DNA of 64,000 bases from Streptomyces sp. NBC_01463. GTDB lineage: Bacteria > Actinomycetota > Actinomycetes > Streptomycetales > Streptomycetaceae. The DNA is taken from the NCBI GenBank assembly GCA_036227345.1, contig CP109468.1:6634001-6698000 (forward strand). Reading direction: 5' to 3'. The notes under the pieces are model-generated. The model did no database searches. It saw only the letters and a list, made by a program, of their open reading frames with translations, and was not told where the DNA came from. Positions 1 to 64,000 of the stretch are shown here, piece by piece. Made by a program: the position numbers and the translations under genes. Within the stretch, counting starts at the first letter, position 1. Each line of letters opens with the position of its first letter.

Positions 1-113
1 ATCTGACACCCCGGCGCACCCCCTGGCCACGGGTTACCTGACTCCCATGGCAGGCTGAGGGCCCTTGGCCGTGCCGAGACCGGGCCCGGCCGGAGCGCTC
101 CGGAAGGCACCCC

Positions 114-1700
114 GTGGACCAAATGGCACTGCTGCTCCTGCTGCTCCTGGGAGCCGTGGTCACCGTGCCACTCGGCGAACGGCTCGGCCTTCCCGCACCG
201 GTGCTGATGACCCTCGCCGGGGTCGGGATGGCCTTCCTCAGCTTCGTGCCGAACGTGGACATCCCGCCGGAGATCATTCTTCCCGCGCTGCTCCCGCCGC
301 TGCTCTACGCCTCCGTGCAGCGCACCTCCTGGCGGCAGTTCACCGCCAACAAGCGTCCGATCTTCCTGCTGGCCGTCGCCCTCGTCTTCCTGACGACGGC
401 GGCCGTGGCCGCGGTGGCCAACGCGATCGTTCCCGGGCTGCCGCTCGCCGCCGCCGTCGCGCTCGGCGCGCTCGTCGCCCCGCCCGACCCGGTCGCGGCC
501 ACCGCCGTCGCGGGATCGGTCGGACTGCCCCGCCGCCTCGTCTCCATCCTGGAGGGCGAGGGCCTGTTCAACGACGTCACCGCGATCGTGCTCTACCACG
601 TGGCCATCGCCGCGGCGGTGAGCGGCACCTTCTCGCTGCCCGAGGCGTTCGGACTGCTGATCCTGTCCGCGGTCGTCGCCGTCGCGGTGGGCGTCGCGCT
701 CGGCTGGCTCACCATCAAACTCATGGGCCTGCTCGGCGACGCCACCCTCCAGGTCGGCCTGACCCTGCTGGTGCCGTTCGTCAGCTACGTGCTCGCCGAG
801 GAGCTGATGGGCTCCGGCGTGCTCGCCGTCCTGACCACCGCGCTCTTCCTCGCCGAGTACACCGCCGACGCCGACGACGTGCTCGGCCGGCTCACCGGCC
901 GCACGTTCTGGGAGATCGTCGACACCCTCGTCACCGGTGTCGCCTTCGGGCTGATCGGCCTCGAACTGCACAACGTCTTCGGGACGGCCGACGGCCGCAG
1001 GCTGGAGATGACCGGCTGGGGCCTGGCCGTCGTCGCCGTCGTCGTCGGCGTCCGGCTGCTCTATCTCCTCCCCGCGACCTGGCTGGCCAAGCGGCTGCAC
1101 ACCCGCCGCGACGTCAGCGAGGAGATCCCCACCGGCTGGCGGGAGACCGTCGTCATGTGGTGGGCGGGGATGCGCGGGGTGGCCTCGGTCGCGCTGGCAC
1201 TCGCGATCCCGCTGAAGACGGACGACGGGAAGCCGTTCCCCGGCCGTGACGAGATCGTCTTCATCGCCTTCTCCGTGATCATGGTCACGCTGGTCTTCCA
1301 GGGTCTGACCCTGCCGTGGCTGGTGCGCAAGCTGCGGGTGAAGGCGGACACCGACGCCGAGGAGGCGCTGGAGCGGGACCTCGCGATCCGGGCCGCCAAG
1401 GCGGCCAAGCAGCGGCTCAAGGAGATCCAGGAGGTCGAGGAGTTCCCCGAGGACGTCGTGGAACGCCTCCAGCGACTGGCCTACGACGTCGGGGCGCGGA
1501 TCAGCCCCGACATGGTCGACGACGAGCGGCGCGAGGCGTACGCCCAGCGCGCCGAGCGGTTCAAGGCGGTCAGCCGCATCCAGCGCGAGATGATGTCGGC
1601 CGCCCGCCACGCGGTGCTCTCCGCGCGCAGCGAGGCGGGCGCGGACCCCGAGGTCGTCGACCGGGTGCTGCGGCAGCTGGACGTACGCAGCCTGCGCTGA
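114..1700 (+). CDS. CPA1-family Na+/H+ antiporter
   Basis: A 528-residue membrane protein of the monovalent cation:proton antiporter-1 (NhaP/NHE) family, expected to exchange Na+ or K+ for H+ across the cytoplasmic membrane. About twelve hydrophobic segments fill residues 1-410. Family motifs are visible: PPDPVAATAV near residue 123, EGLFND near 147 (the acidic pair of the transport site) and WWAGMRGVASVALA near 347. A charged tail of about 115 residues follows, rich in Glu, Arg and Ala, probably a cytoplasmic regulatory helix. The GTG start is chosen because GGAAGG sits 7 bases upstream. It converges on the mechanosensitive channel gene with only 19 bases between stops. The transported ion is inferred from the family. 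Confidence 0.9.
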   Translation: MDQMALLLLLLLGAVVTVPLGERLGLPAPVLMTLAGVGMAFLSFVPNVDIPPEIILPALLPPLLYASVQRTSWRQFTANKRPIFLLAVALVFLTTAAVAAVANAIVPGLPLAAAVALGALVAPPDPVAATAVAGSVGLPRRLVSILEGEGLFNDVTAIVLYHVAIAAAVSGTFSLPEAFGLLILSAVVAVAVGVALGWLTIKLMGLLGDATLQVGLTLLVPFVSYVLAEELMGSGVLAVLTTALFLAEYTADADDVLGRLTGRTFWEIVDTLVTGVAFGLIGLELHNVFGTADGRRLEMTGWGLAVVAVVVGVRLLYLLPATWLAKRLHTRRDVSEEIPTGWRETVVMWWAGMRGVASVALALAIPLKTDDGKPFPGRDEIVFIAFSVIMVTLVFQGLTLPWLVRKLRVKADTDAEEALERDLAIRAAKAAKQRLKEIQEVEEFPEDVVERLQRLAYDVGARISPDMVDDERREAYAQRAERFKAVSRIQREMMSAARHAVLSARSEAGADPEVVDRVLRQLDVRSLR

Positions 1701-1719
1701 CCCGCCCCGGCGCGGAAGG

Positions 1720-2841
1720 TCAGCCGCGTCCGGTACGCGGCGCCCGGCCCCAGCCCGCGGGCTTCTCGTCCGCGCCGTGCACGGCCGGCCACGCGTCACC
1801 GGGCGGCAGCGCCGCGGGGGCCGTGGCGATCCGCGGCAGCGCGTAGGGATGGTGGTCGCGCAGCCAGCCGATCAGCTGCTCCCGGACCGCGCAGCGCACC
1901 GTCCAGATGTCGTCCGCGTCCTTCGCCGTGACCACCGCGCGCACCTGGATCGTGGAGGGTGTGGTGTCGGTGACCGCCAGCGACCAGTCCCGGCCGTCCC
2001 ACGCCGCGCACTCGCCCAGGATGTCCCGCAGCTGCTCGCGCATCGCGGCGACGGGCGCCGCGTGGTCGAGGTGGAAGAAGACCGAGCCGGTCATCTGGGC
2101 CCCGCCGCGCGACCAGTTCTCGAAGGGCTTGCTGGTGAAGTACGAGACCGGCATCGTGATCCGCCGCTCGTCCCAGGTCCGCACCGCGAGGAAGGTCAGG
2201 GTGATCTCCTCGATCGTGCCCCACTCCCCGTCCACCACCACCGTGTCGCCGATCCGCACCATGTCGCCGAAGGCGATCTGCAGGCCGGCGAAGAGATTGC
2301 CGAGCGTGGACTGGGCGGCGACACCGGCGACGATGCCGAGGACACCGGCCGAGGCCAGCATCGAGGTGCCGACCGTCTGCATGGCGGGGAACGTCAGCAG
2401 CATCGCGGCGACCGCCACGGTCGTCACGATCGCGATGACCACCCGCTGGATCAGCGTCACCTGGGTCCGGACCCGCCGCACCCGTGCCGGGTCCCGGGTG
2501 TTCGCCGCGTAGCGCGCGTACACCGAGTCCACCACCGCGACGGCGATCCGCACCACCAGCCAGGCCGACGCCCCGATCAGTACCAGGGTCAGCACCTGGC
2601 CGATGCCCGTCCGGTGCTCGCGGACCATGTCGAGCCGGGTGTGGGGGTAGGTGGCCCGCAGCAGCGCCGCGCCCAGCGTCAGCTGGAACGGGAGCCGGCA
2701 GCGCCGCAGCAGGCCCCACAACGGCGTCTCGTGGTGCCGGCCGTCGGCGCGCCTGAGCAGCAGGTCGAGCAGCCAGCCCGCCACCAGCGTGATCACGGCG
2801 GTGCCGCCGAGGACGATCAGCGGTCGCAGTACGTTCTCCAT
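1720..2841 (-). CDS. MscS-family mechanosensitive ion channel
   Basis: A 373-residue protein expected to open under membrane tension and release solutes during osmotic downshock. Hydrophobic segments lie near residues 5-20, 60-95 and 120-200. The MscS signature region follows (GVLGIVAGVAAQSTLGNLF, then the beta-domain with GDTVVVDGEWGTIEEI). The C-terminal 130 residues form the cytoplasmic domain. The reading frame stays open further upstream, but those codons overlap the divergent gene. The ATG at 2841 has a GGAG about 9 bases upstream; an ATG at 2856 (five residues longer) is the alternative. The upstream gap to the divergent hydrolase is under 50 bases, so both promoters must overlap. Confidence 0.88.
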   Translation of the reverse strand: MENVLRPLIVLGGTAVITLVAGWLLDLLLRRADGRHHETPLWGLLRRCRLPFQLTLGAALLRATYPHTRLDMVREHRTGIGQVLTLVLIGASAWLVVRIAVAVVDSVYARYAANTRDPARVRRVRTQVTLIQRVVIAIVTTVAVAAMLLTFPAMQTVGTSMLASAGVLGIVAGVAAQSTLGNLFAGLQIAFGDMVRIGDTVVVDGEWGTIEEITLTFLAVRTWDERRITMPVSYFTSKPFENWSRGGAQMTGSVFFHLDHAAPVAAMREQLRDILGECAAWDGRDWSLAVTDTTPSTIQVRAVVTAKDADDIWTVRCAVREQLIGWLRDHHPYALPRIATAPAALPPGDAWPAVHGADEKPAGWGRAPRTGRG

Positions 2842-2887
2842 GCTGTCGCTCTCCATGCTCTCGACCGTAACTGGCACCATGGGCCTC

Positions 2888-3457
2888 ATGAACATCATGC
2901 TTTTCCACTCGACGTACGGACTGCGCCCCGCGGTGCATGCGGCCGCCGACCGGCTGCGCGCCGCCGGGCATGAGGTGCACGTGCCCGATCTCTTCGACGG
3001 GCACACCTTCGAAACCATCGAGGACGGGCTGGCCTTCAAGGAGGAGACGGGCAAGGAGGAGCTGCTGAAGCGGGCCGTGCTGGCCGCGGCGCCCTACTCC
3101 GACCGCGGGCTGGTCTACGCGGGCTTCTCGCTGGGGGCGTCGGTCGCCCAGACGCTCGCGCTCGGCGATGCGAAGGCGCGGGGACTGCTGCTGTTCCACG
3201 GCACGTCGGACATCGCGGAGACCGCCTCGGTGGACGAGCTGCCCGTGCAGCTGCACGTCGCCGACCCGGACCCGTTCGAGACGCACGACTGGCTGAACTC
3301 CTGGTACCTGCAGATGCAGCGGACCGGTGCCGATGTCGAGGTCTACCGCTACCCGGGCGCGGGCCACCTGTTCACCGACGCCGAACTGCCCGACTTCGAC
3401 CAGGCGTCGGCGGAGCTGGCCTGGAAGGTCGCGATCGGCTTCCTCGCCACGCTGTGA
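2888..3457 (+). CDS. Dienelactone hydrolase family protein
   Basis: A 189-residue alpha/beta hydrolase of the dienelactone hydrolase family, cytoplasmic, with no signal peptide. The nucleophile elbow is GFSLGAS with Ser81 where true dienelactone hydrolases carry Cys. Asp126 (VADPDPF) and His160 (GAGHLF) are the likely other triad members. The substrate is unknown. I start it at the ATG at 2888 (MNIMLFHS), the usual beginning for this family; ATG 2879 is in frame and adds three residues. Neither has a clear Shine-Dalgarno sequence, so the mRNA may be leaderless. It is divergent from mscS and ends just before a strong bidirectional terminator. Confidence 0.82.
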   Translation: MNIMLFHSTYGLRPAVHAAADRLRAAGHEVHVPDLFDGHTFETIEDGLAFKEETGKEELLKRAVLAAAPYSDRGLVYAGFSLGASVAQTLALGDAKARGLLLFHGTSDIAETASVDELPVQLHVADPDPFETHDWLNSWYLQMQRTGADVEVYRYPGAGHLFTDAELPDFDQASAELAWKVAIGFLATL

Positions 3458-3463
3458 GTGTGC

Positions 3464-3501
3464 GAGGGGCCCCGCGCACACAACGGTGCGCGGGGCCCCT
3501 C
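3464..3501. terminator. Strong bidirectional hairpin terminator
   Basis: Perfect 16-bp inverted repeat, GAGGGGCCCCGCGCAC at 3464-3479 and its complement at 3486-3501, with a 6-base loop. It lies between two converging genes (hydrolase and metalloprotease), so it can serve both. Confidence 0.85.
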
Positions 3502-3528
3502 GGTCCGTGCGGAAGGGAGCGGAAGGGA

Positions 3529-4521
3529 TCAGCCGCGGTACGCGGTCCAGCTGTCGCTCATCCGCTGCACCTGGCCCGGGGTGAACTGGTACATGCAGGA
3601 GTCGTAGGTGTAGTCCATGAAGTTGTGGATCGGGTCCACACCGGTGCCGGTGCAGGTGTTGCGCCCGGTCGGGCACTCGAACGCGGCGCTCTTCTCCGCG
3701 GGGGTGTCGGAGACGTAGTCGCCGCTGCCGCCGCAGCCGCCCTGGAAGGTGTGGTAGAGCCCCATCCAGTGGCCGACCTCGTGCGTCGCGGTGTCGCCCT
3801 CGTCGTAGTTGGCGGCCGAACCGCCCGGCAGCGAGGCGTCCAGGATGACCACGCCGTCCATGGACGGGCTGGAGCTGTAGGAGCTCGGGAACGTCGCCCA
3901 GCCGAGCAGCCCGCCGCCGAGGTTGGCGGTGTAGACGTTGAGCGCGTTCTTGCCGCCCTTGCGCAGGGCCGTCTTCATCGACCTCTCGGCCGACGAGCCC
4001 GAGGAGACGTTGTACCAGGACGCGTTGTCCGTGTAGTCGGTGCCGGCCAGCGAGAACTGGAAGCCGGTGGGGGTGTTGCCGGTGCCCGAGCCGCTGTACG
4101 CGGCGTTCAGCACGCTCATCTGGCTGCTGATGTCGGCGGCGCTGAGCTTGCCCGTGCTGCCTGAGTGGATGACGTGGAAGTAGACGGGGACGGTCGCACC
4201 GGCGGCGAGCGCGGCGCCGGGGATCCGGCGCTCGGTGAGTCTCTGCTTCATCTGCCGGTCGATGGCGGCGGCCTGGGCGGTGGTCAGCTCGTTGGGGTCC
4301 GAGGCGCGCTCCGGGCCCGTGGGGCGGGACTCGCGGGCGGTGGCGCCGGCCGGGGCGTCCGCGCAGGCCTCGGCGGACAGGGACGTGGCAGTGGCCTTCC
4401 CGGACGCGGCGGTGGCACCGGAGGGGACGGTGAGGGGGGCCAGGGCCAGGGTTCCGGCCAGGACGGCGGTGCCGATCGCGTGGTGACGCAGACGCGGAGA
4501 AATGCGAGCGAGAGTGCGCAC
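3529..4521 (-). CDS. Secreted M43 (pappalysin/cytophagalysin) zinc metalloprotease
   Basis: A 330-residue secreted protease. A signal peptide covers about residues 1-39 (basic start, hydrophobic core 15-35, Ala-rich cleavage region). The zinc site [11 protein letters not shown] spans residues 247-257 (His247, Glu248, His251, Gly254, His257), and a Met-turn NFMDY follows at 300-304. This is the metzincin arrangement of peptidase family M43. Cysteines at about 263, 283, 290 and 309 could form disulfides outside the cell. A propeptide with a possible Cys switch (ACADAPAG, Cys53) precedes the catalytic domain. GTG start at 4521 with AGGAG 5 bases upstream. It converges on the hydrolase gene. The natural substrate is unknown. 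Confidence 0.9.
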
Positions 4522-4828
4522 AGGGACTCCTAGCGGATGTGTGGGGGAGGGATTTCCTCACCCGCCGCCGGGGAGATTACGTGGGCATGTCATATGTGGG
4601 CGAGGGGCGATCCGGCCCAATCATTCATGGTGCAAACCGGTGCAACGGGAAGAAATTCTGCTGTCCGCTCCGGAGTTTGGGAGGCGGACGTCATCTACCG
4701 GGTTCATCCGGAGACCGGTGTGTCCCCATTGGATCCGTGCGGAACGCCACCCGACACAGGGCCGTCATCCACCGTCAACACGGCCCGGCGTGGCCGGATC
4801 CGGACGGGCCGGGCGGGCCGCGGACGCG
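4522..4828. other. Non-coding stretch upstream of the metalloprotease gene
   Basis: About 300 bases without a credible gene. It holds the protease ribosome binding site (AGGAG just after 4521) and a locally AT-richer patch around 4600-4680 (CATATG, CATTCATGGTGCAAACC, GAAGAAATTC), which suits a regulated promoter reading left. I could not identify a specific operator. Confidence 0.4.
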
Positions 4829-4865
4829 AACGGGCGGGTGAACCCGGTGGGTTCACCCGCCCGTT
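4829..4865 (-). terminator. Hairpin terminator of the DsbA-like gene
   Basis: Perfect 17-bp inverted repeat (AACGGGCGGGTGAACCC at 4829-4845 with its complement at 4849-4865) around a 3-base loop. It lies 22 bases past the stop of the minus-strand DsbA-like gene. Confidence 0.85.
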
Positions 4866-4886
4866 CCGCGCGGAGCCGGGCGGCTG

Positions 4887-5708
4887 TCAGCCCTTCAGCG
4901 CGGCGGTGATCGCGCTGTTGAAGTCCGCCACCGTCATCGGGGCGTTCTTCTTGTCCGAGCCGGTCAGCGTCTTGCCGTCCATCTTCAGGGTCGGGGTGCC
5001 CTCGACGCCGCTCTTGTCGAAGGTCGCGGACATCTTCATCGCCCAGGAGTCGTACGTACCGTCCTTGACGTCCTTCTGGAAGGCGGCGTTGCCCTTGAGC
5101 GCGTCCACCGTGTCGGCGACCTTGATCAGGTACGAGTCGTCCTTGAACTTGTCGTCCGTCTCCTCGGGGTGGTACTTCGTGGAGTAGAGCGCGTACTTGT
5201 AGTCGAGGAACGCCTCGGGGCTCACGTTCAGCGCGGCGCCCAGGGCGCTCAGCGCGTTCTTCGAGCCCTCACCGTTGGCCGAGTTGGCGCCGTCGATGAA
5301 CGTGGCACCGATGTACTTGATCTTGTACTTGCCTGCGTCGACGTCCTTGTGGACCGTCTCGCCGACCGTCTGCTCGAACGAGGCGCAGACCGGGCAGCGG
5401 GAGTCCTCGTACAGCTCCAGGGTCTTCTTGGCGGTCGACTTGCCGACCACGACGGTCGTGCCGTTCGTGCCCGAGGTGTTCTTCGGGGCGGTGACGTTCT
5501 TGGCGTCCTTGGCCTCGTCCCAGTGGTCGGGCTCGTTCAGCTTCATCACGCCGTAACCGACGCCGGCGGCGATCGCGAGGACGGCGACGACGGAGACGCC
5601 GACGACGACCTGCCGGCGGGTCTTGTCCTTCTTCGCCTGGCGCTCGCGCTCGGCGCGCAGCCGCTCGCGGGCGGCGGACTTGTTGGCCTGGCTGTTGCGC
5701 TTGCTCAT
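4887..5708 (-). CDS. Membrane-anchored DsbA/thioredoxin-like oxidoreductase
   Basis: A 273-residue thiol-disulfide oxidoreductase facing the outside of the membrane. The N-terminus is short and strongly basic (residues 1-32), followed by one membrane helix at about 33-55. A thioredoxin-fold domain with an inserted helical region then begins near residue 85. The active site is CPVC (Cys105 and Cys108) and the cis-proline loop is EGTPTLK near residue 240. Family members form or rearrange disulfides in exported proteins. ATG start at 5708 with GGAGAA 7 bases upstream. Its likely operon partner is the membrane protein that ends 51 bases upstream. A second gene of the same build lies at 44714-45541. 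Confidence 0.88.
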   Translation of the reverse strand: MSKRNSQANKSAARERLRAERERQAKKDKTRRQVVVGVSVVAVLAIAAGVGYGVMKLNEPDHWDEAKDAKNVTAPKNTSGTNGTTVVVGKSTAKKTLELYEDSRCPVCASFEQTVGETVHKDVDAGKYKIKYIGATFIDGANSANGEGSKNALSALGAALNVSPEAFLDYKYALYSTKYHPEETDDKFKDDSYLIKVADTVDALKGNAAFQKDVKDGTYDSWAMKMSATFDKSGVEGTPTLKMDGKTLTGSDKKNAPMTVADFNSAITAALKG

Positions 5709-5759
5709 GGTGGGTTCTCCGTGGGGTGCGTGGTCGTACGTCGTCAGGGACTCGCGTGC

Positions 5760-6509
5760 TCAGGCGGTGGCACAGGCCCGGCTCGGCGGTCCCCTCCGTC
5801 CCACGGAGTGCACGAGGAGGCGCGCGTGGACGAGGAGGTGCGGGCCGTGGCCCGCGGTGCGGATCTCGCGGCCCGCGGTGCGGCGGGCCGTTCCCGCGAC
5901 GGCGACCGCGATCAGCAGCGGCCGGAACGCCAGCAGGGCGAACGCGCCCAGCAGGCCCGCGAGCGCCAGCTCGCCGCGGTGCAGCCAGGCGGCGGCGAGC
6001 AGCCCGACCGACACATGGGCGGCCAGCAGCAGCCAGGGGACAAGCGGGCCGGGGGAGGCCAGCAGGGCGGCGGCGCCGTGGCCGCCCGCGGTCACCGAGG
6101 CCAGCGGGGTGCCCACCTCGCCGACACCGCCGAGCCGCGACGCGCCCGCTCCGACATCACCGCCCCCGCACAGCACGTCGACACCGACCGAGCGCAGGGG
6201 ACCCGCGATCGGCCCGCCCGCAGCGCCGTAACAGAGGTGCTGTCCGGTGGTGAAGACCGTGTCCGCGGCCAGCTCCAGCGGGACCAGCAGCCCCGCGATC
6301 GCCCCGAAGCCGCGCTCCCGGCCGGCCAGCGCGTACGCCACGGCGAAGACGGCGCCCGCCAGCACGGCGACCAGGGTCAGCGGCAGCGGGACCCGGGAGA
6401 GCAGCACATGGGACGCAGCGGAGAGCGTCACGACGAGCGCTGTGAAAAGCGCCGCGCGCACCACTCTGAGCTGCGTCCCGGATATGTCCATCGTCGAGGA
6501 GTGTCGCAT
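5760..6509 (-). CDS. Uncharacterised integral membrane protein
   Basis: I do not recognise a named family. The frame gives a 249-residue protein with about five or six hydrophobic segments (near residues 13-35, 38-58, 63-80, 130-150, 160-180 and 185-205). A basic tail rich in His, Arg and Cys follows (ending RRGPPSRACATA). A cluster of Cys and Gly sits in the middle (QHLCYGAAGG, VDVLCGGG). I start it at ATG 6509 (weak AGG six bases upstream); ATG 6491 is possible. It precedes the DsbA-like gene on the same strand, so a role in membrane redox or metal handling is a guess from context. Confidence 0.6.
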   Translation of the reverse strand: MRHSSTMDISGTQLRVVRAALFTALVVTLSAASHVLLSRVPLPLTLVAVLAGAVFAVAYALAGRERGFGAIAGLLVPLELAADTVFTTGQHLCYGAAGGPIAGPLRSVGVDVLCGGGDVGAGASRLGGVGEVGTPLASVTAGGHGAAALLASPGPLVPWLLLAAHVSVGLLAAAWLHRGELALAGLLGAFALLAFRPLLIAVAVAGTARRTAGREIRTAGHGPHLLVHARLLVHSVGRRGPPSRACATA

Positions 6510-6556
6510 GCGAACCTGTAGGCGAGCCCTAAGGGCCGCTTCGTCTGTGGGAAGGC

Positions 6557-7882
6557 TTACAGCCCAGGGATCCGGCCGTTGCGGAAGAGGTCCACGAAGA
6601 TCTGGTGGTCCGCCCTCGCCCGGGCCCCGTAACTGTGGGCGAAGTCCACCAGCAGGTCCGCGAAGCCCTCCTCGTCCGCCGCGATCGCCGCGTCGATCGC
6701 CCGCTCGGTGGAGAACGGCACCAGCGAGTGGCCGCTCTCGTCGTCCGCCGCCGAGTGCATCGTCGCCGTCGCCCGGCCGAGGTCGGCGACGACCGCCGCG
6801 ATCTCCTCGGGCTCGTCGATGTCGGACCAGTCCAGATCCACCGCGTACGGCGACACCTCGGCGACCAGCTGGCCGGCGCCGTCCAGCTCGGTCCAGCCGA
6901 GCCACGGGTCGGCGTGCGCCTGCAGCGCCCGCTGCGAGATCACCGTGCGGTGGCCCTCGTGCTGGAAGTAGTCGCGCACGGCGGCGTCCGTGATGTGCCG
7001 GGAGACCGCCGGGGTCTGCGCCTGCTTGAGGTAGATCACCACATCGTTCTCCAGGGCGTCGCTGTTGCCCTCCAGAAGGATGTTGTACGAGGGCAGCCCG
7101 GCCGATCCGATGCCGATCCCGCGCCGGCCGACGACGTCCTTGACCCGGTAGGAGTCGGGGCGGGTCAGGCTCGACTCCGGCAGCGTCTCCAGATAGCCGT
7201 CGAACGCGGCCAGGACCTTGTAGCGCGTCGCCGCGTCCAGGTCGATCGCGCCGCCGCCGTCCGCGAAGCGGCGCTCGAAGTCACGGATCACGGTCATCGA
7301 GTCCAGCAGCGAGAACCGGGTCATCGAGCGGGCGGCCCGCAGCGCGCCCAGCAGCGGGCCGTCGGCGGTGTCCAGCGTGAAGGGCGGCACCTCGTCGTTC
7401 TTCGCGCCCGTCGCCAGGGCGTGGATCCGCTCGCGGTAGGCCGCCGCGAAGATCCGGACGAGCTCGGTGATCTGGTCGTCACCCAGCGCCTTCGCGTACC
7501 CGATCAGGGCGACCGAGGCGGCGAACCGCTTGAGGTCCCAGGTGAACGGGCCCACATAGGCCTCGTCGAAGTCGTTCACGTTGAAGACCAGCCGGCCGTT
7601 GGCGTCCATGTACGTGCCGAAGTTCTCCGCGTGCAGATCGCCGTGGATCCACACCCGGCCGGTGCGCTCGTCGAGATACGGGCCGCCGTGCCGCTCCCGC
7701 TCCAGGTCGTTGTAGAACAGGCAGGCCGTGCCCCGGTAGAAGGCGAAGGACGAGCCCGCCATCTTCCGGAACTTCACCCGGAAGGCAGCCGGATCGGCGG
7801 CCAGCAGCTCACCGAAAGCGGTGTCGAAGACCTCGAGGATCTGCTCCCCGCGCTGCGCTGCGCCGGTCTGCGTGTCCGACAT
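6557..7882 (-). CDS. DUF2252 family protein
   Basis: A 441-residue cytoplasmic protein of the DUF2252 family. The motif WIHGDLHAENFG, followed by FNVNDFDEA, resembles the catalytic loop and metal-binding DFD of aminoglycoside-phosphotransferase-like kinases. A small-molecule or protein kinase-like fold is therefore likely, but the reaction is unknown. The frame is open further upstream, but ATG 7882 (MSDTQTGAAQ) has a good GGAGGC 8 bases upstream and matches where the family similarity begins. It is divergent from dnaE across about 180 bases that contain no other gene. Stop is TAA. Confidence 0.85.
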   Translation of the reverse strand: MSDTQTGAAQRGEQILEVFDTAFGELLAADPAAFRVKFRKMAGSSFAFYRGTACLFYNDLERERHGGPYLDERTGRVWIHGDLHAENFGTYMDANGRLVFNVNDFDEAYVGPFTWDLKRFAASVALIGYAKALGDDQITELVRIFAAAYRERIHALATGAKNDEVPPFTLDTADGPLLGALRAARSMTRFSLLDSMTVIRDFERRFADGGGAIDLDAATRYKVLAAFDGYLETLPESSLTRPDSYRVKDVVGRRGIGIGSAGLPSYNILLEGNSDALENDVVIYLKQAQTPAVSRHITDAAVRDYFQHEGHRTVISQRALQAHADPWLGWTELDGAGQLVAEVSPYAVDLDWSDIDEPEEIAAVVADLGRATATMHSAADDESGHSLVPFSTERAIDAAIAADEEGFADLLVDFAHSYGARARADHQIFVDLFRNGRIPGL

Positions 7883-8061
7883 CTCTGGGTGCCTCCTGGT
7901 ACCTGGCCTGCATGACGACGTACATGACAAAAGGGACGGGTGTCCCCGCTCTTCCAACGCGCGACCGTATCGCGGAGTGCCCGTCACTCGTGACCCGGGA
8001 GACGTAGACTTCCACGCTGTCCCCCCAGCCGACATCCGCAGTTCCCCGGAGGCACAGCGCC

Positions 8062-11000
8062 GTGACCAAGCCGCCTTTCACGCACCTTCACGTCCACACC
8101 CAGTACTCGCTGCTGGACGGTGCCGCGCGGCTCAAGGACATGTTCGAGGCGTGCAACGAGATGGGCATGTCCCATATCGCGATGACCGACCACGGCAACC
8201 TGCACGGCGCGTACGACTTCTTCCACTCGGCCGCCAAGGCCAATGTGACGCCCATCATCGGGATCGAGGCGTACGTCGCCCCGGAGTCGCGCAAGCACAA
8301 GCGGAAGATCCAGTGGGGCCAGCCGCACCAGAAGCGCGACGACGTCTCCGGTTCGGGCGGTTACACCCACAAGACGATCTGGGCGTCGAACGCCAAGGGG
8401 CTGCACAACCTCTTCAAGCTGTCCTCCGACGCCTACGCCGAGGGCTGGCTGCAGAAGTGGCCGCGCATGGACAAGGAGACCATCTCCCAGTGGTCCGAGG
8501 GCCTGATCGCGTCCACCGGCTGCCCCTCCGGAGAGGTGCAGACCAGGCTGCGGCTCGGACAGTTCGACGAGGCCGTCCAGGCGGCCTCCGACTACAAGGA
8601 CATCTTCGGCGAGGGCAAGTACTTCCTGGAGCTGATGGACCACGGCATCGAGATCGAGCGCCGGGTCCGTGACGGGCTCCTCGAAATCGGCAAGAAGCTG
8701 GACATCCCGCCGCTCGTGACGAACGACTCGCACTACACCTACGCCAGCGAGGCGACCGCCCACGACGCGCTGCTCTGCATCCAGACCGGCAAGAACCTCT
8801 CCGACCCGGACCGCTTCCGCTTCGACGGCACCGGCTACTACCTCAAGACGACGGACGAGATGTACGCCGTCGACTCCTCGGACGCCTGGCAGGAGGGCTG
8901 CGCCAACACCCTGCTGGTCGCGCAGCAGATCGACACCACCGGGATGTTCGAGAAGCGCGACCTGATGCCGAAGTTCGACATCCCCGAGGGCTTCACGGAG
9001 ATCACCTGGTTCCAGGAGGAGGTCCGGGTCGGGATGAACCGCCGCTTCCCCGGCGGGGTCCCCGAGGACCGGCAGAAGCAGGTCGAGTACGAGATGGACA
9101 TCATCATCCAGATGGGGTTCCCGGGGTACTTCCTGGTCGTCGCCGACTTCATCATGTGGGCCAAGAACAACGGCATCGCGGTCGGCCCCGGCCGAGGCTC
9201 CGCCGCCGGTTCGATCGTGTCGTACGCGATGGGCATCACCGACCTCGACCCGATCGAGCACGGGCTGATCTTCGAGCGGTTCCTCAACCCCGAGCGCGTC
9301 TCCATGCCCGACGTCGACATCGACTTCGACGAGCGCAGGCGCGTCGAGGTGATCCGGTACGTGACCGAGAAGTACGGCGCCGACAAGGTCGCCATGATCG
9401 GCACCTACGGCAAGATCAAGGCCAAGAACGCGATCAAGGACTCCGCCCGCGTCCTCGGCTACCCCTACGCCATGGGTGACCGGCTCACCAAGGCCATGCC
9501 CGCCGATGTCCTCGGCAAGGGCATCGACCTCAACGGCATCACCGACCCCAAGCACCCGCGCTACAGCGAGGCCGGCGAGATCCGGGGGATGTACGAGAAC
9601 GAGCCGGACGTCCAGAAGGTCATCGACACCGCCAAGGGCGTCGAGGGCCTGGTCCGGCAGATGGGCGTGCACGCCGCAGGCGTCATCATGTCCAGCGAGC
9701 CGATCGTCGACCACGCGCCGATCTGGGTGCGGCACACCGACGGCGTGACGATCACACAGTGGGACTACCCCCAGTGCGAGTCGCTCGGCCTGCTCAAGAT
9801 GGACTTCCTGGGCCTGCGCAACCTGACGATCATGGACGACGCCATCAAGATGGTGAAGGCCAACAAGGGCATCGACCTGGAGATGCTGTCGCTGCCGCTG
9901 GACGACCCCAAGACGTACGAACTGCTCTGCCGGGGCGACACGCTCGGGGTGTTCCAGTTCGACGGCGGGCCGATGCGCTCCCTGCTGCGCCAGATGCAGC
10001 CCGACAACTTCGAGGACATCTCCGCCGTCTCGGCCCTGTACCGGCCGGGCCCGATGGGCATGAACTCGCACACGAACTACGCCGAGCGCAAGAACGCCCG
10101 CCAGGAGATCACTCCGATCCACCCGGAGCTGGAGGAGCCCCTCAAGGAGGTCCTCGGCCTCACCTACGGCCTGATCGTGTACCAGGAGCAGGTGCAGAAG
10201 GCCGCCCAGATCGTCGCCGGGTACTCGCTCGGCGAGGCCGACATCCTGCGCCGAGTGATGGGCAAGAAGAAGGCCGACGAGCTGGCGAAGAACTTCGTCC
10301 TCTTCGAGGCGGGCGCCAAGAAGAACGGCTTCTCCGACGCCGCGATCAAGGCGCTGTGGGACGTGCTGGTCCCGTTCGCCGGGTACGCCTTCAACAAGGC
10401 GCACTCCTCCGCGTACGGCCTGGTCACCTACTGGACCGGATACCTGAAGGCGAACTACCCCGCCGAGTACATGGCGGCGCTGCTCACCTCGGTCAAGGAC
10501 GACAAGGACAAGTCCGCGGTCTACCTCAACGAGTGCCGCCGCATGGGCATCAAGGTGCTCCCGCCGAACGTCAACGAGTCCGAGTCGAACTTCGCCGCCC
10601 AGGGCGACGACGTCATCCTGTTCGGGCTGACGGCCATCCGTAACGTCGGCCAGAACGTCGTCGACTCGATCATCCGGTGCCGCAAGGCGAAGGGGAAGTA
10701 CAGCACCTTCCCCGACTTCCTCGACAAGGTCGAGGCGGTCGTCTGCAACAAGCGGACCGTGGAATCGCTCATCAAGGCCGGTGCCTTCGACGAGATGGGC
10801 CACACCCGCAAGGGCCTCGTCGCCCACCACGAGCCCATGATCGACAACGTGGTGCAGGTCAAGCGCAAGGAGGCCGAGGGGCAGTTCGACCTCTTCGGCG
10901 GCGGCGAGGAGGACAGCGACGAGCCGGGCTTCGGGCTCGACGTGGAGTTCTCCGACATCGAGTGGGAGAAGTCCTACCTGCTGGCCCAGGAGCGCGAGAT

Positions 11001-11598
11001 GCTCGGGCTCTACGTCTCCGACCACCCGCTCTTCGGCATCGAGCACGTGCTGAGCGACAAGTCCGACGCGGCGATCTCGCAGCTCACCGGCGGCGAGCAC
11101 AGCGACGGCGCGATCGTCACCATCGGCGGCATCATCTCCGGCCTCCAGCGCAAGATGACCAAGCAGGGCAACGCCTGGGCCATCGCCACCGTCGAGGACC
11201 TGGCCGGCTCGATCGAGTGCATGTTCTTCCCCGCCACCTACCAGCTGGTCTCCACCCAGCTCGTCGAGGACACCGTCGTCTTCGTCAAGGGACGCCTCGA
11301 CAAGCGCGAGGACGTGCCCCGCCTCGTCGCCATGGAGATGCAGGTCCCCGACATCTCGAACGCGGGCACCAACGCCCCCGTGGTGCTGACCATCCCCACG
11401 GTCAAGATCACCCCGCCCATGGTCAGCCGGCTCGGCGAGGTGCTCAGCAGCCACCGCGGCGACACCGAGGTACGGATCAGGCTCCAGGGCCCCCGCAAGA
11501 CCACGGTGCTCCGGCTCGACCGGCACCGGGTGAAGGCCGACCCGGCGCTCTTCGGAGACCTGAAGGTGCTGCTCGGCCCGTCCTGCCTGGCCGGCTGA
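8062..11598 (+). CDS. dnaE: DNA polymerase III alpha subunit (DnaE1)
   Basis: The replicative polymerase catalytic subunit, 1178 residues, the usual length for actinomycete DnaE1. The N-terminal PHP domain starts at once (THLHVHTQYSLLDG, then MTDHGN) and keeps its metal-binding His and Asp residues. In mycobacteria this domain acts as the proofreading exonuclease. The polymerase core holds the catalytic PDVDIDF (Asp417 and Asp419). Helix-hairpin-helix and finger regions follow, then an OB-fold around residues 1010-1090 (VTIGGIISGLQRKM). GTG start with GGAGG upstream. It appears monocistronic, ends at a strong terminator, and is essential by family. Confidence 0.98.
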   Translation: MTKPPFTHLHVHTQYSLLDGAARLKDMFEACNEMGMSHIAMTDHGNLHGAYDFFHSAAKANVTPIIGIEAYVAPESRKHKRKIQWGQPHQKRDDVSGSGGYTHKTIWASNAKGLHNLFKLSSDAYAEGWLQKWPRMDKETISQWSEGLIASTGCPSGEVQTRLRLGQFDEAVQAASDYKDIFGEGKYFLELMDHGIEIERRVRDGLLEIGKKLDIPPLVTNDSHYTYASEATAHDALLCIQTGKNLSDPDRFRFDGTGYYLKTTDEMYAVDSSDAWQEGCANTLLVAQQIDTTGMFEKRDLMPKFDIPEGFTEITWFQEEVRVGMNRRFPGGVPEDRQKQVEYEMDIIIQMGFPGYFLVVADFIMWAKNNGIAVGPGRGSAAGSIVSYAMGITDLDPIEHGLIFERFLNPERVSMPDVDIDFDERRRVEVIRYVTEKYGADKVAMIGTYGKIKAKNAIKDSARVLGYPYAMGDRLTKAMPADVLGKGIDLNGITDPKHPRYSEAGEIRGMYENEPDVQKVIDTAKGVEGLVRQMGVHAAGVIMSSEPIVDHAPIWVRHTDGVTITQWDYPQCESLGLLKMDFLGLRNLTIMDDAIKMVKANKGIDLEMLSLPLDDPKTYELLCRGDTLGVFQFDGGPMRSLLRQMQPDNFEDISAVSALYRPGPMGMNSHTNYAERKNARQEITPIHPELEEPLKEVLGLTYGLIVYQEQVQKAAQIVAGYSLGEADILRRVMGKKKADELAKNFVLFEAGAKKNGFSDAAIKALWDVLVPFAGYAFNKAHSSAYGLVTYWTGYLKANYPAEYMAALLTSVKDDKDKSAVYLNECRRMGIKVLPPNVNESESNFAAQGDDVILFGLTAIRNVGQNVVDSIIRCRKAKGKYSTFPDFLDKVEAVVCNKRTVESLIKAGAFDEMGHTRKGLVAHHEPMIDNVVQVKRKEAEGQFDLFGGGEEDSDEPGFGLDVEFSDIEWEKSYLLAQEREMLGLYVSDHPLFGIEHVLSDKSDAAISQLTGGEHSDGAIVTIGGIISGLQRKMTKQGNAWAIATVEDLAGSIECMFFPATYQLVSTQLVEDTVVFVKGRLDKREDVPRLVAMEMQVPDISNAGTNAPVVLTIPTVKITPPMVSRLGEVLSSHRGDTEVRIRLQGPRKTTVLRLDRHRVKADPALFGDLKVLLGPSCLAG

Positions 11599-11617
11599 GC
11601 GGCCGTCCGCACACGCA

Positions 11618-11656
11618 CGAGAGGGGCGCCCCGCGAAAGCGGGTGCGCCCCTCTCG
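11618..11656. terminator. Bidirectional terminator after dnaE
   Basis: Long hairpin. Outer arms CGAGAGGGGCGC (11618-11629) and its complement (11645-11656). Inner CCCGC/GCGGG closes a GAAA tetraloop, with a single bulged T. It sits between dnaE and the converging small-protein gene. Confidence 0.88.
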
Positions 11657-11690
11657 GCTACCGGCCTGTGGCCGTACCGGAGAAGTCCGG

Positions 11691-11870
11691 TCAGTTGTGG
11701 CCGAAGCGCCGCTGATGCTTACGCGCAACATCGGCAGGGCTGCCCTGGGACTGCGCCTGGGGCTGGTTCTGCGACTCGAAAGCCGTCGACCGCGCCTCCT
11801 GCGCACCGCGCTCCGACTCGGAAGCGCGGTCCTGCTGGCTGCCCTGCTTGCGGTTCTTGTTCTTGGCCAT
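11691..11870 (-). CDS. Small hydrophilic conserved protein (59 aa)
   Basis: A 59-residue, highly charged and Gln/Ser-rich protein (MAKNKNRKQGSQQDR...), with no hydrophobic segment and probably largely disordered. Short hydrophilic proteins of this sort recur in Streptomyces, but I know of no proven function. The start is firm: a perfect AGGAGG lies 7 bases before ATG 11870, whereas the longer frame to 11951 has none. It converges on dnaE and is divergent from the NYN-domain gene. The strong ribosome binding site suggests it is highly translated. Confidence 0.75.
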   Translation of the reverse strand: MAKNKNRKQGSQQDRASESERGAQEARSTAFESQNQPQAQSQGSPADVARKHQRRFGHN

Positions 11871-11975
11871 GGTGTTCCTCCTAGGGGGACTCTCGGGGCC
11901 AGGACCGCTGTCAGATTCACATAACCGGATAAACATCGCATGTTGGATCATTACCGTGCGTAGCGAGGAGGTATC

Positions 11976-12008
11976 ATGCGCGCTTTTCCGGATCCGCCAC
12001 GCCGATGA
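11976..12008 (+). CDS. Possible 10-codon leader micro-ORF
   Basis: A 10-codon frame (MRAFPDPPRR, TGA stop) preceded by GAGGAGG four bases before its ATG. This is a better ribosome binding site than that of the downstream NYN gene 120 bases away. It may be a regulatory leader peptide or chance. Nothing else supports it. Confidence 0.2.
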   Translation: MRAFPDPPRR

Positions 12009-12130
12009 TCGAGTTCCGGCCGTTAACCCCGGCGTGGTCGGGCAGACTCGAAGGAAACCCTGAGTAAGCGGGTCGACCCATGACCGGACCCGCCGGACCG
12101 TTCCCGAATTCCTGGAAGAGGGTGGAACGC

Positions 12131-13471
12131 GTGGACCGTTGCGTCGTCCTGGTGGACGCCGGCTACCTGCTGGGCGCAGCCGCGAGCCTGCTGGCCGGAG
12201 AGCCCGCCCGTTCCCGCATCACCGTCGACCACGCGGCCCTGATCCAGGGACTGCGCGAGCGCGCCGAGGCCGATACGGAACAGCCCCTGCTGCGGATCTA
12301 CTGGTTCGACGGCGCCCCCGACCGCGTACCGCAGCCCGAGCACCGCCGGCTGCGCGTCATGCCGCGGGTGACGGTACGGCTGGGAGCCCTCACCCGCAGT
12401 GACGGGCGCTGGGCGCAGAAGGGTGTCGACGCGGCGATGCACGCCGAGCTCACCGAGCTCGCCAGGAACCGGGCCTGCTCGGACGTCGTCCTGGTGACCG
12501 GCGACGGCGATCTGCTGCCCGGCCTGATGTCCGCCAAGGAACACGGCGTCGCCGTCCACCTCTGGGCCGTCCAGGCCGCCGACGGCGACTACAACCAGTC
12601 CGAGGACCTGGTCGCCGAGGCCGACGAGCGGCGGGTGCTGGACCGGGCCTGGATCACCCGGGCGGTACAGGCCAAGGAGACCGGCGGCCCGTGCGCGCCG
12701 CCGCCCGCCCCGCGCAACCCCGAGATCGCCGCGATCCTCTCCGCACCGCTGCCCGAGGCGGCCCTCGCGGCCTCCGCCGAGCGGGCCTCGGAGGCCCAGG
12801 CGCAGGCCGAGGCCGTCCGCAACGGCACGTCCGCCCCGCCCGACGAGGCCACCGGACACGCCGCGAACGGCCACGGCGGCAGGGGTGTCCCGACCCCGAA
12901 GGACCTCGCGGGCACGCTGCGCGGCCCCGGCGCCCAGCCGGCCGCCCAGCACCCCGCCCACCCCGCCGCGCCGCCCGCCGCGGGTGCGACCCTGCGCTGG
13001 TCGTCCGACCGGGGCTGGGTGGAGCGCGGCGGCCCCCTCGGCGAGCCTCCGGAGACCGCGTCCCTGCCGACGCTCGCCCAGCTCACCAGCGCCGAACAGC
13101 GCTGGGCGGACCGGGAGGAGGACATCACCACGGTCGGCGGCGACCCCTTCGAGGTGGGGCAGGTCTTCGCCCGGCGCTGGATGGAGCGGCTGCCGGAGAC
13201 CGTCCACCTGCAGAAGCTGTCCACCATGTACCCCCGCATCCCGCACCGCATCGACGGCGAACTTCTGCGCTACGCCGCCCGATTCGGCCTGCTCGCCCAC
13301 AAGGACGACCAGATCGACGAGCACGACCGCTACGCGATCCGGGCGGGATTCTGGCGCGAGATCGACGTACGGGCGGCGGCGGAGCACACCCCGCCGGGCG
13401 CCGCCGAACGGCCCGCCGCGGAGAAGCCCGGCACCGGGAAGCAGGAGAAAGCGGCGGCGTCCGGGGACTGA
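12131..13471 (+). CDS. NYN-domain (PIN-like) protein
   Basis: About 446 residues. The N-terminal 165 residues are an NYN domain of the PIN-like nuclease superfamily, with acidic metal-site motifs VVLVDAGYL and VTGDGDLLP plus the central KGVDAAMHAEL. Such proteins are predicted RNases. A long Ala/Pro/Glu-rich disordered linker follows (about 180-330). It ends in a second folded domain of about 90 residues (FARRWMERLPETVHLQKL, PHRIDGELLRYAA) that could be a small nucleic-acid-binding module. GTG 12131 has GAGGG 8 bases upstream; GTG 12122 and ATG 12080 are in-frame alternatives. Stands alone, upstream of the ABC exporter. RNA target unknown. Confidence 0.8.
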   Translation: MDRCVVLVDAGYLLGAAASLLAGEPARSRITVDHAALIQGLRERAEADTEQPLLRIYWFDGAPDRVPQPEHRRLRVMPRVTVRLGALTRSDGRWAQKGVDAAMHAELTELARNRACSDVVLVTGDGDLLPGLMSAKEHGVAVHLWAVQAADGDYNQSEDLVAEADERRVLDRAWITRAVQAKETGGPCAPPPAPRNPEIAAILSAPLPEAALAASAERASEAQAQAEAVRNGTSAPPDEATGHAANGHGGRGVPTPKDLAGTLRGPGAQPAAQHPAHPAAPPAAGATLRWSSDRGWVERGGPLGEPPETASLPTLAQLTSAEQRWADREEDITTVGGDPFEVGQVFARRWMERLPETVHLQKLSTMYPRIPHRIDGELLRYAARFGLLAHKDDQIDEHDRYAIRAGFWREIDVRAAAEHTPPGAAERPAAEKPGTGKQEKAAASGD

Positions 13472-13582
13472 GGCCGCATCGGGACCCGGGGGCTCAACCC
13501 GGCCCGCGATTGCCGCGTTGATGTCCGATCGGTGCGGCCCCGGGCGTAATGCGGGTGCCCGGACCCCGTACCCTCGTACCTC

Positions 13583-14599
13583 GTGAGTACGGGCACAGCA
13601 CAGGCGCAGGCGGCGAACGGCACTGTGTGCGCGGTGCGTGATCTGGTCAAGACCTACCCCGCGGCCCGGGGCCGGCGCGGCACGCCCGCGACTCCCGAGG
13701 TACGCGCCACCGACGGCATCAGCCTGGACGTCCGGCGCGGTGAGATCTTCGGACTGCTCGGCCCCAACGGCGCCGGGAAATCCACCCTCGTGCGCCAGCT
13801 CACCGGGCTGATGCGGCCCGACTCCGGCAGCGTCGACATGCTGGGCCACGACCTCGTGCGCCACCCCGAGCGGGCCTCCCGGCTGATCGGCTACCTCGGC
13901 CAGGAGTCGACCGCGCTCGACGAGCTCACCGTCTCCCTCGCCGCCGAGACCACCGGGCGGCTGCGCGGCCTGCCGGTACGCGAGGCCCGCGCCGAACGCG
14001 ACGCCGTACTCGACGAACTCGGCCTCGGCGAGATCGCCGGCCGTCCGCTGAAGAAGCTCTCCGGCGGGCAGCGACGGCTCGCCTGTGTCGCGGCCGCGCT
14101 GGTCGGGGAGCGGCCGGTGCTCATCCTCGACGAGCCGACGACCGGGATGGATCCCGTCGCCCGGCGCGCCGTCTGGGCGGCCGTCGACCGCAGGCGCGCC
14201 GAGCGCGGCGCGACGGTGCTGCTGGTCACCCACAACGTCATCGAGGCCGAGACCGTCCTCGACCGGGTCGCCGTGATCGAACGCGGCAGGGTCATCGCCT
14301 GCGACACCCCGTCCGGGCTCAAGGAGCGGGTCGCGGGCGAGGTCCGGGTGGAGCTGGTGTGGCGCGAGCGGGCGCCGCTGGACGTCCCCGAGGTGGCCGC
14401 GCTGCGGGCGTCCGCGCAGGAGTCCGGGCGCCGCTGGGTGCTGCGGCTCGGGCCGGACGAGGCACGGGCCGCGGTCGCCGCGGTGACCGGCGGCGCGGCC
14501 TTCGCCGCGCTCGACGACTTCACCCTGGCGACGCCCAGCCTGGAGGATGTCTACCTGGCGCTCGGCGGGGACGCGACCAAGGGGCTGGTGAAGGCATGA
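13583..14599 (+). CDS. ABC transporter ATP-binding protein (ABC-2 type exporter)
   Basis: The 338-residue ATPase of a two-gene ABC-2 type export system. Walker A GPNGAGKST at 60-68, signature LSGGQ at 159-163, Walker B VLILDEP at 179-185 and the H-loop His217 are all intact. The fold and the C-terminal 70-residue tail resemble daunorubicin/multidrug-type exporters. The substrate cannot be deduced. GTG start at 13583, following MSTGTAQAQ. Its TGA overlaps an ATG (ATGA at 14596) that opens a tiny repeat-bearing frame leading to the permease gene. The ATPase is therefore likely co-translated with what follows. Confidence 0.92.
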   Translation: MSTGTAQAQAANGTVCAVRDLVKTYPAARGRRGTPATPEVRATDGISLDVRRGEIFGLLGPNGAGKSTLVRQLTGLMRPDSGSVDMLGHDLVRHPERASRLIGYLGQESTALDELTVSLAAETTGRLRGLPVREARAERDAVLDELGLGEIAGRPLKKLSGGQRRLACVAAALVGERPVLILDEPTTGMDPVARRAVWAAVDRRRAERGATVLLVTHNVIEAETVLDRVAVIERGRVIACDTPSGLKERVAGEVRVELVWRERAPLDVPEVAALRASAQESGRRWVLRLGPDEARAAVAAVTGGAAFAALDDFTLATPSLEDVYLALGGDATKGLVKA

Positions 14600-14715
14600 G
14601 CGTCATGAGTGTCATGAGTGTCATGAGCGGGATCAGTGCGGGGGCCGACGCGGCCGAGACGGACCGGTGCGGGTGCACGGCCGGACAGGGACCGAACAGG
14701 AGCAGCGCCAGGTGA
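14596..14715 (+). CDS. Possible 39-residue coupling ORF between ABC ATPase and permease
   Basis: A 39-codon frame that overlaps the ATPase stop as ATGA and the permease start as GTGA, exactly filling the gap. It opens with three tandem Met-Ser-Val triplets encoded by a 9-base repeat (ATGAGYGTC), giving four in-frame ATGs. The rest is Ala/Gly/Cys-rich without a recognisable domain. It may be a translated coupler that carries ribosomes from one gene to the next, or a chance product of the repeat. Confidence 0.3.
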   Translation: MSVMSVMSVMSGISAGADAAETDRCGCTAGQGPNRSSAR

Positions 14716-15587
14716 CGAGCATCGTTCCTGCGGAAGCGGTGTCCGGGCAGGCCGGGCCCGCCGGGACAACCGTGTCCCGTGGGCCGTCCGGCCCGGCCGG
14801 TGACGTCCGCGACGGGCAGGGCGGCCCGGTGGCCGCGCCCCTCGCGCCGCGGGCCCGGCTGTTCCCCTCGCTCGCCGCGGTCTACCGCGCCCAGCTGTCC
14901 CGGGCCAGGGTCGCCCGCATCCCGCTGCTCTTCGTGGCGACCTTCCAGTCCATCGGGATCATGGTCCTGATGCGCGGGGTCGTGGACGGGGGTTCCGAGG
15001 CGCGGGCCGTCGTCGCCGGGTCCACCGTCCTGGTCGTCGCCTTCGTCGCGCTGAACCTGCTCGCCCAGTACTTCGGGCAGCTGCGGGCGGGCGGCGGGCT
15101 CGACCACTACGCCACCCTGCCGGTGCCGCCCGCCGCGGTCGTGCTCGGGGCGGCCGGGGCGTACGCCTCCTTCACGGTGCCCGGCACGATCGTCACGGCC
15201 GTGACGGGCAGTGTGCTGTTCGGGCTGCCGATGACCCATCTGTGGGTGCTCGTCGCGGTGATCCCGCTCTCCGGGGCGGCCCTCTCCGGACTCGGCGCCG
15301 CTCTCGGGCTGCTCGCGCCGCGGCAGGAGCTCGCGACCCTCCTGGGGCAGCTCGGCATGTCCGCGGCGCTGCTGCTGGGCGTGCTCCCGGCGGCCCGGCT
15401 GCCGGAGCCGATCGGCTGGGCCCGTGACCTGCTGCCGTCCACGTACGGCGTGGAGGCGCTCTCCCGGTCCTTCGACGCCCACCCCGACTGGGCCGTCGTC
15501 GCCCTCGACCTCGCCGTCTGCGCCGGCGTGGGCGTCCTCTCGCTGGCCGTGGCGACCTGGGCGTACCGCAGGGCAGCGGTCCGGTGA
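14712..15587 (+). CDS. ABC-2 type transporter permease
   Basis: A 291-residue membrane protein, partner of the ATPase just upstream. A hydrophilic N-terminus of about 50 residues is followed by six hydrophobic segments (about 75-95, 105-125, 150-170, 178-200, 212-230 and 262-285), the ABC-2 membrane-domain layout. GTG 14712 is chosen because AGGAG lies 9 bases upstream. The frame can be extended to 14667, but without a ribosome binding site. Together the two proteins should form a dimeric exporter for a lipid, drug or polymer of unknown identity. A DUF2567 membrane protein follows after 34 bases and may share the transcript. Confidence 0.88.
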   Translation: MTSIVPAEAVSGQAGPAGTTVSRGPSGPAGDVRDGQGGPVAAPLAPRARLFPSLAAVYRAQLSRARVARIPLLFVATFQSIGIMVLMRGVVDGGSEARAVVAGSTVLVVAFVALNLLAQYFGQLRAGGGLDHYATLPVPPAAVVLGAAGAYASFTVPGTIVTAVTGSVLFGLPMTHLWVLVAVIPLSGAALSGLGAALGLLAPRQELATLLGQLGMSAALLLGVLPAARLPEPIGWARDLLPSTYGVEALSRSFDAHPDWAVVALDLAVCAGVGVLSLAVATWAYRRAAVR

Positions 15588-15621
15588 GGCGCGCCACAGG
15601 GACGCCTGGCACGATGGCACG

Positions 15622-16347
15622 GTGACAGCACCTCTGACGCCGCCGCACCAGCCCTCGCCCCACGAGCCGTGGCAGAAGCCGCCGAAGGGCGGCAGCCCCA
15701 CGGGTTCGCACCCCGGAGTCCTGCTGCAGTCGCCGCAGGAGCGGGAACTCCGCACGGAACTGCGCAGGGCGGCGCTGATCGCTGTCGCCGTGACGGTCGC
15801 CGGTGTGGCGCTCGGACTGCTCTGGCTGTGGCTGGCACCGAGGGTGCCGCTGGTCTCCGACGACACGGCCGTCTTCCTCAGCGACAGCGAGGGCGAGGAG
15901 GCGATCGGTGCCGACGGTACGTTCGTGCTCCTCGCGCTGGCCTTCGGCGCGGTGTCCGCTGCGCTGGTCTTCTGGTTCAACCGGCGGGGCGGCATCGCGA
16001 TCGTCGCCGGGCTCGCGGTGGGCGGTGTGCTCGGCTCGGTCCTGGCGTGGCAGCTGGGCACCCGGCTGGGGCCGACCGACGACGTGGTCGCCCACGCGCG
16101 TGAGGTGGGCAAGGGCGTGATCTTCGACGCACCGCTCGAACTGCATGCGAAGGGGGCGCTGCTGGCGTTCTCGCTGGCGGCGATGGCCGTGCATCTGGGG
16201 TTGACGGCGATGTTCGGGCCACGGGATCCGGAGCCGGAGTGGGGGGTGTACCACGCGCCTGTGGCCGCGCCGTCCGGGGACGCGCCCGCGCCGTCGCCGT
16301 CGTCCTCGCCCGAGTCGGGGCCGCCCGCTCCGCCGACGGGGGCGTGA
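15622..16347 (+). CDS. DUF2567 family membrane protein
   Basis: A 241-residue protein of the actinobacterial DUF2567 family. A Pro-rich N-terminus (1-50) is followed by four hydrophobic segments at about 53-73, 97-116, 122-142 and 172-195. The last forty residues are Pro/Ser/Ala-rich and cytoplasmic or disordered. Between the first two helices lies an acidic extracytoplasmic loop (DDTAVFLSDSEGEEAIGADG). Function unknown. GTG 15622 (VTAPLTPP) is chosen because residues upstream of it are read from the permease gene's sequence in another frame. No clear Shine-Dalgarno is visible. Confidence 0.75.
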   Translation: MTAPLTPPHQPSPHEPWQKPPKGGSPTGSHPGVLLQSPQERELRTELRRAALIAVAVTVAGVALGLLWLWLAPRVPLVSDDTAVFLSDSEGEEAIGADGTFVLLALAFGAVSAALVFWFNRRGGIAIVAGLAVGGVLGSVLAWQLGTRLGPTDDVVAHAREVGKGVIFDAPLELHAKGALLAFSLAAMAVHLGLTAMFGPRDPEPEWGVYHAPVAAPSGDAPAPSPSSSPESGPPAPPTGA

Positions 16348-16383
16348 GCGGGGCCGCTGCGCGGGGCTCGTCCCCTACCCGTA

Positions 16384-16409
16384 ACCGGGGCTCCGACCCG
16401 GGCCCCGGT
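16384..16409. terminator. Hairpin between converging genes
   Basis: 8-bp arms ACCGGGGC (16384-16391) and GCCCCGGT (16402-16409) with a 10-base loop, directly next to the 19-base intergenic repeat. It can terminate both the DUF2567 gene and the converging ybaK gene. Confidence 0.5.
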
Positions 16410-16428
16410 CCTCAATCGCCGGACGGGC
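16410..16428. repeat. Streptomyces intergenic repeat (copy 1)
   Basis: The 19-base word CCTCAATCGCCGGACGGGC occurs here and again at 46695-46713. I recall it as a common 3'-end element of Streptomyces genomes. Both copies lie downstream of minus-strand genes in convergent gaps, next to hairpins. Confidence 0.6.
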
Positions 16429-16494
16429 CGGGTTTTCGGGCTGGTCCGGCTCCTGATCCACCGGTCCTCAACGGAACGGTGCCGCCGTGAACGG

Positions 16495-16998
16495 CTACGC
16501 GCGGCCGATCGGGGCGAAGGTTGCGTCCGTCAGGGCGGCCAGGTCCGTGGGGGACAGTTCCACCTCCAGGCCGCGGCGGCCCGCCGATACGCAGATGGTG
16601 GGGTGGGACCGCGCCGACGCGTCCAGGACCGTGGGGAGGCGCTTGCGCTGGCCCAGGGGGGAGATGCCGCCCCGGACGTAGCCCGTGGTGCGCTCCGCCG
16701 CCGCCGGGTCCGCCATCGTGGCCCGCTTGCCGCCGGCCGCCGCGGCCAGGGCCTTGAGGTCCAGGGAGCCCGCGACCGGGACGACGGCGACCGTCAGGTG
16801 GCCGTCCACGTCGGCGACCAGGGTCTTGAACACCCGGTCGGGGGAGACGCCCAGGGCCTCGGCCGCCTCCTCGCCGTAGGAGGCCGACGCCGGGTCGTGC
16901 TCGTACGCGTGCACGGTGAAGGCGGTGCCCGCCGCCGTCAGTGCGACCGTCGCGGGCGTGCCTCCCGTCTGGGACTGCTTCTTCGTCTTCTTCGCCAC
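16495..16998 (-). CDS. ybaK: YbaK-type Cys-tRNA(Pro) deacylase
   Basis: A 167-residue aminoacyl-tRNA editing protein of the YbaK/ProX group, which hydrolyses Cys-tRNA(Pro) mischarged by prolyl-tRNA synthetase. The conserved lysine motif RVFKTLV is present near residue 58, as are the GGKRATMADPA and GGISPLGQRKRLPTVLD segments typical of YbaK. Cytoplasmic; full length for the family. ATG start at 16998. It lies 22 bases after the LON-domain gene on the same strand and is the last gene of that three-gene unit. Confidence 0.9.
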   Translation of the reverse strand: MAKKTKKQSQTGGTPATVALTAAGTAFTVHAYEHDPASASYGEEAAEALGVSPDRVFKTLVADVDGHLTVAVVPVAGSLDLKALAAAAGGKRATMADPAAAERTTGYVRGGISPLGQRKRLPTVLDASARSHPTICVSAGRRGLEVELSPTDLAALTDATFAPIGRA

Positions 16999-17020
16999 GG
17001 CGCGGCGGCCCTCCGGTCGC

Positions 17021-17764
17021 TCAGTTGGGGTGGGTCGGGGCGCGGGTCAGCTCCACCGCGGGCAGCGACGGGAGATGACGGATGACGGCGGTCTCGGCAC
17101 GCAGGATCGTCAGCTCCTCGCGGAGCCGGGTCGCGGTGTCCGGGGCCTGGAGCAGGCGCTGCTTGGCCGGGATGTCCAGGACCGCGGCGGCGGCGACCAG
17201 GTAGGAGACGACCGACGGGTCGTCGGGCAGGTCCGCCCCCGTCGTCAGGGAGCGCTCGCTCGCGCTCGCCAGCCGCTTCTGGTAGCTGCGGAAGGCCCGC
17301 AGGACGCCCTCGGCGAGTGCGCCCGCCTCCTCGCCCGGCTCCTCCTCCAGCTCTTCGAGCTCGGCCGTGAGGTACGGGCCGCTCGAGTCGACGGAGAGGA
17401 GCTTGACGCGGGTGGTGCCGGTCGCCAGGACCTCGAAGCTGCCGTCCGAACGCTCCCGGATCTTCGCCGCGTCGGCGACGCAGCCCACCCGGTGGAACGT
17501 CTGGAGGGGGTCGGGGCCGAAGCCGTCCGCCGGGCCGCGCTCGACCGGGGTGGTCACCGCGTCCGGCATGCCCGCGGCGGTCGGCGCGGTCTCCCGGCCG
17601 TCGCGGACGGCGACCACGGCGAAGCGGCGCGGCTCGTCCTCATCGGTCTTCAGCAGCTCGCGCATCATGGCGCGATAACGCTCCTCGAAGACGTTCAGCG
17701 GCAGCACGAGGCCGGGAAACAGCACCGCGTTCAGCGGGAACAGAGGCAGGCGAGCGGTGGTCAC
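17021..17764 (-). CDS. LON peptidase substrate-binding-domain protein
   Basis: A 247-residue protein made only of the N-terminal substrate-binding domain of Lon (family motif LPLFPLNAVLFPGLVLPLNVFEERYR at its start, quoted here as LPLFPLNAVLFPG). The ATPase and protease parts are absent. Stand-alone proteins of this kind exist in many bacteria; their role is unclear, probably binding of unfolded or cofactor-bearing proteins. The C-terminal half is helical. GTG 17764 has no Shine-Dalgarno but lies only 5 bases after the upstream stop (17770), so translation is probably coupled to the 341-residue protein. Confidence 0.85.
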   Translation of the reverse strand: MTTARLPLFPLNAVLFPGLVLPLNVFEERYRAMMRELLKTDEDEPRRFAVVAVRDGRETAPTAAGMPDAVTTPVERGPADGFGPDPLQTFHRVGCVADAAKIRERSDGSFEVLATGTTRVKLLSVDSSGPYLTAELEELEEEPGEEAGALAEGVLRAFRSYQKRLASASERSLTTGADLPDDPSVVSYLVAAAAVLDIPAKQRLLQAPDTATRLREELTILRAETAVIRHLPSLPAVELTRAPTHPN

Positions 17765-17769
17765 AACGG

Positions 17770-18795
17770 TCAAGCGTAATGGCCGTGGGGCCGTCCTCGG
17801 TCGGCCCGGTGGCCGAGCGGCGTCCCGGCGGCCACCCGGAGCCGTGCTCCGTCCCGCGCGTCGAGGAATCTGCCGAGCGGATCGTCGGACACCGACGCCC
17901 ACGGGAAGGACGCCGCATGGGGTCCGATCTGCCGGAACTGTTCCAGCGCCTCGTCCCAGCGGCCCCGCGCCACCAGCACGTACGCGAGCAGATTGCGCAC
18001 CTCGGCCGGCCACGGATCGCCCGGGGCGAAGGCGGCGGACAGCGAGACGGCCAGATCCGCCGCGCGGTCGATGCGCTCCTCCTGCACCGAGGTGCTCCGG
18101 GTCCCCGGCCCCGCGGTCAGCACCGCGAACGCGGCCCGCAGCGGCAGCGCCTGCACCAGGGAGCTGGGCAGCGAGTCCTCGGCGGCCTGCTCGGCGAAGT
18201 CGAAGCACTCGCGGTGCGAGCCGTACCAGGCGGCGGAGAGGTACTGGAGGGCCGCCACATGGCAGCCGTAGTGGTGCGTGGAGCGTTGCAGGGCCTGTTC
18301 CCACAGCGTCTCGAACGTGGTGTGCGTGGCATGCGTGCCGCGGGCGTGGTCCAGCGCGAGGCGCCAGGGCACCGGATCGCGCGGATCGCCCTCCGCCGCC
18401 GCCGTGATCATCGGCCCGACCGCGCGCAGCTGCTCGGCCCGGGCGGGCGACTCCCAGGCCCGTTCGACGGCGAGCTGGGCCTTGACGAGGGTGGCGTCGG
18501 GATCGTGCGGGGCGGCGGCCAGCCAGTTGCGCAGCCAGCCGTCCCGGTTGCGGGCGAAGGCGACGAGCCGGTTCAGATAGCGGTCCCGGCTCTCCCACTC
18601 GGCGGCGTCCCGGGTGGTGGCCAACAGCTTGGCGGCCGGTTCGTACTCCCCGAGGGCCGCGGCCACCAGCGCGGGCGAGAGCCGCTCGTCGGGGGCGTCG
18701 AGCATCACCGCATGATCGGCGGGCAACCCGTAGGACAGCTCCGGGGTGTGCCGGATCATGCGCGCCGTACGTAGCAGAGCGCGGAGGAAAGGCAT
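17770..18795 (-). CDS. Conserved hypothetical protein, helical-repeat-like
   Basis: 341 residues with no recognised domain name. The sequence is alpha-helical and Ala/Leu-rich, with segments that look like tetratricopeptide-style pairs (for example WPAEVRNLLAYVLVARGRWDEALEQF near 270-295). It may be a scaffold. No signal peptide or membrane segment. ATG 18795 (MPFLRALLRTAR) is the likely start; ATG 18807 is four residues longer, and neither has a clear ribosome binding site. It is first in a unit with the LON-domain and YbaK genes, which hints at protein quality control, but this is inference. Confidence 0.65.
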   Translation of the reverse strand: MPFLRALLRTARMIRHTPELSYGLPADHAVMLDAPDERLSPALVAAALGEYEPAAKLLATTRDAAEWESRDRYLNRLVAFARNRDGWLRNWLAAAPHDPDATLVKAQLAVERAWESPARAEQLRAVGPMITAAAEGDPRDPVPWRLALDHARGTHATHTTFETLWEQALQRSTHHYGCHVAALQYLSAAWYGSHRECFDFAEQAAEDSLPSSLVQALPLRAAFAVLTAGPGTRSTSVQEERIDRAADLAVSLSAAFAPGDPWPAEVRNLLAYVLVARGRWDEALEQFRQIGPHAASFPWASVSDDPLGRFLDARDGARLRVAAGTPLGHRADRGRPHGHYA

Positions 18796-19040
18796 GGTGC
18801 AGACCATTGAAAAGCGCTGGTCCGGGGTGGCGCCAGAGGGGCGCTGTGAAGCTTTGGTGCCGAGTGGATGGGTTGCGCTGGAGACGGTCAAGAGAGAGTA
18901 AAGGAAATCGTGGAATCTGGCCTGTTCCTGTCGCTCCCGGGGTAGAGGTGCGGCGGTGTGACGGGTGTTCGGTACCGGTGCCCGTGGGGTTCGTCCGGCG
19001 CCGTCCGGCCCGTGGGCGTCAGGGGGCGTGGTCCGGATGA

Positions 19041-19056
19041 CCCGCCGGTCGGCGGG
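19041..19056 (-). terminator. Short hairpin after the 533-residue membrane protein gene
   Basis: CCCGCC/GGCGGG stem with a GGTC loop, 10 bases past the minus-strand stop at 19067. Weak but well placed. The remaining 250 bases up to 18796 hold no credible gene and should contain the promoter of the 341-residue protein gene. Confidence 0.35.
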
Positions 19057-19066
19057 CCGCCCGGGA

Positions 19067-20668
19067 TCAGCCGCGCCGCAGCATCCGTGAGGCGCCGGCC
19101 GCGACGGTGGTGGCCAGTATCCATCCCAGCAGGACCAGGGCGGCCGCGGCCCACTGCCAGCCGCCCTCCAGCCGCCAGTAGCCGTCCTGGCCGAGATTGA
19201 TCACCGGCACCAGCAGATCCAGCGCGTACAGCGCCGGATTCCACTCGGGATGCTCGGTGCCCGTGATCGACGCCGGCTCGTACCGCGAGAACCCCACCGC
19301 ACCCGCCGCCCACAGCACCGCCATCCACACCGCGGCCCGACCCGGCCGGTAGCCGTACGCCACCGTCCAGTCCTGGAGGAAGCCCCAGAGCTTCGCCGCG
19401 GGCGGCAGCGTCTCGCGGCGCCGCCGCTGCTTGGCGAGCAGCACCTCACGGGCGTCCGCGTCCTCCCCGCTGCTGCGGAGCACGGCGGCGAGCCGTTCGT
19501 ACGGCTCCGGCACGTACTCGGGGGTCGCCGCGGCCACCCACTCCAGCCGGCGGGAGAGCGGGAAGTGCCCGTACGGGACGAGGTTCTCGTACACGAACCC
19601 GCCCATCGCCAGACCGCCCGGGCCCGGCCAGCTGGTCGAGACGTCGATCAGGGTGACGATCTTCGCGCCGTTGAGCACCACCCGGCCCTGTGCCGGGCGT
19701 TCCGGATTGAAGCGCAGTTCCGGGGCGACTATCCGGCGCAGCGACAGCTCCTCGTGGCCGGCCAGCACGAAGACCGCCTTGTGCAGGTCCACCGCGTCGC
19801 CGAACCGCCCGTCGTCCAGCCGCACCCCGCCCCGGCACCGGAAGACCTGCGCGCGGGTGCCGCGGGCCGGGGTCGGGGAGTTGACGATGCCGTACGGGGG
19901 AGTGGTGCCCTGGTTCCCGGTGTCGACGCTGACCCACGCCTCGCTCATGTACAGCGTCCGCTCCACGCTCAGCTGCGGGGCGTTCAGCGCGCGGCGTCCC
20001 TGTGTCCCCCGGAGCCGGCTGCCGCGCAGGCTCAGCGAACCGCCGACCTTCGCCCCGCGCAGGCTCAGCTCGCCGAGCGTCTCGATCATCTCGGCCTGGA
20101 GGTCCTGGGCGACCGTGAGCCCGTCACCGAGGAGCGCCCGGCCCTGCCGGTCGGAGCCGAGGTCGATCTGGTTGATCAGCAGGTCCGTGCCGATCTGGGC
20201 GTCCGTGAGCCGGACCCCGCGTTCGATCCGGCACCGCGGCAGATGCAGATCGCCCTCGGTGCGCAGCCGCGCCGCCTCCAGCCGCGGCACCGCGCACCCC
20301 ACCATCCGCAACGTCGTGAAATGGCACTCGGGCAGCAGCACCTCCTCGTCGAAGCGGCAGCCGGTCAGCTCCACGTACGGATCGACGCGCCCGCCGGCGA
20401 GATCCAGCTTCCCCGTGATCCGCAGCCCCCGGAGCTTCAGCGCGGCCACCCGGCCGGGCCGGGGCGGCGGGCCGCTCAGCAGCAGCCGGGCCATCACCCG
20501 GGCCTCGACGCTGCGTTCCGGGCCCCAGGCGTACGGGGCGAAGGGGTCGTCGCGCGCCCCGTCGAGGGCGCGCAGGTCGTAGGTGGTGCCTGTCCGGAAG
20601 GACTGCCACATGCCCAGCTCTGCCGGGCTGAGGCCGTCCGGAAATTCCCCGTCGTGCGGTTCGGTCAC
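19067..20668 (-). CDS. Large membrane protein with beta-helix-like N-terminal domain
   Basis: 533 residues. Residues about 70-380 contain regularly spaced short strands (LKLRGLRITGKLDLAG, VELTGCRFDEEVLL, LSLRGAKVGGSLSLRGS), the look of a pentapeptide-like or bactofilin-like right-handed beta-helix. Two membrane helices follow near 450-470 and 505-527, so the helix domain should sit on one face of the membrane. Related proteins are often misnamed oxidoreductases; I see no cofactor motif. GTG 20668 has GGAAGGAG 5-6 bases upstream. It is divergent from hisD across about 145 bases. Function unknown. Confidence 0.7.
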   Translation of the reverse strand: MTEPHDGEFPDGLSPAELGMWQSFRTGTTYDLRALDGARDDPFAPYAWGPERSVEARVMARLLLSGPPPRPGRVAALKLRGLRITGKLDLAGGRVDPYVELTGCRFDEEVLLPECHFTTLRMVGCAVPRLEAARLRTEGDLHLPRCRIERGVRLTDAQIGTDLLINQIDLGSDRQGRALLGDGLTVAQDLQAEMIETLGELSLRGAKVGGSLSLRGSRLRGTQGRRALNAPQLSVERTLYMSEAWVSVDTGNQGTTPPYGIVNSPTPARGTRAQVFRCRGGVRLDDGRFGDAVDLHKAVFVLAGHEELSLRRIVAPELRFNPERPAQGRVVLNGAKIVTLIDVSTSWPGPGGLAMGGFVYENLVPYGHFPLSRRLEWVAAATPEYVPEPYERLAAVLRSSGEDADAREVLLAKQRRRRETLPPAAKLWGFLQDWTVAYGYRPGRAAVWMAVLWAAGAVGFSRYEPASITGTEHPEWNPALYALDLLVPVINLGQDGYWRLEGGWQWAAAALVLLGWILATTVAAGASRMLRRG

Positions 20669-20802
20669 CGACGCTCCTTCCGCTCGGAGCCGTAATCCCT
20701 TTATTCCCTCTGAGTGACGGTGTGAACGCTGATAGTCAGCCGTGACACCGGGGACATGTATCAGCCAGTGATACGGGCGTCCGGGCGCCGGAGGCGGTCT
20801 GC

Positions 20803-20808
20803 GAGAAT
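20803..20808 (+). promoter_or_regulatory. Predicted -10 box of a leaderless hisD transcript
   Basis: GAGAAT lies exactly 6 bases before the GTG start of hisD, which has no Shine-Dalgarno. The same spacing is seen at hisI and at the DUF2752 gene. No convincing -35 box. Confidence 0.35.
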
Positions 20809-20814
20809 TGCGGT

Positions 20815-23862
<3,048 letters not shown>

Positions 23863-23866
<4 letters not shown>

Positions 23867-24030
23867 CCGGCCTCAACACCGTCCTGATCCTGGTCGGTCT
23901 CTTCCTGGCCGGCGGGGTCTACTCCTTCTCGAAGCAGGGGATGCCCAAGGGCGTCATCGTGCTGCTCTCGATCGCGTCCGTGATGTGCCTGGTGGCGGGC
24001 GTCATGCGGATCCAGGGACTCTGGGACTGA
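23863..24030 (+). CDS. Small membrane protein within the his operon (55 aa)
   Basis: 55 residues with two hydrophobic segments (about 5-20 and 29-50) joined by a short basic turn ([10 protein letters not shown]), so a small hairpin membrane protein. It overlaps the hisB stop as GTGA and ends 10 bases before hisH, so it is certainly co-transcribed. No function is known to me. Its position inside the operon, with overlap and a plausible reading frame, argues that it is real. Confidence 0.7.
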
Positions 24031-24040
24031 GGGGCGGAAC

Positions 24041-24682
24041 GTGGACACCAAGAAGAAGGTCGTCGTCTTCGACTACGGCTTCGGCAACGTGCGGTCCGCC
24101 GAACGCGCCCTCGCCCATGTCGGCGCCGACGTCGAGATCACCCGCGACTTCGACACGGCGATGAACGCCGACGGGCTGCTGGTGCCCGGCGTCGGAGCGT
24201 TCTCCGCCTGCATGGAGGGCCTGAGGAAGGCCCGCGGCGAATGGATCATCGGCCGCAGGCTCTCCGGCGGCCGCCCCGTCATGGGCATCTGCGTCGGTAT
24301 GCAGATCCTCTTCGAGCGCGGCATCGAGCACGGCGTGGAGACCGAGGGGCTCGACGAGTGGCCCGGCACGGTCGGCCCGCTCAAGGCCGACGTCGTCCCG
24401 CACATGGGCTGGAACACCGTCGAGTCCCCCGGGGACTCCCGGCTGTTCGCCGGACTCGACCCCGAGGCCCGGTACTACTTCGTGCACTCCTACGCGGCGC
24501 ACGACTGGTCCCTCGAAGTCACCAACGCCAAGATCCGCGCCCCCAAGGTCACTTGGGCCACGCACGGCGAACGGTTCGTGGCGGCCGTGGAGAACGGCGC
24601 GCTGTGGGCCACCCAGTTCCACCCCGAGAAGTCCGGCGATGCCGGCGCCCAGCTGCTGACCAACTGGATCGAGACGCTGTAA
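24041..24682 (+). CDS. hisH: Imidazole glycerol phosphate synthase, glutaminase subunit
   Basis: Class I glutamine amidotransferase that supplies ammonia to HisF. 213 residues. The triad is Cys84 in GICVGMQ, with His194 and Glu196 in FHPEKS. The oxyanion strand GVGAFSACM is present. GTG start at 24041 behind GGAACG; the TAA stop overlaps the priA ATG by one base (TAATG). It forms a heterodimer with HisF, which is encoded two genes downstream. Confidence 0.96.
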
Positions 24683-25407
24683 TGCCGAAGCTTGAACTGC
24701 TTCCCGCCGTAGACGTCCGCGACGGCCAGGCGGTCCGCCTGGTGCACGGGGAGTCCGGCTCCGAGACCTCCTACGGCTCCCCGCTGGAGGCCGCACTCGC
24801 CTGGCAGCGCTCCGGCGCCGAGTGGCTGCACCTCGTCGACCTGGACGCCGCCTTCGGCACCGGTGACAACCGCGCCCTCATCGCCGAGGTCGCCGGCGCC
24901 ATGGACATCAAGGTCGAGCTCTCCGGCGGCATCCGCGACGACGCCTCGCTCGCCGCCGCCCTCGCCACCGGCTGCCGCCGCGTCAACCTCGGCACCGCCG
25001 CCCTGGAGACCCCGGAGTGGGTCGCCAAGGTCATCGCCGAGCACGGCGACAAGATCGCGGTCGGCCTCGACGTCCGCGGCACCACGCTGCGCGGCCGCGG
25101 CTGGACCCGCGACGGCGGCGACCTCTACGAGACGCTCGCCCGCCTCGACTCCGAGGGCTGCGCCCGCTACGTCGTCACCGACATCGCCAAGGACGGCACG
25201 CTCCAGGGCCCCAACCTGGAGCTCCTGAAGAACGTCTGCGCCGCCACCGACAAGCCCGTCGTCGCCTCCGGCGGCGTCTCCTCGCTCGACGACCTGCGGG
25301 CCATCTCCTCGCTCGTCCCGGCGGGCGTCGAGGGCGCGATCGTCGGCAAGGCGCTGTACGCGAAGGCGTTCACGCTCGAAGAGGCCCTGGAGGCGGTCTC
25401 CGTATGA
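24682..25407 (+). CDS. priA: PriA: phosphoribosyl isomerase with HisA and probable TrpF activity
   Basis: A 241-residue (beta/alpha)8 barrel isomerising ProFAR to PRFAR in histidine synthesis. In Streptomyces and Mycobacterium this protein (PriA) also does the TrpF step of tryptophan synthesis. Motifs: [18 protein letters not shown] with the catalytic Asp11 region, [18 protein letters not shown] and [15 protein letters not shown] with the second catalytic Asp near 175. No separate trpF lies near the trp genes here, which supports the dual role. Its stop overlaps the ridA start (ATGA). Confidence 0.93.
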
Positions 25408-25802
25408 CGGACTCCGTACGCCGGATCTCCTCCGGCGCCCCCTGGGAGGAGAAGTTCGGTTACTCCCGCGCCGTCGAACTGCCGAACGGGCTGGTGCTGG
25501 TGGCCGGCTGCACGTCGGTGGTGGGCGGCGCGATCTCGGCCGGCGGTCCCTACGAGCAGACCGTCACCTCCTTCCAGGTCGCCTTCGAGGCGCTGAAGGA
25601 GCTCGGCCTCGGCCGCGAGGACGTCGTCCGTACCCGGATGTACGTCACGCACGCCCGGGACACCGACGAGGTCGGCCGCGCCCACAAGGAGCTGTTCGAC
25701 GCGGTGCGTCCCGCGTCCTCCATGCTCATCGTGTCCGGTCTCGTCGACCCGAGCCTGGTCGTCGAGGTCGAGGTCGAGGCCTACCGGGCAGGTGCGCGAT
25801 GA
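25404..25802 (+). CDS. RidA-family protein
   Basis: 132 residues of the RidA/YjgF/Rid family, trimeric enzymes that hydrolyse reactive enamine/imine intermediates such as 2-aminoacrylate to ketoacids and ammonia. The fold is recognisable from the strand [19 protein letters not shown], the [25 protein letters not shown] helix region and the [24 protein letters not shown] end. An Arg in the VVRTRMYV strand fits the substrate carboxylate binder. It overlaps both priA and hisF by four bases, so it is made in step with histidine enzymes. What it protects there is unknown. Confidence 0.85.
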
Positions 25803-26554
25803 CGCTCGCGGTCCGTGTCATCCCCTGCCTCGACGTCGACAAGGGCCGGGTCGTCAAGGGCGTCAACTTCCAGAACCTGCGCGACGCCGGTGACCCCGTC
25901 GAGATGGCGAAGCTGTACGACGCCGAGGGCGCCGACGAGCTGACCTTCCTCGACATCACCGCGTCCAGCGGCGACCGGGAGACGACCTACGACGTGGTGC
26001 GCCGCACCGCCGAGCAGGTCTTCATCCCGCTCACCGTCGGCGGCGGTGTCCGCACCCCCGACGACGTCGACAAGCTGCTGCGGGCCGGCGCCGACAAGGT
26101 CGGCGTCAACACCGCGGCCATCGCCCGGCCGGAGCTGATCCGGGAGATCGCCGAACGCTTCGGCCGCCAGGTGCTCGTCCTGTCCGTGGACGCCCGCCGC
26201 ACCCCGGCGGGCACCTTCGAGGTCACCACGCACGGCGGCCGCAAGGGCACCGGCATCGACGCCGTCGAATGGGCGCACCGGGCAGCCGAACTCGGCGCGG
26301 GCGAGATCCTGCTCAACTCGATGGACGCCGACGGCACCAAGGACGGCTACGACACCGAGATGATCGCCGCCGTCCGCAAGCACGTGAGCGTGCCCGTCAT
26401 CGCCTCCGGCGGCGCGGGCCGGCTCGCGGACTTCGCCCCGGCCATCGACGCCGGGGCCGACGCGGTCCTCGCCGCGTCCGTCTTCCACTTCGGCGATCTG
26501 CGGATCTCCGAGGTCAAGGGCGCTCTGCGGGAGGCCGGTCACCCGGTCCGCTGA
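25799..26554 (+). CDS. hisF: Imidazole glycerol phosphate synthase, cyclase subunit
   Basis: Forms imidazole glycerol phosphate and AICAR from PRFAR and the ammonia channelled from HisH. 251 residues, a (beta/alpha)8 barrel. The catalytic aspartates sit in [15 protein letters not shown] (Asp11) and [15 protein letters not shown] (about 130). Phosphate-binding loops GGGVR and ASGGAGRL are present. ATG overlaps the ridA stop. It is the last gene of the operon; a dyad element follows at 26600-26660. Confidence 0.97.
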
Positions 26555-26599
26555 GGACGCGCGGGCGGAGGACCGGTGAAGTTGCCGATGTGCGCCGCC

Positions 26600-26660
26600 G
26601 GGGTGCACCGCCAGAGTGGCGACCGCCAGAGAACAACGGCGGTTCCACGCGGTGCACCCC
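26600..26660. promoter_or_regulatory. Composite dyad / direct-repeat element after hisF
   Basis: A perfect 11-bp inverted repeat GGGGTGCACCG (26600-26610) and its complement (26650-26660) encloses an inner 6-bp stem ACCGCC/GGCGGT and a 10-base direct repeat ACCGCCAGAG (26607 and 26622). It lies between hisF and the polyester hydrolase gene. It could be the his terminator, an operator for the hydrolase, or both. Confidence 0.45.
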
Positions 26661-26739
26661 GAGCGACCCCGGTGTCAGGTGACGGGGGCTCGGCCCCTGC
26701 CCGGCGTGGCTCCCGCCACGACCGAGAGGATCCCCCCTC

Positions 26740-27666
26740 GTGCAGCACCTCCCCTCCGGCGACATCTCCCCGCGCCACCGGATGTCCAAGAGCCGCTCCC
26801 GCGTCGTCAAGGGCCTGCTGGCCGCAGCCGTCGCCACCGCGGGCCTGTGCACCGCGCTGATCCCCGGCGCCCAGGCCGCCGACAACCCCTACGAGCGCGG
26901 CCCGGCCCCCAGCAACACGAGCATCGAGGCGAGCCGCGGCTCGTACGCGGTCTCGCAGACCAGCGTCTCCTCGCTGAGCGTCAGCGGCTTCGGCGGCGGC
27001 ACCATCTACTACCCGACGTCCACGACGGACGGCACCTTCGGCGCGGTCGCCATCTCGCCCGGCTTCACCGCCTACCAGTCCAGCATCGCCTGGCTCGGAC
27101 CGCGGCTCGCCTCGCAGGGCTTCGTCGTCTTCACCATCGACACCAACACCACGCTGGACCAGCCCGACAGCCGCGGCCGTCAGCTCCTGGCCGCGCTGGA
27201 CTACCTGACGAAGACCAGTTCGGTGCGGACCCGGATCGACACCTCCCGGCTCGGTGTCATGGGCCACTCCATGGGCGGCGGCGGCACCCTGGAGGCCGCG
27301 AAGAGCCGTACCTCGCTGAAGGCGGCGATCCCGCTGACCGGCTGGAACCTCGACACCACCTGGCCCGAGGTCCGCACCCCCACCCTGATCTTCGGCGCGG
27401 ACGGCGACACCATCGCCCCCGTCGCCACGCACTCGGAGCCCTTCTACCAGTCGCTGCCGAGCACCCTGGACAAGGCGTACGTGGAACTGCGCGGGGCCAC
27501 GCACTTCACCCCGAACTCCTCCAACACCACGATCGCGAAGTACAGCATTTCGTGGCTGAAGCGCTTCATCGACAACGACACCCGCTACGAGCAGTTCCTG
27601 TGCCCGCTGCCGGCGGTGAGCCTGACGGTCGCCGAGTCGCGGGGCAACTGCCCGCACACCTCCTAG
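26740..27666 (+). CDS. Secreted cutinase / PET-hydrolase-like polyester hydrolase
   Basis: A 308-residue secreted alpha/beta hydrolase closely resembling Thermobifida cutinases (TfCut2) and other PET hydrolases (comparison from memory). The signal peptide runs to about Ala46 (AQA then ADNPYERGP). Catalytic triad: Ser177 in GHSMGG, Asp223 in GADGDTIAP and His255 in RGATHF. Oxyanion hole: Met178 and Phe109, where PET hydrolases normally have Tyr. Trp202, the aromatic clamp, is kept. Cys288 and Cys304 match the conserved C-terminal disulfide. GTG 26740 has GAGAGGA about 10 bases upstream. Natural substrates are likely cutin or other polyesters. Confidence 0.9.
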
Positions 27667-27682
27667 TCCCTGACGCCCGATG

Positions 27683-27713
27683 AGGGCCGGACCGCGCACA
27701 GCGGTCCGGCCCT
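27683..27713. terminator. Bidirectional terminator after the polyester hydrolase
   Basis: 13-bp perfect arms, AGGGCCGGACCGC (27683-27695) and its complement (27701-27713), with a GCACA loop, between converging genes. Confidence 0.85.
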
Positions 27714-27739
27714 TCGGCATGGGGCCCGCCCCGGGACGT

Positions 27740-28516
27740 TCAGTCGTCCTCGGTGAGGAACCCGGCGACGGAGGCGGCGAATCCGGGGTCCCGGACGACT
27801 GTCAGATGGTCGCCGGGCAGCACCTCCAGCCGCGCCCCGGGGATGGCGTCGGCCAGCACTGCGGGCCGTACGGCCAGCGGATCGGCCGCACCGGCGAGCA
27901 CCAGCACCGGTATCCGGATGCGGTCCAGCGGCAGCGGGCCCCGGTGCACCGAGCGGATCTGCGCGGCCAGGGCCGGCCGGTCGGCACCCGTCGTGTCGGC
28001 CAGGACCCGGAAGGCCCGCGTGCGTTCGGGGGCGTCGGCCGCGTCATCGGCCGTCAGCGCCGCCGCCACCAGCTCCGGCGGCATGACCCGGGTGTCCAGC
28101 CCGCCGACCTCCACCGCACCCGCGCCGATCCCGCCGACCACCAGCCGGGTGATCCGCTCGTCGGCGGCCGCCGCGAGCAGCGCCACGACCGCGCCCATCG
28201 AGTAACCCGCCAGATGGACCTCACCGGCGCCCGTGCGGTCGATCAGCCGCCGGACGTCCCGGGCCATCAGCGCCTCGCCGTACAGCGCGTCGTCATGCGG
28301 CTTGTCCGAGGCGCCGTGGCCCCGGGCGTCGGGCGCGATGACCTGACGGCCCCGCGACACCAGCGCCTCCACCACACCCGGACCCTCCCAGTTCAGCCGG
28401 GCATCGGCGGCGAAACCGTGCAGCAGGATCACCGGGGGCAGACCGGACCCGGGACCCCGGGACCAAGACCAGTAACGCAGCGTCAGACCGTCGTCCGTAC
28501 GGAATTCATCTGTCAT
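27740..28516 (-). CDS. Alpha/beta hydrolase
   Basis: A 258-residue cytoplasmic alpha/beta hydrolase with motifs VILLHGFAAD (oxyanion strand), the nucleophile elbow AGYSMGA (Ser near 103), an acidic residue in AGAADPLAV and a final His in LPGDHLTVV. The layout matches esterases and haloperoxidase-like hydrolases; the substrate is unknown. ATG 28516. It is divergent from the large LAL regulator gene 153 bases away, which may control it. Confidence 0.85.
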   Translation of the reverse strand: MTDEFRTDDGLTLRYWSWSRGPGSGLPPVILLHGFAADARLNWEGPGVVEALVSRGRQVIAPDARGHGASDKPHDDALYGEALMARDVRRLIDRTGAGEVHLAGYSMGAVVALLAAAADERITRLVVGGIGAGAVEVGGLDTRVMPPELVAAALTADDAADAPERTRAFRVLADTTGADRPALAAQIRSVHRGPLPLDRIRIPVLVLAGAADPLAVRPAVLADAIPGARLEVLPGDHLTVVRDPGFAASVAGFLTEDD

Positions 28517-28669
28517 GGCACGACGCTACGGGCGGCGCCCCCGCAACCGGGTCCGCACTGTGCCGGTGCACAGCCAAGTCCCGCCCGCCTTGGGACGGCG
28601 CCCCGCAACGGGCCCGGGGCGGGGCGCGGGCGGACGCACACCTTCCGACGTTGTTTACGCGGAAGTAAC

Positions 28670-31510
28670 GTGCCGGTCGTGACTCCATCGACGACCGTGC
28701 ACAGTCCGCTCCGGCTGTACGGCCGCAGCGGTGAACTCGCCATCCTGGAAACCCTCCTGGGGCGGCTGCGGCACGGTGACGGCGGCGCGCTGGTCCTGAC
28801 CGCGCTGCCCGGCTTCGGCCGCACCGCGCTCCTGGACAGGGCCGTGGCCGCGCACCGGGAGCGGCGCACCGGCCCCGTGCTGTCCGCCACCGCCGCTCCC
28901 GCCGAGCGGCGACTGCCGTACAGCGGGCTGCACGCCCTGCTCTGTTCCGCGCCCGGCCCGCTCCCGCTGTCGCCCGACCGGGTGCTGCGCGACGGCATCA
29001 CCGCCACCGAACTGCTCGTCCTGCTGCGTGAACTCGGCGCGGAACGTCCGCTGTTGGTGTCGGTGGACGACGCGCACGGCTGGGATCAGGAATCGCGCGC
29101 CGCCCTCGTCTTCGCCGCCCGCAGACTCGGCGCGGGCAGCCGGGTCGCGGTGGTGATCGGTGCCGGGGACGAGACGAGCTTCGCGGGGCTGCCCGCGCTG
29201 CGGCTCGGCCCCCTCGACGACGATGCGGCGGCGGCGCTCCTGGACCGGATCACCGAGGCCGCCGGCGCCGCGGACCAGGTCGACCCGGTGGTCCGCGGCG
29301 AGTTGCTGCGGGAGGCGGCCGGCAACCCCCGGCTGCTCGCCGGACTCGCCGCCCGGCTCACCCCCGACCACCTGGCCGGCCGCATCGCGCTGCCCTGGCC
29401 GCTGCCCGGTGCGGAGGACGTCCTGGACGCCCACGCGGCCCGCCTCGACGGGCTGCCCCCGGACACCCGCACCCTCCTGTTGCTCGCGGCCGCGGCGCAG
29501 GAGCACGAGCCGGAGGGCGCCGGCACCGATGGTGCGCTCCTGCTCCGCGCCGCCGTATCGGCCGGCCTCGGTCCCGCCGCGCTCGACCTCGCGCTGCTCA
29601 CCCCGTCCGGGACCGCGGGCGCGCTCCAACGGGCGGGGGAGCGCGTCCACTTCAGCCATCCCCTGGTGCGCCGGGCGGTCCTGCACCGCGCCTCCCCGCA
29701 GCGCCGCCGCGCGGTGCACGGCCTGCTCGCCACCTTGCTGACGCCGGTTCAGGCACTGCCTCCCGCACATCCCCATCCGCTTCCGTTTCCCTCTCCGCGG
29801 CGCCCGGCGTCCGGGCCCGCCCTGCTGCCCGCGCTCGTCCAGCGGGCCTGCGCCGCGGCGGGGCCCGATGACGCGCTGGCCGACGCGCTGGAGGCGGCGG
29901 CCGTGGCGCCGCGGCAGCATGCCGAACGGGCGGCCGCACTCGCCCGCGCCGCCGGGCTCTCCACCGACGAGGCGGTGCGGGCCGCCCGGTACGCGGCGGC
30001 GGCCGAGCACACCCGGCTGGCGGGCGACGCCGGGAGGGCCCGTGCACTGCTGGCACGGGTCGGCGCGCGCCCCGCGCACGACGGCGCCCACCTGGTGCGC
30101 GGCCTGCTCGCCCTGCGCGACGGACCGGCGACCGACGCTCACGAGGCCCTCCTCACCGCCGCCGCGCTGCTCGCCCCGCACGACCCGCGGCGCGCCCTGG
30201 ACGCCCGCCTCGGCGCGGCCGAGGCCGCCTGGGCGATGGGCGACGCCCTCGCGTACCTCGACGCCCTGACCCGTATCCCGGCCTCCGCGGCCGATCCGGC
30301 CCTCGTGCAGTACCGCGACGGCATGTGCGCCGTGCTGCGCGGACGCGTCGCCGAAGGGCAGGCGCTGCTGCGCCGCTGCGTCGAATCCACCGGCCGGGCG
30401 CACGACCCCGCCGTCCTGCTGCGCGGCGGGGTGGCGGCCCTGGTGGTGGGCGATGTCGACGGGGCGTGCCGCTCAGGGGCCCGGGCCCTGGCCGCCGTCC
30501 GGGCCGCCGGGCCCGAGGCGCTGCTGCCGCAGGCGCTGGAGCACCTGGCGTACGCCGAGCTCCGGGCCGGCCGCCATGCCCGCGCCCGCGCCCACGCGCT
30601 GGAGGGTCTGCACGCCGCCCGGCGTACCGGGCAGCCCAACACCGCATCCCACCTGCACGCCGTGCTCGCGCTCGCCGCCTCCGTCGAGGACGGGACCGAG
30701 GCCTGCGCCACCCACGCGGACGCGGCCCTGGCCGGGGCGGGACCGCACGGCCTCGCGCAGGCCGCGACCCTCGCCTCCTGGGCGCTCGCCCGCGCGGACC
30801 TGGCGGCGGGGCGCTCCGGCGAGGCTGCGGCCCGCCTCGACCCGCTCGTCAGGCCCGGCCCCCGGCGGGGGCACTTCGCCACCCGGATGCTCGCCGTTCC
30901 CTGCTACGTCGAGGCGTCCGTCCTGGCCGGGCGGGCGGACCGGGGCAGGGGAGGGGACCCGGTGGCCGACGCCGTCGCGGAGTTCGCCGTCTGGACCACC
31001 CGGACCACCGACCCCCAGGCCCCCGCCCAGCTGGCCCGCTGCCGGGCCCTGCTGGCGGCACCGGCCGACGCGGCCGGACGGTACGAGGAGGCGCTCGCCC
31101 ACCACGACCGCGCGGGCGGCGACTTCGAGCACGCCCGCACCCAGCTGCTGTACGGGGCCTGGCTGCGCCGGCGCCGCCGCACCCGGGAGGCCAGGGGTCC
31201 GCTGCGGGACGCCCTGGTCGCCTTCGAACGGTGCGGCGCACGCGCCTGGGAGGCCAGGGCGAGCGGTGAACTGCGTGCCGCGGGCGAGGCCGTGGAGGCG
31301 CCGGCCGCGGCCGGCGGACCCGATCCGCTGGCCGTGCTGACCCCGCAGCAGCAGCGGATCGCCCGGTGCGTCGCCGAGGGGGCCACCAACCGTGAGGTGG
31401 CGCTGCGGCTCTCGGTGAGCACGCGGACCGTCGACCACCACCTGCGCAATGTCTTCGCCGCGCTCGGCGTGCGGTCGAGAACGGAGCTGGCCAGGGTGCT
31501 GGGCAGGTAG
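28670..31510 (+). CDS. LAL-type (large ATP-binding LuxR) transcriptional regulator
   Basis: About 946 residues. An N-terminal AAA-type ATPase region starts near residue 20. Its Walker A-like motif reads PGFGRTALL, with Arg where the essential Lys should be, and a Walker B-like LLVSVDDAHGWD follows. The middle 550 residues are Ala-rich helices resembling tetratricopeptide repeats. The C-terminal 60 residues are a LuxR helix-turn-helix (LTPQQQRIARCVAEGATNRE, then STRTVDHHLRNVF). GTG 28670 with GGAAG four bases upstream; GTG 28679 is an alternative. The long open frame upstream of it overlaps the divergent hydrolase and is not coding. Target genes and ligand unknown. Confidence 0.88.
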   Translation: MPVVTPSTTVHSPLRLYGRSGELAILETLLGRLRHGDGGALVLTALPGFGRTALLDRAVAAHRERRTGPVLSATAAPAERRLPYSGLHALLCSAPGPLPLSPDRVLRDGITATELLVLLRELGAERPLLVSVDDAHGWDQESRAALVFAARRLGAGSRVAVVIGAGDETSFAGLPALRLGPLDDDAAAALLDRITEAAGAADQVDPVVRGELLREAAGNPRLLAGLAARLTPDHLAGRIALPWPLPGAEDVLDAHAARLDGLPPDTRTLLLLAAAAQEHEPEGAGTDGALLLRAAVSAGLGPAALDLALLTPSGTAGALQRAGERVHFSHPLVRRAVLHRASPQRRRAVHGLLATLLTPVQALPPAHPHPLPFPSPRRPASGPALLPALVQRACAAAGPDDALADALEAAAVAPRQHAERAAALARAAGLSTDEAVRAARYAAAAEHTRLAGDAGRARALLARVGARPAHDGAHLVRGLLALRDGPATDAHEALLTAAALLAPHDPRRALDARLGAAEAAWAMGDALAYLDALTRIPASAADPALVQYRDGMCAVLRGRVAEGQALLRRCVESTGRAHDPAVLLRGGVAALVVGDVDGACRSGARALAAVRAAGPEALLPQALEHLAYAELRAGRHARARAHALEGLHAARRTGQPNTASHLHAVLALAASVEDGTEACATHADAALAGAGPHGLAQAATLASWALARADLAAGRSGEAAARLDPLVRPGPRRGHFATRMLAVPCYVEASVLAGRADRGRGGDPVADAVAEFAVWTTRTTDPQAPAQLARCRALLAAPADAAGRYEEALAHHDRAGGDFEHARTQLLYGAWLRRRRRTREARGPLRDALVAFERCGARAWEARASGELRAAGEAVEAPAAAGGPDPLAVLTPQQQRIARCVAEGATNREVALRLSVSTRTVDHHLRNVFAALGVRSRTELARVLGR

Positions 31511-31726
31511 GAACCGCCGGGCGGCCGCAGGGGTCCGGCGCCGGGGGCCGGGCCGGGAGGTTGCAGGACCGTGATGAGAAGAACGCCGCAGACCCCTAGG
31601 TACCGACTGGGCGGTATGCCATTCTGCGGGCGTCAGGATGATTCGGTGTGCTCATGCCCAATGCCGGGCTGGGCGAACCGGAGCCGGCCGATTTCCGGAG
31701 CCGGCCGAATCCCGGTGGAGGCCGCC

Positions 31727-33103
31727 ATGCCGCAGGTCGTACGTTCACGGGTCAGGGCGCTGCACGGGCCGCCACCCGTCGCGCCGATGCCGCGCCGCTT
31801 CCGTTCACTGGCCGATCGCGAGGCCGTCGCCGTACTGCACCGGGCCGCCCGGGTGCTGGTCGAGGCGCTGCCCGAGCTGACGGACCGGCTGGTCGAGGCG
31901 TTGCGCGAGCAGGAACCCGCCTACCGCTCGGCGATCGAGGCCGACGCGGCGGACATCTGGCAGGAGGTGCACCACTCGCTGCGGCACAACGTCCAGTCGC
32001 TGATCCAGCCCCGCGAGTTCCGGGACGCCGCCCACCGCACCTCCCGGCGTATCGGTGAGGTCAGGGCCGAGCAGGGTCTGCCGCTCGACGCGGTCCTGCA
32101 CGCCTTCCGGATGGGCGGTGCGATGGTCTGGCAGGACCTCGTGGACGAGACCGCGCGCCGCCACCCCGAGGACATCCGGCTGCTGGTGCATGTCGCGGCG
32201 GACGTCTGGAACTTCGTGGACGAGCACTGCGGCGTCGTCGCCGACGCCTACCGGCAGACGGAGCGCCGGCTGGTCTGGCGGCGGGAGAACCGCCAGCGCC
32301 TGATGACGGCGGCGCTGCTGGACGGCACCGCGCAGATCGCCGAACTGCCGGAGGCCGCGGCGATGCTGGGGCTGCCGGAGCAGGGCAGGTACGCGGTGCT
32401 CGCGGTCGCCACCGCCCGCCGCGCCCCGCACGGCACCACGCACCCTCCGATGACGCTGCCCGCCGGCACGGACGCGCTCTGGCACCCGGGACCGGAGGCG
32501 GAGTTCGCGATCGTCCCGCTGACCTGGGGCGAGGGGGCGGCCGAGGCCGCCGCACCGGTCGCCGACACGGCCGGCACCGCGTCGGCCGGGGGGAGCGAAG
32601 GGCCCGAGGCGCCGGCCGGCGCGGTCGACGGGGACGCGGAACTGGCGGCGTTGGCCGCCGGCCTGTCCGTCCCGCCGGGCGCCCGGGTCGGGATCAGCTC
32701 CGCCGTCGAAGGACTGGCGGCGGTCGGGGACGCCCGCCGGCTCGCCGAGACCGCGCTGCGGGCCTGCCCGGCCGGCGGCGGCGTCGTCCTGCTCGACGAG
32801 CAGCTGCCCGCGGCCCTGGTCGTCTCGTCCCCGGGACTCGGCTCCGCGCTCGCCGCCCGGGTCCTGGGTCCGCTGGACCGGCTGGACCCCGCCGACCGCG
32901 ACGTGCTGATCGAGACGCTCACGGCATGGCTCGACTCGGACGGTTCGGCGCAGCGCGCGGGAGCCCGTCTCTACTGCCACCGCAACACCGTCCTGAACCG
33001 GCTGCGCCGGTTCGAGCAGCTGACCGGCCGCTGCCTGACCCGCCCGTCCGACGCGGTCGAGGTCTCCCTCGCCCTGGCGGCACGGCGCCTGCTCACGGAC
33101 TGA
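31727..33103 (+). CDS. PucR-family transcriptional regulator
   Basis: 458 residues. An N-terminal four-helix sensor-like region runs to about residue 190. A GGDEF-like or linker region with an Ala/Pro/Gly-rich insert sits around 240-300. The C-terminal PucR helix-turn-helix reads [25 protein letters not shown]. Proteins of this type activate catabolic genes in response to a metabolite. ATG 31727 is chosen because GGTGGAGG lies six bases upstream; the frame extends to 31571 without a good ribosome binding site. The acetate-type symporter gene follows on the same strand after a terminator, so a regulatory link is possible but unproven. Confidence 0.86.
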
Positions 33104-33169
33104 GACCGCGGACGAGGGCGCCTGGCACGCGGACTGGGAACGCGGGCCGAGAGCACGGACCGGGAACGG

Positions 33170-33202
33170 GGGAGCGCACGCGCGGCCGGCGCGTGTGCTC
33201 CC
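33170..33202 (+). terminator. Terminator after the PucR-type regulator
   Basis: 14-bp arms with one mismatch, GGGAGCGCACGCGC (33170-33183) and 33189-33202, around a 5-base loop. The rest of the 293-base gap to 33397 is GC-rich with no credible gene and should hold the symporter promoter. Confidence 0.65.
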
Positions 33203-33396
33203 GCACAGTCCTCCCCGCCACCCGCTGTACGCGCGCAGCGCACCCGCCCCGCCCGCTGTACGCGGATCCGGGCACCTGATGCCGTAACCGGCATGCCTCC
33301 CGTGCCCCCGGAATCCCGCGCGCTCCACGCACCCCGCGCGCTCACGAACGCCCCCGCACCCGCCGCCCCCTGCGCCCCGGCCCCGGGAGCGCGCCG

Positions 33397-34995
33397 GTGA
33401 GCGGCGGCTTCGACGCCCGGTCGCTGGCCGTCGTCGTCTTCCTCGGCTTCGTCGCCGTGTCGCTGCTGCTGTGCGGGCTGGCAGCCGCGGACCAGGACGA
33501 CCCGGAGCACTTCTACGCGGGCGGCGGCTCCGCCCTCGGTCCGGCCGGGAGCGGACTGGCCATCGCCGGCGACTACATCTCGGCCGCCACCCTGCTCTCC
33601 ACGACCGGCTCGGTCGCGCTCGCCGGCTTCGACGGCATCCTCTTCGCCCTCGCCACGGTCGCGTCCCTGGTCCTGGTCATGCGGATCCTGGCCGAACCGA
33701 TGCGCCGCAAGGGCGTGTTCACCCTCGGCGACTTCCTCGCGGACCGGCTCGGCGACCCGACCGTACGCCGCGCCCTGGGGATCACCACCCTGGTCGTCCT
33801 GACGCCCCTGCTGCTGGTGCAACTCGCCACCGCGGGGCGGGTGATGACCTCGATGTTCGGGCTGCCGGACGGCGCGCTCACCAGCTGCACCGTCGCCAGC
33901 GGCGCCCTGATGGTCTGCTACTCCGCCGTCGGCGGCATGCGCGGCACCGGCTACATCCAGATCGTCAAGGTCGCGGTGGTGCTGGCCGCGGTGACCCTGC
34001 TGGCCGGCCTGGTGCTCGCCCGCTACGGCTGGAACCCGTTCGCCCTGTTCGACGCCGCCCGGCAGGGCAGCGGGGCCGGCGGCGCGTACGCCCGCCCCGG
34101 TCTGCAGTTCGGCCACACCCTCTCCGGCACCCTGGACCTGCTCGGCTTCCAGCTCACCCTGGTCCTCGGCGCCGCCTGCATGCCGCACATCATGATGCGG
34201 CTGCACCCCATGCGCGACAGCTGGACCGTGCGCCGCGCCACCGTCTGGGCGGCGGCCCCGGTGGCCTTCCTGTGCGCCGGTGTCGTCGTGGTCGGCCTCG
34301 GCGCGGCCGCCCTGCTCGGCCACAAGGTCATCCAGGCCGCGGACCCGGCGGGCGGCACGGCGCTGCTGCTGGTGACCGGCGCGCTCGACCCGGGCGCCGG
34401 CGGGCCGCGCGAGTCCCTGCTGTTCGCGTTCGTGGCCTGCGCGGTGTTCGCCACCACGCTGGCCGCCGTGGCCGGCATCACCCTGGCCGCCGCCTCGTCC
34501 CTGGCCCGCGACTTCGCGGCGAAGGCCCGGGCCCGTACGGCCGCCCGCTCCGACCGGTCCGCCGGGCGCGAGATCCTCCGCGCCCGGCTGGCCGTCGTGC
34601 TGGTCGGCGCGCTCTCCGTCTACGTGTCGACGTACACCCACGAGCGCAATCCGCAGGTGCTGCTCTCGCTCTCCTTCGCGGCCGCCGCCTCCGTACTCCC
34701 GCCGGTCCTGCTGTACGCACTGTTCCGGCCGGGCTTCGACGCGCGCGGGGTGCGCTGGACGGTCTACGGCACGCTGCCGCTGATCGCGGTCCTGATGGTG
34801 TTCTCGCCCGCGTTCTCCGGCACCCCCATCGCGCTGTTCCCGTCCCGCGACTTCCACTGGTTCCCGCTCCAGACGCCGGGCCTGATCACGATCCCGGCCG
34901 GCTTCCTCCTGGGGTACCTGGGGTCCCGTACCGGGCGGCGGGAGCGGCCGGCGGCAGAGGGCTCGGCCCGTCGTGCAACTTTTATTGCGCAATAG
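33397..34995 (+). CDS. Sodium:solute symporter (cation/acetate symporter type)
   Basis: A 532-residue membrane protein of the SSS family with about thirteen hydrophobic segments. It is closest in pattern to ActP-like acetate or short-chain carboxylate permeases: an extracytoplasmic start, then FYAGGG and IAGDYISAATLLSTTG (a sodium-site region), and GGMRGTGYIQIVK. It should import a monocarboxylate with Na+. GTG start with GGGAG about 8 bases upstream. The last codons (FIAQ, TAG) are written in the first of two TTGCGCAA palindromes that precede the ArsR-type regulator gene, so operator and coding sequence overlap. Confidence 0.85.
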   Translation: MSGGFDARSLAVVVFLGFVAVSLLLCGLAAADQDDPEHFYAGGGSALGPAGSGLAIAGDYISAATLLSTTGSVALAGFDGILFALATVASLVLVMRILAEPMRRKGVFTLGDFLADRLGDPTVRRALGITTLVVLTPLLLVQLATAGRVMTSMFGLPDGALTSCTVASGALMVCYSAVGGMRGTGYIQIVKVAVVLAAVTLLAGLVLARYGWNPFALFDAARQGSGAGGAYARPGLQFGHTLSGTLDLLGFQLTLVLGAACMPHIMMRLHPMRDSWTVRRATVWAAAPVAFLCAGVVVVGLGAAALLGHKVIQAADPAGGTALLLVTGALDPGAGGPRESLLFAFVACAVFATTLAAVAGITLAAASSLARDFAAKARARTAARSDRSAGREILRARLAVVLVGALSVYVSTYTHERNPQVLLSLSFAAAASVLPPVLLYALFRPGFDARGVRWTVYGTLPLIAVLMVFSPAFSGTPIALFPSRDFHWFPLQTPGLITIPAGFLLGYLGSRTGRRERPAAEGSARRATFIAQ

Positions 34996-35007
34996 ATATT
35001 GCGCAAG
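34984..35007. promoter_or_regulatory. Tandem TTGCGCAA operator
   Basis: Two copies of the 8-base palindrome TTGCGCAA (34985-34992 and 34999-35006) with 14-base spacing, in an AT-rich island, just before the ArsR-type regulator gene. The spacing and symmetry fit a dimeric ArsR-type repressor controlling itself and the MFS exporter. Confidence 0.6.
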
Positions 35008-35034
35008 TTTTCTTTCCTATCTACCGTGGAGGGC

Positions 35035-35622
35035 ATGGCAAGCAACGAATCACGCCGGGTGTCCGACCTCGGCACGCTCAAGGCGTTCGGGCACCCCCTG
35101 CGGATGAAGCTCTACCGCGCGCTCTACATCGCCCGGCAGGCCACCGCCTCCCAGCTCGCCGAGCAGGTCGACGAGCAGGTCTCGCTCGTCAGCTACCACC
35201 TGCGCAAGCTCGCCGACCACGGCCTGATCGAGGAGGCCGACCGGGAGGGCAGGGACGGCCGCGAGCGCTGGTGGCAGGCCGCGTCGAAGGGGCTGCGCTT
35301 CCACGACGAGGACTTCAGCGACGCGCCGGAGAAGGCCGCCACCCACACCGCGGTCAGCCGGCTCTCGTTCGACCAGCACATCGAGATGTACCGCCGCTTC
35401 CTCGACGCGTACCGCACCTGGACGGCGAAGTGGCGCAAGGCCTCCTACACCTCGGAGTACCTGGCCCGGCTGACCCCCGACGAGCTCTCCGCGCTCGAAC
35501 GCGAACTGCACGCGGTCATCAACCGGTACGAGGAGCAGGGCCGTACCCGCGACGAGGCGGGCGACACGGAGGACCGCGAGAACGTCGCGCTGCACCTGTA
35601 CGGCTTCCCGTTCCGGACCTGA
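35035..35622 (+). CDS. ArsR-type winged-helix transcriptional regulator
   Basis: A 195-residue regulator with an ArsR-like winged helix at about 8-90 (RMKLYRALYIARQATASQLA, EQVSLVSYHLRKLADHGLIEE) and a helical C-terminal part of about 100 residues. No metal-binding Cys cluster is present, so it is more likely to sense a small organic molecule. ATG 35035 is the conventional start, but its GGAGGG is very close; GTG 35026, three codons upstream, is equally possible. A twin palindrome lies 20-50 bases upstream. An MFS exporter follows, so it is probably the repressor of that pump. Confidence 0.85.
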   Translation: MASNESRRVSDLGTLKAFGHPLRMKLYRALYIARQATASQLAEQVDEQVSLVSYHLRKLADHGLIEEADREGRDGRERWWQAASKGLRFHDEDFSDAPEKAATHTAVSRLSFDQHIEMYRRFLDAYRTWTAKWRKASYTSEYLARLTPDELSALERELHAVINRYEEQGRTRDEAGDTEDRENVALHLYGFPFRT

Positions 35623-35637
35623 CCGTTCCGGACCTGA
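35608..35637 (+). repeat. 15-base tandem duplication at the regulator gene's 3' end
   Basis: CCGTTCCGGACCTGA occurs twice back to back (35608-35622 and 35623-35637), followed by decayed copies to about 35670. The first copy contains the last codons and stop of the ArsR-type gene, so the duplication extends past the stop without changing the protein. Confidence 0.75.
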
Positions 35638-35704
35638 CCGTCCCGGACCCGGACCGTTCCTGACCGTTTCAGCCCGACCCCGGCTTGCTCCGAGAGGACG
35701 CCCC

Positions 35705-36955
35705 GTGACCGTCACCCTCAGCGCCACCGAAGCCCCCGGACGCCCCGCCCACCGCGACGGCAACGTCCTGCGCTGGCTCGGCGCCTACACGGCGTCCACG
35801 ATCGGCGACAGCGTCTACTACATGGCCCTCGCCTGGGCCGCCGCCCGTACCGGCAGCGCCTCGCAGACTGGTCTGGTGCTCGCCGCCGGCTCCATACCCC
35901 GGGCCGTCCTGCTGCTCGGCGGGGGAGTGCTCGCCGACCGGCTCGGGCCGCGCCGCGTCGTCGTCGCCAGCGACACCGCCCGCTGTCTCGTCATCCTCGG
36001 CCTGGCCGGCACCCTGCTCCTCACGTCGCCCACGGTGTGGATGCTGATCGCCGTCGCACTCGTCTTCGGCGCGGTCGACGCCCTCTTCCTGCCCGCCGTC
36101 GGCGCCCTGCCGCCCCGGATCACCGCCGCCTCCCAGCTCGCCCGGGTCCAGGGACTGCGCGGCCTCGCCACCCGCACCGCCAACGTGGTGGGCGCCCCGC
36201 TCGGCGGCGTCGCGGTCGCCCTCGGCGGACCCGTCCTCGCCTTCGCCGCCGCGGGCGTCCTCTTCGCCGTCTCGCTGCCGCTGCTGCTGGCCGTACGCAT
36301 CAGCCCGCTGCCCGTGACGGACCAGGCCGAGGCGGCACCCGCAGGCACCGCCCGGCGCGAACTGGCCGACGGACTGCGCTACATCCGCCGCCACCCCCTC
36401 CTCGGACCGCTGATGCTCGTCGTCGCCGTCAGCGAACTCGGCTTCGTCGGACCCCTCAACCTCGGCCTGATCCTGCTCAGCGACGAACGCGGCTGGGGTG
36501 CGTCCGGCATGGGCTGGGTCGTCGCCGCCTTCGGCGCCGGCGCGGGCGCCTCGGCCCTGCTGCTCACCGTGCGGGGCCGCGTCCCCCGGGCCGGACTCGT
36601 CATGTGCCTGACCGTGCTGGTCGGCGCGGTCGCCATCGGGGCCCTGGCGTTCGCGCCGTCCGTGCCGCTCGCCGCGGGGGTCGCGTTCCTCATCGGACTC
36701 TTCGCCGGCCTCGGCGGCGCCCTGTGCGGCGCGCTCACACAGACCGCCGCCGACCCCGGCTACCTGGGCCGGGTCACCTCGGTCTCGACGCTCTTCACCC
36801 ACGCGCTCGCGCCGCTCAGCTACCCCGTCACCGGCGCGGCCGTCGCCCTCTGGGGCACCGGACCGGTCTTCGTCGCCAGCGCCGTGCTGTGCGGGGCGGG
36901 CGCGGTGGGCGGCCTGGCCTTCACCCGGCTGCGCCGCGCGGAACTCCCGGGCTGA
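35705..36955 (+). CDS. MFS transporter (probable drug or metabolite exporter)
   Basis: A 416-residue major facilitator protein with twelve hydrophobic segments and the characteristic loop 2-3 motif GGVLADRLGPRRVV. It resembles MFS_3/enterobactin-exporter-like (EntS type) pumps. A cytoplasmic central loop lies near 195-215. GTG 35705 with GAGAGGA upstream. It follows the ArsR-type regulator on the same strand, a usual pairing for a ligand-induced efflux pump. The transported compound is unknown. It converges on the TIGR03085-type gene. Confidence 0.88.
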   Translation: MTVTLSATEAPGRPAHRDGNVLRWLGAYTASTIGDSVYYMALAWAAARTGSASQTGLVLAAGSIPRAVLLLGGGVLADRLGPRRVVVASDTARCLVILGLAGTLLLTSPTVWMLIAVALVFGAVDALFLPAVGALPPRITAASQLARVQGLRGLATRTANVVGAPLGGVAVALGGPVLAFAAAGVLFAVSLPLLLAVRISPLPVTDQAEAAPAGTARRELADGLRYIRRHPLLGPLMLVVAVSELGFVGPLNLGLILLSDERGWGASGMGWVVAAFGAGAGASALLLTVRGRVPRAGLVMCLTVLVGAVAIGALAFAPSVPLAAGVAFLIGLFAGLGGALCGALTQTAADPGYLGRVTSVSTLFTHALAPLSYPVTGAAVALWGTGPVFVASAVLCGAGAVGGLAFTRLRRAELPG

Positions 36956-36976
36956 GGCCGCCCCGGGCGGCCGGCC

Positions 36977-37609
36977 CTACATCCCCAGCTTCGCCGTCGT
37001 CAGCCGGCCGATCGCGTCCTGTTCGCCCTCCAGCTCCACCCGCGCCGCGTCCTGCCGTCCGAACGCGAACAGCAGCAGCTCGCCCGGCTCACCGGTCACC
37101 GTCACCACCGGGGTGCCCTTGTGCGCCACCGCCGTCTGGCCGTCCGGGCGGCGCAGCACCAGCCCCACCGGGGCCTTGCGGCCCAGCATCCGCGCCGCCT
37201 TCTCCGTACGCGACCACAGGACGTCGGCGAAGACCGGGTCCAGCTCCCGCGCCGACCAGTCCGGCTGTGCCCGGCGGACGTCCTCCGTGTGCACGTAGAA
37301 CTCGACCGTGTTCGCCGCCTCGTCCAGCTGCTTCAGCCCGAACGGGGACATCCGCGGCGGACCCGTACGGATGAGCTGGATCAGTTCCTCGTACGGCTTC
37401 GCGGCGAATTCCGCGGTGACCCTCTCGCTGCGGTTCCTCAGCGGTCCGATGAGGGTCCCGGCCGCCGCGTCGGGCCGCCGCTCCCGCACCACCACATGGG
37501 CCGCCAGATCACGGGCCTTCCAGCCGTGGCAGAGGGTCGGGGCCTCCGGGCCCACGGCCTCCAACAGGTCGGCGAGCAGAAGTCGTTCGCGCTTCGCATG
37601 GGTCGACAT
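36977..37609 (-). CDS. TIGR03085-type metal-binding protein (DinB/mycothiol-dependent-like)
   Basis: A 210-residue actinobacterial protein of the TIGR03085 type. Its N-terminal half resembles the DinB/maleylpyruvate-isomerase four-helix fold: [40 protein letters not shown] with metal-binding His residues, and [13 protein letters not shown]. Such proteins often use mycothiol, but the reaction is unknown. ATG 37609, with only a weak ribosome binding site. The longer upstream frame overlaps hisI on the other strand. It is divergent from hisI with 84 bases between starts. Confidence 0.82.
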
Positions 37610-37681
37610 GTCCGCCAGCGTACGACCGCCGTCCACCGTCCGCCCAGTGGACGCACGCCCGGAAGCCCTCCGCAGCCACGG

Positions 37682-37687
37682 CACAAT
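37682..37687 (+). promoter_or_regulatory. Predicted -10 box of a leaderless hisI transcript
   Basis: CACAAT lies exactly six bases before the hisI ATG, which lacks a Shine-Dalgarno. The spacing matches hisD and the DUF2752 gene. Confidence 0.35.
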
Positions 37688-37693
37688 GGGCAG

Positions 37694-38077
37694 ATGACCA
37701 GCACGCCCACGCCCGGCACCCCCCGGCCCGCCAGCGACCTCGACCCCGCCATCGCCGCCCGCCTCAAGCGCGGTGCCGACGGACTGGTCCCGGCCATCGC
37801 CCAGCAGTACGACACCGGCGAGGTGCTGATGCTCGGCTGGATGGACGACGAGGCCCTGCACCGCACCCTCACCACCGGCCGCTGCACCTACTGGTCGCGC
37901 AGCCGCCAGGAGTACTGGGTGAAGGGCGACACCTCCGGCCACATCCAGCAGGTCAAGTCCGTCGCCCTGGACTGCGACGCCGACACGGTCCTCGTGAAGG
38001 TCGACCAGACGGGCGCCGCCTGCCACACGGGCGACCGCACCTGTTTCGACGCCGACGTCCTCACGCTCGGACAGTAG
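37694..38077 (+). CDS. hisI: Phosphoribosyl-AMP cyclohydrolase
   Basis: Opens the purine ring of phosphoribosyl-AMP, the third step of histidine synthesis. 127 residues, monofunctional, without the HisE domain. Metal-binding residues are in [21 protein letters not shown] and TCF (Asp and Cys ligands), and the substrate strand GWMDDEAL is present. It lies 11 kb from the other his genes, directly upstream of trpE (11 bases), so histidine and tryptophan genes share a transcript here. The start at ATG 37694 may be leaderless. Confidence 0.96.
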
Positions 38078-38088
38078 GGTCAGCCGCC

Positions 38089-39576
38089 ATGGATCTCGAC
38101 ACGTTCCGCAAGCTGGCCGTCGACCGGCGCGTCATCCCCGTCACCCGCCGGCTCCTCGCGGACGGCGACACCCCGGTCGGTCTCTACCGCAAGCTGGCGG
38201 GGGAGCGCACCGGCACCTTCCTCCTGGAATCCGCGGAGAACGGCCGCACCTGGTCGCGCTACTCCTTCATCGGCGTACGCAGCGCCGCCACCCTCACCAC
38301 CCGCGACGGCGAGGCCCACTGGCTCGGCACCCCGCCGGTCGGCGTCCCCGTCGAGGGCGACCCGCTGCAGGCCCTGCGCGCCACCATCGAGACCCTGCAC
38401 ACCCCGCACGACCAGGAATCGGGGCTCCCGCCGTTCACCGGCGGCATGGTCGGCTACCTCGGCTACGACATCGTGCGCCGGCTGGAGAAGATCGGCGAGA
38501 GCGGCGGCGACGATCTGAAGCTCCCCGAGCTGACGATGCTGCTCACCTCCGACCTCGCCGTCCTCGACCACTGGGACGGCAGCGTCCTGCTGATCGCCAA
38601 CGCGATCAACCACAACGACCTGGCCACCGGCGTCGACGAGGCCCACGCCGACGCCGTCGCCCGGCTCGACGCCATGGAGCGGGACCTGCGCCGCCCGGTC
38701 GAGAACGCCCCCGCCGCCCTGCCGCCCTCCGAGCTCCCGCCCTACACCGCCCTGTGGGGAGGCAAGGCCTACCAGGACGCCGTCGAGGACGTGAAGGAGC
38801 GCATCCGGGCAGGCGAGGCCTTCCAGGTCGTCCCCTCCCAGCGCTTCGAGACCCCGTGCACGGCGAGCGCGCTGGACGTCTACCGGGTGCTGCGCGCCAC
38901 CAACCCCTCCCCGTACATGTACCTCTTCCGCTTCGACGGCTTCGACGTCGCGGGCTCCAGCCCCGAGGCCCTCGTCAAGGTCGAGGACGGCCGCGCGATG
39001 GTCCACCCGATCGCCGGCACCCGGCACCGCGGCGCCACCCCGCAGGAGGACCAGGCGCTCGCCGACGAACTCCTCGCCGACCCGAAGGAACGCGCCGAGC
39101 ACCTGATGCTCGTCGACCTCGGCCGCAACGACCTGGGGCGCGTCTGCGAGCCGGGCAGCGTCGAGGTCGTCGACTTCATGTCGATCGAGCGGTACTCCCA
39201 CGTGATGCACATCGTGTCCACCGTCACCGGCCGCGTCGCCGAGGGCCGTACCGCCTTCGACGTCCTCACCGCGTGCTTCCCCGCGGGCACCCTCTCCGGC
39301 GCCCCCAAGCCGCGCGCGATGCAGATCATCGAGGAGCTCGAACCCACCCGCCGCGGGCTGTACGGCGGCTGCGTCGGCTACCTCGACTTCGCCGGGGACT
39401 CCGACACCGCCATCGCCATCCGCACCGCGCTGCTGCGCGACGGCACCGCGTACGTCCAGGCCGGGGCCGGCGTCGTCGCCGACTCCGACCCGGTCGCCGA
39501 GGACACCGAGTGCCGCAACAAGGCCGCGGCGGTGCTGCGCGCCGTGCACACCGCCAACCGGCTCGGCGGGCACTGA
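38089..39576 (+). CDS. trpE: Anthranilate synthase component I
   Basis: Converts chorismate to anthranilate, the first step of tryptophan synthesis. 495 residues, full length for the large subunit. Chorismate-binding motifs are intact: the catalytic region [52 protein letters not shown] and GGCVGYLDF. The N-terminal allosteric tryptophan site has [16 protein letters not shown]. The glutaminase partner TrpG is not in the window. It follows hisI by 11 bases. I looked for a leader peptide with Trp codons and found none. Confidence 0.96.
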
Positions 39577-39646
39577 CGATCCGGTGAGACGACCGGCACA
39601 CGGGGGGCGGTCCGCCATCACGGGGCCGTAAGGGATAGTGGAGTAC

Positions 39647-40297
39647 GTGAGTGCTGTCCCCGTACCCCAGCCCCGTGCCGAAGCCGCCGCCGCGCCCGAC
39701 AGCGCGGGGAGCCGCCGAAGCCTGGCCGCCGGCCTGCTCCTCGGGGCCGCCGGTGCCACCGTCGTCCTGCTCGCCTCCGGCCAGACCTGGGCCGAGGGCA
39801 AGGCCGCGGTCGGCGGCGGCACCCTGGCACTGAGCGCCGAGGGGCAGGACGTCACCGGCCTCCCCGCGGCCCTCGCCATAGTCGGCCTGGCCGCCCTCGT
39901 CGCCGTCTTCGCCGTCCGCGGCGCCGGCCGGCTCGCCGTCGCAGGACTGCTGGCCCTCAGCGGCCTCGGCGCCGCGCTGAGCGCCTACATCGGCGCGTCC
40001 GACAGCGCCGCACTCGACGAGAAGGCCGCGCAGACCACCGGTGACACCTCCGCCGCCATCCACGCACTCAGCCACACCGCCTGGCCCTACATCACCGCGG
40101 CCGGCGGCCTGCTGATCCTGCTGGCCGGACTCCTCGCCCTGCGCTTCGGCAGCCGCTGGCCCACGATGTCCGGACGGTACGAGCGCGACGGCACCCCGCG
40201 CCCCCGCAAGGCCCCCCGCGCCGCCCCGGACCCCGACCGGCCCGAGGACCTGTGGAAGGCCCTGGACCGCGGCGAGGACCCGACGCGCGAGGCATGA
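39647..40297 (+). CDS. Trp-region conserved membrane protein (TIGR02234 type)
   Basis: A 216-residue membrane protein of the type found beside trp genes in actinobacteria (Trp_oprn_chp). Four hydrophobic segments at about 24-44, 73-92, 98-116 and 143-165. An extracytoplasmic loop carries SGQTWAEGKAA, and a basic Pro/Arg-rich cytoplasmic tail follows. Function unknown despite the constant linkage to tryptophan synthesis. GTG 39647 is preceded by GATAGT seven bases upstream, the layout of a leaderless mRNA; GTG 39638 is an in-frame alternative. Confidence 0.82.
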   Translation: MSAVPVPQPRAEAAAAPDSAGSRRSLAAGLLLGAAGATVVLLASGQTWAEGKAAVGGGTLALSAEGQDVTGLPAALAIVGLAALVAVFAVRGAGRLAVAGLLALSGLGAALSAYIGASDSAALDEKAAQTTGDTSAAIHALSHTAWPYITAAGGLLILLAGLLALRFGSRWPTMSGRYERDGTPRPRKAPRAAPDPDRPEDLWKALDRGEDPTREA

Positions 40298-40316
40298 CCC
40301 CCACGCTCACGCCGCA

Positions 40317-40330
40317 CCCGCACGTGCGGG
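40317..40330. promoter_or_regulatory. 14-base perfect palindrome
   Basis: CCCGCACGTGCGGG, immediately followed by a -10-like GACAAT (40330-40335), upstream of the small membrane protein gene. Placed like an operator over a promoter; it could also be a small hairpin. Confidence 0.4.
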
Positions 40331-40428
40331 ACAATGGCCGTGAGCTCGCGGCACTCCGGCGCCCACAGCGGCACGGTCGCGGCGACCCCGAGCGATACCA
40401 ACAGCGCAACATCAACGAGGAGCAACTC

Positions 40429-40677
40429 ATGGCGGGCAGCAGCCACGGACACACCCCGGCCGCCTGGACCGGTGTCATCATCGCCTTCATCGGCTTCTGC
40501 ATCGCGGGCGTCTTCATGGTCGCGGCCAACCCGCTCGGGTTCTGGGCCGGAATCGTCGTCGTCTTCGTCGGCGGGATCGTCGGCCTGGCCATGAAGGCCG
40601 CCGGCCTCGGCATGCCGAAGGAGTCGTCGGAACTGGCGGCGGCCAGGGCCCGCGCCGGTCAGGCGCAGACCTCCTGA
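40429..40677 (+). CDS. Small conserved membrane protein (82 aa)
   Basis: 82 residues with a short His/Gly start (MAGSSHGHTPAAW) and two hydrophobic segments (about 14-32 and 36-58). The tail is charged and Ala-rich (ESSELAAARARAGQ). It resembles the small HGxxE-type membrane proteins of actinobacterial trp regions. ATG 40429 with GAGGAG seven bases upstream, a strong site. Function unknown. It sits between the Trp-region membrane protein and the DUF2752 gene, and is followed by its own terminator. Confidence 0.78.
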   Translation: MAGSSHGHTPAAWTGVIIAFIGFCIAGVFMVAANPLGFWAGIVVVFVGGIVGLAMKAAGLGMPKESSELAAARARAGQAQTS

Positions 40678-40700
40678 CCCGTCCCGAGGACGCACGCGCG

Positions 40701-40730
40701 AGGCGCAGCCCGGTCCGGGCTGCGCCTTTC
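40701..40730 (+). terminator. Hairpin terminator with T-run
   Basis: 12-bp perfect arms AGGCGCAGCCCG (40701-40712) and 40716-40727 with a 3-base loop, followed by TT. It separates the small membrane protein gene from the DUF2752 gene. Confidence 0.85.
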
Positions 40731-40742
40731 CGCGTCAGCGGC

Positions 40743-40748
40743 GACAAT
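40743..40748 (+). promoter_or_regulatory. Predicted -10 box of a leaderless DUF2752 transcript
   Basis: GACAAT six bases before GTG 40755; the gene has no Shine-Dalgarno and follows a terminator, so it needs its own promoter. Confidence 0.35.
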
Positions 40749-40754
40749 CACCGG

Positions 40755-41255
40755 GTGGACGCATCGCCTTCTCCCGCAGCCCCTCCGTCGGCCGGCCCCG
40801 CGCCGGTGCCCGGCCACCAGGGCCTCCCGCCGGTCTTCCCGCCCGCTCCCGTCCCGGCCTCGCGGCTGCGGCGGATCGCCACCCCGGCCGCCGTCCTGGC
40901 CGTCGTCGTCGGCGCCTTCGGCTACGTCGGCTCCGTCGACCCCAACGAACCGGGCCACTACCCGGTGTGTCCGCTGCTCCGGTTCACCGGCATCTACTGC
41001 CCCGGCTGCGGCGGGCTGCGCAGTGCCCACGCCTTCGCGCACGGCGACATCGTGGCGGCGCTCGGCTCCAACGCCCTCGCCGTCATCGGCTACGCGGCCT
41101 TCGCCGTGCTCTGGGTCCTCTGGGCGGTCCGGGCGGCCTCCGGGCGGCCGCTGCGGTTCGAACCGAAACCGGTCCACTGGTGGGGGATCGGTGCCGTCCT
41201 GCTGATCTTCACGGTCGTCCGGAACCTGCCGTTCGGATCGGCGCTCGCGCCGTGA
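40755..41255 (+). CDS. DUF2752 membrane protein
   Basis: A 166-residue membrane protein of the DUF2752 family. A Pro-rich N-terminus is followed by a hydrophobic segment at about 43-60. The family motif [19 protein letters not shown] comes next, a Cys-rich loop that could bind metal or haem. Two more helices lie at about 98-118 and 138-155. Function unknown. GTG 40755; a -10-like GACAAT exactly six bases upstream suggests a leaderless mRNA. trpC follows 115 bases later. Confidence 0.85.
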
Positions 41256-41370
41256 ATGCCCAGGTAGTGGGACATCCAGTGGGCGGATGCGGGCCCATCG
41301 GCCTCCTGCGGATACCATCGGGATGTCTCATCCTGTTCCCTTGTCAACGTCCCGGAAGGGGGCCTCTCGC

Positions 41371-42180
41371 GTGAGTGTGCTCGACGAGATCATCGACGGC
41401 GTCCGCGCCGACCTCGCGGAGCGGCAGGCGCGCGTCAGCCTCGACGAGCTCAAGGAACGCGCGGCCCGCGCTCCCCAGGCGAAGGACGGAGTCGCCGCCC
41501 TGCGCGGCGAGGGCGTGACCGTCATCTGCGAGGTCAAGCGCTCCAGCCCCTCCAAGGGCGCCCTGGCCGCGATCGCCGACCCGGCCGCGCTCGCCGCGGA
41601 CTACGAGGCGGGCGGTGCGTCCGTCATCTCGGTCCTCACCGAGGAGCGTCGCTTCGGCGGATCGCTGGCCGACCTGGAGGCCGTCCGGGCCAAGGTCGAC
41701 ATCCCGGTCCTGCGCAAGGACTTCATCGTCACCTCGTACCAGCTGTGGGAGGCGCGCGCGTACGGCGCCGACCTGGCCCTGCTGATCGTCGCCGCCCTCG
41801 ACCAGGAGGCGCTCGTCTCCCTGATCGAGCGTGCCGAGTCCATCGGCCTGACGCCGCTGGTCGAGGCGCACGACGAGGAGGAGGCGGAGCGCGCGGTGGA
41901 GGCCGGCGCCAGGATCATCGGCGTCAACGCGCGCAACCTGAAGGACCTCAAGGTCGACCGCTCCGTCTTCGAGCGCGTCGCCCCGGAGATCCCGGACCAC
42001 ATCATCAAGGTCGCCGAGTCCGGCGTCCGCGGCCCGCACGACCTCATCGCCTACGCCAACGCCGGCGCGGACTCCGTGCTGGTCGGCGAGTCCCTGGTCA
42101 CCGGCCGCGACCCGCGGTCCGCCGTCGCCGACCTGGTCGCCGCCGGCGCCCACCCGGCGCTCCGGCACGGACGGAGCTGA
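41371..42180 (+). CDS. trpC: Indole-3-glycerol phosphate synthase
   Basis: Closes the indole ring from CdRP. 269 residues, a (beta/alpha)8 barrel. Catalytic motifs: [13 protein letters not shown] (Lys of the active site), [44 protein letters not shown] and VAESGVRG. Monofunctional, with no fused TrpF. GTG 41371 has GGAAGGGGG about 9 bases upstream. TACCAT at 41313 is a possible -10 giving a short leader. trpM, trpB and trpA follow. Confidence 0.96.
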
Positions 42181-42188
42181 CCGCACCC

Positions 42189-42407
42189 GTGTCCGCCGAC
42201 TGTTCCGCCTTCCGCCCCCGGCCGGGCCTGCGCCCCGCCGGTCCGCGGCAGCTGCGGGACCCGCACGCGCCGCTGGCACGCGGCTGCCGCCCCCGCGGCT
42301 GCCGCGCACCCGCCCGCCGCGTGCACGGCCGGCGGGTGCGGTACGTGATCGGCGACGAGCCCGGCCAGGTCAACGGCATGCGATGGCGCACGGGGTCCGC
42401 GCAGTAG
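42189..42407 (+). CDS. trpM: TrpM, small basic modulator of tryptophan biosynthesis
   Basis: A 72-residue, strongly Arg-rich and Cys-containing small protein ([19 protein letters not shown], then [17 protein letters not shown]). It sits between trpC and trpB and matches my recollection of Streptomyces TrpM (TrpX), reported to modulate tryptophan synthesis and differentiation. GTG 42189 lies 8 bases after the trpC stop; shorter starts within the frame are possible because the N-terminal 25 residues look less constrained. No enzyme domain is visible. Confidence 0.75.
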
Positions 42408-42541
42408 AGCGAGCCCCGGCCGTCGTCCCCGCCCCACCGGCGGACCCGCACGACCGCACCGCCCGGCCACGGCCGCGGCGGCGCTCCGCTCACGGCGCAT
42501 ACGGTGAACCCACCCACTGCCATGCCGAGGAGCACGTCGAG

Positions 42542-43828
42542 ATGTCGTCCGACTTCTTCATTCCGGACCCGGAGGGTCTGATCCCCAGCGCCGAGGGGTA
42601 CTTCGGCGCGTACGGCGGAAAGTTCATCCCGGAGGCGCTCGTCGCCGCCGTGGACGAGGTCGCCGTCGAGTACGACAAGGCCAAGGCCGACCCGGCCTTC
42701 GCCGCCGAGCTCAACGCGCTCATGGTCGACTACACCGGCCGCCCCAGCGCCCTCACCGAGGTCCGGCGCTTCGCCGAGCACGCGGGCGGCGCCCGGATCT
42801 TCCTCAAGCGCGAGGACCTCAACCACACCGGCTCGCACAAGATCAACAACGTGCTGGGCCAGGCGCTGCTCACCAAGCGCATGGGCAAGACCCGCGTCAT
42901 CGCCGAGACCGGAGCCGGCCAGCACGGCGTCGCCACCGCGACCGCCTGCGCGCTCTTCGGCCTCGAATGCACCATCTACATGGGCGAGATCGACACCGAG
43001 CGCCAGGCGCTGAACGTGGCGCGCATGCGGATGCTCGGCGCCGAGGTCATCGCCGTGAAGTCGGGCTCCCGCACCCTCAAGGACGCCATCAACGAGGCGT
43101 TCCGCGACTGGGTCGCCAACGTGGACCGCACCCACTACCTCTTCGGTACGGTCGCGGGCCCGCACCCCTTCCCGGCGATGGTCCGCGACTTCCACCGCGT
43201 GATCGGCGTCGAGGCCAGGCGGCAGATCCTGGAGAAGGCCGGCCGGCTGCCGGACGCCGCGGTCGCCTGCGTCGGCGGCGGTTCCAACGCCATCGGCCTC
43301 TTCCACGCCTTCATCCCGGACGCCGGCGTCCGCCTCATCGGCTGCGAGCCCGCCGGACACGGCGTGGAGACCGGCGAGCACGCGGCGACCCTGACCGCGG
43401 GCGAGCCCGGCATCCTGCACGGCTCGCGCAGCTACGTCCTCCAGGACGACGAGGGCCAGATCACCGAGCCGTACTCCATCTCGGCCGGTCTGGACTACCC
43501 GGGCATCGGCCCGGAGCACGCCTACCTGAAGGACGTCGGCCGCGGCGAGTACCGCGCGGTCACCGACGACGCGGCCATGCAGGCGCTGCGCCTGCTCTCC
43601 CGCACCGAGGGCATCATCCCGGCGATCGAGAGCGCCCACGCGCTGGCCGGGGCCCTGGAGGTCGGCAAGGAGCTCGGCAAGGACGGACTGATCCTGATCA
43701 ACCTGTCCGGCCGCGGCGACAAGGACATGGACACGGCGGCCCGCTACTTCGGGCTGTACGACACGGACGCGGCGGTCGAGGCCGCCGCGGACAGCGACAT
43801 CGCGGAGATCGAGGGGGACGCCAAGTGA
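42542..43828 (+). CDS. trpB: Tryptophan synthase beta chain
   Basis: PLP enzyme condensing indole with serine. 428 residues. The PLP lysine is Lys100 in [11 protein letters not shown]; other motifs are ETGAGQHG, the phosphate loop [10 protein letters not shown] and [11 protein letters not shown]. TrpB1 type, which works with TrpA. ATG 42542 with GAGGAG nine bases upstream; the longer frame to 42383 overlaps trpM and is not used. The stop overlaps the trpA start (GTGA), coupling synthesis of the two subunits. Confidence 0.97.
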
Positions 43829-44637
43829 GCGGCAACATCGAGCTGCTGAACACCACGCTCGCCGCGGCCCGCGCCGAGGACCGGGCCGCGCTGATCGCGT
43901 ACCTGCCCGCCGGCTTCCCGACCGTGGACGGCGCCATCGAGGCCGTCAAGGCCGTGGTCGCGGGCGGCGCCGACGTCGTCGAGGTCGGGCTGCCGCACAG
44001 CGACCCGGTGCTCGACGGACCCGTCATCCAGACCGCCGACGACATCGCGCTGCGCGGCGGCGTGCGGATCGCCGACGTGATGCGCACGGTCCGTGAGGCG
44101 CACGAGGCGACCGGCGCGCCGATCCTCGTCATGACGTACTGGAACCCGATCGACCGGTACGGCGTCGAGCGCTTCACCGCCGAGCTCGCCGCGGCGGGCG
44201 GCGCCGGGTGCATCCTGCCCGACCTGCCGGTCCAGGAGTCCGCGCTGTGGCGCGAGCACGCGGACAAGCACGGCCTCGCGACCGTGTTCGTCGTCGCGCC
44301 CAGCAGCAAGGACGAGCGGCTCGCCACCATCACGGCGGCCGGCTCCGGCTTCGTGTACGCCGCGTCGCTCATGGGCGTCACCGGCACCCGCGCCTCGGTC
44401 GGCGAACAGGCCCAGGACCTGGTGCGGCGCACCCGCGCCACCACCGGCATCCCGGTCTGCGTGGGCCTCGGCGTCTCCAACGCCGAGCAGGCCGCGGAGG
44501 TGGCGGGCTTCGCCGACGGCGTCATCGTCGGATCCGCCTTCGTCAAGCGGATGCTCGACGCCCCCGACGAGGCGGCCGGTCTCGTGGCCGTCCGCTCGCT
44601 GGCGGCCGATCTGGCCGAGGGTGTTCGAAAGCGCTGA
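43825..44637 (+). CDS. trpA: Tryptophan synthase alpha chain
   Basis: Splits indole-3-glycerol phosphate to indole and glyceraldehyde-3-phosphate. 270 residues, a (beta/alpha)8 barrel. The catalytic Glu is in [16 protein letters not shown], with the catalytic Asp following it; the phosphate-binding GLGVSNAEQ and VGSAFVKR are present. GTG 43825 overlaps the trpB stop, with GAGGGGGA upstream. It is the last trp gene before a terminator. Confidence 0.96.
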
Positions 44638-44670
44638 CGCCGGGCGTAACCCGAATGGGTGGACCTGGGA

Positions 44671-44698
44671 CCGGGGAGGCACGCGAGTGCCTCCCCGG
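44671..44698 (+). terminator. trp operon terminator
   Basis: 12-bp perfect arms CCGGGGAGGCAC (44671-44682) and 44687-44698 with a GCGA tetraloop, then TT. It ends only 15 bases before the start of the next gene. Confidence 0.88.
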
Positions 44699-44713
44699 TT
44701 CGTTGCTGCGGGT

Positions 44714-45541
44714 GTGAGCGAGAAGAACCAAGAGGGAAAAAGGGCCGCGCGTGACCGGCTGATCCAGCAGCGCGAGCAGGCGAGGGCGCGCGAGCGCCGC
44801 CGCCGCACGCTGATCGTCTCCGCGGCCGTGGTGGGGGTGCTGGGGCTGGCCGCCGTCGTCGGTGTGATCGCGGCGAACACCGGTGGCAAGGGTGACAAGG
44901 CCAAGGCGTCAGGTCCGGCCGTCGCGCCGTCCGGGGCTACCGGCAAGGACAGCCTGACCATTCCGGTGGGAGCGGACGACGCCCCGTCCACGCTCACGGT
45001 CTGGGAGGACTTCCGCTGCCCGGTCTGCGCCCAGTTCGAGAACGCGTTCCGCGACACGATCCACCAGTTGGAGCAGAGCGGGCAGCTGAAGGTCGACTAC
45101 CACTTCGCCACGCTGATCGACGGCAATCTCGGCGGCAGCGGCTCGCTCAGGGCGGCCAACGCGGCGGCCTGCGCCCAGGACGTCGGCAAGTTCCCCGCCT
45201 ACCACGACGTCCTGTACCGCAATCAGCCGCAGGAGTCCGACGACGCCTTCGGTGACAACGGCAAGCTGATCGACCTGTCGAAGAAGGTCGACGGGCTCGA
45301 CACGCCCGCCTTCCGCAGCTGTGTCGAGGACGGCAAGCACGACGCCTGGGTGCAGAAGTCCAACACCGCATTCCAGAACGGCGGATTCCAGGGCACGCCC
45401 ACCGCCCTGCTCAACGGCGAGTCGATCTTCCCCAAGAAGGGGAACGAGGCCATCACCGTCGCCAACCTGAAGAAGTGGGTCGCCGAGGCCAACAAGGGCA
45501 AGAAGCCGGGCACCGTCACACCCTCCCCGTCGGGCTCCTGA
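44714..45541 (+). CDS. Membrane-anchored DsbA-like oxidoreductase (second copy)
   Basis: 275 residues with the same plan as the protein at 4887-5708. A basic N-terminus (1-31, rich in Arg and Gln) is followed by a single membrane helix (32-55), a short Ser/Pro linker and a thioredoxin-like domain with CPVC (Cys102, Cys105) and cis-proline loop QGTPTALLNG. Two further Cys (CAQ near 155 and SCVED) lie in the inserted helical part. GTG 44714 follows the trp terminator by 15 bases with no clear ribosome binding site. Its own promoter is not evident, so it may depend on read-through. lgt follows. Confidence 0.86.
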   Translation: MSEKNQEGKRAARDRLIQQREQARARERRRRTLIVSAAVVGVLGLAAVVGVIAANTGGKGDKAKASGPAVAPSGATGKDSLTIPVGADDAPSTLTVWEDFRCPVCAQFENAFRDTIHQLEQSGQLKVDYHFATLIDGNLGGSGSLRAANAAACAQDVGKFPAYHDVLYRNQPQESDDAFGDNGKLIDLSKKVDGLDTPAFRSCVEDGKHDAWVQKSNTAFQNGGFQGTPTALLNGESIFPKKGNEAITVANLKKWVAEANKGKKPGTVTPSPSGS

Positions 45542-45591
45542 GCGGCGCCCGCCCGGGGGAATCGATGACCGGCTCGTTACCCAGACGTTGT

Positions 45592-45618
45592 CGGGCGGGT
45601 TGCCGTACGTCCCGCCCG
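45592..45618 (+). terminator. Hairpin between the DsbA-like gene and lgt
   Basis: 8-bp arms CGGGCGGG (45592-45599) and CCCGCCCG (45611-45618) with an 11-base loop, in the 99-base gap before lgt. A -10-like TAGCGT follows. Terminator or leader structure. Confidence 0.45.
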
Positions 45619-45640
45619 GCAGGGTAGCGTCGACGATGCC

Positions 45641-46612
45641 ATGAATCTTGCCTACATCCCCAGCCCGTCGACCGGCGTGATCGATCTCGGACCGATCCCG
45701 CTCCGCGGCTACGCGTTCTGCATCATCATCGGTGTCTTCGTCGCCGTCTGGTTCGGCAACAAGCGCTGGGTCGCCCGAGGCGGCAAAGCCGGCACTGTCG
45801 CCGACATCGCCGTCTGGGCCGTGCCCTTCGGCCTCGTCGGCGGAAGGCTCTACCACGTCATCACCGACTACCAGCTGTACTTCAGCGACGGTGAGAACTG
45901 GGTGGACGCCTTCAAGATCTGGCAGGGCGGCCTCGGTATCTGGGGTGCGATCGCGCTCGGCGCGGTCGGTGCCTGGATCGGCTGCCGCCGCCGCGGGATC
46001 CCGCTGCCCGCCTGGGCCGACGCGCTCGCCCCCGGAATCGCCCTGGCCCAGGCCTGCGGCCGCTGGGGCAACTGGTTCAACCAGGAGCTGTACGGCCGGG
46101 AGACCGACGTCCCGTGGGCGCTGAAGATCAGCGAGGGCCCCAACCGGGTCGCCGGCACCTACCACCCGACGTTCCTGTACGAGTCGCTGTGGTGCATCGG
46201 TGTGGCGCTCCTGGTGATCTGGGCCGACCGCCGCTTCAAGCTCGGACACGGACGGGCGTTCGCGCTGTACGTCGCCGCGTACTGCGCGGGCCGCGCCTGG
46301 ATCGAGTACATGCGCGTCGACGAGGCCCACCACATCCTGGGCCTGCGTCTGAACGTGTGGACCGCGCTGATCGTGTTCGTGCTCGCGGTGGTGTACATCG
46401 TGATCTCGGCGAGGGTGAGGCCGGGCCGCGAGGAGATCGTCGAGCCGGAGACGCCCCAGACGCCCGTGTCCACGGACGCGGCCGATGCCGGGGACGCCGA
46501 AGACGGGGAGTCCGGCGAGGACCGGGAGCCCGGCGACGTGAAGCCGGTCGAGTCCGCGTCCGAGGAGGACGCGCCGAAGACGAACGGTGAGGCGGAGACG
46601 GCCAAGGGCTGA
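45641..46612 (+). CDS. lgt: Prolipoprotein diacylglyceryl transferase
   Basis: Transfers diacylglycerol from phosphatidylglycerol to the lipobox Cys of prelipoproteins, in the cytoplasmic membrane. 323 residues with about seven membrane helices. The Lgt signature GRWGNWFNQELYG is present, as are the catalytic-region His in GGRLYHVITDY and the conserved RAWIEYMRVDE. An acidic tail of about 65 residues rich in Glu, Asp and Ala is typical of actinobacterial Lgt. ATG 45641; no clear Shine-Dalgarno. Confidence 0.97.
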   Translation: MNLAYIPSPSTGVIDLGPIPLRGYAFCIIIGVFVAVWFGNKRWVARGGKAGTVADIAVWAVPFGLVGGRLYHVITDYQLYFSDGENWVDAFKIWQGGLGIWGAIALGAVGAWIGCRRRGIPLPAWADALAPGIALAQACGRWGNWFNQELYGRETDVPWALKISEGPNRVAGTYHPTFLYESLWCIGVALLVIWADRRFKLGHGRAFALYVAAYCAGRAWIEYMRVDEAHHILGLRLNVWTALIVFVLAVVYIVISARVRPGREEIVEPETPQTPVSTDAADAGDAEDGESGEDREPGDVKPVESASEEDAPKTNGEAETAKG

Positions 46613-46633
46613 CACCGACCGCACCCACCACTT

Positions 46634-46666
46634 CGAGGGGCCGCCGAATGATTCGGCGGCCCCTCG
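46634..46666. terminator. Bidirectional terminator after lgt
   Basis: 16-bp perfect arms CGAGGGGCCGCCGAAT (46634-46649) and 46651-46666, practically a continuous palindrome, between lgt and the converging CitE-like operon. Confidence 0.9.
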
Positions 46667-46694
46667 TCATGCGCTGCCCGCGGGCGCCAGGTGC

Positions 46695-46713
46695 CCTCAA
46701 TCGCCGGACGGGC
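46695..46713. repeat. Streptomyces intergenic repeat (copy 2), overlapping a stop codon
   Basis: The same 19-base word as at 16410-16428. Read on the minus strand it supplies the last codons (Pro-Ser-Gly-Asp) and the TGA stop of the CitE-like gene. Confidence 0.65.
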
Positions 46714-47518
46714 TCGATTCCGCCAGGGCCAGCGTGCGGTGGGCCTGGGCCACCACCGCCGCGTCGACGAAGCGGCCGTCCGGCAGGGCCAGCGCGCCCG
46801 CCTCTTCCCGGGCCGCCTCGACGATCTCGTGCGCGGCCTCCACCTCCTGCGGCGTCGGCCGGAACGCCCGCTCGATCACCGGGAGCTGCCGGGGATGGAT
46901 CGCCGCCCGGCCGAGGAAGCCGAGGGCCCGGCCGTGGGCGCAGGACGTCCACAGCCCGTCCAGGTCCCGGACGTCCGGGAACACCGACTGGGTGGGCGGG
47001 GCGAGACCGGCCGCCCGGGCCGCGACCACCACCCGGCTGCGCGACCAGTCCAGCCCCGTGTCGTCCCGGACCCCCAGATCGGCCCGCAGGTCCGCCTCGC
47101 CCAGGGCGATGGAGCGCACCTGGGGATGGGCGGCGGCCACCGTGTACGCGTGCTCGATGCCGAGCGCCGACTCCAGCAGCGGACAGAGCGCGACGCCGGG
47201 GGCGAGCGCCGCGATGTGATGGACGGACGCCGCGTGCGTGATCTTCGGCAGCCGCAGCTCGGCGAGGCCCGGCAGCCCCGCCAGGGCCAGCACGTCCGCC
47301 TCCGTGTGGACCCGGACGTGGACCGGGGCCGCGGCGGGGGAGGCCGGTGCGGAGAGCAGTTCGGCGGTGGCCGACCGCGCGTACTCCTTGCGGTCGGGGG
47401 CGACCGCGTCCTCCAGGTCGACGATCACCACGTCCGCCCCCGAGTCCCGTGCCTTGCGGACCACGTCCGGCCGGTCGCCGGGGACGTACAGCCAGGTCAG
47501 CGGGGTCTCGGCGGTCAC
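46697..47518 (-). CDS. HpcH/HpaI aldolase / citrate lyase beta-like (CitE-like) protein
   Basis: A 273-residue CitE-like lyase, usually acting on CoA thioesters of malyl or citramalyl type with Mg2+. Motifs: LYVPGDRPDVVRKARDSGADVVIVDLEDAV (the metal and CoA region), LCPLLESALGIEHAY with the catalytic Glu, and GEADLRADLGV. The final residues come from a repeat element. GTG 47518 overlaps the CoA-transferase stop (GTGA). Last gene of the seven-gene minus-strand operon. With the CaiB/BaiF transferase it probably forms a two-step activation and cleavage of a dicarboxylic or hydroxy acid. The exact substrate is unknown. Confidence 0.85.
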   Translation of the reverse strand: MTAETPLTWLYVPGDRPDVVRKARDSGADVVIVDLEDAVAPDRKEYARSATAELLSAPASPAAAPVHVRVHTEADVLALAGLPGLAELRLPKITHAASVHHIAALAPGVALCPLLESALGIEHAYTVAAAHPQVRSIALGEADLRADLGVRDDTGLDWSRSRVVVAARAAGLAPPTQSVFPDVRDLDGLWTSCAHGRALGFLGRAAIHPRQLPVIERAFRPTPQEVEAAHEIVEAAREEAGALALPDGRFVDAAVVAQAHRTLALAESSPSGD

Positions 47519-48714
47519 AGGACACGCTCCGCCCGCAGGGCCGCGATCTCCGGGCCGCTCAGACCGAGGCCGGTGAGGATCTCCTCGGTGTCCGCCCCGT
47601 GCGGCCGGCCCGCCCAGCGGATCGACCCGGGCGTCCCGGACAGCCGGAAGAGGACGTTCTGCATCCGCAGCGGGCCCAGCTCCGGGTCGTCGACCTCCGT
47701 GATGGAGTCCAGGGCCCGGTACTGCGGGTCCTCCATCACGTCCCGGACGTCATGGATCGGCGCGATCGCCGCCTCCGCCTTCTCGAACGCGGAGATCGCC
47801 TCCTCCCGGGTGCGCCGGGAGATCCAGTGGCCGACCGCCTCGTCGAGCTCGTCGCTGTGCTCGGCGCGGGTGGCACCCGAGGCGAACCACGGCTCGTCGA
47901 TCAGCTCCGCCCGCCCCACCAGACGCATCACGCGTTCCGCGACGGACTGCGCGGAGGTGGAGACGGCCACCCACTGGCCGTCCGAGGTGCGGTAGGTGTT
48001 GCGCGGGGCGTTGTTGCGCGAACGGTTGCCGGTGCGCGGCTGGACGTACCCCAGCTGGTCGTACCAGAGGGGCTGCGGGCCGAGCACCGTCAGGATCGGC
48101 TCGATGATCGCCATGTCGACGACCTGGCCCTCGCCGGTGCGGTCCCGGCCGGCCAGCGCGGCCATCACGGCGAACGACGTGGCGAGCGCGGCGATCGAGT
48201 CGGCCAGACCGAACGGCGGCAGTGTCGGCGGGCCGTCCGGCTCCCCGGTGATCGCCGCGAACCCGCTCATCGCCTCCGCGAGCGTGCCGAAGCCGGGCCG
48301 GTGCGCGTACGGACCGAACTGACCGAAGCCCGTGACCCGCACCAGCACCAGCCGCGGGTTGACCGCGTGCAGCTCCGCCGGGCCGAGCCCCCACCGCTCC
48401 AGCGTGCCCGGCCGGAAGTTCTCGATGATCACATCGGTGTCGGCGGCGAGCCGCAGCAGGAGATCACGGCCGTCCGGGCAGGACAGGTCGAGGGTCAGAT
48501 TGCGTTTGTTGCGGCCGAGCAGCTTCCACCACAGGCCGATCCCGTCCTTGGCCGGCCCGTGCCCCCGGGACGGATCGGGCTTGGCCGGATGCTCGACCTT
48601 GATCACGTCGGCGCCGAAGTCGCCCAGCACGGTGGCGCAGAGGGGGCCGGCGAAGAGCGTGGCGAGATCGAGGACGCGCAGCCCGGTCAGGGGCGCCTCG
48701 CCCGGGGCGCTCAT
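47515..48714 (-). CDS. CaiB/BaiF-family CoA-transferase
   Basis: A 399-residue class III CoA-transferase. Typical segments: TGLRVLDLATLFAGPLCATVLGDFGADVIKVEHPAKPDP, the catalytic-region NFRPGTLERWGLG, and GFG in RVTGFGQFGPYAHRPGFG, with GLADSIAA later. It should move CoA between an acyl-CoA donor and an acid. ATG 48714 overlaps the ribokinase stop, and its own stop overlaps the CitE-like start. The nearby lyase suggests the acid is then cleaved. Family members are broad, so this remains a family-level call. Confidence 0.88.
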   Translation of the reverse strand: MSAPGEAPLTGLRVLDLATLFAGPLCATVLGDFGADVIKVEHPAKPDPSRGHGPAKDGIGLWWKLLGRNKRNLTLDLSCPDGRDLLLRLAADTDVIIENFRPGTLERWGLGPAELHAVNPRLVLVRVTGFGQFGPYAHRPGFGTLAEAMSGFAAITGEPDGPPTLPPFGLADSIAALATSFAVMAALAGRDRTGEGQVVDMAIIEPILTVLGPQPLWYDQLGYVQPRTGNRSRNNAPRNTYRTSDGQWVAVSTSAQSVAERVMRLVGRAELIDEPWFASGATRAEHSDELDEAVGHWISRRTREEAISAFEKAEAAIAPIHDVRDVMEDPQYRALDSITEVDDPELGPLRMQNVLFRLSGTPGSIRWAGRPHGADTEEILTGLGLSGPEIAALRAERVL

Positions 48715-49595
48715 GCGGCGTCGATTTCGCTGCGGTACGGCATGGCGACCGAGGCGCCCGGCTTCTGTACGCAGAGCGCGGCGGCCGACGAGGCCCAGGC
48801 GATGGCCTGCGGCACCGGCCGGCCCTCGCCGATCGCCACGGCGAGCGTGCCGACGAAGGTGTCCCCGGCGCCGGTGGTGTCGACGGCGGTCACCTCGGGG
48901 GCGGGGAAGTGGACGGTCCGGCTGCCCCGCGCCGCGTACAGACAGCCCTTGGCGCCGAGCGTGATGACGACCGCCGGGACCTGGCTGAGCAGGACCTCGG
49001 CGGCCGCGTGCGGTTCGGACTGCCCGGACAGTTCGGCCGCCTCGTGCTCGTTGGGGATCAGCAGGTCGACGCAGTCGAGGAGTTCGGCGGGCAGATCCTG
49101 TACGGGGGAGGGGGTGAGGACGGTCCGCACGCCCTGGGCGTGACCGGCCCTGGCCCCCTCGATCACGGCGGACATCGGCAGTTCCAGCTGGAGCAGCAGC
49201 AGATCGGCCTCGGCGATCGCGGCGATCTCGCCCGGTCCGAGCGCGGTGACGGTGCCGTTGGCGCCGGAGATGACGACGATCGCGTTGGAGCCCTTGCCGT
49301 CCACCACGATGTGCGCGGTGCCGCTGGGTCCCGCGGCGGTGTGCAGCAGGTCGGTGTCGACGCCCGAGTGCTCCAGGTTCTCCCGCATCCGGGCGCCGTA
49401 CTCGTCGTCGCCGACCGCGCCGATCATCATCACGTCGCCGCCCGCGCGGGCGGCGGCGACGGCCTGGTTGGCGCCCTTGCCGCCGGGAACGGTGCGGAAC
49501 TCCCTTCCGGTGACGGTCTCCCCGCGCTCCGGGGCCCGGTCGACGTAGGCCACAAGATCCATATTGGTGCTGCCGAGCACCGCGACTCTGGTCAT
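48711..49595 (-). CDS. rbsK: Ribokinase
   Basis: A 294-residue PfkB-family sugar kinase most like ribokinase: GSTNMDLVAYVDRAPERGET, the ribose-binding PGGKGANQAVAAARAGG, ITLGAKG and the anion-hole/catalytic DTTGAGDTFVG (catalytic Asp in GAGD). It phosphorylates ribose to ribose-5-phosphate with ATP. ATG 49595 overlaps the upstream hydrolase stop (ATGA). No ribose importer is encoded here, so its ribose probably comes from inside the cell, from the ADP-ribosylglycohydrolase-type enzymes of the same operon. That link is inference. Confidence 0.9.
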   Translation of the reverse strand: MTRVAVLGSTNMDLVAYVDRAPERGETVTGREFRTVPGGKGANQAVAAARAGGDVMMIGAVGDDEYGARMRENLEHSGVDTDLLHTAAGPSGTAHIVVDGKGSNAIVVISGANGTVTALGPGEIAAIAEADLLLLQLELPMSAVIEGARAGHAQGVRTVLTPSPVQDLPAELLDCVDLLIPNEHEAAELSGQSEPHAAAEVLLSQVPAVVITLGAKGCLYAARGSRTVHFPAPEVTAVDTTGAGDTFVGTLAVAIGEGRPVPQAIAWASSAAALCVQKPGASVAMPYRSEIDAA

Positions 49596-50974
49596 GGGCG
49601 GAGTGCCTCCTCGTGGGTGAGCCGGTGGGTCAGATCGGCGAGGGCGTCGAAGCCGACCGAGTCGAAACCGGGGACGGACGTGGCGAGCCGGTTCTTCAGC
49701 GGGGTGGTCCACCGCTCGGGCAGCGCGTCCGGCCGCCCGGCCAGCAGACCGGCGAGCGAACCGGCGGTCGCCCCGTTGGAGTCGGTGTCCCAGCCGCCGG
49801 ACACCGCCCGGCAGACCGAGCCGCTGAAGTCGCCGCCGGCGTGGGTCAGGGCGGCGGCGAGCAGGGCCGCGTTGGGCAGCACATGCACCCAGTGGTACCG
49901 GCCGTACGCCGCGTGCAGCCGGTCCACGACCGTATCGAAGTCCCGCTCCTGGCGGGCGGCGGTGATCCCGTCCCGTACGGCACGCGCGAACCGCGAGTGC
50001 GCGGGCACCACCCGCAGGCCGGCGGCCAGGCACCCGTGCACATCGGCCTCCCCGCCGGCGGCCTCGGCCAGCGCCGCCGCGGTGAACATCGCGCCGTACA
50101 CCCCGTTCCCGGTGTGGGTGAGGACCGCGTCGCGGTGCGCCTGTTCCGCCGCGGCGGCCGGGTCGCCGGGGTGGGTCCAGCCGTGCACGTCGGCCCGGAT
50201 CTGCGCCCCGATCCACTCCCGGAACGGATTGCGGTGGCGGGCGGTGTCCGGTGGTTCGAGACCGTCGAGCAGGTTGCGGTACGCGATCCGCTCGGCGGTG
50301 AACGTCCGGCCCGCCGGAAGCTCCTCCAGCCAGAGCCTGGCGAGATCCGCGGTGCTGAACGAGGGGCCGTGGCGCTGGATCAGCAGCACGGTGAGCAGGG
50401 GGTAGTTGAGGTCGTCGTCCTCCGGCATCCCGTCGATGTTCTCGGCCAGCGAGGTGGCTGCGGAGCGCCGGTTCCAGGGATAGGTGGCGGCCAGGGCCGG
50501 GGGCAGGCCACGGGCGGTGAACCAGGTCCTCAGCGGCCAGTTGCCGGTGGCCCGGGCCAGGGCGCGGATGCCTTCGAGCGGCAGCTTCTCGACCGGTTTT
50601 CCCAGCAGACAGCCCGCGGCCCGGCCCAGCCAGGCCGCGTGCAGCCGTTCGCGGTCCACGGCGGCAGGTTCGGTGCGGGGGCGCGGCCACTGCGGGCAGG
50701 CGGCCCGGATCGCGTCGATGCCGGTCGGTTCGTCGTCGGCCAGCGGGCTCTCCAGCAGGGCGAGTTCGTCCAGCAGGTGCTCGGCGACCGCGCGCAGCCC
50801 GGGCGGGGCCGGGGCAGCGGAGGCGCCCGCGCGGTCCGGCGCGGGCGAGCCGCCGGCCTCGTACCACCGGCGCTCGATGTCCCGCGCGTCCCGCCCGTCC
50901 TCGGCCGCCTGCCGCAGCTCGTGCCCGACCAGGTCCTCCGGCTGCACCCAGGTGGCGCGCACCGTGGTGGTCAC
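49592..50974 (-). CDS. ADP-ribosylglycohydrolase-family protein (copy D)
   Basis: A 460-residue member of the ADP-ribosylglycohydrolase (DraG/ARH) superfamily, with about 110 extra N-terminal residues. The first metal motif reads GRAAGCLLGKPVE, with Cys where Asp is usual. The middle one is PEDDDLNYPLL and the last SGGWDTDSNGATAGSLAG, so the C-terminal Asp pair is kept. This sub-type may not act on ADP-ribosyl protein. The first codon GTG at 50974 overlaps the stop of copy C, and its stop overlaps the rbsK start. Substrate unknown; likely an N- or O-riboside. Confidence 0.85.
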   Translation of the reverse strand: MTTTVRATWVQPEDLVGHELRQAAEDGRDARDIERRWYEAGGSPAPDRAGASAAPAPPGLRAVAEHLLDELALLESPLADDEPTGIDAIRAACPQWPRPRTEPAAVDRERLHAAWLGRAAGCLLGKPVEKLPLEGIRALARATGNWPLRTWFTARGLPPALAATYPWNRRSAATSLAENIDGMPEDDDLNYPLLTVLLIQRHGPSFSTADLARLWLEELPAGRTFTAERIAYRNLLDGLEPPDTARHRNPFREWIGAQIRADVHGWTHPGDPAAAAEQAHRDAVLTHTGNGVYGAMFTAAALAEAAGGEADVHGCLAAGLRVVPAHSRFARAVRDGITAARQERDFDTVVDRLHAAYGRYHWVHVLPNAALLAAALTHAGGDFSGSVCRAVSGGWDTDSNGATAGSLAGLLAGRPDALPERWTTPLKNRLATSVPGFDSVGFDALADLTHRLTHEEALRP

Positions 50975-52173
50975 GGCCGGCCCGCCAGCGCGGTGAAGGC
51001 GGCCTCGTGGGTGCGGCGGGCGGCAGTGTCCCGGGCGAACACCTCACGGGCGACGTCCGCCAGGTCGAGTGCCGGGGCGTGCAGATCGAGCCTGCTGGCC
51101 TCGCCGACCGTGCGCACCCAGTCCGCCGGGACCGCCCGCTCGCCGTGCAGCGCGCCCGCGATGGCGCCGCTCATCGTGGCGATCGAGTCGCAGTCCCGCC
51201 CGTAGTTGACCGAACCGAGCACCGACTGCCGGTAGTCCCCGTCCGCGACCAGCAGCATCCCGAGGGCGACGGGGAGTTCCTCGATGGCGTGCAGCCGGGA
51301 CGGGCGGCGGGCGCCGAGCGAGGGGGCGCGGTAGTCGGGGCCGACCGTGTCGAAGGGGGCGACGGCCTCCCGCAGCGGGACGATGGCCGTCTCGAAGTCC
51401 CGGTGACCGGCGGCCGTTTCGCAGACCGCCTCGATCGCGGCCCGGGTGCCGTCCTTGGCGAGCGACAGGCACGTCCCGACGACGCTCGCGGGCGTCGCCC
51501 CCGGCACGCAGGCCGCCGCCACCGCGGCCGCGAAGACACCGGCCGCCTCCCTGCCGTAGCTGGACTGGTGGGCGCCCGCGACATCCAGCGCCTCGGCGTA
51601 CGCGGCCCGCGGATCCGCCGCGTTCACCAGGCCGACCGGCGCCATGTACATCGCCGCACCGCAGTTGACGATGTTCCCCGAGCCCGCCTCGCGCGGGTCG
51701 ACGTGGCCGTAGTGCAGCCGGGCGACGATCCACTTCTCGGCGAGGAAGATCCGCTGCAGCGGCAGCGCCTCCGCCTCCAGCTCCGGAATCCAGCGGGGGT
51801 TCGAGATCAGCTCCGGCACGAGGTGGTCGGCGACGGAGTACGCGTCGAGATGGCCGCGGACCTTCCCGTACACCCGGACCAGCGCATGGGTCATCAGGGT
51901 GTCGTCGGTGACGTGCCCGTCGCCCTTGTGGTACGGGGCGACGGGGCGGGCGGTGCGCCAGTCCTCGCCGGCCCAGGGGCCGACGACACCGGTGACCCGC
52001 CCGCCGTGGCGCGCCACGATCTGCTCCGGGGAGTAGCCCTCGACCGGACCGCCGAGCGCGTCGCCGACGGCGGCGCCGACGAGCGCGCCGGCGATCCGGT
52101 CATCGAGGGTGGGCGCCGCTGGTGTCGTGGCGGGTGCGGACCTCGTGGGCGCCGTGGGCGCGGTGGATGTCAT
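50971..52173 (-). CDS. ADP-ribosylglycohydrolase-family protein (copy C)
   Basis: 400 residues. All three metal-binding motifs of the DraG/ARH family are intact: GAAVGDALGGPVEG (about 33-46), GHVTDDTLMTHAL (TDDT at 89-92) and YGRDCDSIATMSGAIAG near 340. It should therefore bind two Mg2+ and cleave a ribosyl bond. An Ala/Thr/Pro-rich 24-residue N-terminus precedes the domain. ATG 52173 has GGTGGA about ten bases upstream; GTG 52188 is an alternative. Either start lies inside the end of copy B, an overlap of about 75-90 bases. Its stop overlaps copy D. Confidence 0.88.
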   Translation of the reverse strand: MTSTAPTAPTRSAPATTPAAPTLDDRIAGALVGAAVGDALGGPVEGYSPEQIVARHGGRVTGVVGPWAGEDWRTARPVAPYHKGDGHVTDDTLMTHALVRVYGKVRGHLDAYSVADHLVPELISNPRWIPELEAEALPLQRIFLAEKWIVARLHYGHVDPREAGSGNIVNCGAAMYMAPVGLVNAADPRAAYAEALDVAGAHQSSYGREAAGVFAAAVAAACVPGATPASVVGTCLSLAKDGTRAAIEAVCETAAGHRDFETAIVPLREAVAPFDTVGPDYRAPSLGARRPSRLHAIEELPVALGMLLVADGDYRQSVLGSVNYGRDCDSIATMSGAIAGALHGERAVPADWVRTVGEASRLDLHAPALDLADVAREVFARDTAARRTHEAAFTALAGRP

Positions 52174-53377
52174 GTCCGAATTGTCCACCCGGGGGCACCG
52201 GTTCCGTGTCTGCGAGCAGCCCGGCGAGTTCGATCAGATCCGTGCCCGCGAAACGGGGCAGCGCACACCCCGCCAGGGTGCGGCACGCCTCGCGCCAGCC
52301 GTCGGGCACGGAGCCGACGGAGCCGAGCGCCCCGGTCAGCGCCCCGGCCAGCGCGGGCGCGGAGTCCGCGACCCGGGAGAGGCAGGCCGCCGACGGCACC
52401 GCCTGCGCGATCTCGCCGCGGGCCGCGGTGGCCAGGGCGAGGGCGACCGGGACGGTCTCGGCCGCGGCGATCCCGTAGCTGTAGACGTGGTCGACGATCT
52501 GATGCTCCAGCACGGGGACGAGGGCGAACGCGCCGGCCTTCTCACCGGCGAAGTCCCGGGCGATCCGGACCGCGTGGGCGGCGTTGCGGGCGATCTCGGT
52601 GCCGTCGGGGAGCTGGTCGAGCGCGGCGTTCACCGCGGTGTCCACGTCCGCCCCGCCGAGCGCCTCGGCGATCGCGGCGGCCATCGCCCGCGCCCCGTGC
52701 ACCCCGTCGCCGTCCTGCGTGTAGCGGGCGTCGAACTCCGCGAGGTCGGCCGCAGCCCCGGGATCGCCGGGGTGCACCACCGCCAGCACGGCGGCCCGCA
52801 CGCACGCCGCGTCGTCGAAGTAGTGCGGGTTGTCGTGGCCGGTCGCGGGCGGGCGGAGGCCCGCGGCGAGGTTGCCGAGCCCGGCCCGCACCGAGATCCG
52901 GGCCCGCAGCGGCAGCACCGCCGACTCCACCTCGGGCGCCCGGGCGGCCGCCGCGGCGACCTCGGCGGCCAGCGCGTTCCACGCCGCGTCGACGGCCGCC
53001 CGCATCCGTCGCCCGGGGGAGAGGTCCTGCAGTGCTCCGGCCGCGGAGGTGAGCACCGTCCCGGCGGCGAACGCCGCCCATTCGGCGTCGTCGGACGGGC
53101 CGAGCCGCAGTGGCTCGGGCGGCTGGTTGAGCGCGATGGGGACCGGCAGTGTGGTCGTCGCGTTCTGCTCGGCGAAGGTGTCCAGCTCGCGGGTCAGCCG
53201 CCGGGTCCACTCCGGCATCCGGGCGGCCCGGTGCCGCGCGGCCGGCCACCCGGCGGCGTCCCCGGCGGCCAGCCCGAGCAGCAGCCCCTCGATCCTGGCC
53301 CGGCGCCCGGTGGAGTCCCGGGCCGGAGCGGCGGCACCGGGGTGCGTGGTGGGGGAGGTGCGGTTCGCCGTGGTCAT
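52100..53377 (-). CDS. ADP-ribosylglycohydrolase-family protein (copy B, degenerate motifs)
   Basis: 425 residues, recognisable as an ADP-ribosylglycohydrolase superfamily member (GLLLGLAAGDAAGWPAARH, GPSDDAEWAAFAAGTVL). The C-terminal DxDS metal motif is replaced by SRVADSAPALAGALTG. Metal binding may thus be incomplete, and the protein could be a different hydrolase or a pseudo-enzyme partner. ATG 53377 overlaps the copy A stop (ATGA); the end runs about 75 bases into copy C. Substrate unknown. Confidence 0.82.
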   Translation of the reverse strand: MTTANRTSPTTHPGAAAPARDSTGRRARIEGLLLGLAAGDAAGWPAARHRAARMPEWTRRLTRELDTFAEQNATTTLPVPIALNQPPEPLRLGPSDDAEWAAFAAGTVLTSAAGALQDLSPGRRMRAAVDAAWNALAAEVAAAAARAPEVESAVLPLRARISVRAGLGNLAAGLRPPATGHDNPHYFDDAACVRAAVLAVVHPGDPGAAADLAEFDARYTQDGDGVHGARAMAAAIAEALGGADVDTAVNAALDQLPDGTEIARNAAHAVRIARDFAGEKAGAFALVPVLEHQIVDHVYSYGIAAAETVPVALALATAARGEIAQAVPSAACLSRVADSAPALAGALTGALGSVGSVPDGWREACRTLAGCALPRFAGTDLIELAGLLADTEPVPPGGQFGHDIHRAHGAHEVRTRHDTSGAHPR

Positions 53378-54540
53378 CGTCCCGCCACCGTTCCGGCGCC
53401 GTCCGCGCCCAGGCCGTCCGCCCCGTCCGTCGCCGCCACCGGCCCCGGCCCGTCCGGGTCCTCGGCAGGGTCGTCCGTCTCGTCCGGTGTCAGCAGTTCC
53501 GCGATGTCCAGCACGTGGTAGCCGCGCATCGACGGCAGGCAGCTGCCGCGGACCGGGCCGATCGCGTCCGCCCAGTTGCGCGGGATGGCGGACGCCCCGT
53601 GCAGCGCGCCGGCCAGGGCGCCCGCCACCGCTGCCGTCGTATCGGCGTCGCGGCCCATGTTGACCGCGGTCAGCACCGCCGTACGGAAGTCGCCGCGTGC
53701 CGCCGCGAACGCGCCGAAGGCCAGCCCCACCGCCTCCGGTGCCAGGTCCGTCCACGGATATCCGCCCACGACGACGGCCGACCGCACCGCCCGCTCCATC
53801 GTCAGCCGGTCGGGATACGGGCGCTGCGCCGCCGTCACCGCCCGGCGCAGCGAACGGGCCGTCCACGAGTCCATCGGTACGACGGAGAGCGCGGCGGCGA
53901 TCATGGAGGTGACCCCGGCCCCGGTCATCGCGGCCGCCACCCCGGCCGCCACCGCCTGGCCGCCGTAGATGCCCTCGCCGTCATGGCTGACCCGGCCGTC
54001 CACCGCGACCAGCCGGGCCGCCTCGGCCGGCCGGCCCGCCGCGAAGACACCGAAGGGCGCCGCCCGCATCGCGAGACCGTCGCTCCAGGCGTGCCGGTGC
54101 TGGGCGGAGATGGGGGCGGCCAGGCCCCGGCGCAGGTTCTCCAGCGTGCCCCGTTCGCTGAAACCGGCGCCGCGGAACGGTCCCTCGTCCAGATCGGCGA
54201 TCCACAGGTGCCAGGCCCGCTCGACATGCGTGACGGTCAGCGCGGAGCCGTGCCGGGCCAGCAGCAGACCGGAGAAGATCGCGTACTCCGTGTCGTCCGT
54301 CCCCGCCGGGTCGTCGCTCACGAAGCCCTCGATCCGGCCCCAGCGGCGGCGGATCTCGGAGGGCCGCATGTTCTCCGCCGGAGCGCCCAGCGCATCGCCG
54401 ACCGCGAGCCCCAGGAGCGCACCCCTGGCCCGGTCGGCGGCGCCGCCCCGGGCCACGCCGGCAGGGCCCGGAGCCCCGCGCACCGCCGCCCGCGCGCCGT
54501 CCGTCCGCCGCTCTGCCGGATTTCCTGCGATCAGCTCCAT
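53374..54540 (-). CDS. ADP-ribosylglycohydrolase-family protein (copy A)
   Basis: 388 residues; first gene of the operon. Intact family motifs GLAVGDALGAPAEN (about 42-55), GTDDTEYAIF and NMGRDADTTAAVAGALAGALHG, so a working two-metal ribosyl hydrolase is expected. The last 45 residues are Asp/Gly/Ala-rich and probably disordered. ATG 54540 with GAAGGG nine bases upstream; the open frame beyond it runs into the divergent regulatory region and is not coding. The divergent neighbour is the VIT-family transporter, 262 bases away, with a large dyad between them. Confidence 0.88.
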   Translation of the reverse strand: MELIAGNPAERRTDGARAAVRGAPGPAGVARGGAADRARGALLGLAVGDALGAPAENMRPSEIRRRWGRIEGFVSDDPAGTDDTEYAIFSGLLLARHGSALTVTHVERAWHLWIADLDEGPFRGAGFSERGTLENLRRGLAAPISAQHRHAWSDGLAMRAAPFGVFAAGRPAEAARLVAVDGRVSHDGEGIYGGQAVAAGVAAAMTGAGVTSMIAAALSVVPMDSWTARSLRRAVTAAQRPYPDRLTMERAVRSAVVVGGYPWTDLAPEAVGLAFGAFAAARGDFRTAVLTAVNMGRDADTTAAVAGALAGALHGASAIPRNWADAIGPVRGSCLPSMRGYHVLDIAELLTPDETDDPAEDPDGPGPVAATDGADGLGADGAGTVAGR

Positions 54541-54660
54541 CGCGTCGACCCTTCGCTCGTGCCGAGCCAGTTCTCGTACCTGTGGGATCTGTGCCACGCG
54601 GAGCCCCGACAGAGGCCGGTAATCACTACAAAAGGGCCACTCGGATGACGCCCTTCGGAC

Positions 54661-54718
54661 AGCAAGGCAAGCCGTACCTACCTGGTCACACAGGGTGGTA
54701 AGTACGGCCTGCCTTGCT
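54661..54718. promoter_or_regulatory. Paired DtxR-like (iron/manganese) boxes
   Basis: Two inverted 22-base arms (54661-54682 and 54697-54718; 20 of 22 positions pair). Each arm resembles the 19-base DtxR/IdeR box TWAGGTWAGSCTWACCTWA: the left arm matches about 15 of 19 and the right about 13 of 19 by hand alignment. They lie about 85 bases before the VIT-family transporter gene and also in front of the divergent ADPRH operon. Confidence 0.5.
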
Positions 54719-54802
54719 GGCAGGAGCCGTTTTTCGTGCGTACTTTCGAGGGTGTCGAGGGGCCGGGGCGGGTGAAATCCGCTGCCGGAGAAGGGGAGAG
54801 CT

Positions 54803-55537
54803 GTGTCCATCATCGAGACCGACGCCGTACTGCACGAGGCGCACCGGGACAACCACACCCACCGGGATGTGAACGGCGGCTGGCTGCGCCCCGCGGTGTT
54901 CGGTGCCATGGACGGGCTCGTCTCGAACCTCGCCCTGATGACCGGAGTCGCGGGCGGGGACGTCTCGCACCGCACCATCGTGATCACCGGACTGGCCGGA
55001 CTGGCCGCCGGCGCCTTCTCGATGGCGGCCGGCGAGTACACCTCCGTCGCCTCGCAGCGCGAGCTCGTCGAGGCCGAGCTCGACGTCGAGCGGCGGGAGC
55101 TGCGCAAGCACCCCAAGGACGAGGAGCGGGAGCTCGCCGCGCTCTACGAGTCCCGCGGGGTCGAGACCGGGCTGGCCCGCGAGGTCGCCCGGCAGCTGTC
55201 GCGCGACCCGGAGCAGGCCCTGGAGATCCACGCCCGCGAGGAGCTGGGCATCGACCCGGGGGACCTGCCGTCGCCGCTCGTCGCCGCCGTGTCCTCGTTC
55301 GGCGCCTTCGCGCTGGGCGCGCTGCTCCCGGTGCTGCCGTATCTGCTGGGCGCGGACGCGATGTGGCCGGCCGTGCTGCTCGCCCTGGCCGGGCTCTTCG
55401 GCTGCGGCGCGGTGGTCGCCCGGGTCACCGCCCGCAGCTGGTGGTTCAGCGGGCTGCGGCAGCTGGTGCTGGGCGGCGCCGCCGCCGCGATCACCTACGG
55501 CCTGGGCGCCCTGTTCGGGGTCGCCGTCGGGGGCTGA
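54803..55537 (+). CDS. VIT/CCC1-family iron or manganese transporter
   Basis: A 244-residue VIT1/CCC1-type protein that moves Fe2+ or Mn2+ out of the cytoplasm. Membrane helices lie at about 30-50, 58-80, 158-178, 184-204 and 215-240. The family start HRDNHTHRDVNGGWLRPAVFGAMDGLVSNLALMTGVAGG is intact and carries the conserved Asp/Gly residues. A cytoplasmic acidic, Glu/Arg-rich region (about 80-150) is the metal-binding spur. GTG 54803 with GGGGAG upstream. The DtxR-like dyad upstream suggests metal-dependent control. It ends at a terminator. Confidence 0.9.
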   Translation: MSIIETDAVLHEAHRDNHTHRDVNGGWLRPAVFGAMDGLVSNLALMTGVAGGDVSHRTIVITGLAGLAAGAFSMAAGEYTSVASQRELVEAELDVERRELRKHPKDEERELAALYESRGVETGLAREVARQLSRDPEQALEIHAREELGIDPGDLPSPLVAAVSSFGAFALGALLPVLPYLLGADAMWPAVLLALAGLFGCGAVVARVTARSWWFSGLRQLVLGGAAAAITYGLGALFGVAVGG

Positions 55538-55560
55538 GCCCCGGAGCGGCGATGTCCCGC

Positions 55561-55590
55561 GGCCACGTGCACCCTCCGGTGCACGTGGCC
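55561..55590 (+). terminator. Terminator after the VIT-family gene
   Basis: 13-bp perfect arms GGCCACGTGCACC (55561-55573) and 55578-55590 with a CTCC loop. Confidence 0.85.
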
Positions 55591-55954
55591 GTAACGTGTG
55601 TGCCATCCGTGTGACGTACGTCCTGATCAGCGCCACTGGGCGGATCGGGCGTACGCGACGTAAAATGAGACTCTATGCAGGGCTACACATAAGTAGTCGT
55701 TACCCGGCGGTTTCGTTTGCTTTGCCGCCGGGCATGAGCCGTAGACACCGCAGGCAACGACGCCTGCTCTCTGCGGTCTCCCGGGCGCCGATCCTCCGAC
55801 TGCGACCCACCTCACCGTCACGACGGTGTCCGTATGTTGGAACGAGCTATCCGCTTCTTGAGAAGCGTCCCATCATGTAATCTGCACGAAATTTCGCAGA
55901 GGGCCAACGTCGTCCCTCGGCACTGCATATGCCACGACGACGACGGGAGAGCCG
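55591..55954 (+). promoter_or_regulatory. Long structured upstream region of gltB
   Basis: About 360 bases without a credible gene. TAAAAT at 55661 is the best -10 candidate. If used, the leader is about 280 bases and folds into several hairpins: CCCGGCGG/CCGCCGGG (55703-55732), a switch-like pair at 55747-55777, CACCGT/ACGGTG (55813-55828) and CGCTTCT/AGAAGCG (55852-55867). CGAAATTTCG at 55887-55896 is a 10-base palindrome. GlnR-like half-sites occur at 55699-55714. A reading frame at 55596-55880 has no ribosome binding site and I reject it as a gene. Confidence 0.5.
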
Positions 55955-58900
55955 ATGCGCACCGACGCCTGGTCGCCCATGGACGGTCGCCCCGCCCAGC
56001 AGGGGATGTACGACCCCCGCAACGAGCACGACGCCTGTGGTGTCGGTTTCGTAGCCACTCTGACCGGTGTGGCCGGCCACGAGCTGGTCGAGCAGGCGCT
56101 GACCGTACTGCGCAACCTCGAACACCGAGGCGCCACCGGATCCGAGCCCGACTCCGGTGACGGAGCCGGAATCCTGCTCCAGGTCCCGGACGCCTTCCTC
56201 CGCGAAGAGGTCCCCTTCGACCTCCCCGAGGCCGGTGCCTACGCCGTCGGCATCGCATTCCTGCCCGCGGACGACTCCACCGAGGCCGTCCGCAGTCTTG
56301 AGAAGATCGCCGCCGAAGAAGGCCTCAAGGTCCTCGGCTGGCGCGAGGTCCCGGTCACCCCCGACATCCTCGGCAACGGCGCCCGCGCCACCATGCCCGA
56401 GTTCCGCCAGCTCTTCGTCGCGGACGGCGAGAGCAGCGGCATCGTCCTGGACCGCAAGGCCTTCGTGCTGCGCAAGCGCGCCGAGCGTGAGACCGGGGTC
56501 TACTTCCCGTCGCTCTCCGCCCGCACGATCGTCTACAAGGGCATGCTCACCACCGGGCAGCTGGAGCCGTTCTTCCCGGACCTCTCCGACCGCCGCTTCG
56601 CCACCACGGTCGCGCTGGTCCACTCCCGCTTCTCCACCAACACCTTCCCGAGCTGGCCGCTCGCCCACCCGTACCGCTTCGTCGCGCACAACGGCGAGAT
56701 CAACACGGTCAAGGGCAACCGCAACTGGATGAAGGCCCGCGAGTCCCAGCTCGCCTCCAGCCTCTTCGGTACGGAGCAGCTGGACCGGATCTTCCCCGTC
56801 TGCACCCCGGACGCCTCCGACTCGGCCTCCTTCGACGAGGTCCTGGAGCTGCTCCACCTCGGCGGCCGCTCGCTGCCGCACTCCGTCCTGATGATGGTGC
56901 CCGAGGCGTGGGAGAACCACGCCTCGATGGACCCGGCCCGGCGCGCCTTCTACCAGTACCACTCCACGATGATGGAGCCCTGGGACGGCCCGGCCTGCGT
57001 CACCTTCACCGACGGCACCCAGGTCGGCGCGGTCCTCGACCGCAACGGTCTGCGCCCCGGCCGCTACTGGGTCACCGACGACGGCCTCGTCGTCCTCTCC
57101 TCCGAGGTCGGCGTCCTGGACATCGACCCCGCCAAGGTCGTCCGCAAGGGCCGCCTCCAGCCCGGCAAGATGTTCCTCGTCGACACCGCCGAGCACCGCA
57201 TCATCGAGGACGACGAGATCAAGGCGTCCCTCGCCGCCGAGCAGCCCTACCAGGAGTGGCTGGAGACGGGCGAGATCGAGCTGGAGGACCTCCCCGAGCG
57301 GGAGCACATCGTGCACACGCACGCCTCCGTCACCCGCCGCCAGCAGACCTTCGGCTACACCGAGGAAGAGCTCCGCGTCCTCCTCGCCCCGATGGCCCGC
57401 ACCGCCGGCGAGCCGCTCGGCTCCATGGGCACCGACTCGCCGATCGCCGCGCTCTCCGCGCGCCCCCGGCTGCTCTTCGACTACTTCACCCAGCTGTTCG
57501 CCCAGGTCACCAACCCGCCGCTGGACGCCATCCGCGAGGAGCTCGTCACCTCGCTGCACTCCACGCTGGGCCCGTCGGGCAACCTGCTGGAGCCGACCGC
57601 CGCGTCCTGTCGCAGCGTCACGCTCCCCTTCCCGGTGATCGACAACGACGAGCTGGCCAAGCTCATACACATCAACGCCGACGGCGACATGCCGGGCATG
57701 AAGGCCGCCACGCTCTCCGGTCTCTACCGGGTCGGCGGCGGCGGTGAGGCGCTGGCCGCGCGGATCGAGGAGATCTGCACCGAGGTCGACGCCGCCATCG
57801 AGGACGGCGCCCGCCTGATCGTCCTGTCCGACCGGCACTCCGACGCCGAGCACGCGCCGATCCCGTCGCTGCTGCTCACCTCGGCCGTCCACCACCACCT
57901 CATCCGCACCAAGCAGCGCACCCAGGTGGGCCTGCTGGTCGAGGCCGGTGACGTCCGCGAGGTCCACCACGTCGCGCTGCTGATCGGCTACGGCGCCGCC
58001 GCGGTCAACCCGTACCTCGCCATGGAGTCCGTCGAGGACCTGGTCCGGGCCGGCACCTTCATCGAGGGCATCGAGTCCGAGCAGGCCATCCGCAACCTGA
58101 TCTACGCGCTGGGCAAGGGCGTCCTGAAGGTCATGTCCAAGATGGGCATCTCCACCGTCGCCTCCTACCGCGGCGCCCAGGTCTTCGAGGCCGTCGGCCT
58201 CGACGAGGACTTCGTCGACCAGTACTTCAACGGCACCGCCACCAAGATCGGCGGCGCCGGACTCGACGTCGTCGCCAAGGAGGTCGCCGCCCGGCACGCC
58301 AAGGGCTACCCCGCCTCCGGCATCTCCGCCTCGCACCGCGCGCTGGAGATCGGCGGCGAGTACCAGTGGCGCCGCGAGGGCGAGCCGCACCTGTTCGACC
58401 CGGACACGGTCTTCCGCCTCCAGCACGCCACCCGCAACCGCCGGTACGACATCTTCAAGCAGTACACGGGCCGGGTGAACGAGCAGTCCGAGCGCCTGAT
58501 GACGCTGCGCGGACTCTTCGGCTTCACCTCGGACCGCGAGGCCGTCGACATCGACGAGGTCGAGTCCGTCTCCGACATCGTCAAGCGCTTCTCCACCGGC
58601 GCCATGTCGTACGGCTCGATCTCCCGCGAGGCGCACGAGACCCTCGCCGTCGCCATGAACCAGCTGGGCGGCAAGTCCAACACCGGCGAGGGCGGCGAGG
58701 ACGCCGACCGGCTCTACGACCCGGCACGCCGCTCCTCCATCAAGCAGGTCGCCTCCGGCCGCTTCGGAGTCACCAGCGAGTACCTGGTCAACGCGGACGA
58801 CATCCAGATCAAGATGGCGCAGGGCGCCAAGCCCGGCGAGGGCGGCCAGCTGCCCGGCCACAAGGTCTACCCGTGGGTCGCCAAGACCCGGCACTCCACC

Positions 58901-60523
58901 CCGGGCGTCGGTCTGATCTCCCCGCCGCCGCACCACGACATCTACTCCATCGAGGACCTGGCTCAGCTGATCCACGACCTCAAGAACGCCAACCCGGCGG
59001 CCCGCATCCACGTGAAGCTGGTCTCCGAGGTCGGTGTCGGCACGGTCGCCGCCGGTGTCTCCAAGGCGCACGCGGACGTCGTCCTCATCTCCGGCCACGA
59101 CGGCGGAACGGGCGCCTCCCCGCTCACCTCCCTGAAGCACGCGGGCGGACCCTGGGAGCTCGGCCTCGCCGAGACCCAGCAGACGCTGCTGCTCAACGGC
59201 CTGCGCGACCGCATCGTCGTGCAGACCGACGGCCAGCTCAAGACCGGCCGCGACGTCGTCATCGCCGCGCTGCTGGGCGCCGAGGAGTTCGGTTTCGCGA
59301 CCGCGCCGCTCGTCGTCTCCGGCTGCGTCATGATGCGCGTCTGCCACCTCGACACCTGCCCGGTCGGCATCGCCACCCAGAACCCGGTCCTGCGCGACCG
59401 GTTCTCCGGCAAGGCCGAGTACATCGTCAACTTCTTCGAGTTCATCGCCCAGGAAGTCCGCGAGATCCTCGCCGAGCTCGGCTTCCGGACGATCGAGGAG
59501 GCCGTCGGCCACGCCGAGCTGCTGGACACCGACCGTGCGATCACGCACTGGAAGGCCCAGGGCCTCGACCTCGCCCCGCTGTTCTACGTCCCCGAGCTGG
59601 CCGAAGGCGCCGTCCGGCACCAGATCGCCGAGCAGGACCACGGTCTGGCCAAGGCCCTCGACAACGAGCTGATCAAGCTCGCCGCCGACGCCCTGAACGC
59701 CGACAGCGCCGAGGCCGCCCAGCCGGTCCGCGCGCAGATCGCGATCCGCAACATCAACCGGACCGTCGGCACCATGCTCGGCCACGAGGTCACGAAGAAG
59801 TTCGGCGGTGCGGGCCTGCCCCAGGACACCATCGACATCACCTTCACCGGTTCCGCGGGCCAGTCCTTCGGCGCCTTCCTGCCCAGCGGTGTGACGCTGC
59901 GCCTGGAGGGCGACGCCAACGACTACGTCGGCAAGGGCCTCTCCGGCGGCCGCGTCGTCGTCCGCCCGGACCGCGGCGCCGACCACCTCGCCGAGTACTC
60001 CACCATCGCGGGCAACACCATCGCCTACGGCGCCACCGGCGGCGAACTGTTCCTGCGCGGCCGTACCGGTGAGCGGTTCTGCGTCCGCAACTCCGGCGCC
60101 ACCGTCGTCTCGGAAGGCGTGGGCGACCACGGCTGCGAGTACATGACCGGCGGACACGCCGTCGTCCTCGGCGAGACCGGACGCAACTTCGCGGCCGGCA
60201 TGTCGGGCGGCGTGGCGTACGTCATCGACCTGGACCGCGACAACGTCAACGTCGGGAACCTCGGCGCGGTCGAGGAGCTCTCCGACAGCGACAAGCAGTG
60301 GCTGCACGACGTCGTGCGCCGCCACCAGGAGGAGACCGGATCCACGGTCGCCGAGAAGCTCCTCGCCGAGTGGGACAGCGCAGTTGGCGGCGTGTCCCGC
60401 TTCAGCAAGATCATCCCGTCCACCTACAAGGCAGTGCTCGCCGCCAAGGACGCCGCTGAGCTCGCCGGTCTCTCCGAGCAGGAGACCACCGAGAAGATGA
60501 TGGAGGCGGCGACCAATGGCTGA
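55955..60523 (+). CDS. gltB: Glutamate synthase, large subunit
   Basis: Makes two glutamates from glutamine and 2-oxoglutarate with NADPH electrons from GltD. 1522 residues. A 27-residue propeptide is followed by the catalytic N-terminal Cys28 of the class II glutaminase ([10 protein letters not shown]). The central domain, FMN-binding synthase domain ([36 protein letters not shown]) and 3Fe-4S Cys cluster [15 protein letters not shown] are all present, and the final beta-helix GXGXG region closes the protein. ATG 55955 with GGGAGAG upstream. It overlaps gltD by 8 bases. Confidence 0.97.
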
Positions 60524-61976
60524 CCCCAAGGGCTTCCTGACCACCGGCCGCGAGGTCGCCACGACCCGCCCCGTCGGCGAGCGCGTCAAGGACTGGAACG
60601 AGGTCTACGTTCCGGGCTCGCTGCTCCCGATCATCAGCAAGCAGGCCGGCCGCTGCATGGACTGCGGCATCCCGTTCTGCCACCAGGGCTGTCCGCTCGG
60701 AAACCTCATCCCCGAGTGGAACGACTACGCCTACCGCGAGGACTGGACCGCCGCGTCCGAGCGCCTGCACGCCACGAACAACTTCCCGGAGTTCACCGGG
60801 CGGCTCTGCCCGGCCCCGTGCGAGTCGGCGTGCGTGCTCGGCATCAACCAGCCGGCCGTCACCATCAAGAACGTCGAGGTCTCGATCATCGACCAGGCGT
60901 GGGACCGCGGCGACGTGACCCCGCAGCCGCCCGAGCGCCTCTCCGGCAAGACCGTCGCCGTCATCGGCTCCGGCCCGGCCGGACTCGCCGCCGCCCAGCA
61001 GCTGACCCGGGCCGGCCACACGGTCGCCGTCTACGAGCGCGCGGACCGCATCGGGGGACTCCTCCGGTACGGCATCCCCGAGTTCAAGATGGAGAAGTCG
61101 CACATCAACCGCCGCATCGAGCAGATGCGCGCGGAGGGCACCAAGTTCCGCACCGAGGTCGAGGTCGGCAAGGACGTCGACGCCGCGAAGCTGCGCCGCC
61201 GCTACGACGCCGTCGTCATCGCCGCCGGCGCCACCGTCTCCCGCGACCTGCCCGTCCCGGGCCGTGAGCTGAACGGTGTGCACTTCGCGATGGAGTACCT
61301 GCCGCTCGCCAACAAGGTGCAGGAGGGCGACCTGACGGTCTCCCCGATCACCGCCGAGGGCAAGCACGTCGTCGTCATCGGCGGCGGCGACACCGGCGCC
61401 GACTGCGTCGGCACCGCCCACCGGCAGGGCGCGGCCTCCGTCACCCAGCTGGAGATCATGCCCCGCCCGGGCGAGGACCGGAACGCCAACCAGCCCTGGC
61501 CGACCTTCCCGATGCTCTACAAGGTCACCTCCGCGCACGAGGAGGGCGGCGAGCGGGTCTACTCCGTCTCGACCACCCACTTCGAGGGCGACGAGGACGG
61601 CAACGTCCAGGCCCTCCACCTCGTCGAGGTGGAGTTCAAGGACGGTAAGCTGGAGCAGAAGCCCGGCACCGAGCGGTCGATCCCCGCACAGCTGGTCACC
61701 CTCGCGATGGGCTTCACCGGCACCGACCAGGCCAACGGCCTGGTCCAGCAGTTCGGTCTGGAGCTCGACGCCCGCGGCAACGTCGCCCGTGACGACGACT
61801 ACGCCACCAACGTCGACGGCGTGTTCGTCGCCGGTGACGCCGGCCGCGGCCAGTCCCTCATCGTGTGGGCCATCGCCGAGGGCCGCTCCGCGGCCCGCGG
61901 AGTGGACCGCTTCCTGACCGGAGCCAGCGCACTGCCGGCCCCGATCCGCCCGACGGACCGTTCCCTGATGGTCTGA
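60516..61976 (+). CDS. gltD: Glutamate synthase, small subunit
   Basis: The 486-residue electron-supplying subunit. N-terminal 4Fe-4S motifs [23 protein letters not shown] and [15 protein letters not shown] site [21 protein letters not shown] site [13 protein letters not shown]; and the terminal FAD motif [15 protein letters not shown]. It passes electrons from NADPH to GltB. ATG 60516 lies inside the end of gltB, so the two subunits are translationally coupled. Full length; followed by a bidirectional terminator. Confidence 0.97.
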
Positions 61977-62021
61977 CACGGCACACAAGACGTCCCGTAC
62001 AACGGCGTACGGAACTGAACG

Positions 62022-62063
62022 CGGCGCCTGCCCGTCCCCGACCGGACGATTCGGCAGGCGCCG
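62022..62063. terminator. Bidirectional terminator after gltD
   Basis: 11-bp arms CGGCGCCTGCC (62022-62032) and 62053-62063 with an inner CGTCC/GGACG stem, between gltD and the converging permease gene. Confidence 0.8.
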
Positions 62064-62116
62064 TGGCGCATCCCGGGCCGGTTCACGGCCCCGGCCCCTC
62101 AGGTCTCCCAGCTGCC

Positions 62117-63361
62117 TCAGGTGACCAGAGCCAGCGCGCAGGTGGCGGCCGCCGTCGCCGTCACCGCCAGCACCAGACCCGTCAGGACGAACCGCCCCAA
62201 CGCGATCCGCGTCCCCTGCTGACGGCACCGCTCGAACCACAGCAGGGTCGCCAGCGAACCCCACGGAGTGACGACGGAACCCGCGTTGACCCCGATCAGC
62301 AGGGCCAGCAGCTGGTCGTGGTTCCCCGCCGGGATGACCGCCTCGCCCGCCACGTACGCAGGCAGGTTGTTCAGCACGTTGGCGAGCCCCGCACCCACCC
62401 CGGCCGACCGCAGCATGCCCAGGAAGCCGTTGTCCGAGCCGAGCGCCCGCACCAGCAGTTCGTGCAGCCCGTGCGCGTTGACCGTCTCCACGACCAGGAA
62501 CATCCCCGGGACCAGTACCAGCAGCCGCCACGGGACCAGCGACAGCCGCAGCTCCTCCCGGCGCCGCACCGCGAACGCCGCCACCACGACCACCATCGCG
62601 GCCAGCGACGCCGACCACAGCGGCACATCCACCGCCAGGATCGCCACCAGGAACCCGACGCACGCCACCGCGCAGATCCGCAGCAGCACCGGATCGCCGG
62701 GCACCGGCAGGGCGGGCGGTGTGTAGCGCTCCGCCCCGCGCCGGCCGCGGCGCCAGTAGAACACCCACAGACAGAGCGCCGTCACCCCGATCGCCGCCAG
62801 CTGGGGCAGCCACATCACCGAGGCCAGACCGGCCGGCGACAGCGCCACCCGGTCCGCGGCCAGCAGATTCGTCAGGTTCGACACCGGCAGCAGCAGACTC
62901 GCCGTGTTGGCCAGCCACACCGTCGTCATCGCCAACGGCACCCCGGCGATGCCCACCCGGGTCCCCAGCGCCAGCATCACCGGCGTGAGCAGGACCGCGG
63001 TCGTGTCCAGGTTCAGGGTGATCGTGGTCAGCGAGGCGAACGCCACGCACAGCCCGAACAGCAGCGCGTAACGGCCCCGGCCGGCCCGTGCCACCCAGGC
63101 CGCCACCACATCGAAGACCTGCGCCCGGCCCGCCAGCTCCGCCATCACGATCACGGTGGCCAGGAACGCCAGCAGCGGCCCGATCCGCCGCATCTGATCG
63201 GCCGCCGGGCCGGCGGGCAGCAGCCCGGTCACCGCGGCGAGCAGTCCCGCCAGGAGCAGCCCGGCCGCCAGCCAGTCGAGCGGGTGCAGCCGTCGGACCA
63301 GGGATGACAGCACAGCCGCGCTCCCGCCGCCGGGCCGCGGCGTGGAGTGATCGTTCCGCAT
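62117..63361 (-). CDS. SLC13 / ArsB-like ion permease
   Basis: A 414-residue membrane protein of the ion transporter superfamily that includes ArsB and SLC13 carriers, with about eleven hydrophobic segments. Paired hairpin motifs typical of the fold are visible: TLNLDTTAVLLTPVMLAL with NTASLLLPVSNLTNLL in the first half, and ANVLNNLPAYVAG with GVNAGSVVTPWGSLATLLW in the second. It could carry arsenite, a dicarboxylate or a similar anion; no arsenic genes are nearby. Start at 63361, behind the rhomboid gene by 36 bases on the same strand. Confidence 0.82.
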   Translation of the reverse strand: MRNDHSTPRPGGGSAAVLSSLVRRLHPLDWLAAGLLLAGLLAAVTGLLPAGPAADQMRRIGPLLAFLATVIVMAELAGRAQVFDVVAAWVARAGRGRYALLFGLCVAFASLTTITLNLDTTAVLLTPVMLALGTRVGIAGVPLAMTTVWLANTASLLLPVSNLTNLLAADRVALSPAGLASVMWLPQLAAIGVTALCLWVFYWRRGRRGAERYTPPALPVPGDPVLLRICAVACVGFLVAILAVDVPLWSASLAAMVVVVAAFAVRRREELRLSLVPWRLLVLVPGMFLVVETVNAHGLHELLVRALGSDNGFLGMLRSAGVGAGLANVLNNLPAYVAGEAVIPAGNHDQLLALLIGVNAGSVVTPWGSLATLLWFERCRQQGTRIALGRFVLTGLVLAVTATAAATCALALVT

Positions 63362-63397
63362 GCGGTCATCGTGTCAGACCGCGGAACCGCTCCCCGC

Positions 63398-64000
63398 TCA
63401 GCCCGTCAGCGCCGACGTCTTGAGGACCACCAGCAGCACCAGCACGGCCAGCAGCACCACGCACCCGGCGGCCTGGACCGCCGTGCGGCGCTGCGCCGGG
63501 GCGTACGCGTAGACGACCGTGACCAGCGCACCGGTCAGCAGCCCGCCCAGATGCCCCTGCCACGAGGTGAAACCCGCGGAGATCACCATCCAGATCAGGA
63601 ACCCGGCCAGGAACCGGTTCACCGCCTGCATGTTCCGGCCCAGCCGCCGGCTGATGACGTAGAACGACGCGGCGAGACCGAAGACCGCACCGGACGCGCC
63701 CACCGAGGAGTCGAGCGGCGCGATCAGATACACCAGGACCGAGCCGCCCAGCGCCGACAGCAGGTACAGCGCCAGATAGCGGGCCCGCCCCAGCTGTTCC
63801 TCGACGACCCGGCCCAGATTCCACAGCGCGTACATGTTGAAGGCGATGTGCAGCACGCCGAACGGCAGCGAGCCGAAGGAGGACTCGCCCGGCGGCAGAT
63901 GCAGGAAGGCCCCCGTCAGCAGCCGGTACCACTCACCGTCGACCACACCGGTCACGTCGAATCCGGGGAATCCGCCGTCCACGTAGACGTACTGGGCGCC
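63398..64000 (-). CDS. Rhomboid-family intramembrane serine protease (5' end outside window)
   Basis: The C-terminal 200 residues of a rhomboid protease; the frame stays open to the window edge and the start lies beyond 64000. Family motifs: HIAFNMYALWNLG (His/Asn of the oxyanion region), the catalytic Ser in GASGAVFGL and the catalytic His in WQGHLGGLLTGA. About five membrane helices are visible. It cleaves membrane proteins within the bilayer; substrates are unknown. An internal GTG at 63982 is not a likely start because similarity continues upstream of it (GAQYVYVDGGF). Confidence 0.85.
   Translation of the reverse strand, partial: GAQYVYVDGGFPGFDVTGVVDGEWYRLLTGAFLHLPPGESSFGSLPFGVLHIAFNMYALWNLGRVVEEQLGRARYLALYLLSALGGSVLVYLIAPLDSSVGASGAVFGLAASFYVISRRLGRNMQAVNRFLAGFLIWMVISAGFTSWQGHLGGLLTGALVTVVYAYAPAQRRTAVQAAGCVVLLAVLVLLVVLKTSALTG

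Follow-up and report, generated by a model that had tools for sequence, protein, structure and literature searches.

A conserved Streptomyces operon with four ARH-superfamily genes as a possible cytoplasmic half of an uptake and catabolic pathway for a ribose-containing compound

The characterised members of the ADP-ribosylglycohydrolase (ARH) superfamily are the ARH/DraG enzymes, which carry two acidic motifs that we take to be metal-binding. Itaconate degradation (RipABC / ict-ich-ccl) relies on a CoA-transferase and a citramalyl-CoA-lyase-type enzyme, as found in the operon described here, but presumably involves neither ARH enzymes nor a ribokinase or sugar importer. LacI-regulated ABC sugar-uptake operons bring together a LacI regulator, two permeases, an SBP, intracellular hydrolases and a sugar kinase, a set that recurs in the relatives' loci analysed below. 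In the methylaspartate pathway of glutamate fermentation, mesaconate is converted to citramalate, and this to acetate and pyruvate; citrate-lyase-type genes also occur in clusters of this pathway, and the fate of citramalate in the enterobacterial cluster is called unclear in the accessible part of the source (PMC4682846). In E. coli, yegTUV combines a putative ADP-ribosylglycohydrolase with a putative sugar kinase and nucleoside symporter, without acid genes in the portion of the report available (PMC10819704). Moreover, the S. coelicolor proteins SCO2028-SCO2031 are given as uncharacterised DraG/ARH homologues in the available text of PMC9411070, and in that of PMC13036486 activity of SCO2028 and SCO2030 on U-alpha-ADPr, the one substrate concerned, was not detectable.

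We analysed a 64,000-nucleotide stretch of the Streptomyces sp. NBC_01463 genome (the window), in which seven genes, A, B, C, D, rbsK, CaiB and CitE, form an operon on the minus strand at 46697..54540 (Table 1); SCO2028-SCO2031 appear to represent the same locus in S. coelicolor. The original prediction of four distinct ARH-superfamily genes, followed by ribokinase, CaiB and CitE genes and joined by six overlapping junctions, agrees with the coordinates and with Pfam: ADP_ribosyl_GH (PF03747, gathering cut-off 26.2 bits) is matched by A (210.6 bits), B (108.3), C (173.5) and D (168.3), and PfkB, CoA_transf_3 and HpcH_HpaI are the families of rbsK, CaiB and CitE, respectively. The overlaps, predicted as five of 4 bases and one of about 75, measure 4 bases at A/B, C/D, D/rbsK, rbsK/CaiB and CaiB/CitE, and 74 bases at B/C, or 89 if the GTG at 52188 is the start of C. 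The start of gene A is itself uncertain, since relatives outside Streptomyces start approximately 35 residues further in. The four ARH-superfamily proteins are 21.5-31.1% identical in pairs, and they account for four of the ten ADP_ribosyl_GH matches genome-wide. An Rfam search of 46400-56000 gave nothing at the gathering threshold, and a literature search for the gene set of the operon found no described match.

Table 1. Genes of the operon and the adjacent intergenic region, in window coordinates.
Feature	Coordinates	Strand	Remarks
Gene A, ARH-superfamily hydrolase (predicted)	54540-53374	-	both motifs: GTDDTEY, GRDADTT
Gene B, ARH-superfamily protein	53377-52100	-	second (DxD) motif without first Asp (SRVADS)
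Gene C, ARH-superfamily hydrolase (predicted)	52173-50971	-	both motifs: TDDT, GRDCDS
Gene D, ARH-superfamily hydrolase (predicted)	50974-49592	-	both motifs: EDDDLN, GWDTDS
rbsK, ribokinase	49595-48711	-	TIGR02152 309.3 bits, cut-off 299.65
CaiB, family III (CaiB/BaiF) CoA-transferase	48714-47515	-	CoA_transf_3; motif PFGLADS
CitE, CitE/citramalyl-CoA-lyase-type lyase	47518-46697	-	HpcH_HpaI; Arg + acidic motif residues
Intergenic region, operon to divergent VIT1 gene	54541..54802	.	LacI-permease-permease-SBP sits here in seven other Streptomyces loci

The arrangement extends beyond this one strain, whereas confinement to it would have counted against the original prediction: the order A-B-C-D-CaiB-CitE is kept in 23/23 Streptomyces loci fetched at the same site, between lgt and VIT/gltB, so that the grouping of these genes is not due to chance. 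The ribokinase gene is more variable; it was not found in five of these 23 loci (L046, L047, L049, L057 and L069) and looks incomplete in L055, while counts over all loci place it in 47/59 from Streptomyces and 33/48 from elsewhere. With a probability of about 0.5, the sequence data point to the operon being the cytoplasmic half of a pathway that takes up and degrades a ribose-containing compound, yields ribose-5-phosphate and probably splits a citramalate/citrate-type acid.

Genes A, C and D share with the DraG/ARH (ADP-ribosyl)hydrolases the family fold, as judged by Pfam, and the signatures of both metal motifs. The first motif of A reads DD in 103/104 sequences, one row being gapped there, and the second reads DxD in 104/104 (one A frame containing a stop was left out); both motifs are likewise kept in 96/96 C and 96/96 D sequences. 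What sets the operon apart from the DraG/ARH hydrolases is its context, together with an importer in relatives, the scores against the DraG equivalog TIGR02662 (A 78.8, C 52.4 and D 19.0 bits, with no match for B, against a cut-off of 337.05) and the loss of a motif Asp from B. The Tri1 equivalog cut-off is likewise far from reached by A-D, and among solved structures it is those of DraG that come closest to A in sequence. In 93/93 B sequences, the second motif lacks its first Asp (14 further B frames containing stops were left out); B is 74-88% identical within Streptomyces, and natural A-B fusions exist at some loci, L145 among them. The missing Asp and the fusions suggest that A and B form a heteromer, and we propose that B would be a non-catalytic or altered partner of A. 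A recent tandem duplication as the origin of A-D was ruled out, each of the four being a clade that spans phyla (supports of 0.835 for A, 1.0 for B, 1.0 for C and 0.994 for D in a tree of 63 sequences that excludes the L145 fusion). Paralogues of D, approximately 41-47% identical to it, occur at L060-L067, with no A, B, C, rbsK or CaiB gene detected next to them.

The Asp of PFGLADS in CaiB, which we take to be the active-site position of family III CoA-transferases, is invariant in 81/81 aligned relatives, and the Arg and acidic motif residues of CitE are invariant in 79/79. The best NCBIfam match of the window CitE is RipC_Ccl (NF038242), with 146.3 bits (188.5 for the homologue of L110) and a cut-off of 375; against the citE family, with a cut-off of 443.4, it scores 122.7 bits and the CitE part of L139 scores 289.4. 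As these cut-offs are missed, the nature of the acid cannot be read from the lyase, and the operon differs from itaconate degradation both in this respect and in having no hydratase. An acid module is present in 56/59 Streptomyces loci and in 33/48 loci outside Streptomyces, the latter as CaiB+CitE (26 loci), CitDE+CitF (one) or AtuA+DUF4387 (six). The CitDE+CitF module comes from one metagenome-assembled locus, L139, which has a CitD-CitE fusion and a CitF scoring 508.0 bits, above the curated cut-off of 501.45; in L176, a CitDE match next to CitE was read as a cross-match. AtuA+DUF4387 is found by similarity in 6/6 Firmicutes loci, with Pfam support in L201 for both proteins and in L154 for AtuA. 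CaiB+CitE and CitDE+CitF both draw on the HpcH_HpaI lyase family, which leaves AtuA+DUF4387 as the sole unrelated replacement. In two of four records examined, relatives of this pair (47-50% identical) immediately follow methylaspartate ammonia-lyase; clusters that lack methylaspartate genes can also contain AtuA relatives. The pair is a feature common to the methylaspartate pathway and the Firmicutes version of the operon, whereas none of that pathway's glutamate mutase, ammonia-lyase and fumarase was recognised in the ARH operons examined. Literature searches gave no paper on DUF4387 and, among the papers listed, neither a report of AtuA as a citramalate lyase nor a fitting citramalate riboside.

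These modules bear directly on the possibility that two functions share one transcript, with ribosidases and ribokinase acting on nucleosides or oligosaccharides, and CaiB+CitE serving an unrelated acid. E. coli yegTUV provides a precedent, as it pairs a putative hydrolase, kinase and symporter without acid genes, and no acid module was seen in 15/48 loci outside Streptomyces (L101, L111, L112, L113, L116, L117, L119, L120, L121, L137, L141, L144, L177, L192 and L208), of which only L101, L120, L177 and L192 have a locus end close by. Nevertheless, we consider two separate functions unlikely, because a module that recurs so widely, and is replaced by an unrelated one in Firmicutes, is most easily explained by one shared substrate. 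Like the operon's relatives, yegTUV combines a putative transporter, ADP-ribosylglycohydrolase and sugar kinase (available part of PMC10819704), but its transporter is an MFS symporter, it has a single hydrolase, it contains neither a CoA-transferase nor a lyase, and its regulator (YegW/GgaR) is of the GntR family instead of the LacI found beside those relatives.

The operon in the window itself has neither importer nor regulator, as originally noted; the accompanying idea that its substrate arises inside the cell fails, however, since outside Streptomyces the same genes are adjoined by ABC permeases in 47/48 loci, by LacI in 43/48 and by an SBP in 43/48 (counts by similarity, with Pfam on two representatives), and the importer is kept elsewhere in the genome. 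Among 59 Streptomyces loci, 15 have permeases and 14 LacI, and seven (L146, L158, L180, L185, L190, L198 and L209; the L180 genes were seen up to D) hold LacI and importer exactly at the chromosomal site of the window operon. A Ca. Nanopelagicaceae genome of 1.3 Mb (L118 = L133) keeps a minimal set, LacI-permease-permease-SBP-C-A-B-CaiB-CitE, from which rbsK is absent. Internal ADP-ribose/NAD turnover as the original role was rejected in view of the importer and regulator in relatives. Compared with LacI-regulated ABC sugar-uptake operons, these loci differ in their ARH-superfamily hydrolases and in the beta-hydroxy-acid cleavage module often attached, and the window genome differs further in that its importer is unlinked and the operon contains neither importer nor regulator. 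Its importer relative lies at G000:C1:1969591-1970850, 4.7 Mb away, with neighbours that include glycosyltransferase-like, APH-like and HEPN_SAV2148 proteins and give no functional clue. Nine unlinked importers form one clade (support 1.0) and 16 linked Streptomyces importers another (0.87), and the two clades are joined with a support of 0.999. The importer occurs in 109/137 genomes with gene D and in 9/60 without it, an odds ratio of 22 at genus level and uncorrected for phylogeny; an unrelated control importer is also associated (93/137 and 19/60; odds ratio 4.6). In 104 of the 109 genomes that keep both, the importer is unlinked, linkage having been scored by eye and different contigs taken as unlinked.

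It could be argued that the pathway was one of uptake ancestrally, and that the enzymes of importer-less Streptomyces loci now serve an internally made compound, e.g., a secondary-metabolite or cell-wall riboside. In keeping with this, LacI and an operator-like site were not seen at importer-less Streptomyces loci (a LacI-operator-like palindrome with <=3 mismatches had no match in 54541..54802, and no LacI operator was found near the window genes or the unlinked importer), 28/137 genomes with gene D have no importer match, and the enzymes themselves remain conserved, with the motifs of A, C and D kept and B little changed within Streptomyces. Retention of the importer above the background of the control speaks against such a change of role, which we judge rather unlikely.

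It is distinctly unlikely, in our view, that the ARH-type enzymes cleave non-ribose sugar bonds or non-glycosidic bonds, with the kinase acting on another sugar. The importer is of a general sugar type, its closest solved relatives being varied sugar-binding proteins, and the motif of B is altered, both of which would be in keeping with this; yet the ARH motif residues are kept in A, C and D, and the TIGR02152 ribokinase cut-off was passed by all three kinases tested, namely that of the window, L110 (307.1 bits) and L201 (312.5 bits). Least credible is a role of the operon in undoing endogenous ADP-ribosylation or in recycling the products of this or of NAD breakdown, as might be expected from the characterised ARH/DraG enzymes, the closeness of A to DraG structures, the bare window locus and the counting of SCO2028-SCO2031 as DraG/ARH homologues in the text seen of PMC9411070, given the permeases and LacI linked outside Streptomyces and in some Streptomyces, the linked acid-cleaving modules, the distance from the DraG and Tri1 cut-offs, and the undetectable activity of SCO2028 and SCO2030 on the sole substrate in the available part of PMC13036486.

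Overall, the passing of the ribokinase cut-off and the acid module of 33/48 loci favour the catabolism originally predicted, with release of ribose and breakdown of an acid, and we infer the following steps for an uptake and catabolic pathway. In the simplest view, the ancestral form would consist of the enzymes and an ABC importer of the sugar type, preceded by a LacI-type regulator. A compound with ribosyl linkages would enter through the importer, ribose would be released by the hydrolases C, D and A, the last probably together with the related, degenerate B, and ribokinase would convert it to ribose-5-phosphate. The remaining part would be a beta-hydroxy acid of the citramalate, citrate or 2-substituted-malate type, which the CaiB-type enzyme would turn into a CoA thioester and the CitE-type lyase would split into acetyl-CoA and an oxo-acid, which would be pyruvate in the case of citramalate. 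LacI is no longer found at most of the Streptomyces loci examined, that of the window included, and any importer lies elsewhere in the genome, presumably after a move away from the operon. A bolder version, which we hold to be doubtful, is that a widespread undescribed pathway consumes ribose conjugates of citramalate-type acids, with ARH enzymes as nutrient hydrolases, active A and inactive B in an obligate complex, and AtuA+DUF4387, given that it replaces CaiB+CitE in Firmicutes, as a new type of citramalate lyase.

Should this last proposal be true, AtuA+DUF4387 would fill the unclear step of the enterobacterial methylaspartate cluster, and would bear on the fate of citramalate in enterobacteria as presented in the accessible part of PMC4682846. 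With importer, regulator and acid module named, the substrate can now be sought. Moreover, SCO2028-SCO2031, which make up half of the eight S. coelicolor ARH homologues named as uncharacterised in the available text of PMC9411070, would gain a context other than ADP-ribosylation signalling.

The original prediction of seven genes was borne out: on the minus strand, four ADP-ribosylglycohydrolase (ARH)-superfamily genes (A-B-C-D) are followed by those for a ribokinase (rbsK), a family III CoA-transferase (CaiB) and an HpcH_HpaI lyase (CitE), and the overlapping junctions are likewise present, five of 4 bases and one of 74 bases. PF03747 was matched by all four of A, B, C and D, with pairwise identities of 21.5-31.1%.

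Coordinates of the operon's flanking genes in the window and of in-frame A-B fusions in related loci
Feature	Position	Strand	Remark
lgt	45641-46612	+	flank of operon
VIT1 gene	54803-55537	+	divergent from operon; Pfam
gltB	55955 on	+	beyond VIT1; name presumed
A-B fusion	L163:8753-11185		start codon guessed
A-B fusion	L182:8606-11182		start codon guessed
A-B fusion	L207:8513-11218		start codon guessed
A-B fusion	L145:8984-11005		start codon guessed

Within the order, a search with D (E <= 1e-30) matched 146 of 197 genomes, all in one of 6 genera; 137 were counted as strong, and nine were put aside as weak, paralogue-level matches, among them G039, which does contain B. The order A-B-C-D-CaiB-CitE between VIT/gltB and lgt was found in all 23 Streptomyces loci fetched at the window's site, with 4-base couplings possible at many junctions (predicted starts), while rbsK was absent by search in 5/23 and apparently incomplete in L055. 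In genome G182 there is another copy of the operon at a different place (L059), preceded by permeases and a substrate-binding protein (SBP) and lacking rbsK.

As B is distinctive, it was picked as profile query, and gave matches in 63/394 genomes and 12/137 genera of the class. A scan of named genomes gave at least 431 confirmed relatives, from which the top 80, ranked by likeness to Nanopelagicaceae B, were taken, so that the sample is uneven. Together with 27 loci from the class search they made up the 107 loci compared, in which L118 and L133 are one contig, and L104 and L121 one genome. In this set, including the best 80 of at least 431, A and B adjoin on one strand in 105/107 loci, and the other two (L179, L181) start at B. 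Gene presence, called by similarity, in its 48 loci outside Streptomyces was: A 48, B 48, C 39, D 42, rbsK 33, permeases 47, LacI 43, SBP 43, CaiB 26, CitE 24, AtuA 6, DUF4387 6 and CitF 1. The corresponding counts for its 59 Streptomyces loci, which take in OK074 and papulosa, were A 57, B 59, C 57, D 57, CaiB 56, CitE 56, rbsK 47, LacI 14, and permeases and SBP 15. A 1.3 Mb genome of Ca. Nanopelagicaceae (L118/L133) retains the operon without D and rbsK. In 11 of the 48 loci outside Streptomyces, rbsK and CaiB are separated by a gene for a protein of ~640 aa (e.g., L105:2687-4609), in which a long N-terminal part without assignment precedes an FGE-sulfatase/EgtB-like domain at the C-terminus. 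Directly upstream of the permeases in L139:134-5925 (Bacteroidetes) and L141:1811-5937 (Ignavibacteriota) lie NHL-repeat/esterase-like and beta-lactamase-family hydrolase genes.

Both motifs are intact in A, C and D. In B, the second motif is without its first Asp in 93/93 sequences (14 frames containing a stop were left out); B has strongly conserved residues of its own, and is 74-88% identical within Streptomyces. B groups with A2 of L139, L141 and L208 (0.954), and that group joins A (0.978). A single open A-B frame was found by pattern search in 3/131 loci (L163, L182, L207) and, on extraction, in L145; since the pattern missed the latter, more fusions may exist. These sequences suggest that A and B may form a heteromer.

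Seven Streptomyces loci at the window's own chromosomal site (L146, L158, L180, whose sequence stops after D, L185, L190, L198 and L209) carry a sugar-type ABC importer between gltB or VIT and A. The window's genome encodes a relative of the L110 binding protein at G000:C1:1969591-1970850 (53% identical, 457.9 bits; runner-up, 54.6 bits), adjoined by both permeases. In a concatenated importer-protein tree, nine unlinked Streptomyces importers form one clade (support 1.0) and 16 linked ones another (0.87), the two being joined with support 0.999. The importer occurs in 109/137 genomes with D versus 9/60 without (odds ratio 22.1; 197 genomes, relatedness ignored). Two other importers of the window's genome served as controls: one (112 genomes matched) gave 93/137 versus 19/60, an odds ratio of 4.6, which is also significant; the second had matches in 7 genomes only. 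Importer and D lie <=20 kb apart in 5/109 genomes (G084, G087, G148, G168, G182), coordinates being compared by eye and different contigs counted as unlinked. The simplest, informal history is that LacI and the importer stood in front of the enzyme genes in the ancestral operon, and that in most Streptomyces LacI would since have disappeared and the importer become unlinked. In 6/7 Streptomyces loci (e.g., L213), a HEPN_SAV2148 cluster gene is found close to the unlinked importer.

A palindrome with core AAACGTTT (e.g., CTGTAAACGTTTCCAG) precedes LacI in 16/23 scanned loci. A 16-base pattern built from it had no match in the 23 importer-less loci (<=2 mismatches), nor in unlinked-importer loci or L059 (<=3); its single match in the whole window, with 3 mismatches at 6547, may be chance. 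Upstream of VIT1, a long inverted repeat (AGCAAGGCAAGCCGTACC...GGTAAGTACGGCCTGCCTTGCT; 54661-54749), then a T run, had no Rfam match; similar DNA to that around 54697-54749 occurs in 11/23 importer-less and 5/6 importer-bearing site loci.

CaiB keeps its catalytic-type Asp in 81/81 aligned sequences and CitE its motif residues in 79/79, the roles of these residues being assumed. In place of this pair, L139 has a CitD-CitE fusion and CitF, the latter above its curated cut-off (508.0 versus 501.45) and the CitE part below (289.4 versus 443.4). All six Firmicutes loci (L154, L186, L189, L197, L200, L201) have AtuA+DUF4387 within the operon, in two gene orders. No acid module was seen in 15 of the 48 non-Streptomyces loci (set including the best 80 of at least 431), an end being close by in L101, L120, L177 and L192 and not in the other eleven. 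Firmicutes ARH operons share the AtuA+DUF4387 pair with clusters of the methylaspartate (glutamate mutase) type (L201:11347-13029, L225:5986-7670, L224:5995-7716). Relatives of the L201 AtuA occur in 49 plasmid-collection records; among four examined, those of Neorhizobium and Klebsiella hold an AtuA cluster with fumarate hydratase and without a methylaspartate gene. AtuA+DUF4387 is a candidate enzyme pair for a citramalate-cleaving step. CaiB+CitE and CitDE+CitF have a lyase family in common, which AtuA+DUF4387 lacks. As all three modules are tied to cleaving a citrate-, citramalate- or 3-hydroxyglutarate-like acid, such an acid is our best, reasoned guess, with citrate and citramalate indistinguishable here.

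From gene order and gene numbers that we presume correct, SCO2028-SCO2031 would be the S. coelicolor counterpart of the locus. A literature search for the gene set, most subscription papers being outside its reach, found no description. Two papers list uncharacterised DraG/ARH homologues, SCO2028-SCO2031 in one (PMC9411070) and the same without SCO2031 in the other (PMC5087735); in a third, activity of SCO2028 and SCO2030 on U-alpha-ADPr was not detectable (PMC13036486).

Overall, the seven genes are best read as an uptake-catabolism operon, of a familiar kind with unusual parts; its operon nature and importer link are well supported, and its enzymes are predicted to carry out ribosyl chemistry, which we consider likely.
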